Shown here one piece after another: positions 1 through 64,000 of a DNA stretch of 64,000 bases (its first letter is position 1; each line of letters opens with the position of its first letter). The position numbers were made by a program, and so were the translations under genes. The notes under the pieces were generated by a model that had not been told where the DNA came from, ran no database searches, and was given only the letters and a program-made list of their open reading frames with translations. Source of the DNA: Rhododendron vialii (lineage: Eukaryota > Streptophyta > Magnoliopsida > Ericales > Ericaceae); the NCBI RefSeq assembly GCF_030253575.1, contig NC_080567.1:34315501-34379500 (forward strand). Direction: 5' to 3'.

Positions 1-261
1 GCCAAAATTTTGTAATTCGTCTCGACGAGAGGAATAGGAAAAGTAAATTTTTTTTTACTTTTACCCAAATATTTTAAGAAATAACTACTTTTGTAATTGG
101 TTAATAAAATCTTCTTTTTCACCGTTCAAAAAAAAAAAAGAAAAGAAGAAAAAGAGAAAATTGTGAAACGTTGACGAAGACCCCGACTCTGTTGATGTCG
201 ACCCTCTCGGTCGGTCTCCTGAGCTTACCTGTCTTATGGGGTAAGAATGTAAGATGCAATG

Positions 262-615
262 CGAATGGTGCTATTGGTAAAAACAAAAAATCTGTACAAG
301 TGGATACAAACCCTTTTTTGGGTCCATTTTGGATCTCAAAAATATGATTGGAGTCGCTCATTTTGTTTAAAATATTTTGCTTATGGTCCCTACAAAAAAT
401 AAGCTTAATCCGATACCGGTAAGAGTATTTACGAAACATCCAACCATGTTTCGTAAATACTCATACCGATACTGGATTAAGCTTATTTTTTGTGAAGACC
501 ATAAGCAAAGTACTTTAAACAAAATAAGCGACTCCGATCATTTTTTTTTGAGACTCAAAGAGGAGTTTATACCCACTGGTACAATTTTTTTGTCTGTACC
601 AGTAGACTTTCTGGA
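262..615. mobile_element. Foldback MITE in the PR-1 copy A upstream region
   Basis: The two halves are inverted repeats of each other: 271-315 pairs with 560-605, and the centre at about 390-500 is a long near-perfect hairpin. The paralogous site in copy C (about 7435) has no such insert and runs directly from the vanished left flank to the right flank, so it serves as an empty site. A degenerate ATGC(A/G)AT repeat borders it. No coding capacity. Superfamily not assigned. Confidence 0.65.
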
Positions 616-971
616 TGCGATATTCTCCACACAAGACTTGGAAATTGGAAATTAAGGTTTCTACGTTCTAATCTTGTTTTGAAACCTTTGACAATCAGTT
701 TAATTTACTTAGTTTCACCAGCTAGATTTGATGGTAATTTGATTATATATATATGCTCTCTAAGTCTAAGGTATTACTATTCATAATTAGACTAAATATC
801 TAGAGCAAAATCAATTAACTTCTGTACTTTCGGAAACCCCAGTTAGCCATCAGTCTATATTGTTCAAACCCAGAAGCGATTTATGAATAATCCAACTAGA
901 CCTCAATTTGAATAATCTTTCTCCAATTTTGCGTTGAGAGATTAATTCAGTATACAGTTGACCTTAAGGAG

Positions 972-1067
972 AATAAATTATTTACACCGCCGGTGTAAAC
1001 ATTTGTTTCCTCCAAATCAATAACATTGCGTCACGTTGCAAAACAGTGGTCCCAATCAATAAAACAT
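972..1067. repeat. Short dispersed repeat abutting PR-1 copy A
   Basis: This stretch starts with a small palindrome (TTTACACCGCCGGTGTAAA). It is closely similar, in the opposite orientation, to 4195-4305, with part of the middle inverted. It ends exactly where PR-1 homology begins and replaces the 5' third of that gene. Probably a MITE remnant whose insertion or associated deletion truncated the gene. Confidence 0.5.
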
Positions 1068-1441
1068 GGCCGTTCGGTCTGCCGCGGGGGTGGGCCCCAT
1101 GACTTGGGACTACAACATCGCAGCATTTGCCCAAAACTACGCCAAGCAGCGAATGGGAGATTGCGTTCTGGAGGTGGCATAAAGTACGGCGAGAACACCG
1201 CCGTTCGAAGCGGCGACTTCACTGGGGCTGCAGGGGTGGGCCTGTGGGCCTCAAAGAAGCCCAATTACGTCTATAACTCGAATTCGTGCGCTGCTGAACA
1301 GGTGTGTGGGCACTACACTCAGATGGTATGGAGGAATTCGGTTCGGTTCGGGTGCGCTAGGGTTCAGTGCGATAGTGAATTGTGGTTCATTACTTGTAAC
1401 TACAATCCACCAGGCAACTACGTTGGGCAGCGCCCTTACTA
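1068..1441 (+). pseudogene. PR-1 pseudogene (copy A)
   Basis: Remnant of a pathogenesis-related protein 1 gene of the CAP superfamily. Homology begins in the middle of the first helix, near the [10 protein letters not shown] segment of the intact paralogue at 5358-5855. There is no start codon or signal peptide; the upstream part is replaced by a repeat. A deletion of about 10 bases after the GDC cysteine codon shifts the frame. Downstream, the CAP signature GHYTQMVW and the carboxy end with [15 protein letters not shown] are preserved, ending in TAG at the same place as the intact copy. The good 3' preservation suggests decay is recent. Not expected to make a functional protein. Confidence 0.85.
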
Positions 1442-1754
1442 GAGGCATAATACTTTTGGTCGTCGCGTCTATGCATAAGTGATTCAATGTGCCAACAAAA
1501 TGAAACTAATGGTATCATTGGTTACAGTATAAGAAGATGAAATAAACTAGCAAGTAATTATGTGATCGTCTAGTCTTCTAATTAATTAAGGTTTAATTTC
1601 ATATGCTTTTGAGATTTGCTTACGTTCATTAGCACCTGATCCCTCAATTCGATCCTACATAGATCTCCATGATCTCCATTCGCGAGTAACAAAATTCTTT
1701 GCATCAAGCTAGTTAAGTTGAAATTTGTTTCACTAGTTTCCTCTCCATTGACGA

Positions 1755-1965
1755 CCAGGGGTTGTAGCCTAGTGGTAAATTGCTCACTTTCAAGTGATTT
1801 GGGGGTACAGAGATTTAAAGGTTCGAGTCGTGGATCGAGTCAAATTATGCCCACTCAAACCTTTTCCTCCTGCGAAGCCCAGTATGATTTGCTAGCCCTT
1901 GGTGGGGAGGTAGAAACCTATGAGTGATTGGTCCTTCTCAAGTCTTGAGTTCTTATGATCACACC
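1755..1965 (+). mobile_element. tRNA-derived SINE
   Basis: The left end carries a polymerase III A box (TAGCCTAGTGG, 1765-1775) and a B box (GGTTCGAGTCG, 1820-1830) 44 bases apart, the arrangement of a tRNA-derived SINE head. An unrelated body follows to about 1965. It lies in the 3' flank of PR-1 copy A. The 3' end and target duplication are not clear, so the right boundary is approximate. A degraded tRNA gene is an alternative, but no cloverleaf could be closed. Confidence 0.6.
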
Positions 1966-2509
1966 AAGGGAAAATTACTACTGCAGGTGCCCTTATCTCC
2001 ACCTTTTTCCTAGGAAAAAACGAAGATAGAGTTTCCTTTCCAATGAACTGAAGCTTAAGTTCATGTGGTCTATATAGATCAACTATGTTATATGCTTTCA
2101 AGCTGCAACCGTATAAATTAAACTCTCGAAGAAAATATTTTCCTTTGCACCGGCTTTTAGCCGGAACGTACACTTCATTTAAAATGGTGTCAAACGGGTT
2201 CAAAATCTATTAGGTGTTGTCATTCTTTGCGGGACCAATTCATACAAGATTTTATCCTGACTTTAATTAAGGTGCTTTTGCGTAAAGTGGTCTGAGCACT
2301 CTGAGTTATCGGGAGAAAAGAACGTCAATGATGGATCCGAAATTCTTCACACTGTTCTACCAGGAATGCTGTGGAAAAAATAGAGGCAAATGCAATCATG
2401 CATTTCCCGAAGACTAGAGAAAATTGTAAAAAGTTGACGAAGACCCCACAGTGCATTCTCCACACATGACTTGGAAATTAACTACTCCTATTTTTTGGAA
2501 AAAAACTAC

Positions 2510-2779
2510 AATACACACCCCTCATTTAGGTGTGTATTATATGCATCCCCAAAATGTTATGAATTATAGAGAAAATATTACGAATCGTATTGCTAAAAAG
2601 TTACGAATCGTATAAATGTTACGAAATACGCCAAAATGTTATGAATCATAATGAAAATGTTATGAATCGTACTGCTGAAATGTTATGAATTCTAGAATAA
2701 AAGTTACGAAACATACTAAAATATATGAATGAACTATAAAATATGTGCATATGGTACACCATTTTAAGATGTGTGTATT
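2510..2779. mobile_element. MITE with internal tandem repeats
   Basis: The outer ends are inverted repeats of about 37 bp beginning AATACACAC on the left (2510) and ending GTGTGTATT on the right (2779). Between them, 2556-2740 is a degenerate tandem array of about nine units near 20 bp, each a variant of AAAATGTTATGAATCGTAC. The flanks give no certain target duplication. Confidence 0.6.
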
Positions 2780-3593
2780 AATAACTTTTCCCTATTTTTT
2801 TCCCTCAAATTATTTAAAAATCAAGCCCCGCAATGGATGTTTTTTACTATCAAAAGTAAAAAACCAAGGTGGACTATGCAAATTTGAGTAAGTTTTACAC
2901 AAAATAACACTCTACACAAGCCTAAAGCTCCCCCTTCATTCCTCACACCGCAAGACACAAGCCACCTTCGCTTCGCTAACAAACATTAACTCGTGAGTGT
3001 GTGGGTTGTTGTCGGAACTTGGTTATCATCAAAGTTCTTGTGATGTAGTGCCCCCACTAATACACATTCCTGACTACGCCACTGACTATGGTTAGACCTA
3101 GTGAGACCTACAAGGTTACAAAGAACCAATAAAAATAAGAATAATGTTCAAACAAGGGTAAACAAAATCGGGCTCGATCGGTAATCTATTGCAAGGTTTA
3201 TCTTCAGGTTAGTTAGGTGCGCATGCTTCTAGTCTTTCTTTAGTTTTCCAGGGAAGACTTGTCTCACTATATGGTTGACAATGACAACGACGGCAGGCAA
3301 CGATGTAGAAAGTGATGATGGCCACAATGAAAGACTCGTTTCACCCGTGAATAATTTGAAGGGTAAGACGGGCAAGTCTATTTTAAGAGGAGTACTTATT
3401 TTGTATCTCATGAGCCGTGGCATTGTTCCGACTCCTCTTTCACTACAACATTACACATTTGCACGTAGGCCATGCATTTTGTGGCGTATAATACACAAAT
3501 TTGTCGTGAACATAAACGGTGGGACAATATCTTGAGGGCACTTTAATAATTCTTTCCGTCTTTAAGGACTCGCTATAGTCTTGTGAGATCATG

Positions 3594-3779
3594 GGGGGAT
3601 GCTATGGGCAAAACAAAACAGCTCGCAGTTTCACCGTCCATAAGTGTTTTGAAAGGTCCGGATTTTAAAAGAACTCTTTTAATATTTTTTTAAAATCCGA
3701 ACCACCAATTACCAAGACGGACAGTAAGATGGGGCACAGCTGCACGCTGTTATGTTTGCTCACAGCAGCCCCGCTCCCT
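3594..3779. mobile_element. Small Mutator-like MITE
   Basis: A 186-bp foldback: 3595-3635 pairs imperfectly with 3735-3775. It is flanked by a perfect 9-bp direct repeat GAGATCATG (3585-3593 and 3780-3788). A 9-bp target duplication is typical of Mutator-like elements. The matching site upstream of PR-1 copy C lacks the insert. Confidence 0.6.
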
Positions 3780-4194
3780 GAGATCATGGCCACGAGATTT
3801 GAGGAAGAAAGTAATGAAGCGAAATTATCGAGGAAGAATAGATATTTCAAGTTGTTGGAGGCGATTCATGACCGTTGATGGGTCATGACTTTTGTCCCAA
3901 AATAATTGTACTATTGAATGTAAAAAAAAAAAAAAACATGGAAAAGAAGATCGATGCATGAAATGGACTTGGATTTGCAAACACCTACGTGGCTGGGTAG
4001 CGTCAGTAATAATTAAATTATATCCAAAAAAAAATTGTTTTTTTTTGGAAAGTTAACCACCCAAAAAAGACCAAGGGATAGCCTTGAAAAATCCCAACGA
4101 ATACAAACAAATTCAAGCTAGAGGCTGACTGGCTGAGAATTACAAGAAAAATCAAAGATCAAAAACATCACGTATCCGAGAATAAAACACCACT

Positions 4195-4305
4195 ATTTTG
4201 CGCCACGTTGTAAAACAGTGGTTTCAATCAATAAAACATAGCGACGTGGCGCAATATAATTGATTTGGAGGAAACAAATGTTTACACTGATGGTGTAAAG
4301 AATTT
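4195..4305. repeat. Short dispersed repeat, second copy
   Basis: Inverted copy of the repeat at 972-1067. It contains an internal palindrome with arms GCGCCACGT and ACGTGGCGC around a short loop, and ends in a TTTACACTGATGGTGTAAAG palindrome. It lies upstream of the intact PR-1 gene. Confidence 0.5.
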
Positions 4306-4556
4306 AATCTCATTCCTTCCTACTAACAGCTTCAGAAGAGGCCTTGACAGACTTTCCCGAACACAAATAAGCACGAATATCCTCGAAAATTTTCTTAATT
4401 AGCTACTGCATCCGAATTAGAGCCCAAGTTTGTAAAGAGCCTAGTATTTCTCTCTCCACAAGTGGTAGATAGTATATATCCAACAGTATATTGCTCAGTG
4501 ACCATTAATTTTATTTTACTAGTACTAGTCATACATAGGATTTGTTTCCTCCAAAC

Positions 4557-4998
4557 TAGGGCTGCAAACGATCCGAGCCGCTCGCGAGCGGCTCGGAGCT
4601 CGGCTCGATAACGGCTCGGCTCGGCTCGGTTCAAGACAAAAACGAGCCGAGCTCGAGCTCGAGTCCTGAGCTCGTTTCATAAACGAGCCGAGCTCGAGCT
4701 AGTCGAAACTCGGCTCGAATTGGCTCGCGAGCTCGATTATATAATATATTTATATATATATTTATATATATATTTTTTTACATATTTATATTTATTTATA
4801 TATATATTTATATATATTTGTTTCATAAACGAGCCGAACGAGCCGAGCTCGAGCTCCGAAAATACCTATCGAGCCGAGCTCGAGCTCGAGCTCTGCAGCT
4901 CGTCACGAGCTCGAGCCGAGCTCGAGCTCATTGTTTTTGAGGCGAGCCGAGCCCGAACATGCCGAAACTCGGCTCGGCTCGGCTCGATTGCACCCCTA
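4557..4998. mobile_element. hAT-type MITE (GAGCTCGAGCC-rich), copy 1
   Basis: Ends are inverted repeats: TAGGGCTGCAAACGA on the left, and TAGGGGTGCAATCGA as the reverse complement of the right. Flanked by a perfect 8-bp duplication CTCCAAAC (4549-4556 and 4999-5006), the hAT hallmark. The interior is built of self-complementary CGAGCTCGAGCC runs around an AT-rich (TATATTTA) core, so it can fold into a long hairpin. Nearly identical to 51841-52290. No transposase is encoded. Confidence 0.9.
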
Positions 4999-5306
4999 CT
5001 CCAAACGTCTCATATTCGAATTTTCTTAAGTGCTATTAACTTCTTTAAGGCCAGTTTATACAGAATTTTGTTGTGGCTTTAATTGGAACACCCACAAGTA
5101 GACAATGTGATTAATCACCCGGATTTATCCAAGTGCTTGTATGCTGACCTAGATACCTTTACATGTAACATTACTTCAGGATAAGGAAAAACACATGCAA
5201 ATGGATCAAATTGGGATATGCCTATTTAGTCATTTTCTAACTTACGTAAAGGTGACGGCCCTTAAAATTCTACCTACGGACCATAGAATTTTCCACAATA
5301 TTTCCC

Positions 5307-5314
5307 TATAAGTA
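5307..5314 (+). promoter_or_regulatory. TATA box of the intact PR-1 gene
   Basis: TATAAGTA lies 44 bases before the ATG at 5358. Its surroundings (TTTCCCTATA...GTACCCCATGACC) are shared with PR-1 copy C at about 8147-8181, which supports a conserved core promoter. Confidence 0.6.
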
Positions 5315-5357
5315 CCCCATGACCATCTCCCACATTCTTCATTCACAAAACTTAAAA

Positions 5358-5855
5358 ATGGGATCATCAAGTGATATCACCTCCTTGGCACTTGTTTCTC
5401 TCACGCTCTTAGCAATGCTCCATTCCTCCCATGGCCAAAACTCCCAGCAAGACTACCTCAACGCCCACAACTCCGCTCGATCAGCCGTCGGGGTGGGCCC
5501 CATGACCTGGGACGCCAACGTGGCAGCATTTGCCCAGCAATACGCCAACCAACGTGCCGGCGACTGCGCCCTTAAGCATTCTGGAGGCGGAGGAAAGTAC
5601 GGCGAGAACATCGCCGTTGGAGGTGGTGACTTCACCGGGGCCGCGGCAGTGGGCCTGTGGGTCGGAGAGAAGCCCTATTACAACTATAACTCAAACACGT
5701 GCGCTGCTGGCCGGGTGTGCGGGCACTACACTCAGGTGGTTTGGAGGAAATCGGTTCGTCTTGGGTGTGCTAGGGTTCGGTGCAACAGCGGGTCGTGGTT
5801 CATTACTTGTAACTATGATCCACCAGGCAACTACGTTGGGCAACGCCCTTACTAG
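5358..5855 (+). CDS. PR1: Pathogenesis-related protein 1 (PR-1), basic type
   Basis: Secreted defence protein of the CAP superfamily, 165 residues, single exon, the usual PR-1 length. Residues 1-26 form a signal peptide (hydrophobic stretch [13 protein letters not shown], cleavage after SSHG). The mature part carries the CAP signatures GHYTQVVW and [11 protein letters not shown], six cysteines for three disulfides, and the conserved histidines of the CAP cavity (LKHS and GHYTQ). The carboxy end [15 protein letters not shown] has the pattern from which the CAPE peptide is released in tomato. More Lys/Arg than Asp/Glu, so probably basic. I chose the ATG at 5358 because it begins the signal peptide and matches the start in copy C; an in-frame ATG 39 bases upstream lies in the leader. 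It is the only working copy of three. PR-1 genes are usually salicylate-responsive, but no element here was proven. Confidence 0.95.
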
Positions 5856-6328
5856 AGGCATAATACTTTTCGTCGCGTGTATGAATAAGTGACTAAAAAC
5901 GTACTGGAAAAATAAAATCAATGGTACCATTGGTTACTCTATATGGAGATGAAATAAATTATAACCAGTTACTATGTGGTTGTCAACTTCTTCTAAAGTT
6001 AATCGCAGCAATTTTGTTTGCATGAAGTTAGTTGGAACCTCTCTTTTTTAACCGCAAAGAATTTCACGAATAGTAAATTAAAGATCAAAGATGAAATCAA
6101 TACAATAGGAGGAGAAATGCATTTGAAAAGCCTCAAAGAGTACAATAACTTTTCCACTATCTCAAAAGTCCACATTTTTTCTACACAATTATTGTGAGAT
6201 CATCATGCTTTCAATATTTGATCCGTGTGATGTTTTTAAATACACTAATTTTGAGTGATGTCCGCAAATTGAAGGGTGCCGATTAATTATAATGATGAGA
6301 TCTCGAAAAATTCCATCAAGATCCACAA

Positions 6329-6506
6329 GAGCCGCATTTTGTACCAGTACGCACTACAGGGTCTCCTCCTCTTGTGAATTGGCCGGAGTTATATGAAAGA
6401 AATAGCATAAAATGATGAGCGGCATTTTGCACAAGTGCGAACTACATGGTCTCCTCCTTTTGTAAATTGGCCGGAGTTGATATGAAAGAAATAGCATAAA
6501 ATGATA
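6329..6506. repeat. Tandem duplication, two units of about 88-90 bp
   Basis: Two adjacent copies (6329-6416 and 6417-6506) share GCATTTTG, GGTCTCCTCCT, AATTGGCCGGAGTT and GAAAGAAATAGCATAAAATG, with about ten differences. Non-coding, downstream of PR-1 copy B. Confidence 0.75.
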
Positions 6507-6583
6507 AGTCCCCAACTTAATAACTTGCATTTGTGGTGGTAACGATCACTTCAAGATCTAGCTAGTTCAAGTAGTGGAAACAT

Positions 6584-7235
6584 CTTTGTAAATCTCTCTC
6601 TCTCTCTCTCTAAAGAAGCCGCCGCCCCCCATCTCTCTCCTTCCCCTCCCCCCAGGGTTTTATGCCCCAATGGGTGACGAGAGGAGAGGGATTTCTCCCC
6701 CTCGTGGGATTTTTCAATCTCCCAATTCTAGATCTCAGAGGTTTTCTCTCTTCCCCCCTTCACACCCATTCTCCTCCTCTCCAAACCACCATCTGCCGCC
6801 CCTCCTCCGCCTCTTCCGCCGTGCGATCTGGCGGCTTTTGGATGTAGTGGCTTGCAGATCGAGGTTGCCGAAGGCGTCCTCTTCCCGCCGGAGTGGGAGA
6901 TCTAGGTGGGTGGATGAAGTCTGCTCCGGTTCAGCGGACTCCGTCTAGTTCAGTTACTGATTTTTCTTTTTTTTCTGGTTCTTTTCTTTGGTGTCCTCTG
7001 TATGGGATTTCTCTCCGTTTGCGGGGCTTCTATCACCTACGTGTGGGTGTTTTTGGTTATTTTCTGATGTGTTTCGTCTGCTGGAGTGATGGGTTTAGTT
7101 GGAGTTAGCCGTAGTCTTTGAACTGAGTCCCCTCCTATTTGATTTCTTGATCCCTTATTTAGGGATAGAATTTCCTCTTAATGTACTGTTTCTTGAATAT
7201 ATATTATCAACTGTTATCGTCGTGGAAAAAAAAAA
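6584..7235 (+). mobile_element. Retroposed sequence with A tail and target duplication
   Basis: A 652-bp insert ending in a run of ten A's (7226-7235), flanked by near-perfect 13-bp direct repeats (GTAGTGGAAACAT at 6571-6583, GTAATGGAAACAT at 7236-7248). This is the mark of LINE-machinery retroposition. It begins with a CT repeat and GC-rich 5'-UTR-like sequence and ends in AT-rich sequence. It contains short open frames but none I recognise. It could be a retrocopy of a host or LINE 5' transcript, or a non-autonomous LINE derivative. Confidence 0.65.
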
Positions 7236-8471
7236 GTAATGGAAACATTCTATAGTGGAGTATGCAGGAATGCTGCACAAAAAATGTTGCCAATTTCGTC
7301 TATCTGATGCATAAATATTTCACGATGGCTAGAGAAAATTGTGAAAAGTTGACGAAGACCGCGACTTTGTTGATGTCGACCCTCTTGGTTGGTTTCCCGA
7401 GCGTATCTGTACTCTTATGGGGGTAATATGCATGCAATATTCTCCACACAGACTTGGAAATTGGAATTAAATTAAGGTTAATTTCTACTTTCTCACTCAG
7501 TACCTTCTCTTTTGAAACCTTTGACAATCAGTTTAATTTACTTATTAGTTTCGCCAACTAGAGTTGATGGTAATTTGATTATATATATGCTCTCTAAGGT
7601 ATTACTATTCATAATTAGACTAAATATCTAGAGCAAAATCAATTAACTTCTGTACTTTTGGAAACATCAGTACTCTAGACCCTATGTAATATCGTTCAAA
7701 CCCGGAAGCGATTTATGAATAATTAATCCAAGTCAATTTCTTGAATCAAGAAATATAATTTCATGACCCAACCAGACCTTATAATATAAAAAATTACGGT
7801 GCTGCAAGTCTCTCTCCAATTTTGCGTGAAAGACTTGCTCAGTATACAGTAGGCCATGACTAATTTTCCATCGTGAGTACTCTTGTGACAGAGAACATGA
7901 CAACAACATCTGAGGAACAAAGTAATTAATGAAGCAAAATTTTTAAACATTCCATTGTTCTTATATATTCTGCGCAGTAAACGTAGAGAGCGCGATAATT
8001 TGTGACCGTGGAGTCGTTAACAGATCATGATTGACATACAATGAAGAAAAACGAGGAGATCAGATTAATTAATGGGACATCAATGTCTCCTACTAATACA
8101 ATCATACTGTGATCCCGTACCTATACCATAGAATTTTCCACACTCTTTTCCCTATATATATAATAATTAAGTACCCCATGACCATCTCCAACATTCTTCA
8201 CTGGCAATAACTAAAATGGGGTCAAGTGATATCACCTCCTTAGCTCTTGTTTGTCTCGCATTCTTAGACTCCCCACAGGACTACCTCAACGGCCACAACT
8301 CCGTTCGAGCTGCCGTGGGGGTGGGCCCATTGACTTGGGACGACAACATCGCAGCACTTGCCCAAAACTATGCCAATCAGCGAATGAGAGATTGCGCTCT
8401 CGTTTATTTCAGAGGTGAAGGAAAGTACAGCGAGAACCTCGCCATTGGAAACGGAGAGTTCACCGTGGCCA

Positions 8472-9411
8472 CCTGTTTACACCATTTATTAACACTACAT
8501 CGAATGATGACACGTGTCATGATTAGTGGTTAATTTGGCCTAATATAGCAGTTTATCCTTCTTTCAAAGGCAGTCACACATAAGATTAATAAAATGGACT
8601 AAGTTAATTAGTCGAGTGTTTTCCTAACTGTTTGTTACACATGGCAGACGATTATAACGTGAACTCGATTACAAGAAGATACAGAGCAGTTCGTTAACCG
8701 CCCAACCCAGAAGTTTGAAAAAGGGAACTGCCCAAATTTAAATCAAGGGAGGGAAAGTACTCAGATTCAAATTCAAGATGAGAAGATGACTTATAAATAG
8801 AAGTATTGAAGAAGTTTACAAGGACACCCAATCGCCCAACGGCTTATCTTTTTATCTTTTCAAGGAGTAGTTGTAACTTGTAATCATTCACTCGATTGTT
8901 CCAATTACGGATGATGCTATGGTGTCCCCGGTCATTTTAGGGACACCATAATTTTTGGCATAACTTTACCATTATGAGTATAACTAAAACCAATTACAAG
9001 CATAACAGAACCCAAACAAGGCATAACCAAGGAATATCCAAAAAACCAACCAAGGCATAACTAAACCCAACCAATGCATAACAAATATCTTATGCCTTGC
9101 TATGGTTTTGGTTATGCCTTGCTATGGTTCTGTTATGCTTGTAATGGGTTTTGGTTATACCCATAATGGTTTTGTTATGCCAAAAGTTACGGTGTCCCCA
9201 AAATGACCGGGGACACCGAAGTCATTCCCTTTACTTTAAAGATTAATAAAGTCCATTTATTATTCTTCTTCCATATTTTATCCACTTCATTGTTTGCTTT
9301 CAAAGAAGTCCTGAAAACGGCAAGGAACCAAACTCTACTTTTCCGCATTCACATTCCAGCATATATTTCAATCATCTCCATTGATTTCAATCAATCGAGA
9401 AATTTGGCAAA
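8472..9411 (+). mobile_element. Probable solo LTR inside PR-1 copy C
   Basis: Old retroelement remnant of about 640 bp excluding a nested MITE. It begins TGTTTACACC and ends GGCAAACA, with a short terminal inverted TGTTT/AAACA, and has a TATA-like TTATAAATAG near 8791. The CACC at both edges may be the target duplication, but its length is uncertain. No internal coding region is present, consistent with a solo LTR. Family not assigned; a non-coding DNA element is the alternative. Confidence 0.45.
8921..9217. mobile_element. Foldback MITE nested in the LTR remnant
   Basis: A 297-bp element that is almost one inverted repeat: the left end GGTGTCCCCGGTCATTTT pairs with the right end, and arms of GGCATAAC/GTTATGCC motifs continue to the centre near 9085. 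Each terminus is itself a small palindrome (GGTGTCCC...GGGACACC). No clean target duplication was seen. It entered after the host insertion, giving a gene > LTR > MITE nesting. Confidence 0.75.
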
Positions 9412-10319
9412 CACCGCTATTGTGGGCCTGTGGGCCGCAGAGAAGCCCAATTACGACTATAACTCGAATTCGTGCGCTGCTGGCCAGGTGTGTGGGCACT
9501 GCACTCAAATGGTCTCGATGAATTCAGTTCGGCACGGGTGCGCTAGGGTTCAGTGCGACAATGGATGGTGGTTCATTACTTGTAACTATGATCCACCTGG
9601 CAACTACGTTGGGCAGCGCCCTTACTAGAGGCATAAGTTCATGTAGTCTATATAAATCAACTATGTTATATGCTTTCAAGCTGCAACCGTATAAATTAAA
9701 CTCTCGAAGAAATTATTTCCCTTTGCACCGGCTTTTTGCGGGAACACTTCATTAAAAATGGTGTCAAACCGGTTCAAAACCTACCAGTTCATACAGGACT
9801 TTATCCTAATTTTAATCAAGGTGCGCTCGCGTAAAGTGTATCCTGGAACTCTAAGTTATCGGGAGAAAAGAACGTTAACGATAGATCCGAAATTATTCAC
9901 ACTGTTCTACCAGGAAATAGGAATGCTGTGGAAAAATAGAGGCAAATGCAATGATCGATGCATTTCCCGTTGACGAAGACCCCATTGTCGACCCTCGGTC
10001 GGTCTTCTGAGCCTACCAGTCTTTATGGTGTAAGATGCATTCTCCACACATGACTTCGAAATTAACCTCTCTTTTTTATAACAAGGTGTCCGAAACAGCT
10101 TACGTGCATCTCCACTAAGTTTGGAGAACCATATATAAAATCACCGTCCACTAGCGAAGCCGACTTGCAAATTAACCATTGGTTTTATTATTAGTTTTGC
10201 CAACTAGAAGTTGATCGTTTTAGCATATGAAATCAGTTGGCAATGAGTGCAGAGCCTGTTCAAACTCGTATACTAGTGTCGACTTTGGAAGGGAATAATG
10301 AATTACTATGGGACACTTC

Positions 10320-10562
10320 TCCCTCCATCCCAATTTGTTTGTCCACTTTTTAACTTTTACTTGTCTCAAAATATTTGTCCACTTTGAAAAAGTAAGGGAC
10401 CAAAAGTTACAAAATTCCCTTTTTGTCCCGAACCATTTGAACTAAAATATCTTTTTCAAAAAGTTAGGAGGACAACTTTTGAAAAATTGAGCATTTCATA
10501 GGTGCAATAACTGTGTTTTCTAAAAAAGTTGAATTTTCCAAATTGAACAAACAAATTGGGAG
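10320..10562. mobile_element. Stowaway-like MITE
   Basis: The left end CTCCCTCCATCCCAATTTGT pairs with the right end AACAAACAAATTGGGAG. It is the same family, in reverse orientation, as 39344-39596, sharing TTTGTTTGTCC, CATTTGAACTAAA and GCATTTCATAGGTGCAAT-like blocks. TA duplications are no longer clear. It lies 3' of the XTH gene. Confidence 0.65.
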
Positions 10563-10805
10563 TCATATGTTTATTTTCCTATAGGCACACCTCATTTAAA
10601 ATAAAGTAATGAGTACCCTCAAATATTGGAAACTTGTGCAAAAAGAGATAACAAAAGGTTCCTTTGCTTCCAAGCTAGGGTAGAGATACTTTGACCCAAA
10701 TTACCTTAAAAAACCCTTCAATATTATTTAATGTAAATTATACACAAATTGATCATGAGAAGAAGCAAAAAGAGGGAAACAAATTGGCCATCAACCCTTT
10801 TTTGA

Positions 10806-13372
10806 TCAATACTTTGGAAGGGAGCACTCCTTTGGGAGGTTGTTTTGGAATCTCTTGCTGTCCTGGCAATAGTCATAAATGAGGTGGTTCTTCCTGACCC
10901 ATCTGAAAAGCCTCCTCTGCGCCCACGTTAGAGAGCTGGACGTGTCCTGGTTCCACCAATTCGCAGGGCTGGCTTCCCTGCAAAATCTCGGATTGCCCTT
11001 CCAGACGCAGGCATCGATCTTGTAGTTCCTGAACGAGGCCGTGAAGGGGCCCTTGGACCAATCCACCTTGTCTTTGCCACCGCGTGTCGCCCAGCTGTCA
11101 CCGTTCCACAGGCTGGTTTTTATGCTCATCGGCTGCCGCCTTGGATACGCAACCCCCTTGTCTGCATGGTTTCTGCATGTTCTGATGGGCACCCAATCTA
11201 CCATGAAACTACAATGGAAAGCAAACAGAAGGAAAAAAAAAAATTCAAGAGGTAAAGAGATAGGAATTGCACAGTATGCGACGAATTGTTTCTTCTTTCT
11301 ATTGGCTGTTTTACAAACAGATTTTTTTTACGCGATTGATTCTCAAGAAATCATGATTTGGGTTGGTGTGGTTTTTTCGCTTGAAAACAAAATATCTACC
11401 AAGCGATAATCAGAAGTTTCATCAAGAATGATGTGACAGTGGTATTCTTAAAAGCAGGAAACAAAAATTGTGATCCTTGATCCTTGATTCGAGATGAATG
11501 GAATACTCTCTCCACCCCAAAATCTTTGGTCTTTTTCGATATTCGTTCCGTTCTTTAAACTCTTATATCTCTCAATTTATGATATTTTTCATAATTTTAA
11601 AAACTTTGTGTTACAGATCTAATCAAGAACTATCAAACTCGATCCATATTGTATATATTTGGAAAGTCATATTCGAAGATATAAGAGTTCAAAGAACGCC
11701 ACAAATATCGAATGAGTCCAAAAAATTTGGGACGGATGGAGTGCAAAACATGACGTAATTTTGGAACGGAGGGAGTACAAAACATGACGTACTTCTGTGT
11801 GAGAATGTCTTTTACAAAAGCTCTGTTTGTATAGTACTATGTGTCCAAATATACCACTGCCACGTCATTCTCGATCGTGTTTTTCTCAGAAATTTGTAAA
11901 TCTTTTTTGCTTTTGGAAACATCAGTTAGCCACCAATGCTTGGATGAATAGAATTTGGGGAAAAATCGACATGATGGACATCGTCGTGTAATCAAATACT
12001 TACACAATTTGGTTGAGGTTCCAGAGTATGGAATAGGTGTGAAACTCTGTTGTGGGATCAAACCACAGAGATATTCTCTCTTCTCTGTCACCGTACCCAT
12101 CAGCAAAAACATTGGTTTGGAGCATATATGGCTGCCCGTTCACGTTTCCCAGGAATTCAAAGTCTAATTCATCGCGATTTGGCTGATCCGATGTCATCTG
12201 CATTTTTTTTTTTTGAAACCAAACAGAACCTTAGTTGGAAAAGTGATTATAAGAGCAATTAATGGCCAAATAACAGTACTAAGAAAGAAATGATCTCTTA
12301 CATAAAAGGCCACGACTGTGCCTGCGGAGTCGCCTGGTATTAGCTTAATTTGCATATCAATCTGACCAAATAGGAACATGTCGTTTGATGCAAATCCAGA
12401 GCCTACACAGGTTTATCAATATAGGAATGAGTAAAAATAGGCAAACAAAAAGTTTAATGCTGAGTTATAATCTTAAAATGTCACTGTCAGGTTATTCTTG
12501 CTAATATTTTGTATAGAAATTCTCTACTATAATTTAAGAATGTCACTGCAACATTATTCTGCTAAATATTCTGTAACGAAACTGTATGATATAATCAACA
12601 TTTTTCATAGAAGGAATAAGTTAAAAAGAAAAAATGATTAGGGTAAAATGTCATAGGGAATGGTTTTTATACTCTCCTTTCATCCACATCCGCATCAACT
12701 TCTTTTTTGGTCTTTATCTATGTGAAATTATGAATTAAGAAATTACCCCTACAGTCTAATTGCGCTTTTCACTCCTAGAAGGCAATCTTGTAACTTCATG
12801 TGAATAGATAAAGACGAAAAAGGAGTGCATGTAGATATAAATGGAGTGCAAATATTATTTCTCTAATGCTATTACTCTATTAGTGACATAATATAAATTG
12901 AGTTGTGAGCTTAGGTAGAACCATTCTAGAACACATGTGGGGAATTTTAGCATTCGTGGGATTTGGAGAAAATCTTATCAAATCAATGGAAAACCATATA
13001 ACATTAAACCTATCAGTTCATGAACCTTTACTAAGTAAATAGCATTACCCAACAGATTAAACCTTTGAGAAGTCTTTCAGTTATGCACCATACTGCGAAA
13101 AATATTTGAATAAACATTCTGAAAGAACAGCATCATATTAGCAAAACTCGCGTCATATTACGTGTTTGATAGAGTTAACTACCTGAATCCTTGTCAAGCG
13201 TCAAGCTTCTAGTTGTGCCATCAGCAGAAGTGTTTACATGGCTAGGAGACCATGTCACGAAGAAATCTTTGTTGAAATCTCCGGTTGAGACGATTGAGGC
13301 AGTTGAAAATTGCAACAGATTCACAAAAAGAAGCCCAATGAAGATTACAAGGCGCAAATGTGATCTGATCAT
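10806..13372 (-). CDS. XTH: Xyloglucan endotransglucosylase/hydrolase (XTH)
   Basis: GH16 enzyme of the cell wall that cuts xyloglucan and rejoins it to another chain. Exons read 13372-13183, 12402-12302, 12197-12004, 11208-10806; all introns are GT-AG and phases fit, giving 295 residues, normal for XTH. Signal peptide at residues 1-26 ([15 protein letters not shown]). The catalytic motif is DELDFEFLG, with both glutamates; the usual form is DEIDFEFLG. The XTH C-terminal domain is complete, with [30 protein letters not shown] and a final LPKEC. The residue pair after the motif reads GNVNG, so the N-glycosylation sequon common here (N-x-S/T) is absent. Introns 1 and 3 carry MITEs. The start is the ATG that opens the signal peptide, with a TATA box 55 bases upstream. 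No close relative visible in the window. Confidence 0.95.
11506..11775. mobile_element. Stowaway-like MITE in XTH intron 3
   Basis: The left end CTCTCTCCACCCCAAAATC follows TA and pairs with the right end at 11719-11741 (AAAATTTGGGACGGATGGAG). The right end is partly repeated: CAAAACATGACGTA occurs at 11743 and again after a second GGAACGGAGGGAGTA. The inner arms also pair (TTCTTTAAACTCTTATATCT with AGATATAAGAGTTCAAAGAA). Confidence 0.65.
12670..12860. mobile_element. Foldback MITE in XTH intron 1
   Basis: Inverted arms: 12676-12733, containing GGTCTTTATCTATGTGAA, pairs with 12795-12855, containing TTCATGTGAATAGATAAAGAC. No coding capacity; target duplication not identified. Confidence 0.5.
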
Positions 13373-13426
13373 GGTTTTGGATGAAGTTTTTTGGAGGATG
13401 ATACTGTAACAGTAACATGCAGAGGG

Positions 13427-13434
13427 TATATATA
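13427..13434 (-). promoter_or_regulatory. TATA box of the XTH gene
   Basis: TATATATA on the minus strand, 55 bases before the ATG at 13372, within CCTATATATACCC. Spacing fits a short leader. Confidence 0.55.
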
Positions 13435-13970
13435 GGTACTTGCATTGTAGGGTGTCCAAAATGTGAAGGGAACAGAGTAAGGTTTCTGTTCAAGTAAGAA
13501 TATCTTTTGGAGGAAGCAAAGAGGAATGTTGGGTTGTTAACCTCCCATGGATATGGTTTTCTTAAAGACCTTTACAGCCTCATTTCATGTTTGATTTTCA
13601 TGATATTGTTATAAAAGAACTAATTTTTAGTCGGTTGTGACTCGTGACCTGGTACGATGACTCCTGTTCCGTCTTTAGAGAATTGTGACAGTGAACCAAG
13701 TCATGAAAATTATCTTCTTTTAACATGAGTAAAACTGCATACTGCCTATTACCTTCCGGACTCGGATGAGAGACTTCTTTACTTTAGTCACCTAATTTCA
13801 TTCATATATAGGTCCTTATAAGTGGAGGTAATTCAGACAATTCTACAACCAAGTGATATGGAAGCAAAGCGGTGCCAGTTGTTCAAATTTTCTTGTGAAG
13901 GGGCATTATATTCCTAGTCTGAAGTGTACTCTTAGGTTTGATTATTAAAAAGTTTAGAAAAAGTTGAACT

Positions 13971-14235
13971 GTCAAGATGTTTTCTTTCTCTTGTGCTTTT
14001 CTTTTGAGGAAACCTTAGCTCTCTGAAGCTACTTTATTATAGCTTCTGGAAGATATTCCTATGATTTTAGTCTTTCTGCTGGGCTCTTCATCTAAGAGAA
14101 GGTTACATCTGTCAAGGTGTTTGCTTTGTCTTGTGCTTTTCTTTGGAGGAAACCTAGCTCTCTAAAGCTCTTTGTCATGGCTTCTTGAAGATATTCCTAT
14201 GATTTAGTCTTTCTGCAGGGCTGCTTATCTCAGAG
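13971..14235. repeat. Tandem duplication, period about 140 bp
   Basis: Units 13971-14110 and 14111-14235 share CTTGTGCTTTTCTTT, GAGGAAACC, TAGCTCTCT, GAAGATATTCCTATGATTT and TAGTCTTTCTGC. Non-coding, upstream of XTH. The rest of 13440-14660 shows no gene. Confidence 0.75.
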
Positions 14236-14668
14236 TTCTGACATTGGTCACATAATCCTTCAAAATACATTGCGCTTCCGCTCTCAATCTCCGCACTGCA
14301 CTCGTGCTCTCAATCCCAGTAGCTTGAGATGTGTTTCAAAGACTCTTTCTCGCTCCCGCTATCCCACGCGAATTATGTGACTTAAGTTCTGACCCAATTC
14401 TCTAATTAAAAATGGCATCACTTCAACTAACTAAATTACTAACAATCTCAATGGCAATTGAGAATGATAAATCATATGCACTTTCTTTTTAAGTATAAAC
14501 CAAGACCCCAATAAGGCCATGACTGCTATTTTTGCTCTAAGAACTGTTAAGAACAGAACTTCATCCTCATAGTTATACCGAAAAGAATAAAACTAATCCG
14601 CCACTACGGTTGGTTGCAGTGCCTTGGTTCTTACCGTTATTGCAGTTAGTACCTTCAGAAGCAAGAAG

Positions 14669-14770
14669 ACCCATGTTTTGGGAGTATAAATGAAGCAGCT
14701 AATCATGATTTCTGGTATGTCCCATGTTTTGGGGAGTGTAAATGAAGCAGTTAATCATAATTTGTGGTAT
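14669..14770. repeat. Tandem duplication, two 51-bp units
   Basis: CCCATGTTTTGGG, AGT(A/G)TAAATGAAGCAG and TTAATCAT-type blocks recur with a period of 51 bp. Non-coding. Confidence 0.75.
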
Positions 14771-14958
14771 TTGTTAAGGAGATGATTCGGTGTTGATTTA
14801 GACGCTTTGTTTGTTGGATGGAAAGAACAAATTAAAGCGCAGAGTTTGGAGCTTACTGTAGCTTTAATCAAACTTTCAAATCATTAGCAACAACTAGAGC
14901 TGAATTGTAAAAGCCACAAGAAAAGCAAACCAAGTTAATGTAACATGAAGCTGCATTC

Positions 14959-15020
14959 TAGACCTCGTCGAGAACAGTAGTCTCACGATGGTATGTGGCG
15001 AATATTGTCGACGAGGTCTA
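14959..15020. other. Perfect 13-bp stem hairpin
   Basis: TAGACCTCGTCGA (14959-14971) and TCGACGAGGTCTA (15008-15020) are perfect inverted repeats around a 36-base loop. GC-rich arms in AT-rich surroundings stand out. It may be the ends of a tiny deleted MITE or an RNA hairpin; nothing decides between these. Confidence 0.6.
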
Positions 15021-15212
15021 AAAATTGAACGGTCTCGAAAATGAATTAGACTAGACTGTACAATCTATTTGAGGGACTAGAAAGTTCAAACTCCCAAATA
15101 AATCTACGGTCAAGATAAATGAAGGTGGTACTAGTTTGAAGTTAGGAGAGTACATAGAAACAAAATAAAATGAATTCAATAGCGGACAGTATTGTATTTT
15201 CTCAAAAGATAA

Positions 15213-15535
15213 GGGCGCCGCTATTCGCAGCCCTTTATTTTCTCTCATAGCCCACTACATTTCAGTAAATGGTTGTTGAAAATCATAAATAACATTTCGG
15301 TAAATTGCTGTTGAAAATAAGATTATATTTCGGTAACTACATGTCGAAAATATGTTCAACTTTCGGTAAACAACTGCCGAACATACATTTTCAGTAAATA
15401 GTTGTTGAAAAAAATATTATATTTCGGTAATTGAATGCGAAAATATATCTCAATTTCGGTAACTAACTGTCGAGTATAATTGAAAATTTTTAACGGGCTA
15501 TGGAAGAAAATAGAGGGCTGCGAATAGCGGCGCCC
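15213..15535. mobile_element. MITE with 41-bp inverted ends and internal tandem repeats
   Basis: Terminal inverted repeats of 41 bp with about three mismatches start GGGCGCCGCTATTCGCAGCC (15213) and end with its reverse complement (15535). A perfect 8-bp duplication AAAGATAA flanks it (15205-15212 and 15536-15543), which suggests the hAT superfamily. The interior (15255-15480) holds about five degenerate units near 45 bp, each with (A)TTTCGGTAA...TGTCGAAAAT. No coding capacity. Confidence 0.9.
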
Positions 15536-15543
15536 AAAGATAA

Positions 15544-17342
15544 AGTACAGTAAAGTAAAGAAAAAATAATGATTTTTGCATGCATTTTGTTGACAAAAAG
15601 AATTTTGCAAGAGAACAAAAATTTCTCCCCTATATTAACATGATCTGAGGATTATGCAAAAAAATATTTCTCAATGAACAAATAGAATGACTCCCATAAC
15701 TTTATCAACAGATGAACACAGAGATAATTACAAGAAAGTTATTTTTCTGTCCTTTCAATAAGCTTTATTTTTTGTAATTTTTTTTAGTTTTTGGTCGTAA
15801 ATTTTGGCGTTAATCATTTGTCTCAAAGAAATGAATCAAAAAAGTATGACGTTGATCGAAGTTCAAAAAAGTTCAAAACAAAAATACTAATTGTTTAGTA
15901 TTTTTTTCGTTTTTAATAAAAAAATTTTTGGTCATACATTTAAAAAAAATTTAGACTTCTATCATCGAAAAAATGATTAAATTAAAAGATTATATCGTGA
16001 ATTTAATAAAACTATCAAAACAGAAAAGGAAAATAAAAATAATACTCCTACTTTGTTTTACTCCACTAAAATTTAGAGAGAATGGGTAAGAACTAAAGAA
16101 CCAACCAACGCGGTAGTCCGGGTACCCGTACTCCTTTCTCTCGGGACATTCACGGGCCGGCCCAAGGATAGTCATTTTCCCCTGTTTCTTTGCCAAGAAT
16201 ACACCCTGCCCTGAATGGGGTGTTTTCCGATTCGATTCTTCCACCAGAGTCGTTACCGGCGTTGACCCCAACCCCGTCACCTCTCGCCGGAAAGTCGGCC
16301 TCCTCTCCGACCACTACTCCAACTGCTTCTGCAGTGCCGTCCCCACCACGTCGTTATCTTCAGTGGGATCAGTGCCGTATCCTCCTCCAGCATCCCCACT
16401 GCATCTCTCTCCTCTTTGTTCTCCCCTTCTCTCTCCCTCCCTCTCTAACTGTCAAAACATGGCAACAATGAAGAGATACAGGAGGTAGAACAAAACCAGG
16501 TATTTAATCTCTTATCTCCCTCTTTTTTCTTCTCGAGTGAGTGAATTGAGTAAATGCAATTGGAAAATAATAGCTCAGATCTGGAGGTCAATTGCACCTA
16601 GTATTCAATTGTACGTATTCAATCAACGGGGAGTACTGGGTTTGCTGAAAATTAGGTTTTTGGGTTACGAAATGAAAGCAATCTTGCATCAATTAAAAAG
16701 TAACTTTATGAAATTCACGAGCTCAAAAGTTATGAAATGCACGAGCTCAAATATAATGAAATTCACACGTTGGTTGTTGTGTTTCGAAATCCATTGAAAT
16801 TTTCGAGCTCGGAGCTGATAAATTTCACTAGGTGATTCTTATGTCGTTTTCACCACAAAATCCAGTTAAATTCACGAGTTCGTAGTTAATAAAATTTACT
16901 AAGTGATCTTACGTAGTTTTGAAATTTCACTAACTTTTGTGAAATGTCAGAATTAGTGAATTTCACTAATTTTTTGTGAAATTAGTGAAATTTTGCCGGC
17001 CCAAAAAGGTCACCAGCCGAAAGTGGTTGCTGGGTGGAGGTGAGAGGGGGTAATGAAAAAATAGTAGAGCGTGAAAGTGTATTTAGTGAAGGATAAAAGG
17101 GTAATCTTCATTGTGAGGTTGTTCTTGAAGCCTGGAGGTAAATAAAAACTGATTTCATCTTTAATGGGAATTAATATGCATTTTTCTATCCTTAGAGGTA
17201 ATATGCTGTTCTCTCTCTCCAAGTCCTGGACTGCCGATAGATCGCTCTCTGCTACGAACCACACGCACTTACACACCCATTTATACACACACTCACAAGA
17301 GCCCACACACGTGTGAGTGTGGGTGTGTAAATGTGTGTGTAA
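15544..17342. other. Gene-poor stretch with possible 5' leader of PIG-M
   Basis: No protein gene recognised. 16190-16499 is GC- and CT-rich, unlike its surroundings, and ends in CAG before GTATTTAAT, a possible splice donor (16500-16501). It could be the first, non-coding exon of PIG-M, whose coding exon starts two bases after a strong acceptor at 22989. It contains a ten-codon upstream reading frame (ATG at 16459). 16690-16995 is degenerate TGAAATTCAC-type repeat. 17265-17342 is a GTGTGTAA-type palindrome into which the copia element inserted. Confidence 0.35.
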
Positions 17343-17611
17343 TATGGAAAAACAAGAATATAGAGAGAGAATCAAGAGAGAGAAACATATCGATCTTTAT
17401 TTCTTTTCCTTGAACTGATTACAGGACTGAGATCGTGCTTTATACCCAGCACTCTCTCTCAAACAGAATCTATAACAAACTAATTATACTCTGCAAACTG
17501 TAGCCAACTAATTACACAAAACTCGATTAACTAACCGCTAAACAAGATTTACTAACAGCTAAGTATACTTGGAAACTTAACTACCTAACTAACTAATGTG
17601 ATTGCTTGACA
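17343..17611 (-). repeat. 3' LTR of Ty1/copia element 1
   Basis: 269 bp, three differences from the other LTR. On the plus strand it starts TATGGAAAAACAAG and ends GATTGCTTGACA. Confidence 0.95.
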
Positions 17612-17793
17612 GCCCCCTGCAAACTCATGGGAGTTGGCTGGACCATGAGTTTGGCCTTCAAGAACTGAAACCTTTCCACAGATAGAGATTTAGTAAAAAT
17701 GTCAGCGATTTGAGCCAAAGTACCAATATGATGCACTGAAATGTGTTTACTCAGAACTTTATGCACTGAAATGTGTTTACTCAGAACTTTCTC

Positions 17794-20700
17794 TCAGATG
17801 AAGTGATAGTCAACCTCGACATGCTTGGTTCTTGCATGGAAAATAGGGTTAGAGGCCAGTGCAATAGCAGACTGATTGTCGCACCAAATCAAATGAGGCA
17901 AAGTAGGGAGAACATGAAGATCAAGAAGTAATTGTTGTACCCAAGTTACATCAGCAGCTGTCTGAGCCAGGGCTCTGTATTCAGCTTCTGTGGATGACCG
18001 TGCCACTGTGGGTTGCTTCTTAGCACACCAGGACACCAAATTTGAGCCTAGAAATAGACAGAAACCTGTTGTAGACCTTCGGTCTACATGATCCCCTGCC
18101 CAATCAGCATCACTAAATCCTGTTAAAGTTAAAGGACCAGGCATAAAGTGGAGACCCTGGTGTATGCTGCCCTTGATATACCTCAGAATACGTTTTACAG
18201 CTACATAATTACTCTGTCTTGGGGCATGCATATGTTGACAAGCAAGGTTGACAGCAAAAGAAATCTCAGGTTTAGTTAAGGTAAGATACTGAAGAGAACC
18301 AACCACTGTTCTGTACCAATGTGGATTCTCAAAATAAGGATCAGGATCTAAGAGAGCAGGTTTGGTAGAAGATGGTGAAGGACTAGGTTTGCATTCATAC
18401 ATTCCAGCTTTAACAAGTAGATCAGTAGCATATTTGCTTTGAGAAAGAATAATGTTCTTACCATGTCTCAGAACTTCGAGACCCAGAAAATTGCTAAGAG
18501 TGCCAAGATCCTTCATCACAAACCTGGAACTGAGAATCTTGATAAGCTCGTTAATGTAAGACGTGTTACTACCAGTGATGAGAATGTCATCAACATACAC
18601 AAGCACTAAAGTAAGGCCTTGATCTGTCTTGAGAGAAAAGAGAGAAGGATCTGCCTTGCTATTGATAAATCCATGTTGAATAAGAAAACTGGAAAATAGA
18701 GAAAACCAAGCCCTTGGAGCTTGTCTCAGACCATATAGAGCTTTGTGCAACTTACAAACATGGTAAGGATGAGACACACTCTTGTAGCCAAGAGGTTGTT
18801 TCATATACACCTCTTCTTCAACAACTCCATGGAGAAAAGCGTTGGAGACATCAAGCTGTCTAATTGCCCAATCATAATGAACAGCAAGACTAAGAACAAC
18901 CCTGATAGTTGGTTGTTTAATGACTGGACTAAATGTTTCAGTGAAGTCTAAACCCTCTTCCTGTTGATTTCCATTGGCAACAAGTCGTGCCTTATATCGT
19001 GCCACACTGCCATCAGAATTTTGCTTAATTTTGTAAATCCATTGGCAACCTATGATATTTGCCCCTAGAGGTGGTGGAACAAGAGACCAGGTGCCTTGTT
19101 TAACCAAGGCCTGATATTCTTCAGCCACGGCAGCTTGCCACACAAAATGTTTAACAGCCTCTGAATGGTGTGTAGGTTCAGTGTTAGGGGTGGGAACAGA
19201 AGAAGTGACAGCAGTCAAACTCACAATAGTTTTAGGTTTAACTATCCCATGCTTAGCTCTAGTGGCCATAGGATGCTGATTAGTAGGAAAAGGGGTGTGT
19301 TCTGTGCACGAAACCTCAGAGGAGGAAGAAGAAGAAGAAGAAGAATGGGAACTATTAGAAGAATGATCAACAGAACTAGAAAATGGAACAAGTTCAGAAG
19401 GAGAAACAGGAGATATAAGAGGAGCTAAAGGAGAAGAAGCAGAAATAATAGGAGTGCTAGAAGGAATAGAAGTTCTAGGATCAACAAGAGGAGTAGGGAT
19501 AGAAACTGAAGTGGAATGAGATGGTGAAACAGATACAGGCACAGAGATAAGAAGATCATCAAATGAGGTTACAGGAACAGTAAAGGAAGAATCAACAGAA
19601 GATGAGTCAGATTTAGAAGAGACAAGACTGGGAGAAGGAAAACTATTTTCAAGAAATTGCACATGCCTAGAAGTGTATACCTTTGTGGTTTGAGGATCAT
19701 AACATCTGAAACCCTTAGTGTTATCACAGTAGCCTAAAAATACACATGATCTGGATTTAGGAAGTAACTTGTGACTTGTGTATGGTTTAAGCCAAGGATA
19801 GCAACAACAACCAAAGGGTTTAAGATTGTAGTAATTGGGTGTGGTGTTATACAGACGAACATAAGGAACTTGATAGTGCAAAGAAGAATGGGGTAAACGA
19901 TTGGCTAAGTAAACCGCAGTGATTAAAGCTTCGAGCCAAAAGGTAACAGGTAAACTAGCTTGAAGTAAGAGAGTGATAGTGGTTTCAATCAAATGCCGAT
20001 GTTTCCTTTCAACAACACCATTCTGTTCTGGTGTATGAGGGCAAGTTGTCTGATGAATGACACCAGTGGAAAGAAATAAATGAAGAAGAAAGTGGTTAAC
20101 AAATTCTCCTCCATTGTCACTTCTAACAATCTTAATGGAAGTACCAAATTGGTTCTGAACATAAGCCTTGAAATCCGAAATCTTGAACTTAACTTCGGAT
20201 TTATAATGCATAGGGAACAGCCAAGAAAATCTTGAGAAATCATCTATGACAAGAAGATAGTACTTGAAACCTTTATTAGAAGCCACAGGGGATGGACCCC
20301 ATACATCCATGTGTACTAACTGAAAAGGTGCTGTAGTGTGAGTTTCAGAGATAGGAAACTGAAGTTTGTGACTTTTAGCCATGTGACAACTATTACAGTC
20401 AAAAGAAACAACTCTGTCGACAGGTAAACTGAATTGTTTTATTAAGGAAACAAACAAAGGAGTACTAGGATGCCCTAGTCTTCTGTGCCAAAGCTCAGAG
20501 GAAGTAGATCTACTAAGGAAAGCAGGAACAACACCAGTGTCTGAAGTAGAAAGTGGACTAGAAGTGGATGACACTGACCTATATTGGCTCAGAATGGGGT
20601 ATAAACCCTTGTGACATGGGCCTCTGTACAGAACTTGAAGAGTGTGCTTGTCCTGGATAACAAGACCATTGGAATCAAATGTAAGCAGACAATGATTGTC

Positions 20701-20958
20701 TTTAGCAAATTGATGAACAGACAAAAGATTGTGAGTTTTATGTGGAGTACAAAGAATGTGAGAAAGCTGAAAAGTAGTATGAGGTGTTGGAAGTAAACCC
20801 GTACCAGTGTGAGTGACCTGCAGTGTATTCCCATTACCAACCATGACACCTTCATTCAGAGCTGAGGAAGGAGAATGACCCAAATTGAGGTGCTGCATAT
20901 TGTTAGTAATTTGTGGCCCCACTATCAAAATACCAAGGTTGTGAGACTGAATCATCAT
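17794..20958 (-). mobile_element. Pol region of Ty1/copia element 1
   Basis: Fossil polyprotein region. In order on the minus strand: the pre-integrase zinc motif (HRRLGHPS...CNSCHMAKS), the integrase core (HMDVWGPSP, DDFSRFSW, RSDNGGEF, EQNGVVERKHRH), a Ser/Pro-rich linker, the reverse transcriptase (PQ-less copia type with QLDVSNAFLHG and YVDDILITGS) and RNase H ([20 protein letters not shown]). This order defines Ty1/copia. Confidence 0.9.
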
Positions 20959-21362
20959 TGTAAACAGATGCAGAAGAAGAATCTAAACCATAGAAGGCAG
21001 TAGACGGTTGTGAGATGCGAGGATTTCCTTAGAAACCAGTAGAACTAGAAGGCAACTCATAACCACCAGTAAAACCAGCAAAAGCAGTTTGAACAGGTTG
21101 CATTGGGTGCACTGAATGAGTAGGAGGAGGTCTGAATCCCCCATTAGGTCTGGTCTGTCTGGTGAAATGCTGAGGAAATCTCGGTGATGATGATGAAAAA
21201 GGAGAATAAGGAGGTGCATGAAACTGATAGGAACCAGAACCAGCAAGCATAGAAGGTATCCATGGAGAGAACTGATAGGGATCTTGATAACCCCTCCACT
21301 GAGAACTTGACATACCAGTAAACCCATTGTTTGGTCTATAATAACAGTAATTAGTGGAGTGA

Positions 21363-22355
21363 TTAGTTCTGCCACATATCACAAGGTCCTTTGGGATAAT
21401 AAGGTCCTCTACTCCCTCTACCTCTTGGAAAATGTCTAAATTGCTGAGGAAACGGTTGGTGAGAGGTTGGTAGAAACTGATTAAAACCAACACCCTGAGT
21501 CGGAGATGGAAATTGGTTAAAATTAACCCCCTGAGACTGTGATGCACCAATATGAGATTGAGAAACAGAGTTAACCAAGGGCACAGAGGAAAGAATGCCT
21601 GTGTCATTATGAGATGATGTTGGATTTCCATGAGCAGCAACCAAAACGGTATTGTGCACCTCTGTCTCAGCAGTTTCTCTACTTAACTGTTGATCTTCAC
21701 TTTTCATCATTACCACAAGTTCATCAAAACTCACATTATGACCTCTGGTGCGTACAGCCCGTACAGCAGTTCTAAGACCATTAAACAAGTTAGGTAAGCC
21801 ATGTAAAGCACGAAAAACAAGTTCATCATCTTCAATTGGACTACCTGCTGCAGCCAATTTTTGTGCGATTTCCTTGATATTATCAATATAGACATCAATA
21901 GTAGATGTTTTGGTCAGATTATACAGCTGATCCCTAAGCTCTTGAACATGAGTTTCTGATAAGGTATTATAGCGATTTGATAAAGATTCCCAAACATGAT
22001 GCGCAGTGCGTAACCCTAGAACATAGGGAAGTGTGGCTTGGGAGAGAGAAGCAGTTAAACAAGACCGAAGTTGTGAATCTATCAAACGCCATAGAGAAAA
22101 GGTATTATTCAGAGTAAGTTCACCTTGAGTATCACGAACATGTGTGGCTGGAATTTCAACCGTACCATCAAGATAACCAAGAAATCCATTTGCTTCGACA
22201 ACATTCTCAACCTGAATTCTCCAAAGTAAATAGTTGGTGCTATCCAACTTGATGTTGACCAGAGAGTGCCAATTTGAAACGAGAAAGGCAAGCGCCGGAG
22301 GTAACGTAACAGCAGTGGTTGTGGTCGACATTGCAATAGTTGAATTTAATGTCAT
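21363..22355 (-). mobile_element. Gag region of Ty1/copia element 1
   Basis: Capsid-type gag of the copia UBN2/retrotran_gag kind, opening with a segment like LVNIKLDSTNYLLWRIQVEN and containing YNTLSETHVQELRDQLYNL. It ends in an Arg/Gly-rich stretch (FPRGRGSRGP). It lies next to the 5' LTR, as expected. Confidence 0.85.
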
Positions 22356-22578
22356 AATCGATAAGATCGATGACCTAATTTGCTGAATGTGGAAACGAAC
22401 AAGATTGAGAAGATAACAATGACCTAATTTCGTCGAAGAATGAGAATGATGACCTAATTTCGCTGTTGTATCAAAGAACTGTGTTTTGATCGAAGGAATG
22501 ATGACCTAATTTCGCTGTTGTATCAAAGATCAGTGTGTGAATCGAAGGATTTTCGTCTCTGTAATGGCTTTGATACCA

Positions 22579-22847
22579 TATGGAAAAACAAGAATATAGA
22601 GAGAGAATCAAGAGAGAGAAACATATCGATCTTTATTTCTTTTCCTTGAACTGATTACAGGACTGAGATTGTGCTTTATACCCAGCACTCTCTCTCTAAC
22701 AGAATCTATAACAAACTAATTATACTCTGCAAACTGTAGCCAACTAATTACACAAAACTCGATTAACTAACCGCTAAACAAGATTAACTAACAGCTAAGT
22801 ATACTTGGAAACTTAACTACCTAACTAACTAATGTGATTGCTTGACA
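22579..22847 (-). repeat. 5' LTR of Ty1/copia element 1
   Basis: 269 bp, partner of 17343-17611. The primer-binding site lies at its inner edge. The outer edge abuts the TGTAA duplication, 145 bases before the PIG-M start codon. Confidence 0.95.
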
Positions 22848-22991
22848 TGTAAGTGGGTGTGGCTCTAGCATTTTTGTTTGAATATGTAAGAATTCTATTG
22901 TTCCTTACATCATTTTTGGATCCGTTGCAATCAACTTCAAGGTGACTACTCTGTTAATTTCATGATTTTTTTTCCCTCCTGTCTTGCAGCA

Positions 22992-25900
22992 ATGCCGTCA
23001 ATAAATCTGCGTTCTCTGCTTCTGTTCTCAGCAATTCTTCGACTTCTTTTGATTCTTTATGGAGAATGGCAGGACACTCATATGGAGGTCAGATATACAG
23101 ATGTTGACTACCTTGTGTTTTCTGATGCTGCTTCCTTAATGGCCTCCGGGAAGTCCCCCTACGAGAGAACAACATATCGGTACTCCCCTTTGATTGCATT
23201 TCTTCTCATACCAAATTCTATGATCCATCGCTCATGGGGAAAGTTTCTCTTCTCTGCTTCAGGTATGGTATCTTATGTTTTGTATGGAGTTTTACATCTG
23301 TTGAGGAAAATACCTTTAGAGGAAAACATAGAAGAATAAAAGGAAACATTCACGTGATTGCATGTTCCACCATTCAAATTTACTGTTATATCCATTTTAT
23401 ATTTTTGTATCAAGGTGGATCTTTGGAAAATATTGGGTATTATCACCGATCATTAAATGTCTGAAGAGTGCCCGCTGGTTCTAATCATTGGACGTAGTAC
23501 TTGTTATATTTGTATTGCAATCTATTTGCATTGTCTTAAAAGTTAAAGCTTTGTACCTGTGTTGCTGTGACTCATGCCACTATTTATCACGCTATTCAGT
23601 TTTGTTACTTTTGTTCAAACATCATGTACGTCTGTGTAGAATGGACACTTCGTTAGAGGTGACGTATTGCTGTTGGATACTTGTCGATCACCAACACGCG
23701 TCCGACACTCAAATCCGAAGTGTCCTATTTTTCTTTAATGTGTTTTATTTGGACACTCCAGAAACATTTTTAAAAATTTTCTGGAAACTCTTACGAATAC
23801 TCGATGGACACTCGCAAGACACGTTGGGGGTGTTAAACGTTATAGTAGAGTCAAGTTAAAGCTTTGAATTTTTTTCCCCATATGACAGATGATGTAAGCA
23901 ACCACTTTGTGCATATATTGCCAAAGGTTAGGTCTATCTCCAATCATCCCCCGCACATACCCCCAATGATTGGGGACTAGATGGGTTATGTTATGTTGTT
24001 GTTGTGACAGATGATGATATATTTATTATAAAGACAAAGGTAATGAAACTCTTTTTGTTGGAATTCTTTTGTGAATGGTCTAATGATAAACGAGATTTAA
24101 GTCTTTTATGGTGTTGAATTGGTAAATATATCTATGCGTGGCTCCTTAATTCCTTTCGCCTACTCTTGAAGAAATGGAAATAGACTTATTAAAATAAAAA
24201 ACACAAAACAAATAAGGCGAGTGACCTTGCCTTGCCAAGGACGAGCTAACAGGGAGGGCCCACTAAGCACTAAATGGAAGGAGACCCCCTCTCAACCAGC
24301 ACATGGGGGTTCAGAATTCAATAATGAACCAAGTAGAAAGGAGATTACACCAATGGGGGTTCTAGTCTATCGTGCATGGTGTCAGATTTATAATGATTAC
24401 GACCAGGATCTGATAAAGAATCTCATACTGTAACCGCCAAAGAGAGAGGGGTGGGCAATAGACCATCCCAGCGGCAGTGCCGGATCCCAGATATATACAG
24501 TTCCTTCTTTTCCTGTGCTTCCGGGGCTTCCGTTTGAGCCGGAGTTTGATGTTCTGCTTCTCCATAAATATTTGATATTCAGCGTCTCCATAAATATTTG
24601 AGAACGTGTGCATACCGATGCTCTGGACTATCAATGAAGGAAGCATGGTAAAGTGTACATAAATTGATTTGGGTTTCTAGGCCTGCCTTCTCTGATGCCA
24701 TTTGGCTTTGATTTGGAGGCATGGTTTTACAACAAAATGCCCCTGTAGCTCCTCGGTTCTTGGAGGTTTAGGGGGGCCACTGTTTCAGTGGTATTCTGAG
24801 AGCAGCCACTTTGTGCAAATATTGCCAAAGGTTAGGTCTGTCTCCAATCATCCCCCGCCCATACCCCCAATGATTGGGGACTAGATAGGTTATGTTATGT
24901 TGTTGTTGTTGTTGTAACGTGTCCTCCAAGTTTTTAAAATTTGCGTGCCAGCATGTTGGTGTCGCGTCGTGTCATATCACATGTCCGTGCGGGTGCTACT
25001 TAGAAGTATGTGCTTTTGCTAAGATATTTCTCATAAACATCACTTCTATCCAGCTGTAATTGTGGGAGGGGTTAATATATCTTCCAGACAAGTATGGGCA
25101 TGGCTTGCAGGGAAACTCCTGATTCCCCATGAGTAATTTTAAATTCTGTCTTTAACTTCAGACGTTAACTGAACAATTTAATATCTGTCTATTTTATTTA
25201 CAAGTTGGTAAATTTCTTTTTGTCTTTTGTCTCTAGTCTCATGTATTTTGTTTATCCTGAAAAGATTCATCCTGTTCGTGCTGCAGATTTACTTGTAGGG
25301 TTGTTTATCCATAACATTCTGAAGCTACGAAAGGTGCCTGAGAATCTATGCACCTGTTCTGTAATGGTATGGCTCTTCAATCCATTTACCTTCACTATTG
25401 GAACCCGTGGGAACTGCGAGCCTATTGTTTGTGCGATGGTTTTGTGGATCATTATGTGTCTAATGAACGGTATGACATCCTATGTCTCTGTATTAACTTT
25501 TGAAATGAGTATCATTACAGATGTCTCTTAGGGAACCAGATTCTAATTAATCTGATTTGATGCCTTTGATTAAGTTCGTTCCAATTAGGATCTACTTAAC
25601 AGTTGCCACCAAAGGTAGACGCTAAAGGATATGTCATGTTTTTCCGTTCTGCAGGTAGTTTGTTACAAGCTGCATTTTGGTATGGGCTTGTTGTCCATGT
25701 ACGAATCTATCCTATAATCTATGCACTTCCTATCATCTTAGTTCTGGATCCTTTCCACTTCCGGTCTCATAAAAAGCCTGCTCTTACGGAATGGAGTTCT
25801 AGTAATGGAAGGTCAGCCCAAAATTTAAGCAGCAAGAATACTGGTGCATACAATTTATGGGTTGCGTTGACCAGCATGTTTACAAAAGAGAGACTTATGT

Positions 25901-26696
25901 TTGGGCTTATATCGGGAGCTGTATTCTTCATTTGCACTGGGATTTTTTTCTATCTATATGGCTGGGAGTTCTTGCATGAGGCACTGCTGTACCATCTTAC
26001 TCGTACAGACCCAAGGCACAATTTTTCGATCTACTTCTACCACATCTATCTGCATTATGAGCATGAATTCTCGGTTATAGAAAAACTCATCTCTTTTCTG
26101 CCTCAGTTCATAGTACAGCTGGCCCTTGTTTTCCGCTTTGCACTGGATTTACCATTCTGTTTCTTTGTTCAGACGGTAGCATTTGTAGCATTCAATAAGG
26201 TATGCTAAGTTCTGTGATTTATAGCATGTTGTAATATTTGAATGACTTTCTAACATTTGAATTTAGCTGAATGTACATGAGCTTAATAATGAAACTAATG
26301 CTTTCCTAGTTTTTACCGAGAAATTTGTTCTTGTCAGACACGTGATTTCGATTAAGGTTGAAAAGTTCATTTCTTTGACAGGTCATTACAGCACAGTACT
26401 TCGTTTGGTTCTTCTGTCTGTTGCCTCTGATATTGCCATGGAGTAATATGAAGCTTAAATGGGAAGGGTTGTCGTCCATTTTCATATGGATGGGAGCTCA
26501 AATCCATTGGCTAATGTGGGGTTATCTTCTTGAATTCAAAGGCAAGAATGTCTTCCTACAGCTCTGGGCTGCAAGCTTAATATTCTTAGCTGCTAATACC
26601 TTCGTCCTTATCAAAATAATCTTCCGCCAAAGATTCTCGCCATTGTTCAAGCAGTTGGGGCCTGAAAGTTCCAAGGGAACAACGAAACATGAGTGA
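22992..26696 (+). CDS. PNT1: GPI mannosyltransferase 1 (PIG-M / PNT1)
   Basis: Catalytic subunit of GPI-mannosyltransferase I (GT50), which adds the first mannose to the GPI anchor precursor from dolichol-phosphate-mannose in the ER lumen. Exons 22992-23262, 25287-25469, 25655-26199, 26382-26696; all junctions are GT-AG and phases match, giving 437 residues, close to Arabidopsis PEANUT1. The first luminal loop has the DxD-type acid motif ([13 protein letters not shown]), then the family blocks [36 protein letters not shown] and [17 protein letters not shown]. Many hydrophobic segments, as for a multi-pass ER protein. A strong acceptor (TTTCCCTCCTGTCTTGCAG, ending 22989) just before the ATG implies a 5'-UTR intron holding the copia element. 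Intron 1 is 2.0 kb and holds two SINE pieces. Single copy in the window, apparently functional. Confidence 0.95.
23885..24007 (+). mobile_element. SINE 3' fragment (Au-like), copy 1
   Basis: Matches 24797-24917 closely, with CACTTTGTGCA, TTGCCAAAGGTTAGGTCT, CTCCAATCATCCCCCGC and CAATGATTGGGGACTAGAT, ending in a (TTG)n tail. Such an end with TTG repeats is like plant Au SINEs. The tRNA-like head is not seen, so it is probably 5'-truncated. In PIG-M intron 1. Confidence 0.6.
24797..24917 (+). mobile_element. SINE 3' fragment (Au-like), copy 2
   Basis: Second copy of the element at 23885-24007, same strand, about 910 bp downstream, ending in a longer (GTT)5 tail. A few substitutions separate the two copies. 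Also in PIG-M intron 1. Confidence 0.6.
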
Positions 26697-27521
26697 GAGA
26701 GTATGGGCTCCAAACTTGAAATGGACAAAATGTGTGCACTTGGTTATGGTATTTGCAAACTCGGTCATCTGAAGATTTATGACGTGGACAATATTTCAGT
26801 TTATGATATGGATGATGATCAAATTGAGCTTACTTCTGGCTCATATCCGGGCAAGATACAATCTGGAGAAACACCAAATGGCCAAACGCCAAACGCATAC
26901 CTCGTTATGACTTGCTTTTAGAAACTGATGGACTGGATAACTCTTAGTGTAGGATCGTAGGTCATTCTTATTTTTGATTTTGTGAGTTGAAATATTTTGC
27001 TTGACGAGTTGGAAATATTGCAACGGGGAGGGGTTTTTTTTTTTTTTCCAATGGACAACGAGCATTGTCAGAATCACCCAGTAGGGAGGAGGTATACGGA
27101 TGACCACCTTCGAAAGGCATGTTTTCATACTTGGGTTTCGATAACCATCTACATTTTCAGCACTTCCTTTTGTTTTCATATCCTATTTGCTATTAGTAAT
27201 TGTACTCCAGCTTTCTGGTGCAATGCATACCTAACATTACTTGTTTTATCCTTGTTTTCTGTGGATTTAAGTCAAACATGAAATCCGGTGAATTTGGTTT
27301 GACCTTGATTTAGTCAATAACTTGAATTGAAAAATCCTTCCAGTATCCCTTTCTGCGGATGTGGTCTCATCCTTTTACCAAAGCAACCATTTACTTGCAC
27401 ACGGTGGCCTCCACTAAGACAGTTGCTTGAATTGACATAACCATTTTTTGGGTCATTGGTTGGACCTATTTTTTCTATGTCATGGAGGAGATACTGTTGC
27501 TTTGCAGGGTTGTGGGGTCTT

Positions 27522-27690
27522 CGTGAAATTATACGATAGTCCGGAAGTACCGCCGCTCGGTATTTCGGACCACTTTATAATCACATATTTTCACAAGATC
27601 TACAACTAAGTGTATGAATTTTACGGAAATGTGTGATTGTAAAGTGGTTCGGAGTATCACGTGGCAGTACTCTCAGATTATTCAATACTC
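27522..27690. mobile_element. Hairpin MITE
   Basis: Two arms of about 65 bp are inverted copies: GGACCACTTTATAATCACA near 27576 pairs with TGTGTGATTGTAAAGTGGTT near 27630, and the outer parts pair less well. No coding capacity. The rest of 26697-28400 shows PIG-M 3' sequence and nothing else recognisable. Confidence 0.5.
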
Positions 27691-28420
27691 CCTCGGATTT
27701 ACTCTTCTTCTTCTCTTGTTTGAGAAGCTATGCGTCCAGGGATGGTAAGAAAAAACAACCCCACGTACCCGACGCTAATGAGGAGAAACCCAATTTTCAA
27801 ATGAGCCAAATTTTGAAGGAAAAACATTAAAAATAGTAGATTTGGATAAAAATAAAGATCTAGCTTTGAAGAAGGCATACCCAAACGAAGTTTTGACCCA
27901 GAATTTTACCAATCCATCTATGGGAACTGACGAGAAGTGCCAAAGGTGCACAGATTGATGTGGAGCCCACCTTTAGAATCCATACAAATAATCATAAGAG
28001 AGATGTTAAGAACACATCAATTTGTCACACTTCAATCACATCTCTCTCACATACATGTGGGTCTCTAGCGAGTCCCCAACATTTATTGTGGAATTCTCAC
28101 ACATGCATGTGAAAATTCTCACGCACGCATGCATTGTGGAATTCTCGCATTTTCCCAATCGAAACTATTTGAATGGTCTCGTGAAAAATCAGCTCAATTG
28201 TGCACTCCCCAATCTGTTAACGTAACTTTGAAATTTTATCGAAATTTAGGTGGAAAATAATCAAACCAGGGCCGGAGATGATCTTTACCACATTTAACCC
28301 GAATTAATTTCCATTTAAAGTGTGGTCAGTGGAAACCTGGCCCATGTTATTTACACTGTCGCGGGCATTAACTCACAAGTGTCCCGTTTCTGGACCCAAC
28401 CTTCCAACAGGCCGACACTC

Positions 28421-28615
28421 AGAGAGAGAGAGAGAGAGATAAGATAGAGAGGGAGCTGTTGAGTCCACACCACACACGACCACTGAAGAAAAATCATTGA
28501 CTGCAAAGAATACCTTCATTCCTTTGAACTTTTCAAGATCCAACAGGAAATCTACGCGACTAAATTAAAAAATTTGTACCTTTACAACTTCCTGGTGCTT
28601 CTTTAGCTTCTCCAG
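28421..28615 (+). promoter_or_regulatory. GA repeat and probable 5'-UTR exon of the acidic membrane protein gene
   Basis: A (GA)n tract (28421-28439) precedes a likely non-coding exon ending in CTCCAG before GTATGTCT (donor at 28616). The matching acceptor (TTGTGTACAG, ending 30058) lies just upstream of the coding start at 30121, implying a 1.44-kb 5'-UTR intron. Long leader introns are common in plants and often raise expression. The transcription start is not determined. Confidence 0.5.
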
Positions 28616-29230
28616 GTATGTCTTTTCTTAGTTTCTCTCTCTTGGTTAGTACCCATTTCCACAATCTGATTTTGAACCTCTAATACTAATTACCAATCTT
28701 TGGGCTCCATGAGAGGATATGAGATTAGAAGTGGAGTGATCATTCATATGACTCTGTGAATTGATTTAGCTAATAGTATTGCTCTTAAGGAGTTCTAGGG
28801 TTTCTAATTTCTATGTTTGTGGTTTGATTAGGCCAATTTGGGGGGGGCGGGGTGGTCTTTCATCAGTGATCACTTTACCTTCCTTCTTTGCCATTCTGGG
28901 TATTTCCTTTCTTTAGAACAAAATGGGGGCCTGAACTTGCGATCTGGGTTGTTTGATTACAGTGTAGAAGACGATTTGGTCGAAGTAGAAGGATTTAAAA
29001 TCGTTTTTTGATGTATTACACTGCTCTCTCTCACTCTCTCTGTGGTTGGTTTGAATTGTGAAGGCAATGCACGGAACAAACTCACACTATTACTTTGTAA
29101 TTTGTCCAAAGGGTATGTAGTCTGAAATGACAAGACAGACATTTCCTTCTTGGATTTGGATTTTGCACACTTTGTCTTTGTAAAATATGTTTTTCTTTTG
29201 GGGGCGTTTAGTTGGACTGAGATACGTTTT

Positions 29231-29478
29231 GCTTATAATCATTAGTTATTAGCTTAATTCTATAAATTTGCCGAACCAATTCAATTGATCAGAGTAATGC
29301 CCGGCTTAGGGTGGCTAAAATTTACAAATATTGAGTGGTGGCATCGGGTAAAATATGTTTTATGGGTTTGTCTGCTTATAATCATTAGTTATTAGCTTAT
29401 TCTATAAATCTGCCGAACCAATTGAATTGGTCCATGTAATGCCCGGCTAAAGGCGACTAAAATTTACAAATATTGAAT
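29231..29478. repeat. Direct duplication in the 5'-UTR intron
   Basis: 29231-29335 and 29374-29478 share GCTTATAATCATTAGTTATT, TGCCGAACCAATT, TAATGCCCGGCT and CTAAAATTTACAAATATTGA, period 143 bp. A smaller 22-bp tandem pair (CTGTGACCAGGATATGTTT) follows at 29587-29630. Non-coding. Confidence 0.75.
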
Positions 29479-30120
29479 ACACTTTTTTTTTTTGGGTCAA
29501 CATGAATCCATTTCTTACAGCTGTCTTTGAATTGGTATTCATTATTTTTTGTGAGGAGTTGACTGGAGTATTTTCAAGAACTTAAAACTGTGACCAGGAT
29601 ATGTTTTCACTGTGACCAGGATATGTTTCCGAGGTATATTTTTTTACGTATATATTGTGGATAGATAGTTGGAAACTTGTTTTTACCATACATTAGGTTC
29701 ACAACAGAGCTTGTAACTCAAGCTCACACTTATTCTTCACCCGAGAGAAAAGACCCTTCATTTTAAGTTTCCTTGCGTCGAGCTCCCCATTGTGGTGAGA
29801 TGATGACATTTAATCTTGTAAATACTTGATAACCAAGTTTGTAATCGTTCAAGTGGCGGTGTATCTCCTTTAATTTAAATATAGTACTGTTCAGTTGTAC
29901 ATATTGATTTCCAGGAGCAGTAGAAGTTGAATTAACTAGTTCAATTTTTGTCAGAATTTGAAGCACAGAACAATTTTCCACCATATTGAACCTTTCCTGC
30001 TTGCAGTTTATGAAATTTTGGTTTGGTTTGGTTTGGTCTGTGATGCTTTTGTGTACAGGTTAAGTGACTCGTACTGAAACTGGAAGAAGATCAAGATTCG
30101 ACTACTCCCAAATTACAATC

Positions 30121-31527
30121 ATGGTCAAGCACTCTCCTGGTAGAAACTACAGGTCCAAAGGAGTCAGGGTCAAGCATGTTCTTCAAATTTGTGTGCTGCT
30201 TGCTATTTGCTTTTGGTTAATCTACCAAGTCAAGCATTCACATGATAAGAAGAAAGAGTTCGATGAAGATGATGCAAGGATGTCAGTGAAAACACACGCT
30301 TCAGATGAAGTTTTCAAATTTGGAAGAAAGGATCTCCAACCTCTATTGAATGAAGAAACTTTGAAAAATGGGAAGGTTGATGAAGAACTAGAAGAAGAAG
30401 AAACTGTAGCAGAAGGGAACAAGAACGAAGAGGAAGAGCAAGAAGAAGATAACAAGAATGAAGAGAAAGAGGATGAGGCCAAAGGTGGAGATGACGAGGG
30501 AGATGAAGGTGACGAAGAGAAATCTGAGACGGAGGTCGAGCTTGAGGATTTTTTTGTAGATGGAGAGAAGGAGAGAGAAGAAGTTGATGAGAACGAAGCT
30601 GAAGAAATGGATTCAGAAGATATAGAGGGGGGTCGAAAAGGGAACATGAGCTCTTTTCAGGAGCACGAACGTGATGGAGGTAGTAGTAGGAATACTCACG
30701 AGGCCCGAGAAGAAAATTACAGGGCTGATGATGCTTCAAGTGCAGTGACTCATGAAACTGAACCTGAAACAGGTATGGACAACTCAAAAGAGAATACTGA
30801 GACGAAAGTTGTAGAAGAGGTAAGTGAAAAATCTAATACCACTACCGGCGTGAAGTCTGAGAAAGGTGAAACGGGTGAAAATTTAGCAAATGTGACTGTG
30901 AAAGAAGATAGGGGGTCGGAAACCGGTTTGGACAAATTAGAGGTAACCTCACTTTTGAATTCTACAGTTACAGCACAGTCCAGCAATCTACTGGAAGTAA
31001 GCAATAACTCAACAGATGGGAGTCTGTTGCAGAACGGAACAGAGATGAAACCAGATGTAACTGAACCTCAAAATGCTACCATAGCTCTGGTAAAGGAAAA
31101 TGATTCCGACACAGCTTCCAATAATGATCAATCCAACTCAAATTTGGTGATTTCTGGAAACACTGGAAATCCTGATGCAGTGGTCGCTGGAGAGTTCCCA
31201 AATTCCTCTACGACTACTACTTCAGATACTGCTTTATCAGAAAAGGTCGTTACATCTAATTCGTCAGTCGAAGTGGAGGGACAATCTGGGTTATCAACAA
31301 CAGAGGAAAATGCCGATACAATGCAGATTGAGAAGTCAGAAACCAGCAATGGAACAAATAAAAGCCGGGACTCATCCGAATCTGGGAATGCAGATGCAGT
31401 TCAACACGATCCAATTGATTCTACTGATTCTTCTGCTGCCTCGGACGAGAAGGATGTTCGGTCAGGTGGTACTTTGCAAGAAATTAGAGCTGAGGGAACC
31501 GAAAATGGAGACGCTGCAGCTCAATGA
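30121..31527 (+). CDS. Acidic single-pass membrane protein of unknown function
   Basis: 468 residues, single coding exon. The ATG at 30121 is preferred because it opens a basic segment (MVKHSPGRNYRSKGVRVKH) followed by one transmembrane helix at about residues 22-37 (VLQICVLLAICFWLIYQV) and a basic KHSHDKKK. That is a type II signal anchor, so the bulk probably faces the Golgi or secretory lumen. Residues 90-190 are extremely Glu/Asp-rich; the rest is Ser/Thr/Asn-rich and disordered, with about 13 N-glycosylation sequons (N-x-S/T). An in-frame ATG 57 bases upstream also exists. Plant genomes have uncharacterised proteins with this N-terminal pattern, but I assign no function. No known catalytic domain seen. 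Probably expressed from a leader with a 1.4-kb intron. Confidence 0.8.
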   Translation: MVKHSPGRNYRSKGVRVKHVLQICVLLAICFWLIYQVKHSHDKKKEFDEDDARMSVKTHASDEVFKFGRKDLQPLLNEETLKNGKVDEELEEEETVAEGNKNEEEEQEEDNKNEEKEDEAKGGDDEGDEGDEEKSETEVELEDFFVDGEKEREEVDENEAEEMDSEDIEGGRKGNMSSFQEHERDGGSSRNTHEAREENYRADDASSAVTHETEPETGMDNSKENTETKVVEEVSEKSNTTTGVKSEKGETGENLANVTVKEDRGSETGLDKLEVTSLLNSTVTAQSSNLLEVSNNSTDGSLLQNGTEMKPDVTEPQNATIALVKENDSDTASNNDQSNSNLVISGNTGNPDAVVAGEFPNSSTTTTSDTALSEKVVTSNSSVEVEGQSGLSTTEENADTMQIEKSETSNGTNKSRDSSESGNADAVQHDPIDSTDSSAASDEKDVRSGGTLQEIRAEGTENGDAAAQ

Positions 31528-33253
31528 TAAGTTTGATTCACATGGCTTTTAGTTTTCTCGACGTTTGATATAGTAATTGTCTAGTTTGCTTTTGCTTGAG
31601 TATAGCATTCTGCATTGATTCTGGTTTGAATTAGTCACTAATGTCTAACTAATACTATGGCTTTTACTTTGCATGCTAAAGTGCAGGCAAATTGAAAATA
31701 TTTAAGCCTTTAGTCTGTATTATCTACTGAACATATGGAACCGATATTTTAATCTTGTTTCTTCGACGCCATTTTGTTTTTATTTTATTGCCTTATCTCT
31801 TCTAGTAGCATAGATATCGGTTATGGGAGAACCTAATCGCAATAAATCATACAGTACTTGTGTATTTCTAAGGACATAAAATGCTTTATTACAGATAATC
31901 ATCATAAGTGAACAAATAGAATTTTACTATTGCAATATATTTTTATTCGGTTAATGGTTTGGCAACTGTTAGCCGTACAGAATATGAAAAAAAATTCAAG
32001 TTTGTCTTTCTGCCCTTAGGAAAAAGAGTTGTACAGCACGAAGAATTATAACCCAGAAATCAAAATTAATTTTATTATTTGATTCTAAATACTATACTTT
32101 TGTGCTGTCAATTTTATTTTATTTTTAAAGCAGGACCTACATTTTATAGATCTTGACCTGACACCTAGGATATCTCTCGGTTTCAATATTTTATATAATA
32201 TCCCAACTAACAAGTCACTAACGTAGGATCCCAACAATGGAGTACAAAACATAAGAAAAATTAATGAAATTATTAAATGTGTCTTTGAGTATACGAGTAC
32301 GGGGATGAATAAAAAAATTGATAGTAGAACTTTTTTTTTTTTTTTTGATCCGATAGTAGAACTCAATTTATTGTTTAAATTATGGCAAAGCCAAACAGGT
32401 CACCAACATAGGATCCCAGCAATAGACAACAAGTAATAACAAGAAGAGTACTAGTCCTGCTATGGGTATATTCATTTGGTGTACATCAAATATACAACGT
32501 GTTTCACTGAATTAATGTCAATAAATAAGTAAACCGTTTGTGGAATTACACAAATTCCCAGGTTTGCTAAGTGAATCTACTATTATCACACCAGTTGATT
32601 GGATGTCCAAATAGTAATTTCTCAATCAATTATTTCATTGCAAAATAGTTACCTCAAAATATATGAATAAGAAAGATCATTTTTTTTTTTTGTGTGTGGC
32701 CTAGAGGAGTATCTAAAACTGACGACCAAATGGAACTAACGATTATTGCCATGATTTATAAAATTTGCATAAATTATCATATTCGACCCCTTTCAGTACA
32801 GGAGATGCTGCCGAGTGGCATCCCCGCCGGCAAAGGGTTGTCAAACGGCTGATATGGCCGTTCATCTCGGTATGAATGGTTTGGATTAAATCTGAGTCCA
32901 TACAAATCTGAGTCGTCAATTGCTCAACAAAAATTCGAGCCGTCGATTGCGAAATAAATAATAGCCGGATCAGCCACTCTACATCCGTTTTCTAGGGGTG
33001 CTTGGTGGCATTTCTCATTCCACCCCTTTAGCGGCACATAATCCATATATCGTGTAAACAAAAAATGAAATCTTAACCGACAGACACATCCATTTTTAGT
33101 TAATGTACATTATTAATTGAACCAAGAAATTATTAATCAGCTGCATTAGTACTCATGATGGGTAAAAAAAAGGTGGATAAATGAAGACAATTAAGGCTAG
33201 TGGGCTAGTGAGTTACTAGCTTTGATACCACCACTAAATTGGACATGGAAAAC
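31528..33253. other. Intergenic, no gene seen
   Basis: Holds the 3' UTR of the preceding gene, T-rich tracts, and a short repeated block, CAACATAGGAT(C/T)CC...GACAACAA, at 32402, 35158 and (more divergent) 32218. A MITE-like repeat occupies 32803-33027. No reading frame I can support. Confidence 0.5.
32803..33027. repeat. Dispersed MITE-like repeat, copy 1
   Basis: Starts GAGATGCTGCCGAGTGGCAT and ends near GTGCTTGGTGGCATTTCTC, roughly inverted ends. The interior (GTTCATCTCGGTATGAA, CAAATCTGAGTCGTCAATTG) is related to 36349-36540. Non-coding. Confidence 0.45.
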
Positions 33254-33910
33254 TCAGAAAAATCCGTGGCCATAACCAATATTTTGGACATGAGGAGGGG
33301 CTGAAGAAGCATTCATCTGATAGGGTTTGATCTCAACCGAATCAACCATTCCGATACCGTTCGCTGAGAAAAATGGTGAAGGATTTACATTACCCTCCAC
33401 GAAAAGCTTATCGGTTTGATTCGTCACGTTTTTCTTGAGCACCTCCATTGAATCCCTAAGTTGCTCAAGCTCATTCAACCCCAGCTCATCTATAGGTTTT
33501 TCCCACCAATACTTCCTTTGGCTAGCTAATTTTCTCATGTGATCTAGGGTTTCACCCCTTTTTTTCTCGGCCTCTAACTCGTTGAGAACTTGAGTTAGTT
33601 GTGAATTGAGATCTCGCACACTAGCGTTCCGGTGTGCATCAATGAGGTGGCGTGTGGTGGTGTTTGGTGGAGGGTTTCGACTAAGGAATTGGTCGACAAT
33701 TGAGTCCACGTTAGGGTGACCAAAAGAAAATACTTTCCCGGCCGGAGAGAAAACTATGATAGATATTTCAACACCACAAAGCGTGCAGAGCTCACTCGCC
33801 TTTTTGAAGAGGCCAGAACGCCGTTTTGAGAAGGTGACTTGTAAGTGGTTTTTAATCTCTATTTTCGCGATCTTGATCTTTTGGCGACCCATGCTTGGCT
33901 TCTTTGCCAT
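33254..33910 (-). CDS. AGL62-like type I (M-alpha) MADS-box transcription factor
   Basis: 218 residues, intronless, as usual for type I MADS genes. MADS domain at about residues 8-67 (KIKIAKIEIKNHLQVTFSKR, then RSGLFKKASELCTLCGVEI), followed by SPAGKVFSFGHPNVDSIVDQFL, which is diagnostic for the AGL62/AGL61 M-alpha group. Residues 95-170 form a coiled coil (LNSQLTQVLNELEAEKKRGE; LGLNELEQLRDSMEVLKKN). In Arabidopsis, AGL62 controls endosperm cellularisation with AGL80-type partners in the nucleus; that role here is inferred from family. TATAAATA lies 84 bases upstream of the ATG. Its paralogue at 48483-49007 is decaying, so this copy probably carries the function. Confidence 0.92.
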   Translation of the reverse strand: MAKKPSMGRQKIKIAKIEIKNHLQVTFSKRRSGLFKKASELCTLCGVEISIIVFSPAGKVFSFGHPNVDSIVDQFLSRNPPPNTTTRHLIDAHRNASVRDLNSQLTQVLNELEAEKKRGETLDHMRKLASQRKYWWEKPIDELGLNELEQLRDSMEVLKKNVTNQTDKLFVEGNVNPSPFFSANGIGMVDSVEIKPYQMNASSAPPHVQNIGYGHGFF

Positions 33911-33993
33911 GACTAAAACTATTGAGGAAAAAAAAAATGTTTATCTTGTTTTTTCAGGTGTGCTTGTGGAGATGATTAGAGGTGAAAATGGGT

Positions 33994-34001
33994 TATTTAT
34001 A
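33994..34001 (-). promoter_or_regulatory. TATA box of the MADS gene at 33254-33910
   Basis: TATAAATA on the minus strand, 84 bases before the ATG. The same octamer occurs upstream of three other MADS genes in the window. In the decaying paralogue the matching position (49085-49092) has lost it. Confidence 0.6.
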
Positions 34002-34009
34002 GGACCTTG

Positions 34010-35475
34010 AAATTTACTCTTAAAGGTGTCAAAAATAATTGTCCATTGAAGTTTGATTGCAAGTTTCGTTTTGTGTCTTATAAATGTAGTGATTTGGGAG
34101 TTAGAAAATATTGGGATCTTAATGCGTGGATATGTGAAGTTAATTTTCTATTAGTTTGCATAATCAAAAGCTACTAGTTGACTTGGCATGTCAAAGTAGT
34201 CATTTGTTTAATTGTAGAGATTTCATAAGGTCTGACCTGTAAGAGAATAAAACCTAAAAGGGAAAAAAGGCTAACTGATCCTTTTAATAGAGTGGGTGTT
34301 CATCATAACGTAAAAAATCTTAAATATGAACGAAATCAAGCCCAATTTTTTTCATCTATTTTTCGTGTATATGTAAGTCACCTATCACCACAAGATTTGT
34401 AAATAGTTGGTCTCACATACTATAACATTATTCTCTTCCGCCTTAATTTGGATGTGTATTATGTTATAAGGCGTTAGAGCGTTTTACTCATGAAAAGCGG
34501 ATAAGAACATATAGTAGTACTACGAAAGGAAGATTCATTACGAACTTATTAGAAGGGAAAGTGCAAGATTGAGAAGTGATAACTATTCGTGTCGTTGCAA
34601 ATGGAAGGTAATAGGACGGAAACGCATCGCAGTTACCTTGAAAATTACCAAGGAAGTGCTCATAATCAAGGTGTAAATGCAATGCAATGCAATGCATTTT
34701 CACAAAGAAAAACAAAAAACAAAAGGATTGAAAACTCCAAAAAGGCTCATAATTCATGTAATCAAACTTTTTATTTGTCTGTTTCGTTTTGAGAAAATAA
34801 TTAGTTTGGGAATGAAAGGTTTAATAGCATCATCCTAATGTTTGTAACGCATATGTAATGGAATCAATTGATAACAACATTGTAACACATCTGTTTTAGA
34901 ACTTTCAAATAACAAATGTTGTCATATACTTGAGCAATTATCTTTGAGAGAACATCGTATATGTTCGTATATATCAGCAGTAAGCGCTATATGCGCACCA
35001 TATAGTAACTTTTATCTTCGTATTTTCACTTACAACGTACAATAATCATAGCGATTAGTATTGAACAACGCCACCTCTCATTCCAAATCCTCGCTTCGCC
35101 AGCCCACGACATCTAGATAATCAGTTTCATTATTAATATCATGTCCCAATACAGGTCACCAACATAGGATTCCCCACAAAAGACAACAAATAAGAGAAAT
35201 GACTAAATTATTATTAATGAATATACAAATAAATAAGTTGATGAATACAAAACCAATAAATATACAAATTACGACTTCCCCCAATAAATAAATAAAAAAT
35301 TTCCTAAAAATTGGTGTGTCGATTCACTGTACACATCGGGTTCATTGTCTCTCCTGATAGTAATTTTGAAAGGGAAAACAGCTAAAAATCGCTGTTGGTT
35401 AATAAAAAGAACCCAAAAATCCAACCACCGGACCGGACGGTAGCCACAGTGACCAAAACGACACGGGAATCCGCA
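34010..35475. other. Promoter and intergenic region, no gene seen
   Basis: 34010-34950 is upstream sequence shared with the paralogous MADS gene at 48483-49007 (compare 49090-49490 and 50910-51000). The rest is AT-rich with no supported reading frame. Confidence 0.5.
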
Positions 35476-37459
35476 TCAAACGACAAACTCCTGACTCTGC
35501 TGCCGCCTCAACCCCTTCAAACCCTTTCGCAGATTCTGACTAAACGGCCGGCAAGCCTCCACGCTCAGATCCATCGCGGCCGCGACCGCCACGAACGCCG
35601 CCGCGTCCTCCGTGCACGCCACGTGCTGCACCCCCACCTCCACCTCCGCATGCCTCCCGCCGCCCTCCACCGTCGACGACATCACGAACCCCCTGTACAG
35701 CAACTCCGCCCAAGACGCGGACCCGGACCCGGATTCGTCACCCGACTCGAGATCGAAACTGCTGCTCCGGCTGGACGCCGGTGACGCGCCGGCGCCGATA
35801 TCGATAACGAATTTGCCTCCGGTTTTTGCACTGAGGGTGGAGCTGACAACGGTGAGGGGGGCGTCCCCGCCCCCGGCTACTGCCGCGTCGGGGAGGAGGT
35901 CGAAGCGGTAACCGAGGTGGTTACCGCCTCGGCTACCACGTTCGCGCCACGCCTCGAGTCGGCCCCACGGCTTCCATGTGTTGTCGCCGGGTTGGAGGAT
36001 GAGCCACGCGCCCGGGTTGGACCGGCTGACCCGGTCCGTGCCCGGTGAAGGGACGAACGGGGTCACCATTGAGGCCGCGGCCACGGGCGAACCAGATAGG
36101 TCGTGGATCGTAATGGACCATCCTTTTCTTTCTTTAACGGGTTGGTCTTTGTTGCCCGCTTTGAGTGAATTCAGCCACTTCAATGAGGTGCTTGGCTCTA
36201 ATACTGATGACCTGTTTAAGGAGGAAACAAATCAAGAATGCATCAAGTTAGATCCCATTTTAAGAACAGCCCAAATCTGATATATTGAGATACGATTATG
36301 AATGAATTTCTTTCTTGAAAATATTTTCAAAGCCAATTTTTGGGATTTGGCTATGCTGCCGAGCATTTCCTTGCTTAATGGGTGCAGAGCAAATCGACCT
36401 GATCGTTCATTCCGGTACGGACAGTTCAAATCGACTCTGAGAGCATACAAAATTGAACAATTTATTGCTCGGTTAAAATCTGAGCCGTCAATTGCCAAAA
36501 TTAGCGGCCGCTCTGCACTACTCTATAGATGCTGCTTCTCCCACTCCCTTTTGTTTTGGGGAATTATGAAAATATTTCAGTTTCCTGTAAAGAAATTCTT
36601 ACCCTTTTTCAACCGGTATCATTTACTCTCCAAAAAACTGAGAGAATATTCACGGCTTCACACAATCTCATTTGTCCATGCGCAATCAATAACTGAGACG
36701 TGTTTTTAATTCGGACCGTTCAAAACGCTTTGAGAGCGCGCAATTGAGTGCTGTAAATACTATTTACGGTAACAGCCATAAAAAGTTTTTCTGCTCTAGT
36801 AAACATAAAAAAATACTACAGTACATGAAGAAACTGGTTTTTTAATGCATCCCAACTTAGTCACAGAAAAAAACTAACCTGGATCTTTGAACGTGGTCAC
36901 CGGAATTTCTGAGGCTGAACTTGCAAGTAAAAACAGGCTGTCTCACATTCCCGTTGACCTGAAACACTTGAGGACTGCATTCGGGTTCCCCATCAAACCG
37001 AAACACAAATCTCGGGTCGGGTTCCACCTTCACATTCAAATGCAACTGCATAGCCTCCCTTTTCCCCTTCGCTGCTTCATCAACCAAAACCCACCCATTC
37101 TGCACCACAACACTTCTGTTACTCTCCACTGTTTTCCCATCCAAACGCACCGCAACGCTCCCCAAAAGCTTACCCGAACTGAACCCGCAACTCTTCCCGC
37201 TCTGACCCGTGTAGATCTTGATTTTCAAGAGACAGTTTGACTTGTGAACCAGTTTGTCGAATTGGGTTTTGGATAGGTTGAAGCAAGTGGGCTGTGGCGA
37301 TGGTATTGATGTGATTTGGGAAGGGAAGTTTTTGAGCTTGATTTCGCAGAAGCAAGGGGAAGAGGACGGGTGGACGGCTGAGAAAGCGGGTTTGGGTGAT
37401 ACCGGGGATTTTAGCGCTAAGGATCCGACTATGACCCGGATGAAGGGGCAGGGGTCCAT
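35476..37459 (-). CDS. DUF1005 family protein
   Basis: Plant-specific protein of unknown function, 438 residues, from exons 37459-36879 and 36211-35476 (GT-AG, phase 2). The start MDPCPFIRVIVGSLALK is the usual DUF1005 opening. Other family blocks are CPCF-type CEIKLKNFP, the KGWSITIHDLSGSPVAAASM segment, PGTDRVSRSNPGAWLILQPG and WKPWGRLEAWRERG. No signal peptide or membrane segment; no catalytic motif seen. The coding sequence is clearly GC-richer than its surroundings, as in many conserved plant genes. I chose the ATG at 37459; an in-frame ATG 57 bases upstream precedes the conserved start. The 667-bp intron carries a dispersed repeat. A TATA-like site lies about 153 bases upstream. Confidence 0.9.
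36349..36540. repeat. Dispersed MITE-like repeat, copy 2, in the DUF1005 intron
   Basis: Related to 32803-33027: shares ATGCTGCCGAG at the left, TGATCGTTCAT(T/C)CCGGTA, and TCTGAGCCGTCAATTGC. Non-coding. About 60-70% alike by eye. Confidence 0.45.
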
Positions 37460-37611
37460 GGCTGCTGAGGGCTTCCAATTGCGGTTGAGGATTTGATTCT
37501 TTCTCTGTTGCTCCACAAAGAAGAAGGGTTTTTTTTTTTTTTTGTGGGCAAGACAAAGGAGAAGTTAATTAATTGTAATTGTGACTTTTGAGGGGAAGAG
37601 GAGACAGAGCA

Positions 37612-37619
37612 ATATATAG
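37612..37619 (-). promoter_or_regulatory. TATA-like site of the DUF1005 gene
   Basis: CTATATAT on the minus strand about 153 bases before the ATG, followed by a GA-rich leader (CTCTCTCCC on the other strand). Confidence 0.4.
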
Positions 37620-37639
37620 GGAGAGAGAAAGTGGGTTGA

Positions 37640-38990
37640 CACTTGACAGAGAGAAGGGGACAGGCTGGAGCTAGACATGATTGGGCCTGGGAGAATAAAA
37701 TATGGAGAATTTTAGGATTTCAGTCACTTTCAGAGTCTTTTCTTTTCTTTTCTTTTCTTTTTTATGAAAACACAATAGAAATTGATTACAATCTACCGTA
37801 TTTAACTAATTCAAACAGATAAAACATCCAATTAAATGAAGGATTCGAATCCAGCAATGATGGTCAGATGAGCCGCGAATGCTATTTCGTATTGACCAGT
37901 TGTCACGGTAGTTGTATATTATTCTTGTTACTTGAAATTTGAAAATATAAGGAACTAGACTACAAGAGGCGTTTCATCTTGACCGACAATCTCGATAAGA
38001 GTTTAAATTGCAAAATGGAGTATTCTAAAGGATAAATAATCTTATTGTGTATAAAAGTTGTTCATAAATTTAGATCATTAAAAGTACTGCTACGATCTTG
38101 TAGGCAAAGTAGTCATATAAAACCATTTGGATTATCTTAAATGAAGTGATTTCATAAAAGGATAATGAAAGTCCGTTGATGATTGTCATTTAAAAACCAA
38201 TCCTTGAGACAACTAATCAAGTTGAATCTCGAATCTTTAAAAACACTCTTCGTCAAATTCATATTTCCTAATACTTGAGTTATTCAGAAATTTAAATTAT
38301 ATGTGTTATGCGATGCACAAAGAACTTTCTTCTCTCTTTTTTTAGGGGATTTTCTATGTATCTAAACTTAGGATGAATTTTCCCTATTGACTAAATAGAC
38401 CAAATTGATTAAAGTCTATGTTTTCACGAATTTCTAAATAAGACATTCTCCTCATATACATGAGATAAAATATTATTTTGTGGAAACAGTTTGATTATTG
38501 TTATTAGTCTAAAGATAGCAAAATTTAGTAGAAACTCACTTTTGTTTTCACGAACTTTTTTTTCAATCAACATTTTTCAGAACTTCGTATCCCTATTTGT
38601 TTAAGACCAAGTTTCTCTAAAACCCAAAAAATACGGATTTTAAAACAGGCATACATCAATTAAAAGTTCAAAAGGCGAAGTTAGCATTTTTAATTAAGAA
38701 AAACTAAAAAAATATTTCTGTAATTGACAAACCACATTAATTAATTAATTGTCCCATAAAGAAAGGAAAACCCCATTAAGGCAAGTCGATCGCGGGGCCA
38801 GTGTGGGAAATACGACGATAAGTAAAGCGGTGCGCACGTATTTTTCCTTAAAGAGAGAGAGAGAGAGGGAGAGAGAGAGAGAGTTGTGCGCATGTACTCA
38901 AAGGTTAGGTGCCAGCAAACCAATCACTGTAGAATTAACACCTCTGTCACCTAGCAGCTCACGCTTTATGCTTCCCAAGTCTTGTGTTGT

Positions 38991-39027
<37 letters not shown>

Positions 39028-39343
39028 AATTTGCGGAATGTTTTTTAGGGTGGGCGTGGACTTCGATTCCTCCTACCAGGATACAGCCGTTAGACAGCTG
39101 TGTGATATGGGGCCTTGGAACAGTTGAACCAATGACTTTTGCTAAACAAAATGCCAGTTAGACCAAAGTTGGACTCTAGTCCAATCTTTCACCAAATTCT
39201 TGTTTCCTTTGCCTGGCTAAAATTGCACTCTCCACCCGTGAAGTCTGTAGGGTACTCCCAAACTGTCATCCTCAAAAACAATGAGTACAAACCGGCCTAT
39301 ACAAGGGTTTCCCGCCTCCAATTGGTATTGCTGTTATGATGTA
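37640..39343. other. Intergenic, microsatellites only
   Basis: No supported gene. Contains a (TTTTC)n run at 37738-37760, a (GA)n tract at 38851-38883 and a (CT)n tract at 38994-39027. The last two are inverted relative to each other and could pair. Confidence 0.5.
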
Positions 39344-39596
39344 CTCCCTCTGTTCAAATTTGTTTGTCCAAATTGAAGAATAAAACTTTTTCAAAAAACA
39401 CAATCATTGCACCTATGAATGCTCAACTTTTCAAAAATTACCCTTTTAACTTTTTGAAAAATAGTACTTTAGTTCAAATGGTAAGGGACAGAAATGTAAT
39501 TTTATAGCTTTTGGCCCCTTAGCCTTCCAAAATGGAAAAATATTTTGGGACAAATAAAAGTCAAAAAGGGGGACAAACAAATTGAGACGAAGAGAG
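39344..39596. mobile_element. Stowaway MITE
   Basis: Ends CTCCCTCTGTTCAAATTTGT and ACAAACAAATTGAGACGAAG, flanked by TA on both sides (39342-39343, 39597-39598), the Tc1/mariner-type duplication. Same family as 10320-10562 in the opposite orientation. Confidence 0.85.
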
Positions 39597-39599
39597 TAA

Positions 39600-40976
39600 T
39601 GTGCATTCGTCCCGAGGCGGCAAAATGTATCGTGTAGGCTTTCCGGCCATTTCCAAAATGCATGATGTAGACCCCCCGTTTTCTCTCCCTTGAAGTCCTT
39701 TATGGATTTTGAGTTGGAAATAAAGCAGTGGCTTATTCTGTGTTGTGTCACCATTCATTCATTCTCGGGCATAGCTTTCCACGAAATGTGGCATGGGACA
39801 TCTGGCGGCGGCTTTTCTCAAGGTTGTGATATGATTTGCTAACTTGTCGGATTTTAATTATCATGATCCGGTTAGAAAAACCTATGTAATTTTGGAATGT
39901 TTAAATGGATGCTTGTTACTACTCAATTTTAACCAAAAAAATTTATTGAAAAGTGAAACCTAAGTTTTCTTTTATGAACATTTTTCATTTTCCACACAAA
40001 GTCTCGGGGGATTAAATTTTTATCGTAAAATTTAAAGCAGAAAGAAGCCATATGCTACAAGATTCAAGCATCAACAAACATTCATAAGGATCACATTTTA
40101 CCACCTTTCTGCTTCAATTGGACCAAAAAGCCAACTCTTTCCTTCCTTTGTTTGATGCTTTACTATCTCGAGCTTGAGCTTCTTTTGTGGAACTATCTTC
40201 GAAGCATTTTTCTCATGTAATGGTACACTTCCGGCCTTACCTGGCATTGGGAAAGAGATCTTATAAGTAACCATTTTCGTCAGAAAAGTTGATCGTTGCC
40301 TATTAGACCATATCGACCAAAAACCCAAGAAGTGCCCAGTATAGTAAAGGTTTAAAGTTTAAGGTTGAAAGTGAAAATCTAGTAATACCCCTAAAAAGTT
40401 TGTTCGCCTTAAAAAGAAAAGCTCTAAAGTTTGAGGATGAAAGTGAAAATTGAGCAGTATGCTGGAATATCAAAGTGATTTTCCTTTTTGGAATTGTATA
40501 TATGTGGTTCTCTAAAAGGAAACGGTATAGGTCCCACTGCCTACCACCATCACCTAATTTTGTACTGTACTACTATTTGAGAACTTTTAATAACAATGGT
40601 GGACATATATTCTACTACGAAAGAGAATATTGAAGCTTCTAAAAAGAATTTTGGCCACTTCAAGTGTATATAAGAATAATATGTTGATTAATTTTTAAAA
40701 AAATGTAAAAAAAACAGCTGTGTTTGGAACTTCAGAAATAAATGGAAGGAAGGAGAAAAAAAAAAAAAAACCTTTTTTAGACGCAAAAGAAACAGAAAGT
40801 AACAATAAACAGTTGTTGAGCAATATTCAAATTTCTCTTCTTTTTCTTATAGTAATTACTTTTCTTTCATTTCTTTTTCTTTTAAGGTTGATAAATGGTG
40901 GGTGGGACTAAACCAAAATTGTGTTCGGAAGCTCAAACCTACCAATGCTAAACCCATGTTTAAAAAAAAAAAAATG

Positions 40977-41067
<91 letters not shown>

Positions 41068-41297
41068 TATATGTATATCTACATACACACAGTCTAACTT
41101 TATAGTTTTGCAAGGTCCAAATGATGCCGGAAAAATAATAACTTCGTAGGGAAATTTTTTTTAATGCAACGGTTATTTTTACCGCCCTCGCACATAATGC
41201 GGGTCCTCTGTATGTGAGAGAGGCATTACAAATAATCGTTACATTGAAAATTTTCTCCAAAAGTAAGCCCACTTCATAGGAAATACTTCCAGTTGAT
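39600..41297. other. Intergenic with a long (TA)n tract
   Basis: No recognised gene. 40981-41080 is an almost pure (TA)n/(TATG)n microsatellite. A 76-codon minus-strand frame at 40098-40328 has plausible codon flow (from M at 40271: MVTYKISFPMPGKAG) but matches no family I know and has no clear promoter; it may be a gene fragment. Confidence 0.4.
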
Positions 41298-41299
41298 TA

Positions 41300-41521
41300 A
41301 TCCGTTCCGGAAACGGAAAAAAACCCTTATTTTTTAAGAAGGTAATTTCAAACTCAAAAATTATGAATTTATTGAAATCTAGAAATATGCAATATGGATC
41401 TTGTTTAAAAGATCTCGAAAGATGCCAAAAAAATTGAAAAATTATTTTTCATTTATATTATTTTTGAGTTTGAAATGTGAAATAAGCTACTTATTTTTTA
41501 AGAAGATTTCTGGAACGGAGG
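41300..41521. mobile_element. Stowaway-like MITE
   Basis: Inverted ends of about 60 bp (TCCGTTCCGGAAA at the left; TTTCTGGAACGGAGG at the right; inner CTTATTTTTTAAGAAG on both), bordered by TA (41298-41299, 41522-41523). It lies just left of the duplicated MADS flank that begins near 41540. Confidence 0.7.
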
Positions 41522-41769
41522 TACAATTTTCTTCTACCCTTAGCGGCACATAATCTAAATCTCATGCAAACAAAAATGACAAAGATCGTTTTTTCACCTT
41601 CATTGCTACTCTCTGGGCGATATGGAAAATCATAAATGAGTCCGTAGGTCGATTGTGTGTTTTGTTTTCGGCTTTCCTCCGTGCAGGGCCGAGCAGAGGT
41701 CTAGAATTCTGGGCTGATTTATCCTGAGAACGGCGAGGCATTCACGAATTGCTTGCACAATGTGGGCAG

Positions 41770-42249
41770 TGATAAACCTATATGGGAGAATCAAAAATAA
41801 ATATGCAGCGGAAAAATACTTTCCTTCTGCCATGGTGTTTAAATCTTGAGAAATTCGGACACCGTTTTGATCTTGAACCAAATTATGTAACACTTACAAC
41901 TCTCACTGATTTGTTTGGAGAGAAATGGGTAGGATTTCCAATCTATTCTATATCACGTTAATCTCATAACTTTATGGTAATCACAGGCCTTTATATAGAT
42001 AGACAGGGACCCTTTCCCAATAGTCACAACCTAATATGTGACTCTTCACCAAGAGTCACACCCTTTCCAATAGTCACACCCCTTAGACTTCCTTCCATCA
42101 AGAAAGTATTAGGCAACTATTCATAAAGGTACCATTATATGGGTAATTAACTTAAATCTAATATCCAAGTTTTAATAAATATAATACATAAATATAATAA
42201 TAAGATGACAAGTCATGTGAGCCACACTTAATAAAATATAAAACTAACA
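41770..42249 (-). repeat. 3' LTR of Ty1/copia element 2
   Basis: 480 bp, plus-strand start TGATAAACCTATATGGG and end AATATAAAACTAACA. It contains TATATAG-type promoter sequence near 41991. The outer 91 bp recur at 47105-47195. Confidence 0.85.
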
Positions 42250-42615
42250 TTCTCTCACTTGGCACACATGATATATATATTTTAAAAATTCTTGGATAAA
42301 AGATATTAAACGCTGAATATGGCCATACAAAAACTACCCAAATAATAACCATTAGTTAAGAGACTTAACACACAAATCATGGCAGTTATGCTACTAAGAT
42401 GAACATTTCCTTCCATGTATTACAATGTACAAGTCTCTCAATAACCCGTGATATAATGCTTTATGAATGACTTCCAACAAGTCATTCGGGTCCAAAAGTG
42501 GCATATATGTCCCAATAGACAACATGTCATAAAAATACCTTAGATGTGCACAAATTAACATGTTACTATATTAACAAACGCCAAAAGTACAAATAACAAG
42601 AAATCAAACCAAAAG

Positions 42616-45458
42616 TTAGCTAACTAAACCCATACGCTCAACATGCTTCGAAAATACTTTAACTGTGAGCCCTTTTGTCATGGGATCTGCAACCATCAAA
42701 TCTGTACTTATATGCTCTATAATGACTTCTTGTTTCCTAACTCTCTCTCTAACAGCAAGATACTTGATGTCAATATGCTTGGTCCGACTTCCACTTTTGT
42801 TGTTGTTAGAGAAGAAAACCGCAGCCGAATTATCACAGTAAATTTTTATTGGCCTAGATATTGAGTCCACAATCTGAAGCCCTGTGATAAAATTCTTTAA
42901 CCATATAGCCTATGAACTTGCTTCAAAGCATGCTATAAACTCTGCTTTCATTGTTAACGAAGCAACAATTGTTTCCTTAGCACTCTTCCATGATACAACA
43001 CCTCCGGCTAGCATAAAAACATATCCCAAAGTGGACTTTCGAGAATCTTGACAACCCGCAAAATCTGAATCTGAATATCCAACCACTTCGAGACAGTCGA
43101 CATGCTTATAGGTAAGCACCAAGTTCTTGGTTCCTTGTAGATACCTTATAACCTTTTTAGCGGCCTTCCAATGGTCTATCCCTGGATTGCTTTGGTACCT
43201 GCCAAGCATTCCTACAGCAAATGCTATATCTGGCCTTGTGCAAACTAAGGCAGGCATCAAGCTACCTACGGCAAATGCATATGGAATACTCGTCATTTTT
43301 TCCTTCTCCAAAGCATTTTTCGGACATTGAGTCAAGCTAAATTTGTCACCCTTCAAGATAGGCGCTGCATTAGGACTACATTCACTCATGTTGAATTTCT
43401 TCAAAACTTTTTCAATGTAGGCTCTATGAGATAGTCCTAATGTTCTTTTAGATCTATCTCTATGAATCTCTATGCCTATGACATAGGAGGCTTCACCCAT
43501 ATCCTTCATTTCAAAATTTTGAGAAAGATACAATTTAGTATCTTGCAGTAGGCCCAAATCATTAGTTGCAAGCAAAATATCATCCACATATAGAACTAAG
43601 AAAATATACTTACTCCCACTGATCTTAAGGTATATACATGTATCCACAACATTCTCTGTGAAACCATAAGAAGTAATGACATTGTGAAATTTTAAATACC
43701 ATTGTCGGGAGGCTTGTTTTAGTCCATATATAGATTTCTTAAGTTTGCAAACTAAGTGACTATTTTTATCAGAATAGAAACCCTCAGGTTGCTTCATGTA
43801 TACTTCTTCTTCAAGATCCCCATTTAAGAATGTTGTTTTGACATCCATCTGATGTAACTCTAAATCAAAGTGAGCTATTAATGCCATAATTATTCTAAAT
43901 GAATTCTTCTTAGAAATTGGAGAAAAAGTATTATGGTAATCAATGCCTTCTCTTTGAGTGAAACCCTTGGCTACAAGTCTAGACTTATATCGTTCAATGT
44001 TACCATTCGAGTCTGTTTTAGTCTTATAGACCCATTTACAGCCAACTGCTTTGACTCCTCTAGGTAACTCTACAATTTCCCAAACTTGATTCTTAGCCAT
44101 GGACTCCATCTCTTCCTTCATGGCTTCATACCAATAATTAGAATCTTCCCCGTTCACAGCATCAGTAAATGAAATAGGATCATCTTTAGGTCCAATGTCA
44201 TAATCAGACTCCATCAAGTACACTAAATAATCACTAGACATGGCTAACTTCTTTATTCTTGAGGATTTTCGTATTTCTACAACCTCATTTACATTTGGAG
44301 GATTTTGAGTTGAAGAATCTGTGTTAACTTGCCTTTGTTGATTAGTTGGAGCTTCTCCATTTTCATGTTCATGAAGAATATCTTGCTGGCTATCTTGTAT
44401 GACAACCAATTTTCCTTCATTCTCAGGCATAGTAATAGAATTCGGTGATTGCTCCTACTCAATTCTTTGGGATTTACTCCCACTTATGTCAATATCCTCA
44501 ATGAACTTAGCATTTCTAGCCTCAACAATTCTAGGTGTGTGTGAAGGACAATAAAACTTATAGCCCTTTGACTTTTTTGCATAGCCAATGAAATATCCAC
44601 TTACTATTCTTGAGTCTAGCTTCTTTAATTGTGGATTATATACTTTAACCTCAACTGGACAGCCCCATATATGCATATGTCTCAAACTCGGTTTCCATCA
44701 TTTCCATAACTCAAAAGGCGTTTTAGGAACTGCTTTAGATGGAACCCTGTTTAAGATGTATACTACTGTCTTTAAGGCTTCACTCCACAAAAATTTAGGA
44801 ACACTAGAGTTGCTAAGCATACTCCTTACCATATCCATAAGAGTACGATTTCGCCTTTCTGCTACACCATTTTGTTGTGGTGTACCCGACATGGTATACT
44901 GAGCAATAATGCCTTCATCCTTTAGAAAATTAGCAAATGGACCCGGTCTTGTCCCATTTCTGTGTATCTACCATAATATTCTCCACCCTTATCAGATCGG
45001 ACTATCTTGATTTGTTTTCCTAATTGTTTCTCTACTTCTTTCTTATATTCCTTAAAAGCATCAAATGCCTCAGATTTATTAAACAGAAGATAGAGATACA
45101 TAAATCGAGAATAATCATCAATGAATGAGATAAAATATCTCTGACCATTTAAGCAAGGAGTAGAAAATTCACAGATATCAGTGTGAATGACTTCAAGTAG
45201 TCCATCACTCCTTTTGGCACCCTTACTGTTCTTGTTGGTCTGCTTTCCTTTTATGCAGGCCACACAAGTACCGAAGTTGGAAAAATCTAAAGTCGTCAGC
45301 ACTCCATCTTTTACCAACCTCTTAATCCTATCCTTGGAGATGTGTCCCAATCTCCTATGCCATAATGCGGAGGATGTCTCATCAATAATGTTACGCTTAG
45401 TGCCAATGTCAACATGCAGGGTTAAAAGACTTTGTTCAAAATTAGGATCCAAATTCAA
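42616..45458 (-). mobile_element. Pol region of Ty1/copia element 2
   Basis: Fossil. On the minus strand in order: pre-integrase motif (WHRRLGHISKDRI; CVACIKGKQ), integrase core ([43 protein letters not shown]), reverse transcriptase (HQMDVKTTFLNGDLEEEVYM; YVDDILLATND) and RNase H (GYSDSDFAGCQDS). Several breaks. Confidence 0.85.
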
Positions 45459-45602
45459 TTTGTATAAACCACTAACAAGTGAACCAGAACCAACAACTGA
45501 AGTATCTTTAATAAAATAAAAATGTGGTCCACTAAATTTAAACTCAAAACCATACGGTACTTGTTTAGATACAGAAATCAGATTCTTAGAAAACGATGGA
45601 AT

Positions 45603-46653
45603 CTAAAATGTGTTTACAAGATCTAAAACAAAACCACTTTCTAAAACTAGTCTAAAAGTTCCCACAGCTTCAACGTGTGAACGCATCCCATTTCCAGAGT
45701 AGATGCCTTGTTCACTTCCAGTCGATTTCCTTAGGCTGAGAAATCCCTGCATGATATTGGCAATGTGAATTGTAGTACCCGAATCAATCCACCAATCATT
45801 TTGATGAACATTGACAAAATTTGACTCATAACACACTAGAGACCAAAGATTACCTTTCTTTTTAAGCCAGTCCTTATACTTAGAGCAATCCTTCATGTGT
45901 CCTTTTTTCTTGCAGAAGAAACAAGCATCCTTCTTGCCATGACGCTTAAAAGATTGTTTTCCAATCTTCTTCAAATTTGGACCATTCTTGCCTTTCTTTC
46001 CTTGTTCAACTTTATGTGTCGCAAAATGAGCACTCTCTATATTCTCATGCTTCAACCTCTCGTCTTCTTGAACACACATGGTAAGAAGTTCATTGATGGA
46101 CCATTTTTCCTTATGTGTGTTGTAAGAAATTTTGAATGGTCCAAACTCAGCAGGAAGAGAATTGAGTATGAAATGAACAAGGAATGAGTCAGATATCTCA
46201 ATCTCCACGGACTTCAAGCGAGCCACGATGTCCCTCATTTCCATAATGTGTTCACGCACACTCCTAGAACTGTTATGTTTCATTCCTGATAACCTATTCA
46301 TCAAGTGCCTTATCAGAACTAACAAACTGCTCTTCAATAGCCTTCATGTAGTCATTTACCTTGTCGCATGACGGGATCGAGTTTCTGATGCTAGAACTGA
46401 TATGAGTCTTTATAAGCATCAAACTTAAGCGATTAGATCGCTCCCAACGATCATAGGCAACCCTAACCGCAATTGAACTCTCGTTCGTGGGCTTTGGTGG
46501 TTCATCCTCACGAATTGCCAAATCGAGATCCATACACCCTAATGCCAAAAGGACTTTGTCCTTCCACTCCGAAAAATTTTCACCACTTAAGAACGGAATA
46601 CGAGAAGACTCACTAGACATTAAAGAGGTAGTACCAACTGCAATATTAACCAA
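45603..46653 (-). mobile_element. Gag region of Ty1/copia element 2
   Basis: Copia gag with an N-terminal IPFLSGENFSEWKDKVLLAL segment, a central helical part, and a CCHC zinc knuckle (CFFCKKKGHMKDC). A protease-type segment (WWIDSGTTIHIAN) follows at its end. Confidence 0.8.
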
Positions 46654-48482
46654 GAATATGTATGAATATCAATGCTTTGAAGTAATAAACTTAATCTGAA
46701 CCAACCAATGTTAAATTCAGTAACAAATCTAAATCTTCCTGTGGGTAAAGATTGCAACATGCATTAGACTCGTTAATTTTTTATTTTTTTTTTAGTATAA
46801 GACTAGTAAGCAAACACTTAAAAGAAAAGATCTCATCCCTGTGGATTAAAGACATCTAAACTTTTATTGTCTAACTTACTATCTTAATCCAATTATGTAT
46901 AATTACTCCCCTGTGGGGCCAAGTAAAATTCATAACCACATAATTGCAATATGAAAATGCCAAAGTAAATAACTCAACATAAGTTTATTTTAAGATGCTG
47001 TGGCTATTCTTAAACTATAGATTTTGGCATTATTCATCAAAAGTAAACTAAGTCGCATGAAGTATAGTTTAACCAAAGTACATATGCATTAAATGAATAT
47101 GCCTTAATATCCAAGTTTTAATAAATATAATACATAAATACAATAATAAGATGACAAGTCATGTGAGCCACTCTTAATAAAATATAAAACTAACAGGCAG
47201 AGCCGCGAAACGTCTTAAAGAAAGCGGCCTAGTCCACGACTCAACCCAGACGGCATTCTACAATTTGGTATTCTGTTTTCAATAGCAGAATCTCGAGGTA
47301 ATCCATTCTTGTTTTAAAGCAGTTAATCCAACACATATCATCGTGGATGGGGCTTGGAATTGAAAGAGGGGTGCCGGCCGCAGTGGTCTTGGTTTCCATG
47401 CATCCTATATATCCAGATGGTTCACTTATTCAGCAATGCTCCGTCGCTTGTTGCAGCTCAACCCCTTTACAAACAGAACTTATGGCTATTTTACTGGCAA
47501 TCACCTGGGCACTGCACCGTAACTTTAACGTTATTTTTCTTTACTCTGATTGTTTAAATGCTACTCTCTTGCAGCTTGCGGGTCGGTCTAAATCCCATTA
47601 TGCCGACACTTTTTTGTTGCACAATCTTGGCCAAGAACTCTTGAAGTTAGATTTTTGAAGGATCCTAAAAACCAGTGGAGGTACCAAAAAATGCTAAAAA
47701 TTGGAAAAATACTGCAGGCGATAGCCAGCTGGATCAAAAATCAACCAAAAGGAAATATTGGGATTCCTTTGGGATATAGCCGTCTGGAGTCGCCCACTAA
47801 TCATAACAACTTTTGTTATATCTATAAATTTGGTGTTGTACTGCGATAAGTTCGAAATGGAAGATATATTCTATAGAAGGTTGAATGCAAAGACGCACAC
47901 CTATCCCATTGCCTAGCAAAACGGGTTTTGTTGTCCCATACTGCTTGTCCAGATGCAAGGGGGAACACCTTTTTGGACCGGAGTTGCTAGCCTACTACTG
48001 ACCCTCAGCTTTTGTTTGCATCTTTGTTTGCATATATTTGTTGTTGTTTGCCCATTTTGTTGCCCCTTGTAATCTGTAAACTGTAATCCTTTATCAATGC
48101 ATCTCTATTATGTTCAAAAAAAAAAAAAAAAATTGAAATCTTAGCCGGCAAATACATCCCTAGACAATTAATGTTCATTATTAGCCAAACCGAGAAATTA
48201 GATGAAATTAATCATCAGAATTACTGAATTAGTACTCATAATGGACTAAACATAACTGAAAAGGATTAATAAATTAACAATTAAGGCTGGCTAGTGAGTT
48301 ACTAGCTTTGATTCCACCACATATAAATTGGACAAGGAAAACTCAGAAACATCCATGGCCATAGCCAAAATTATGGACATGATCAGGATTTGTTGAAGAA
48401 CCAATATTGATTTGATAGGGTTTGGTCTCAACTGAATCAACCATTCCGATGACAGCGTTCGCTATGAAAAACTGCGAAGGAT

Positions 48483-49007
48483 TTATGCTTCCCTCCATGA
48501 AAAGCTTGTTCGCATGATCTTTGCATTTTTCTTGTGCTCCTCCATTGAATCCCTAAGTTGTTCAAGCTTATTTAAACCTAGCTCATCTATAGGTTTCTCC
48601 CCCCAATACTTCCTTTGCCTAACTAATTGCCTCTTGTGATCTAGGGTCTCACCCCTTTTTTTCTCGGTCTCTAATTGGTTGAGAAGTTGAGTGAGTTGTG
48701 AATTGAGATTGCTCACACCAGCGTTCCGGTGAGTCTCGATAAGGTGCCGCAAGGTGGAGTTTGGTGGAGGGCTTCGACTAAGGAATTGGTCGGTGATTGA
48801 GTCCACGTTAGGGTGACCAAAGGAAAATACTTTCCCTGCAGGAGAGTAAACTATGATAGCGATTTCAACGCCACAAAGCATGCAAAGTTCACTCGCCTTC
48901 TTGAACAGACCAGAACGTCGTTTCGAGAAGGTGACTTGTAAGTGGTTTTTTTTGTCTATTTTCGCGATTTTGATCTTTCGAGGACCCATGCTTGGCTTCT
49001 TTGCCAT
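48483..49007 (-). pseudogene. AGL62-like MADS paralogue, decaying
   Basis: Paralogue of 33254-33910: MADS domain (KIKIAKIDKKNHLQVTFSKR..CMLCGVEIAIIVYSPAG) and coiled coil are well kept, giving 174 residues before a stop. Relative to the paralogue, one base is missing just after the LEQLRDSMEEHKKN segment. The remaining 3' part is still recognisable out of frame (FGYGHGCF end, stop at 48343), so about 45 residues are lost. The TATAAATA box of the paralogue is mutated here, and a Mutator-like foldback sits about 520 bases upstream. A truncated protein with DNA-binding and dimerisation parts could still be made, so 'pseudogene' is a judgement. Homologous flanks on both sides show origin by segmental duplication. 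Confidence 0.75.
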
Positions 49008-49531
49008 GGCTAAAAACTGTTGAGCTAGAAAGGTTTATCTTCTTTTTTTCAGGTGTTGGAGATGATTCAAGGGTAAACATGGGCTAGTTATGGGGACTTT
49101 TACATTTACTCTTAAAGCTGGCCAAAATAATTGTCTGTTGAAATTTTATTTCCAATTTCTCTTTGTATATTATATATATAAATGCAGTGATTTAGGAGTT
49201 AGAAAATATTCTACTCTTAATGAGTGGATATGTGAAATTAATCTTCCATTAGTTGACATTATAGAAAGCGAGTTGACTTTGCATGTCAAAGTCAGTTGTT
49301 TAATCATAGATTTTCAATCATTCTGTTTGACTAGTAAAAAGAAAATGATTGAAAACTCTAAAAAGGCTCATAATTCAGGTAAACAATTTTATGTCTCTTT
49401 TTTTTTTTTTTTGGAAAATCATTAGTTTGTGAATTTAAAGGTTAATTATCTGCCTAGTGCCTGTAACGCCCAAGGATGAATGAATATTCATTAGTTTGTG
49501 AATGAATGTAATTCAGGTAAACAAATTTATG

Positions 49532-50897
49532 GGCTTTTTGACTTTTTGGTCCCCAAAATATTTCTGCCGTGTCATTTTGGTCCCCAATATTTCAATTGCT
49601 AACATTGCATCCCCAAAGTATCAATTTTGTCTTTTAATGGTCCCTGCGGCTCACGCCGTTCCTTCCCTCCATCAAAACCAAGGGCAAGCTTGGTATTTTC
49701 ACCCCCTCTCTCCCTCAAAACGGAGTCGTTTGGTTGGAATTTGGAAAGATTGATTTTTTTTCTTCCTTGGTTCTCTTAGGGTTCTCATTGAAAGCCTTAA
49801 AGTCAAAAAAATAATTATGACTCTTTAGGATAAAATGATCAAAAAATTAAGATCTTCGCACAGGTTCAAACAGATTGAAAATTTGAACACTTAATTTTTT
49901 CACTATATTTTTTAATGTATAAACAGCCTAAAAAAATCAAGTGTTTCAATTTTCAACCCGTTTGAACCGGTGCGAAGATCTTAATTTTCTGATCATTTTA
50001 TCCTAAATGGTCATAATTAATTTTTTGACTTTAAGGCTTTCAATGAGAACCTTAAGAGAACCATGGAAGAGAAAAATCAATCTTATATATTTTTAGGCTG
50101 TTTATATATCAAAAAATTAATTATGACCCTTTAGAATAAAATAATCAACAAATTAAGATTTTCGCATCGGTTCAAACAGGTTGAAAATTGAAACACTTGA
50201 TTTTTTAGGCTGTTTATATATTAAAAAATACGGTGAAAAAATTAAGAGTTCAAATTTTCAATCTGTTTGAACCTGTGCAAAGATTTTGATTTTTTGATCA
50301 TTTTATCCCAAAGAGTCATAATTATTTTTTTTGACTTTAAGGTTTTCAATGAGAACCCTAAGAGAACCATGGAAGAGAAAAATCAATCTTATATATTTTT
50401 AGGCTTTAAATTAATTATGACCCTTTAGAATAAAAAGATCAAAAAATTAAGATCTTCGCACTGGTTCAAACCGGTTGAAAATTGAAACACTTGATTTTTT
50501 AAGGCTGTTTATATATTAAAAAATATGGTGAAAAAATTAAGTGTTCCAATTTTCAATCTGTTTGAACCTGTGCGAAGATCTTAATTTTTTGATCATTTTA
50601 TCCTAAAGAGTCATAATTATTTTTTTGACTTTAAGGTTTTCAATAAGAACCCTAAGAGAACCATGAAGAAAAAAATCAATCTTTCCAAATTCCAACCAAA
50701 CGATATCGTTTTGAGGGAGAGAAGGGGTGAAATACCAAGCTTGCCCTTGGTTTTGACGGAGGGAAGGAACGGCGTGAGCCGCAAGGACCATTTAAAGACA
50801 AAATTGATACTTTGGGGATGCAATGTTAGCAATTGGAATATTGGGGACCAAAATGGCACGGCGGAAATAATTTGGGGACCAAAAAAGTCAAAAAGCC
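49532..50897. mobile_element. Mutator-like foldback element
   Basis: 1.37 kb. Both ends are inverted copies over several hundred bases (left GGCTTTTTGACTTTTTGGTC at 49532; right end its complement), including the ATGGTCCCTGCGGCTCACGC block at about 49638 and 50780. The interior is made of smaller nested palindromes of GATCTTCGCA...GGTTCAAAC...TGAAAATT units. A 10-bp direct repeat CAAATTTATG (49522-49531 and 50898-50907) flanks it; because the element begins G and ends C the duplication is 8-10 bp, fitting Mutator-like transposons. No transposase. It interrupts flank continuous in the paralogous MADS region. Confidence 0.85.
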
Positions 50898-50999
50898 CAA
50901 ATTTATGTTCTCCTGTTTTTTTGGAAAATCATTAGTTTGTGAATGAATATTGTAATAGTCATTGATAACAATATCGTAACACCTTGGACCAATTAATCT

Positions 51000-51832
51000 T
51001 TTCTAGAAACTTTAATTAACTACCTTGAATAATAGAGTGAGTGGATGACTACGTTCATGTAAATCTCAATCATATATGCATCCCTCGATTTCATAGTGGC
51101 GGAGTTAGAATTTTGGCTCAAGAGGGACCGACTTAATAGACATATTTTTATCTAAACATACACTTGTTATACTATAGAGTTTTTGTTTTCCAATGTAATA
51201 CATTTGTATATTGAAATTATTCTACCATAATGCTTATATGAATCCTTTTATTCTATTTCTATAGGTTACTACTACACTCACATACTTATGCTTTATTTAT
51301 GAAACAAAATGAGAAATAAAAATGTAAAATAACTTGGTTTTCATTAAATCAAACCAAAATTGTTAAGACTATAAGAAATTAATTAAGACACTAATAATTT
51401 CAAAATTACTCAAAATTATAAATCATATAAAGTTAATTTTAAAACCGCCTGACCCAATAGAGCTCATTTCCGGTATTACTTTTTTCTCTTATTTTCCACA
51501 TATTTACATTTTTTTTGTTACCGATTTTTTGAGGACTGTAATATTCGATACACCATTTTCTATTATTCTAGTTATATAGATTAAATATCTCAAATCCAAT
51601 GCCAAACTGCACAAGAATAGGCACCTGGCAATCAAACTCTCACACACTTTACTTATTTTTGTGTCTGGGCCAGTTTATATCGAGTTTTATCTTAGCTTTA
51701 ACATGGACCTTGCAAGTGGACATTGAGAATCTGATGCCCAAATTAGTCGATTCAATAGGCTTGGATATCTAAGTTCTCAAAATAGAGATTTCAAATTTTA
51801 ACCATAAGTTAGGACAACCAAGATACATAGTA
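51000..51832. other. Intergenic, old repeat scraps
   Basis: No gene. AT-rich. A line reading TAGTGGCGGAGTTAGAATTTT near 51095 is typical of old plant repeat debris. 51670-51780 resembles 5050-5160 (CCAGTTTATA...CTTTAA), a diffuse repeat also seen at 2235 and 9785. Confidence 0.4.
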
Positions 51833-51840
51833 CTACTAAT

Positions 51841-52290
51841 TAGGGCTGCAAACGATCCGAGCCGCTCGCGAGCGGCTCGGAGCTCGGCTCGATAACGGCT
51901 CGGCTCGGCTCGGTTCAAGACAAAAACGAGCCGAGCTCGAGCTCGAGTCCTGAGCTCGTTTCATAAACGAGCCGAGCTCGAGCTAGTCGAAACTCGGCTC
52001 GAATTGGCTCGCGAGCTCGATTATATAATATATTTATATATATATTTATATATATATATATATATTTTTACATATTTATATTTATTTATATATATATATT
52101 TATATATATTTGTTTCATAAACGAGCCGAACGAGCCGAGCTCGAGCTCCGAAAATACCTATCGAGCCGAGCTCGAGCTCGAGTTCTGCAGCTCGTCACGA
52201 GCTCGAGCCGAGCTCGAGCTCATTGTTTTTGAGGCGAGCCGAGCCCGAACATGCCGAAACTCGGCTCGGCTCGGCTCGATTGCACCCCTA
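51841..52290. mobile_element. hAT-type MITE (GAGCTCGAGCC-rich), copy 2
   Basis: 450 bp, nearly identical to 4557-4998; the only differences I see are the length of the TA runs and one base near CTCGAG(C/T)TCTGCAG. Perfect 8-bp duplication CTACTAAT (51833-51840 and 52291-52298), different from that of copy 1, so this is an independent insertion. Confidence 0.9.
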
Positions 52291-52298
52291 CTACTAAT

Positions 52299-53169
52299 CA
52301 AGACTAGCCCAACTCTTGACGTGGCCTATAGCGAATGCTGAAAATGTCATTTGCGGGTATTAATTATCAAAACACATCTTTGGCCGTCATTTTCCCATTT
52401 CTTAAAACCCAATGTTGCAACGGAAAATTTTGCAAGCCAGCTCCGCTTTTAGAGTTTGTCTCTTGCAGACCCTTTATATTGTACGGGGCCTAAGCATCCG
52501 GTGGATGACCAAATGGGCCGGCTTGTAAGACCCCCAAGTTGCAAAACCTCTACAACTTGTACTCTTACACTGTGGGCCTTTCGACGGGGATATTAACTCT
52601 TTATTGGGCCCTTTTGATAAGGGAAATTTTTGCTACCTAAAACCTTGGGGAAGGAGTTTTGCTTAGGCCTTTAAAGGCCGTAATTGCAGTCTGTAACCCA
52701 AAAATATGGGCCCAAAAAATTGGAAGCCCAAGACCACTGCAGATTATAAATATGGGCCCATAATCAGGATTTCATATGCCTAGGGGCCACAGCATATACA
52801 ACTCTGCCAATTATACCATGAACAACTCTTTATTATTAAGTCATATTTTGCATACAAAATCAGTGGGAGGCCAAACGTAAAGGTTTAAAAATAAAATAAA
52901 TAAAAATACAAGATAATTATGGGCTTTTTGTTTTCAAATAGGGGTGGCCCTGCCCCCATAAGCCACCCATAATTCCGTCTTCGGCATGGATCATGAGTTA
53001 AATAAAAGTAGTATGCGTAATTTTAGAAAGGCGAAATCTCATGTATATGCTCGCAAATCACACCAGAAGTTATGGTACCACGAGGAGTAACTGCATTTAA
53101 CCAAAATTTCCATGAGATAGTCATAGGTTAACATAATCAAGATGAAATATAGAAAACCAAGTAGTTGGA
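52299..53169. other. Intergenic, no gene seen
   Basis: Moderately GC-rich for this window, with repeated ATATGGGCCCA motifs (52706, 52751) but no reading frame or family I can name. Confidence 0.4.
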
Positions 53170-53398
53170 ACTTTTTGAAAGTTTCAAGGCTGTTTTTTTT
53201 TTTGTGGTTGTTTTGGTTTTAGGCTGTTGGGTTGTTTTGCTGCTTTCGTGCTTCTTGTGGTGCTGTTCGATTGGCTCCTTACTTTCCTTTGAGTGTGGTT
53301 CTCGGGTGACTTTTGTCATTGTGCCCATGATCATTTTAATCTTCGTTATCTTCTTCAAAAATTAATAAAATATTTTTTTTGCCGATGAAAAAAAAAAG
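53170..53398 (+). mobile_element. LINE 3' tail
   Basis: Ends CAAAAATTAATAAAATATTT followed by TTTTTGCCGATG and a run of A's, the typical end of plant L1 elements. Only the 3' non-coding end is present. Left boundary uncertain. Confidence 0.5.
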
Positions 53399-53688
53399 AT
53401 GTACTTAAAAAAGCAATATTATTACTAGAAAGCTTTCAAGCTAAAACACAACAACAAAAGAAAAGAAAGCACACGCAAAAGATCGAGTACGGTTGCTACT
53501 CGCAAAACAACGAACATGTAAAAACATTAAAAGAAAGCTAGATTGCAGCCAAAGACCGCAACCAAGCACCACCACAACAACAAAGCAAAAATCAAGAAAA
53601 AAAAAAAACCAAAAATGGCCAGACCAACGATTTAAACGACACAAAAACAAATTGGGGATGCTTTTATTTCAATCCATCAACGAACTGA

Positions 53689-54087
53689 TCAGGAGCTTGG
53701 ACCCTCCCCAAGATCAAACGATGAAGGATTCGCGGCCTCCTGCTCCTTGAGTCCAACCACTCTCTCCCTCACCTTCTCCCTAAGCTTCACCATTTTATCT
53801 CTCAGTTCCACAAGCTGTTCCAAACTGAGTTCCTTCATGGGAACCCTCAGCAAGGGATTCTTGTTCTTTTCAGCCTCACCCGCTTTGCGAAGCTCTTCGG
53901 CTCGCTTCTTTTCGACTTCCAGTGCATTTTTCGATGCAATAAGCTCGTTGTTTAGCTTATCGAGGTTATGCTCTCTTGCCTGATTGGAAACGCAAGATCG
54001 TCGCCTAAAAAAGATTAGTCCTATTTTGCGCGCATTTCTTATTTTCACCCTCCTGACGTTTTGACCGCCCACATTTTTCTTATCCAT
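53689..54087 (-). CDS. Miniature MADS-derived protein lacking most of the MADS core
   Basis: 132 residues, single exon. Begins MDKKN, then a reduced MADS start (RRVKIRNARKIGLIFFRRRS) and jumps at once to NQAREHNLDKLNNEL, which aligns with the region after the MADS domain in AGL62-like genes. About 60 residues are missing (KKASELCxLCGVE through HLIDAHR), including the MADS beta strands. The coiled coil is kept (ALEVEKKRAEELRK; PMKELSLEQLVELRDKMVKLRE) and the end is GEGPSS. The paralogue at 61184-61621 has nearly the same deletion and the same ends, so the form is inherited, not a fresh error. Retained frame and a TATAAATA box 76 bases upstream argue for expression. It could act as a dimerising inhibitor; that is inference. 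Confidence 0.7.
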   Translation of the reverse strand: MDKKNVGGQNVRRVKIRNARKIGLIFFRRRSCVSNQAREHNLDKLNNELIASKNALEVEKKRAEELRKAGEAEKNKNPLLRVPMKELSLEQLVELRDKMVKLREKVRERVVGLKEQEAANPSSFDLGEGPSS

Positions 54088-54162
54088 GGCTTAAAAATAA
54101 GTCTTCTACCAAACAAGAGAGACTCTGAGGAGGTGTGTGTCATTTTGAATAAAGAGAGGGGG

Positions 54163-54170
54163 TATTTATA
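54163..54170 (-). promoter_or_regulatory. TATA box of the miniature MADS gene at 53689-54087
   Basis: TATAAATA on the minus strand, 76 bases before the ATG, in a block (CCCCTATAAATA) that also occurs 75 bases before the ATG of the paralogue at 61184-61621. Confidence 0.65.
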
Positions 54171-54179
54171 GGGGTTTTC

Positions 54180-55188
54180 TCCTTGCTTTTGGGTCCCAAA
54201 TGAATTTGTTACGAATTAATGATTACCCAAATTTGCTGAGTAAGAATAGATTGTGAAAATCTGTATGCATTGAATTAGTAGCTATGTTTGGAGATTTTCG
54301 AAATCTCGTGTAAAGCACAACTAGGTTATGTGGTGGAACAATTTCATGCATTAATTCTGAGACAAGATCTTCTGTGTCGAAAATTTCTGTATCTCTCTGT
54401 CGAGGGGTAAATCACACAATTCAACGACTGAAAAACCCCTCGGCACAGAAATTTTCAGGACAGAGGAGATCAGACCCCCTTAATTCTCCTCGCTAGTAGC
54501 TATGCTTCTTGTATTTTTTCTTCTTCTCATACAATTGACATCAACTAACCAATTTTTTTTTTTTTTAACAGCGACATCAACTAACTTAAAATACAAATAA
54601 AATGTTCTTAAAGAAAATCATAAGAAAACATTAAGATCGAATTCAAAGGGTTTTCCACATAATAGTTTTAAAAAGAAAACTAATCGTTACGAGGATAGCA
54701 CGGTTAATCTTTTCTTTTAGGAGGAAAAAAAACGATAGGGCATTATAAAAAATAGATTTATTTATGGAAAATTAAATGCCTATATGTTTTATCCTATAAT
54801 GCTTGTTGCCATTACATCCCCTTATCCATGGAAAATTAATTCAAAAGCACAATCCAACTTACAATGATGAGCTAATGAACAAGAAAAACATCCTGCAAAT
54901 GACAATGACAATGACAACGACAACGACAACGACAATAACAATAACAGCAACGACACCAACAACAAAACAAATTAAGAAAGAGAATGTCGTAATCAGCATC
55001 TAATAACAAGCGACAAAAAGACAAATGTGGCTAGTATTAGCTGAATCTAAAGCAACATAGAGTACCATTTTATTTCATTTTAGATTGCCAACATAAGAGA
55101 CATATAAAAAAAAGAAAACAAAAGCTGTGGATAAAGGAACTTGTAACTAATTGGTGCTTATAAATCAGCACACATGCATCTAAGATAA
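54180..55188. other. Intergenic of the first MADS cassette
   Basis: No gene. 54896-54970 is an (ACA/ACG)n-type microsatellite. 54300-54480 contains a weak inverted repeat around CTGTGTCGAAAATTTCTGT and CACAGAAATTTTCAGGACAG. Confidence 0.4.
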
Positions 55189-56800
55189 TCAGTAAAACCC
55201 ACCACCAGAACCGGCGCCATCACCGCCACGTCCATAAGAACTTGTTTGTTGAGAAAATGGAAAAGCACCGCCGCGACTTCCACTGCCACTGCCAAAAGAA
55301 CTTGGTCGTGAAGGAAATGACAGAGCACCACCTTGTCCAAAAGAACTCGGCCCTGGAGGAACCGGAAAGATATTGCCATCATCGCCACGTCCAGAAGAAC
55401 TTGATTCGCCAGGAAATGGCAGAGTACCACTAATACTACTGATGCCTCCGAGAGAAGTACTAGGCCATGTGGAAAATGGCAGAGCACCATCACCACCTCC
55501 AAAAGAACTTGAACCCCTAGAAAATGGCAAAACACCACTGCCACCGCCTCTGGAAAAATCCTTCCCTATGGAAAATGGCAAGGCATCACCAACTCCAAAA
55601 GAATTCGGCCCTGTCGAAAATGTTGGAGTGCCACCACCTCCTCTAGAAAAATTTGGCCCTGTCGAAAATGACAGAGCACCACCAGAACTGCCACCTGCTC
55701 CAAAAGAATTTGGTCCTGTCGGAAATGACAGAGCGCCACCAGTACCACCACCACCTCGGAAAAGACGCGACCCTTTGAGAAATTGCGAAACACAAATACC
55801 ACGTTCTCCAAAAGAACTTGGACCAGGGGGGAAAGAGAAAACATCAGTACCACCTCCTCCTAAAGAACTCGTCCCTGCGCCAAATGGAAAAAAACTTTAA
55901 GAAGTCGACATGTTCAAAAATTTCAAGATAAGTATGAGTCCTTTTTGTATAATCTTGCTATTAAACCCATTGGTTAGACATTTTCATTCATTTTCTTAGA
56001 AACTGTTGATCACTTGCATGGTGTGATTCATGTATGCAATTAATTAAATAACGCTAAAACGGAGAAAATAATTAATCATCAGGAAATACAAGCACCTCCA
56101 CCTCCAAAAGAACCTGACCCTGCAAGAAATGGGAAAAGTTTAAAAATTGCATACCTCCAAAAATTCAACATAATTATGGTGCTTTTAAAGAACTAACGGA
56201 GAATTAATCGAATCAAGCACACGCACCTCCACCTCCAAAAGAACTCAATCCCTGCGAAAAGTTCGAAGGATTTTGTTGGTGCTCTTGCATGAACTTTTCA
56301 CTTTGCTTTTCCACGTTAGCCTTGAGCCCTTCCATGGCACCTTCCAACTCCATAAGCTCATCCAAGTTCAGCTCCTGAAGAGGAGCCTTCCACTGGCATT
56401 GACGATGGCTCCTGCTCAAAGCTATAGCATGGTCAAGCACAGTTGCACGCTGCCTCTCGACTTCTAACATAGCCTGTATGTTGGCCAGCTTGATATTGAG
56501 GTCATGAGCACAGGCGTTCCGATGAGCCTCCATGAGCTGGTTGGTGGGGCGGGATGGTGGAGGGGTCCCAGTCAGGAACCTGTTAGTGATTTCTTCCACA
56601 CTAGGGTGGCCAAAGGAGAAGACCTTATGGCCGGGTGAAAAAACGATGATCACCACCTCGACGCCACAAAGAATGGCTATCTCACTGGCCTTCTTGAAAA
56701 GGCCAGAACGACGTTTCGAAAAGGTTACTTGGAGGTTGCTTTCATTTTCTATCCTGGCCATGGCAATCCTTTGGCGACCCTTACTAGTCCTCCTTGGCAT
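55189..56800 (-). CDS. AGL62-like MADS protein with a long Phe-Gly repeat tail
   Basis: Exons 56800-56227, 56119-56096 (24 bp) and 55874-55189, GT-AG introns, all phase 1, giving 427 residues. MADS domain at residues 7-67 (QRIAMARIENESNLQVTFSK; ASEIAILCGVEVVIIVFSPG), then the AGL62-type FSFGHPSVEEITNRFL and a coiled coil at 95-172. From about 185 the protein is a disordered tail: GLSSFGGGG from exon 1, GSGSFGGGG from the microexon, then about twelve degenerate units such as GALSFPTGPNSFGAG and NIFPVPPGPSSFGQG. The final exon is open for 228 codons with no stop, which would be unlikely in unspliced junk. If the first intron is retained the protein ends at 195 residues (..GGGGACA). A TATAAATA box lies 115 bases upstream. 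The fusion of a type I MADS factor to FG-like repeats is not one I know from the family. Confidence 0.75.
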
Positions 56801-56836
56801 AGCTCTTTCCAGGGCTAGGGCGCCTATGAACTCACC

Positions 56837-56859
56837 GGGGGAGGGGGAGGGGGAGAGGG
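56837..56859 (+). other. G-rich tract in the 5' UTR of the MADS-FG gene
   Basis: Three GGGGGA units followed by GAGGG on the plus strand, i.e. the template strand of the gene, between its TATA box and ATG. At least four G-runs of three or more fit a G-quadruplex pattern. Confidence 0.6.
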
Positions 56860-56914
56860 TAAAGAGAATGACAAGGTGGAGTTGTGCACTCTAAAACTGC
56901 TTGTGTTCAAGTGA

Positions 56915-56922
56915 TATTTATA
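56915..56922 (-). promoter_or_regulatory. TATA box of the MADS-FG gene
   Basis: TATAAATA on the minus strand, 115 bases before the ATG at 56800. Confidence 0.6.
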
Positions 56923-56999
56923 GAGTCATTTCGAAATTAGCTAGCGTTGTAAGCAAGTTACAATACACTATCAAGTTTGCGGGGGGCCGTACGCGCCTT

Positions 57000-58491
57000 T
57001 TTTTATTTAGATAACTCAGACGTCCGGGCCAGTAAGTGCCGTTATTCGTTGGAAATCTGCATATTTATGAGTGGCTAGTTATGGACAATTTGTTTTCTTT
57101 CCTATCTAATCTACATACGGAATTGAACATTCTTATGAGTTGGTTATTGTCCTGGTTGGGTGTTTTTGAAATGAGTTTGACTGATTATTGCTATGCATGC
57201 ACCAAGTTTGTATAGGCCTTATTGGGAATTTTGCCTTGTTATAGTAAGTTTTTTTATTCCAGTTTTTTGGATATAGTTCCGAAAGCCAGCCACTTACGCC
57301 ATAGGGCCACGAATAGAGGTTTTTCGAAAGTCCATTGTCTTCTGCCATTTTCTTTTGTTTTTTTAAACGACTACAAAGATTAAGCGAAACAATGGCGGCA
57401 AAAGTCACCCAAGACCACCGAAAAAAGACAACAAGATGCCAAGTAGGGTAAAAGCACAGTCGACAATGTTGAGAATTAAAAAATGTACATAAATTCTTTT
57501 AATAAATAAGCGGAACCTTAATTAGGACTCTAAACAGGGCCGCATTGGAGGGACCGCGCTTACGTGACATCATAAATGTGGTTAATTTTCCAGATTTAAG
57601 TCATATCTACGGAATTCAATGAAAACGCTCTTTGTGGAGTACTAGTATTTTGTCTAAATTAAGTTGCAAAATACAGTGTGTGGAATCTCTTAATTAAAAA
57701 ATGGCGATGGAGACTGTGTCCTAATTAATGGAGAAAGTTAAAATAAATGTGTGTAGATTTTGCTTTAAATGATTGTGGTGTTGGCAATATCTGGGAAATT
57801 AAACCACGTTCAATTTCGAAACGGTAGGCGAAATTAAAATCACGATACTACTAAACGTGGAAAAATCATCAATGTGTCTCGAACTAGTTTTATTAAAATC
57901 ACAATACTACGAGTTAATCGTGTTGAGCTTATCTCTATTGGGATAGTACGTACCCGTATATATATATCCGCGTGTATTTGGGTAGTGTTTCGAATTGACC
58001 GCATTATATGTTTTGAATTAGGCTTGTCTGCAGTCTATACGTGAACTGTCGGACAGTGTTTTTAACAGTTGAGATTTATAAAAAAAAATTCCCGGGAAAA
58101 AGTTTTATAAAGTTTGGATCATTTGATGCAAAGATGAACGGCTGAAATTAGACTGCATGGACTCTCTGTAGTCCAACTGCAAAGAATCCATCTCGTATAT
58201 TTTATGCACATGTAATATATACTGTATAGTTGCAATACTTGAAGTAGAGAAACAAAACAAATTGACATACTTCGATATACCGTAAGTAACCTTAGTTTTA
58301 ACACCAAGTTAACATGGTTAACATATTATGGACTCAAATTTTGTTTAATCAAATTAAAATTCAAACCATTTTTATTGAAGGAGAAAAAACTACACTTGGA
58401 TTGTTGTACTGGCTGACATTCCGCTTCAGGCCGGTACAAGCCAGTGTTTTGGCCGACATCGCAAGCTTAGTTTACTGTTTTGTTTCTAATA
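57000..58491. other. Intergenic, no gene seen
   Basis: AT-rich. A few short open frames without family resemblance. Nothing repetitive apart from an ATATATATAT run near 57956. Confidence 0.4.
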
Positions 58492-58499
58492 CTGGCTGG

Positions 58500-58800
58500 T
58501 AGGGGTGTGCAAAAAAACCAAGACCCGACGAACCCGACCCGACCCGAAGGGTTTCGGGCGGGGCCGAACATGTGGTTCGGTCGGGTACGGGTACAATTTT
58601 CCAAAAAAATCAGTTTTCGGTTCGGGGCTCGGGGTGCTGTTTTTTCTTACCCGACCCGACCAAACCCGACCGGACCCGACCAAAAAAATCGGTTACGCGG
58701 ACGGGTATCCCCCCCTCCTTCGGTTCGGGTTCCAAAAAAGTGGCACCCGTCGGGTCGGGTCGGGGCCGAACCCGCCCCGTCCGCCCCGTGCCCACCCCTA
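58500..58800. mobile_element. hAT-type MITE (ACCCGACCCGA-rich)
   Basis: 301 bp, ends TAGGGGTGTGCA and GCCCACCCCTA, flanked by a perfect 8-bp duplication CTGGCTGG (58492-58499 and 58801-58808). The interior is made of complementary CCCGACCCGAC and GTCGGGTCGGG runs and folds back on itself. It shares only the TAGGGGTG terminus and overall design with the elements at 4557 and 51841. Confidence 0.9.
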
Positions 58801-58826
58801 CTGGCTGGTAGCCTGGTACCGGACTG

Positions 58827-59650
58827 TTTTTTTTTTTTTTGCAACAACAAAAAGATTTCATTAATTTTTTAGAAAAATAACAAAGATTAAACGGATCTTG
58901 AGCATACTGACAAAAAACCACCCGAAAACCAACACCAAATGATGGCAAGAAGTCAATCAAACCAAAAAACCTAAAATCATTAAAACACCACAAGGGACAA
59001 GCCCGCAAACCAAAACCACCAAAACCACAAACGACTGCAGCAAAGGCAACCCATACTAAAGACTAGATAGAACAATTAAAACACAAACTACACCCACACC
59101 CGAAACACATAATACCAAATACTTCCAAACACACCCGAACCCCAAAAGAGACAAAAGGCGAACAAGATAGAAACCAAAGCAACAGAACTGCGCATTTAAA
59201 ACTCCAAAGAAAGGGAGGCATCTTCCCCGAGATCGTCATCATCCTCCAAATCAACATCAATCTCCAAATCATCAAGAGCGTTAATCCTTTCTGCTAAAAT
59301 TCGGCCGCCTGCATTTCGACAAAAGTCTAGCACCTAAATCCATCGTCTTACGAGCTTTCTTAAAAAGTAAAGAGTTTCTCAAAGAAGAAGGGATAGATCA
59401 TTTTATTTTTAAGCATAGATTTATCGGTCTTAACCCCAAAATCCGCTAGAAACTTTTTCTTCTTAATCTTCCTCTTTGACCTTCTCAATCTTCTTTCCAT
59501 TTTATGAATAGCCTTGAGGGAAGAACTCATGCCAATAATGTTATATCCACCCCTAGTCTGCTTACTATCCACATGGTTCCCAAAGTTGGAAGAAAGGGAA
59601 ACGTCCTCAGCAATCCCCACTCTGTTTCTTTTACTATAAATCCACACGAC
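58827..59650 (-). mobile_element. LINE-like remnant, minus strand
   Basis: The 3' end is a run of T's on the plus strand (58827-58840) preceded by ATTAATGAAATCTTTTTGTTG on the minus strand, like plant L1 tails. The upstream part has a 95-codon Lys/Arg-rich frame (MERRLRRSKRKIKKKKFLAD) that I do not recognise, and it may not belong to the same element. Left limit approximate. Confidence 0.4.
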
Positions 59651-59999
59651 CCTTTCTTTTGTTATGTATTTTCAGCAATCCCCACTCTGTCGAGATGCAA
59701 GAATGCCTTTTGTTGGGATGCTCCTTCCTTAATCTCTGTAATTTTTTTTTGAGATTGATAAAATTTCTTTTTTCGTTGTTTAAGGAAACTAAGAATATGA
59801 GATTAACCTCCGGATAGATTAGTGAATAGGAAGAACAGATGCGGAATTTATTAATTATCTTCAGAACCTTGGCTTTATAGAAATCTGATGGGGAAATTAA
59901 GGGAAATTCCAACGGTAAGACGATTTACACGGATTCCCATAAAATAGTTGCACTTTTGAGTTTCCTCTCGATGAGTATTTTGGTTGACATCTTGTCAAC

Positions 60000-60172
60000 T
60001 TTTCTTAGGCCCTAGGCAGCATACGATTGTGACTTGTGAGAGTATGAGAGTGCCAACTTATTTGAAACGTACTATGCTTTTTGACTTTGTGGTGATGTCT
60101 TTGTAGCTTTGGTCCTTTTAATCTTTGTATATTTTTTCAAAGATTAATAAATCCTTTTCTGTTATTCCCAAA
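60000..60172 (+). mobile_element. LINE 3' tail
   Basis: Ends TTTTTTCAAAGATTAATAAA followed by TCCTTTTCTGTTATTCCC and a few A's; resembles the tails at 53340-53398 and 58840-58880. No coding part. Confidence 0.4.
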
Positions 60173-60464
60173 AAACTGTCAATAGATGCAGTTTGGTCTA
60201 AAAAAAAGACAAAATTATTCTATAGTTTGGCCCATCCGACAAGAGATCCTGGCTCCGTCTCCGAGCAACATACGGAGTTAGTCATCACATTAGGTATAAG
60301 ACATGGTGGAACATGTCACGATAAACAATATTCATAATCTAATTCTCTAATTGGATCGTGATGAGTTAGCTAAAATCAATTTGGGTACATGCCCTAAAAG
60401 GGAGAAATCTACACTATAACTCTGCATCATTAAAAAAGTTATGATACCACAAGGGGTTTGACTG

Positions 60465-60700
60465 TACTTTTTTTTTAAACAGCAAAAAATTTCATTGATC
60501 TTTGAAGTTGTTAAAAAGATAATAAGACAAGGAGATAGGCATCATATGAATCATATTCTTAACAAAGCTAAAAACAATCCTATGCCTGGCCTGAAACCCA
60601 AACCCTCAATTGACAAGGAGCCAACTAAAAACACCCAAAAAAATGAGTCCACACCTAAAGGGTCGAAGCCCAGACCCACAAAAAAAAAAAAAAAAACCTA
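60465..60700 (-). mobile_element. LINE-like tail, minus strand
   Basis: A T run at 60469-60477 followed by CAGCAAAAAATTTCATTGATC (minus-strand GATCAATGAAATTTTTTGCTG), a plant L1-type end; the other side is bordered by a 17-A run (60680-60696). It may be two overlapping insertions. No coding part recognised. Confidence 0.35.
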
Positions 60701-61183
60701 ATCCCAGGTTTGACTGTACTTGAGAACATCGCGATTTCCAAAGACATCCATCATAAGTATGAGCACATGGTTTGTTTTTTTATAATTCAAATGTTCTGGT
60801 CAGTTTATACGCACTTCGACTGATTCTGTGAGAAAGTATATGCAAACGGTAAGTCGTAAATTATGTTAGAGAGTTGTAGTAGCGCATGAAAAACCAAATT
60901 ATTAATTACTAGGGTCTTTCCAATCATAACAGCAAGCATCACTCTCTGGATCCCAAGTACAGAAGAAGAGAAAAAATACACACAAATACAAGACTCTTGA
61001 GGACTGTGACTACTAGTACTAGAACAAAAACAAAGCGATAACGGAAAGATGAAGCTAGAGTTGCGGCAAAAGCCCGCAACCAAACAACCCAAACAACAAC
61101 AACAACAAAATATAAATGACAAAACGCGAATTAAATGGGGAGAGGAGAGATGCTTTTAATTCCATCTATCCGATCCGAGAAAC

Positions 61184-61621
61184 TCAGGAGCTTGGACCCG
61201 CCCCGTGATGATCAAATGGAGAACGATTTGGCACGGCCAGCTTCTTCTCGATCTGATCCAATCTGTTCTCCACTTTCTCCCTCATCTCCACCAGCAATTG
61301 TATCGACTCCTCAAGCTGTCCCACGCTAAGCTCCTCAGGCGGAACTGTCAACAAGGAATACTTCTTGTTGTCGGCCTCCATTGATTCCTGACTTTCTTGA
61401 CATCTCTTCCTTTCAATTTCCACCGCACTTGTCATCGCCGCGATCTTCTTCTTTAGCTCATCAATGTGATTTTGCTCTCCGGCCTGGTTGCAAAGGCCGA
61501 TGTCATGCTCTCTGGGAACACCAAATCGGCGTTTCAGGAAAGTTAATTGTGATTTACTCGCATTCTTTACTATCACCAACATAACTTTTCGGCCATCCAA
61601 ATGTATATTTTTCTTATCCAT
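61184..61621 (-). CDS. Miniature MADS-derived protein, paralogue of 53689-54087
   Basis: 145 residues from the ATG at 61621, chosen because it starts MDKKN as in the paralogue; an in-frame ATG 27 bases upstream exists. Reduced MADS start (VIVKNASKSQLTFLKRRFGV), a short unmatched PREHDIGLC segment, then NQAGEQNHIDELKKKI and the coiled coil (AVEIERKRCQESQE; PPEELSVGQLEESIQLLVEM) and the same carboxy end GAGPSS. It lacks the MADS beta-strand region like its paralogue. The two differ at about half of positions, so both have stayed open through considerable divergence, which suggests constraint. TATAAATA lies 75 bases upstream. It lies next to a second MADS-FG gene, repeating the order at 53.7-56.8 kb. 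Confidence 0.7.
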   Translation of the reverse strand: MDKKNIHLDGRKVMLVIVKNASKSQLTFLKRRFGVPREHDIGLCNQAGEQNHIDELKKKIAAMTSAVEIERKRCQESQESMEADNKKYSLLTVPPEELSVGQLEESIQLLVEMREKVENRLDQIEKKLAVPNRSPFDHHGAGPSS

Positions 61622-61695
61622 GGAAAAATAAATAAAATCTCCTACCAAGCAAGAGTGGTTCCAAGGAGGTGTGTGTCCTTTGAAAAATGGAGGAC

Positions 61696-61703
61696 TATTT
61701 ATA
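61696..61703 (-). promoter_or_regulatory. TATA box of the miniature MADS gene at 61184-61621
   Basis: TATAAATA on the minus strand within AAACCCCTATAAATAG, matching the paralogous promoter at 54163-54170 in sequence and distance. Confidence 0.65.
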
Positions 61704-61749
61704 GGGGTTTCTCCTTGCTTTCCAGGCCAAAATATTTATTAATCATTTA

Positions 61750-62601
61750 CCTATTATGCTGAGTAAGAATAGATTTTATAAATCTGGGTAAATTTAATTC
61801 GTAACTATCTTTGGAGATTTTTCAAAATCTCATGTATTTTGGTAATATAACTAGGTTATGAGCTGGAAGAATTTAATGCGGTATGTTAAAACGGTTCGAG
61901 TCTCACAGGTGATGAGAAAATTATAAGCAGACTTCTAGACAGATTTCAAAGGATTTTTCATTTCTAACTGTAAGTAAGAAAATTAATGATAACGAGGGTA
62001 ACAAGGTAATTTTAATTTCTGTTTTCTTTTAAGAAGAGAAAAATGAGAGTGGAAAAAAGGAAAAGAGAGGACAAATTAACGCCTCCACCTGCGATAATCT
62101 GAACTATCTAGAACGTTTAGTCGGGCGGTACGTATATGCCAATCTAGTTTGGATGTACTTTCTTTGATGATGATGTTGTTGTTCCCTATCTCTATAATTG
62201 ATCTATTATATCGGTTACTCAAGTTAATAGTAGAAGAATCGAAATGAAGAAATAACAACAATACGACAAACGAATTAAAAGTAACGAATGACGAAAAACA
62301 AATTCGGATACATATACATATAATATCTTTACTTTCACGGGATTTCTAATCGGTTCACTTAGAATTACTTCCAAAAATCTTGTATTTGGAATGAATGATC
62401 AAATAACAACAGGAAAGAAACAAATTACGAAATGACACGACGGGAATACGACCAAAAAGAAACGATAAGAGTCTATTGCTTCATGCGATCGACATCTAGG
62501 TTGTCCACGAAAAAACAAAAGCTGTGCTGCTGAGCAAAAAAACAAAAACAAAAGCTGTGTATAAGGAAACTACCGCTAATAAATCAGCGCAACTTAGATA
62601 A
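61750..62601. other. Intergenic of the second MADS cassette
   Basis: No gene. Upstream sequence of the miniature gene up to about 61870 is shared with 54180-54310; the rest is AT-rich and unremarkable. Confidence 0.4.
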
Positions 62602-63914
62602 TCACTGAGACCCGCGACCAGTGCCACGGTTAGACCCACGACCACGGCCACGGCTAGGCCCAGGTGGTCGCCCACGTCCACGGCCACGGCCAGATGGATT
62701 CGGCTCTACATGCAAAGCACCACCACCGCCTTGGCCGGATGGACTCGGCCCTATGTGCAAAACACCACCACCACCATGGCCGGATGGACTCGGCCCTATT
62801 TGCAAAGCGCCACCACGGCCGGATGGACTCGGCCCTATATGCAAATCACCATCACTTCCACGGTCAGATGAACTCGGCCCTCTTTGCAAAGCACGGCCAC
62901 GGCTACGGCCGGATGGACTCAGCCTAATACCAGCACGGCCACGGCCCCTGCCCCTGCCCCGGCCCCGGCCCCTGCCACGGCCAAGGCCAAAAGAACTTGG
63001 TCTCGGAGGAAATGGCAAAGCACCACCGCTTCCAAAAGAACTCGGTCCCGGAGGAAATGGCAAAGCACCACCGCTTCCAAAAGAACTCGGTACCGGAGGA
63101 AATGGCAAAGCACCACCTTGTCCAAAAGAACTCGTCCCCGGAGGAAATGAACTTGATTCGCCAGGAAATGGTGGCAAAGCACCACTGAAGCTGCTGCTGC
63201 CGCCTCCAACGGAACTGGACCATGTAGGAAATGGCAAAGCACCAGCACCACTACTACTGCTACTTCCAGCAGAATAGGACCATGCAGGAAATGGCAAAGC
63301 ACCGCCACCTCCAGAACTCGAACCTGCCGAAAACATCGGTCCTGAAGAGAACGGCAAAGCACCACCAACACCACCTACAAAATAATTCAGCCCTGTTGAA
63401 AATGCTGGATCAACACCGCCACCAACACCTCCGTGAGAAGTCGACCCATCGACAAACTGCGAAAAACCACTGCCACCTTCTCCCATAGAACTTGGACCAG
63501 GGGGAAAAGATGGAAAAACATTGTTACCACCTCCTCCGAAGGAACCGGACGCTGCGAGAAAATGAAAAAATTTGTAGTGTTACGTACGTGAATTTAAATT
63601 TTTGAAGACGAAAGTAGAATAGAACTACTTTGTAGTAAACCTAAAATATATACGTGCATGTTGTGATTCATGCATGTCTAATTAACTAGAAATTTCCTAA
63701 AAAGTGAATAGTAATTAATTATCATGTAATACAAGCACCTCCAGCAGCACCACCTCCTCCAAAAGAACTCGAACCTGCGATAAATAGGGAGATTTTAGTA
63801 ATTATCTGCATTCAAATATTCATGTATGTAATTAAAAATTGCAAATTAAAGAGTGAAGAATTGATAATCATGAAGCAAAAATACCTCGACCTCCGCCTCC
63901 AAAAGAACTTGGCC
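62602..63914 (-). CDS. 3' exons of a second MADS-FG type gene, with RG repeats (runs off the window)
   Basis: Three exons seen: 63914-63885 (30 bp), 63774-63739 (36 bp), 63551-62602 (last, 316 codons), all bordered by GT-AG and all phase 1. The microexons encode PSSFGGGGR and SSSFGGGGAAG, the same motif as the microexon of the gene at 55189-56800. The last exon encodes repeats of about 15 residues (GALPFPPGPSSFGSG and variants, three almost identical in a row), then an RG run (GLGRGRGRGRG...), IGPSPSGRGGALQ-type repeats and a final RGRGRGSNRGTGRGSQ. No MADS domain is in the window; from paralogy it should lie beyond 64000. Amino acids are nearly all G, S, P, F, R, A, so the tail is disordered. 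Confidence 0.7.
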
Positions 63915-64000
63915 CTGCGTGACATGGAAAAAATAATTCAGGAATTGAATAAATTCAAATATTTAACACAAGTGTGGTACTTCTCATATGCCTACAATAT

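Follow-up and report, generated by a model that had tools for sequence, protein, structure and literature searches.

Type I MADS-box factors of the AGL62-like kind are usually short proteins whose genes have few or no introns, and the locus analysed here raises the question of whether such a factor can be joined, by splicing, to a long repetitive tail. An original prediction had read the locus in this way, as a type I MADS factor whose first exon is continued, via a microexon, by a long exon of repeats. Our analysis of the window (the whole stretch of 64,000 nucleotides of Rhododendron vialii DNA) supports that reading for two diverged tandem genes, here called A and B, and reproduces exactly the exon coordinates and the two junctions proposed for gene A (56227/56119 and 56096/55874), both of them GT-AG and in phase 1. 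The resulting model, derived from the sequence, is well supported. Gene A lies on the minus strand. Its exon 1 (56800-56227, 574 nt) encodes the MADS domain and a coiled-coil region, and reaches a phase-1 donor with ..LSSFGGGG as its last residues. Intron 1 (56226-56120, 107 nt, GT-AG, phase 1) leads to a microexon of 24 nt (56119-56096), which encodes one SGSFGGGG module and has relatives in the microexon-intron units of B; intron 2 (56095-55875, 221 nt, GT-AG, phase 1), which corresponds to the last of the gene B introns, then precedes the tail exon (55874-55189, 686 nt), with 227 codons of degenerate PSSFGxGGALPF-type repeats and a stop. Judged by eye, two of the splice donors in the gene models, GTGCTT and GTCGAG, do not look strong. 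Once spliced, the coding sequence of 1284 nt gives a protein of 427 residues, in which the SRF-type MADS domain reaches 87.8 bits (Pfam cut-off 26), while the K-box remains sub-threshold (13.4 bits against a cut-off of 30). A structure model of the exon-1 protein (mean pLDDT 57, with 4 sequences in the alignment) predicts helices at residues 84-132 and 146-176, after the MADS region.

The model is raised above chance by the existence of a tandem relative with a like architecture and by an open tail frame common to both. Gene B, the MADS gene that follows on the minus strand, has the architecture, exon order and phases of gene A: (i) a MADS exon lying just beyond the window (window-equivalent 64066-64999, minus strand); (ii) a first microexon of 24 nt (63914-63891, minus strand), which becomes 30 nt with the next donor, GAG/GTATTT, the phase being unchanged; (iii) a second microexon of 36 nt (63774-63739, minus strand); and (iv) a tail exon (63551-62602, minus strand) with 315 codons and a stop, in which gene A-type repeats are followed by an RG-rich run and then by SPSGxGGALxIG-type repeats. 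In total, gene B has 3 introns and encodes 647 residues, compared with 2 introns in gene A; its MADS domain scores 84 bits against the cut-off of 26, and the K-box is absent from its Pfam matches at E up to 1. Gene B also carries an N-terminal extension of ~109 residues made of Asp/Gln/Pro-rich repeats (window-equivalent 64673-64999, minus strand), which is absent in gene A, and the gene B TATA box sits before this extension. The two genes have their upstream sequences in common as well. A TATA box, TATAAATA, is located 122 nt upstream of the start of gene A (56915-56922, minus strand) and also 115 nt upstream of that of gene B, and a block of ~150 bp (57062-57211, minus strand) is 81% identical between them, the genome search with this block having given just two copies, those of A and B. 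A tree built from 11 MADS proteins of this genome groups A and B as sisters (support 0.983) and places nearest to the pair a contig C5 gene (support 0.757) that encodes a short, Gly/Ser-rich C-terminus.

We take A and B to be AGL62-like (M-alpha*) genes, a family label that is our assumption, the tree having used 11 proteins of this genome only. With AGL62-like proteins they have in common the SRF-type MADS domain, the coiled-coil region and the lack of a K-box above the cut-off, and alignments of gene A with several family members in this genome extend over ~163-193 residues. They depart from the AGL62-like norm in their 2 or 3 introns, in the repeat tail and in their lengths of 427 and 647 residues; the neighbouring AGL62-like gene of the window (33257-33910, minus strand) is a single frame of 218 residues and has no tail. 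A further tail-less AGL62-like gene lies at 48486-49007 (minus strand); near its end it diverges from the 33257-33910 gene and its continuation is found in a different frame, the pattern that a frameshift would leave.

Is the tail really coding? The earlier claim that the repeat exon is fully open holds: in gene A the coding frame contains 0 stops, and the same is true of gene B. Just one frame is free of stops in both copies; of the remaining frames, the two sense ones contain 2 and 10 stops in A and 7 and 12 in B, and the antisense ones 3-7. Openness by itself was nonetheless rejected as proof of coding, because long ORFs also occur in other frames and on the antisense strand; stops are rare in the repeat, and a 215-codon antisense ORF overlaps the gene A tail, so that an open tail, taken alone, is weak evidence. 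In neutral simulations that started from the present stop-free sequences and included no indels, the frame was still open in 946 of 4000 runs for A and 701 of 4000 for B at 0.1 substitutions per site, in 251 and 152 of 4000 at 0.2, and in 89 and 30 of 4000 at 0.3. The two tails themselves are ~65-71% identical and have kept the frame without a stop. The same long ORFs, antisense and in other frames, are what would favour the tail exon being a separate gene, or the repeats being non-coding, and we consider this very unlikely, on three grounds. A single frame is fully open in both copies; the TATA box and the upstream block common to A and B both stand before the MADS exon; and there is no Met in the gene A tail exon or in the open stretch before it (the gene B tail has two, at codons 22 and 72), which means that the gene A tail exon needs an upstream exon. 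The separate gene that the original prediction had named as the contrary outcome is therefore improbable.

The comparison of A with B gives further information about the frame. When the full tail exons were aligned as DNA with MAFFT, 10 of 10 gaps were multiples of three under all three settings, and with gene B cut before its RG run the counts were 9/9, 9/10 and 9/9; exon 1 gave 3/3. As a comparison, the last intron gave 2/5, 1/6 and 2/5, the 5' block 1/2, 1/3 and 1/2, and the 3' flank, which overlaps a companion ORF described below, 10/15 or 10/16. With BLAST, all 8 of the 8 blocks between the tails begin in the same phase, and 515 of the 537 aligned bases of the best block are in phase, but just 12 of its 18 gaps are multiples of three. 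The argument from gap lengths is accordingly weakened, since it depends on the aligner (10/10 with MAFFT, 12/18 with BLAST). In that same block, differences fall on the three codon positions 48, 32 and 46 times (of ~171 each), the third position being no faster than the first.

A similar caution applies to dN/dS. Between the tails it is 0.47 when the alignment is guided by the protein (0.51 in an initial estimate) and 0.56 when guided by the DNA (bootstrap 0.40-0.81, gene B cut to its first 213 codons). Although the initial value of 0.51 looked like constraint, we rejected it as proof of constraint on residues, because wrong frames equal it: sense frame 1 gives 0.49 protein-guided and 0.60 DNA-guided, and antisense frame 1 gives 0.41, with protein-guided values of 0.91 for sense frame 2 and 0.60 and 0.98 for antisense frames 0 and 2. 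The true frame being no lower than sense frame 1 or antisense frame 1, the frame has been kept but the comparison lends no support to selection at the level of residues. Elsewhere in the two proteins, protein-guided dN/dS is 0.30 (0.14-0.78) in the MADS region and 0.72 (0.46-1.20) in the coiled-coil region.

That the tail dN/dS is not specific to the frame, and that third codon positions do not outpace the first, would both be expected if the working product were a short MADS plus coiled-coil protein ending in intron 1, the tail being rarely spliced in and drifting as a near-neutral minisatellite. Such a product would have a canonical length, which retention of intron 1 provides, and PMC13293092 describes many M-type genes as barely expressed and some as pseudogenes. 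Set against this are the same stop-free frame found in both tails in spite of their ~65-71% identity, and the splice sites and microexon phases retained in both genes; on balance, we regard the short product as an unlikely explanation, and prefer the reading in which the tail is spliced to the MADS exon and translated.

The introns suggest how the edge of the tail might have been formed. All five introns of A and B are related, 8 of the 10 pairs beating all 200 single-base shuffles; for intron 1 of gene A, 3 of 200 shuffles were as good in the comparison with intron 2 of gene B, and 72 of 200 in that with its intron 3. An SSFGGGG-like module is also repeated at each exon edge. Because the introns are related and the module recurs at the exon edges, the microexons, one in A and two in B, look like copies of a unit composed of an exon end and its intron. 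Their lengths of 24 and 36 nt preserve the frame, so that the skipping of one of them would remove a module and nothing more. Retention has a different outcome: in any of the five introns, 4-7 codons are read and then a stop is reached, with the protein ending after GACA if intron 1 of gene A is retained, which leaves it at canonical length, and after GACIS if intron 2 is. Since the starts of the introns are themselves related, these stops may reflect inheritance rather than selection.

What kind of sequence is the tail? The sequence repeats in tandem in a degenerate form; the periods in A are 48 and 57 bp, the strongest self-match in B is at 45 bp, and PSSFGxGG-ALPFP conveys the idea of a consensus. 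Gly and Phe make up 29.5% and 10.7% of tail A and 31.9% and 6.4% of tail B, and 19 RG pairs are present in tail B. Neither tail exon matched a Pfam family at E up to 1, NCBIfam (a collection of bacterial and archaeal families) yielded no relative of the two tails, and the gene A tail has no match in the PDB. Modelled alone with AlphaFold2, the gene A tail is predicted to be unstructured (mean pLDDT 38), low pLDDT obtained with no alignment, as here, being weak evidence of disorder. In our reading, which rests in part on this model, the tail is a Gly/Ser/Phe/Pro coding minisatellite and probably disordered.

The original prediction had likened the tail to FG-nucleoporin or prion-like sequence, and neither likeness survived. 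In the Asn/Gln sense of the word, prion-like fails, since N+Q amounts to just 3.3% in tail A and 3.1% in tail B. As regards the nucleoporins, SSFG motifs do recur above shuffles, which could suggest a region contacting nuclear pores or importins; indeed SFG, SSFG and GA[LF][PS]F are all far above shuffles of equal composition, but the bare FG pair is not, and an excess of SFG, SSFG and LPF-type motifs is what a repeated unit is expected to produce. FG pairs number 8 in tail A against 7.6 expected from shuffles and 7 in tail B against 7.4, that is, without enrichment, whereas a Nup98-type exon of this genome has 18 against 3.4 expected, a value that none of 2000 shuffles reached. The yardstick is one FG-rich frame, truncated at the edge of the sequence piece compared, upstream of one of the four matches to the Nup98 C-terminal domain in the genome. 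Charged residues separate them too, with 8.6% in tail A and 9.2% in tail B compared with 1.4% in the Nup98-type exon. A search across the genome with the nucleoporin profile PF13634 gave no match anywhere, the controls being likewise silent, so that it does not bear on the question. With FG pairs at the expectation from composition, a higher charge, a Nup98-type exon that is clearly different and no Pfam match, the identity of the tail as an FG-nucleoporin was rejected, and its contact with the nuclear pore appears extremely improbable.

Parallels for the tails may be sought elsewhere. The hnRNP A1, keratin-head and RGG-kind domains are of low complexity and rich in Gly and Ser, with spaced aromatic residues. 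Tails A and B resemble them in these features, and tail B also in its RG pairs; they differ from this group in that no RNA-binding domain was found and the tail is joined to a MADS domain. Another parallel is NUP98-HOXA9, in which, according to PMC8983581, a disordered FG region combined with a DNA-binding domain leads to nuclear puncta that weaken when FG motifs are fewer. The likeness lies in the fusion of a DNA-binding domain to a long, probably disordered region containing Phe, Gly and Ser. In contrast with NUP98-HOXA9, genes A and B are native tandem genes and not the product of a translocation, and their tail is C-terminal and without FG enrichment. The NUP98 fusion constructs reported in the same text carried 38, 30, 21 or 17 FG motifs, 38 being the number in NUP98-HOXA9, and the 8 and 7 pairs of tails A and B are well below these figures, for which reason a flexible and multivalent region with a milder effect is the more probable reading. 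Even the NUP98-HOXA9 puncta are described there as not colocalised with pores, a further point against a nucleoporin-like role for the tail. Condensate formation through the tail, which had been part of the original prediction, is possible by analogy.

In the genome (532.6 Mb in 13 contigs), searches with the tail exons pointed to genes A and B only, among the best candidates scored (5 and 4), and none of 17 other genome pieces scanned, including 10 around other MADS genes and 3 flanks, contained a repeat frame of the tail type. Literature searches, run on a collection that lacks many subscription journals, listed no description of a MADS domain fused to an FG- or Gly-rich repeat tail. With regard to its origin, the tail might have grown from a Gly/Ser-rich C-terminus like that of the relative on contig C5; the number of shuffles reaching the observed score (25 of 1000 for A, 203 of 1000 for B) makes this only suggestive.

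Each of the two genes is followed downstream by a companion ORF on the minus strand with no Pfam MADS match. The one downstream of gene A (53689-54087) is related to the AGL62-like coiled-coil region, and in the one downstream of gene B (61184-61621) a degenerate half was seen by eye. The first matches the second with E 5.1e-14, and it also matches the coiled-coil region of AGL62-like genes, gene A (E 0.004) and the 33-kb gene (E 2.9e-4) among them. Compared with each other over 128 codons, the companions have an in-frame dN/dS of 0.47, a value for which no interval was computed, against 0.91 and 1.17 in the other sense frames; the lengths of all 5 gaps are divisible by three, and 9-10 stops interrupt the other sense frames. 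To judge from these sequences, gene and companion seem to have been duplicated together as a block. As a guess, the companion ORFs are candidate microproteins or decoys. The window contains other features as well: a copia-type retrotransposon (17797-22505, minus strand) whose gag and pol frames are long and open, two of its pieces having matched in Pfam; a second copia-type element in several pieces (42913-46343, minus strand), with an RVT_2 match in a 514-codon piece and the rest seen by eye; a CAP/PR-1-type gene identified with Pfam (5259-5852, plus strand); and a shorter CAP/PR-1-type copy (9167-9625, plus strand), which matches the second half of the Pfam domain only.

The architecture of the two genes, their common open frame, their related introns and the stops reached upon intron retention can all be read from the DNA, and they are best explained if two tandem AGL62-like genes each encode, by splicing, a protein composed of a MADS domain, a coiled-coil region and a long disordered repeat tail. 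The tail would be a coding minisatellite grown in place at the 3' end of the gene, its edge being carried on phase-1 microexons of 24-36 nt that would derive from a duplicated unit of exon end plus intron. We give this gene model, together with growth of the repeat in place, a probability of about 0.7, and for the spliced MADS-tail protein in itself our confidence is high. The long form would come from spliced transcripts, whereas retention or early polyadenylation would give a short AGL62-like protein of canonical length. More conjecturally, DNA-bound dimers formed through the MADS domain might display flexible tails, in which Phe, and in B also Arg, would provide weak, sticky contacts for the recruitment of partners or for clustering of the factor. 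That the tail acts as a multivalent interaction region is a tentative proposal, drawn from analogy and somewhat short of an even chance. The site of action may be the nuclei of the endosperm, by family precedent: PMC13293092 reports that AGL62-like M-alpha* proteins form heterodimers with M-gamma partners and act as regulators of endosperm growth and of hybrid seed barriers. An extended version would make A and B a native plant analogue of the fusions between transcription factors and low-complexity regions, with clustering in endosperm nuclei driven by the tail, a valence set by splicing and by minisatellite length (retention dropping the tail, each in-frame microexon adding one SSFGGGG module) and the MADS-less companion acting as a decoy; this analogy we regard as speculative and rather doubtful.

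According to PMC13293092, endosperm growth and the failure of hybrid seeds are under the control of AGL62-like factors. A C-terminus that has turned into a changing coding minisatellite, added or dropped by splicing, would represent a route for the divergence of AGL62-like factors, and the A/B pair would offer a simple test of how a low-complexity tail affects the action of a plant MADS factor.
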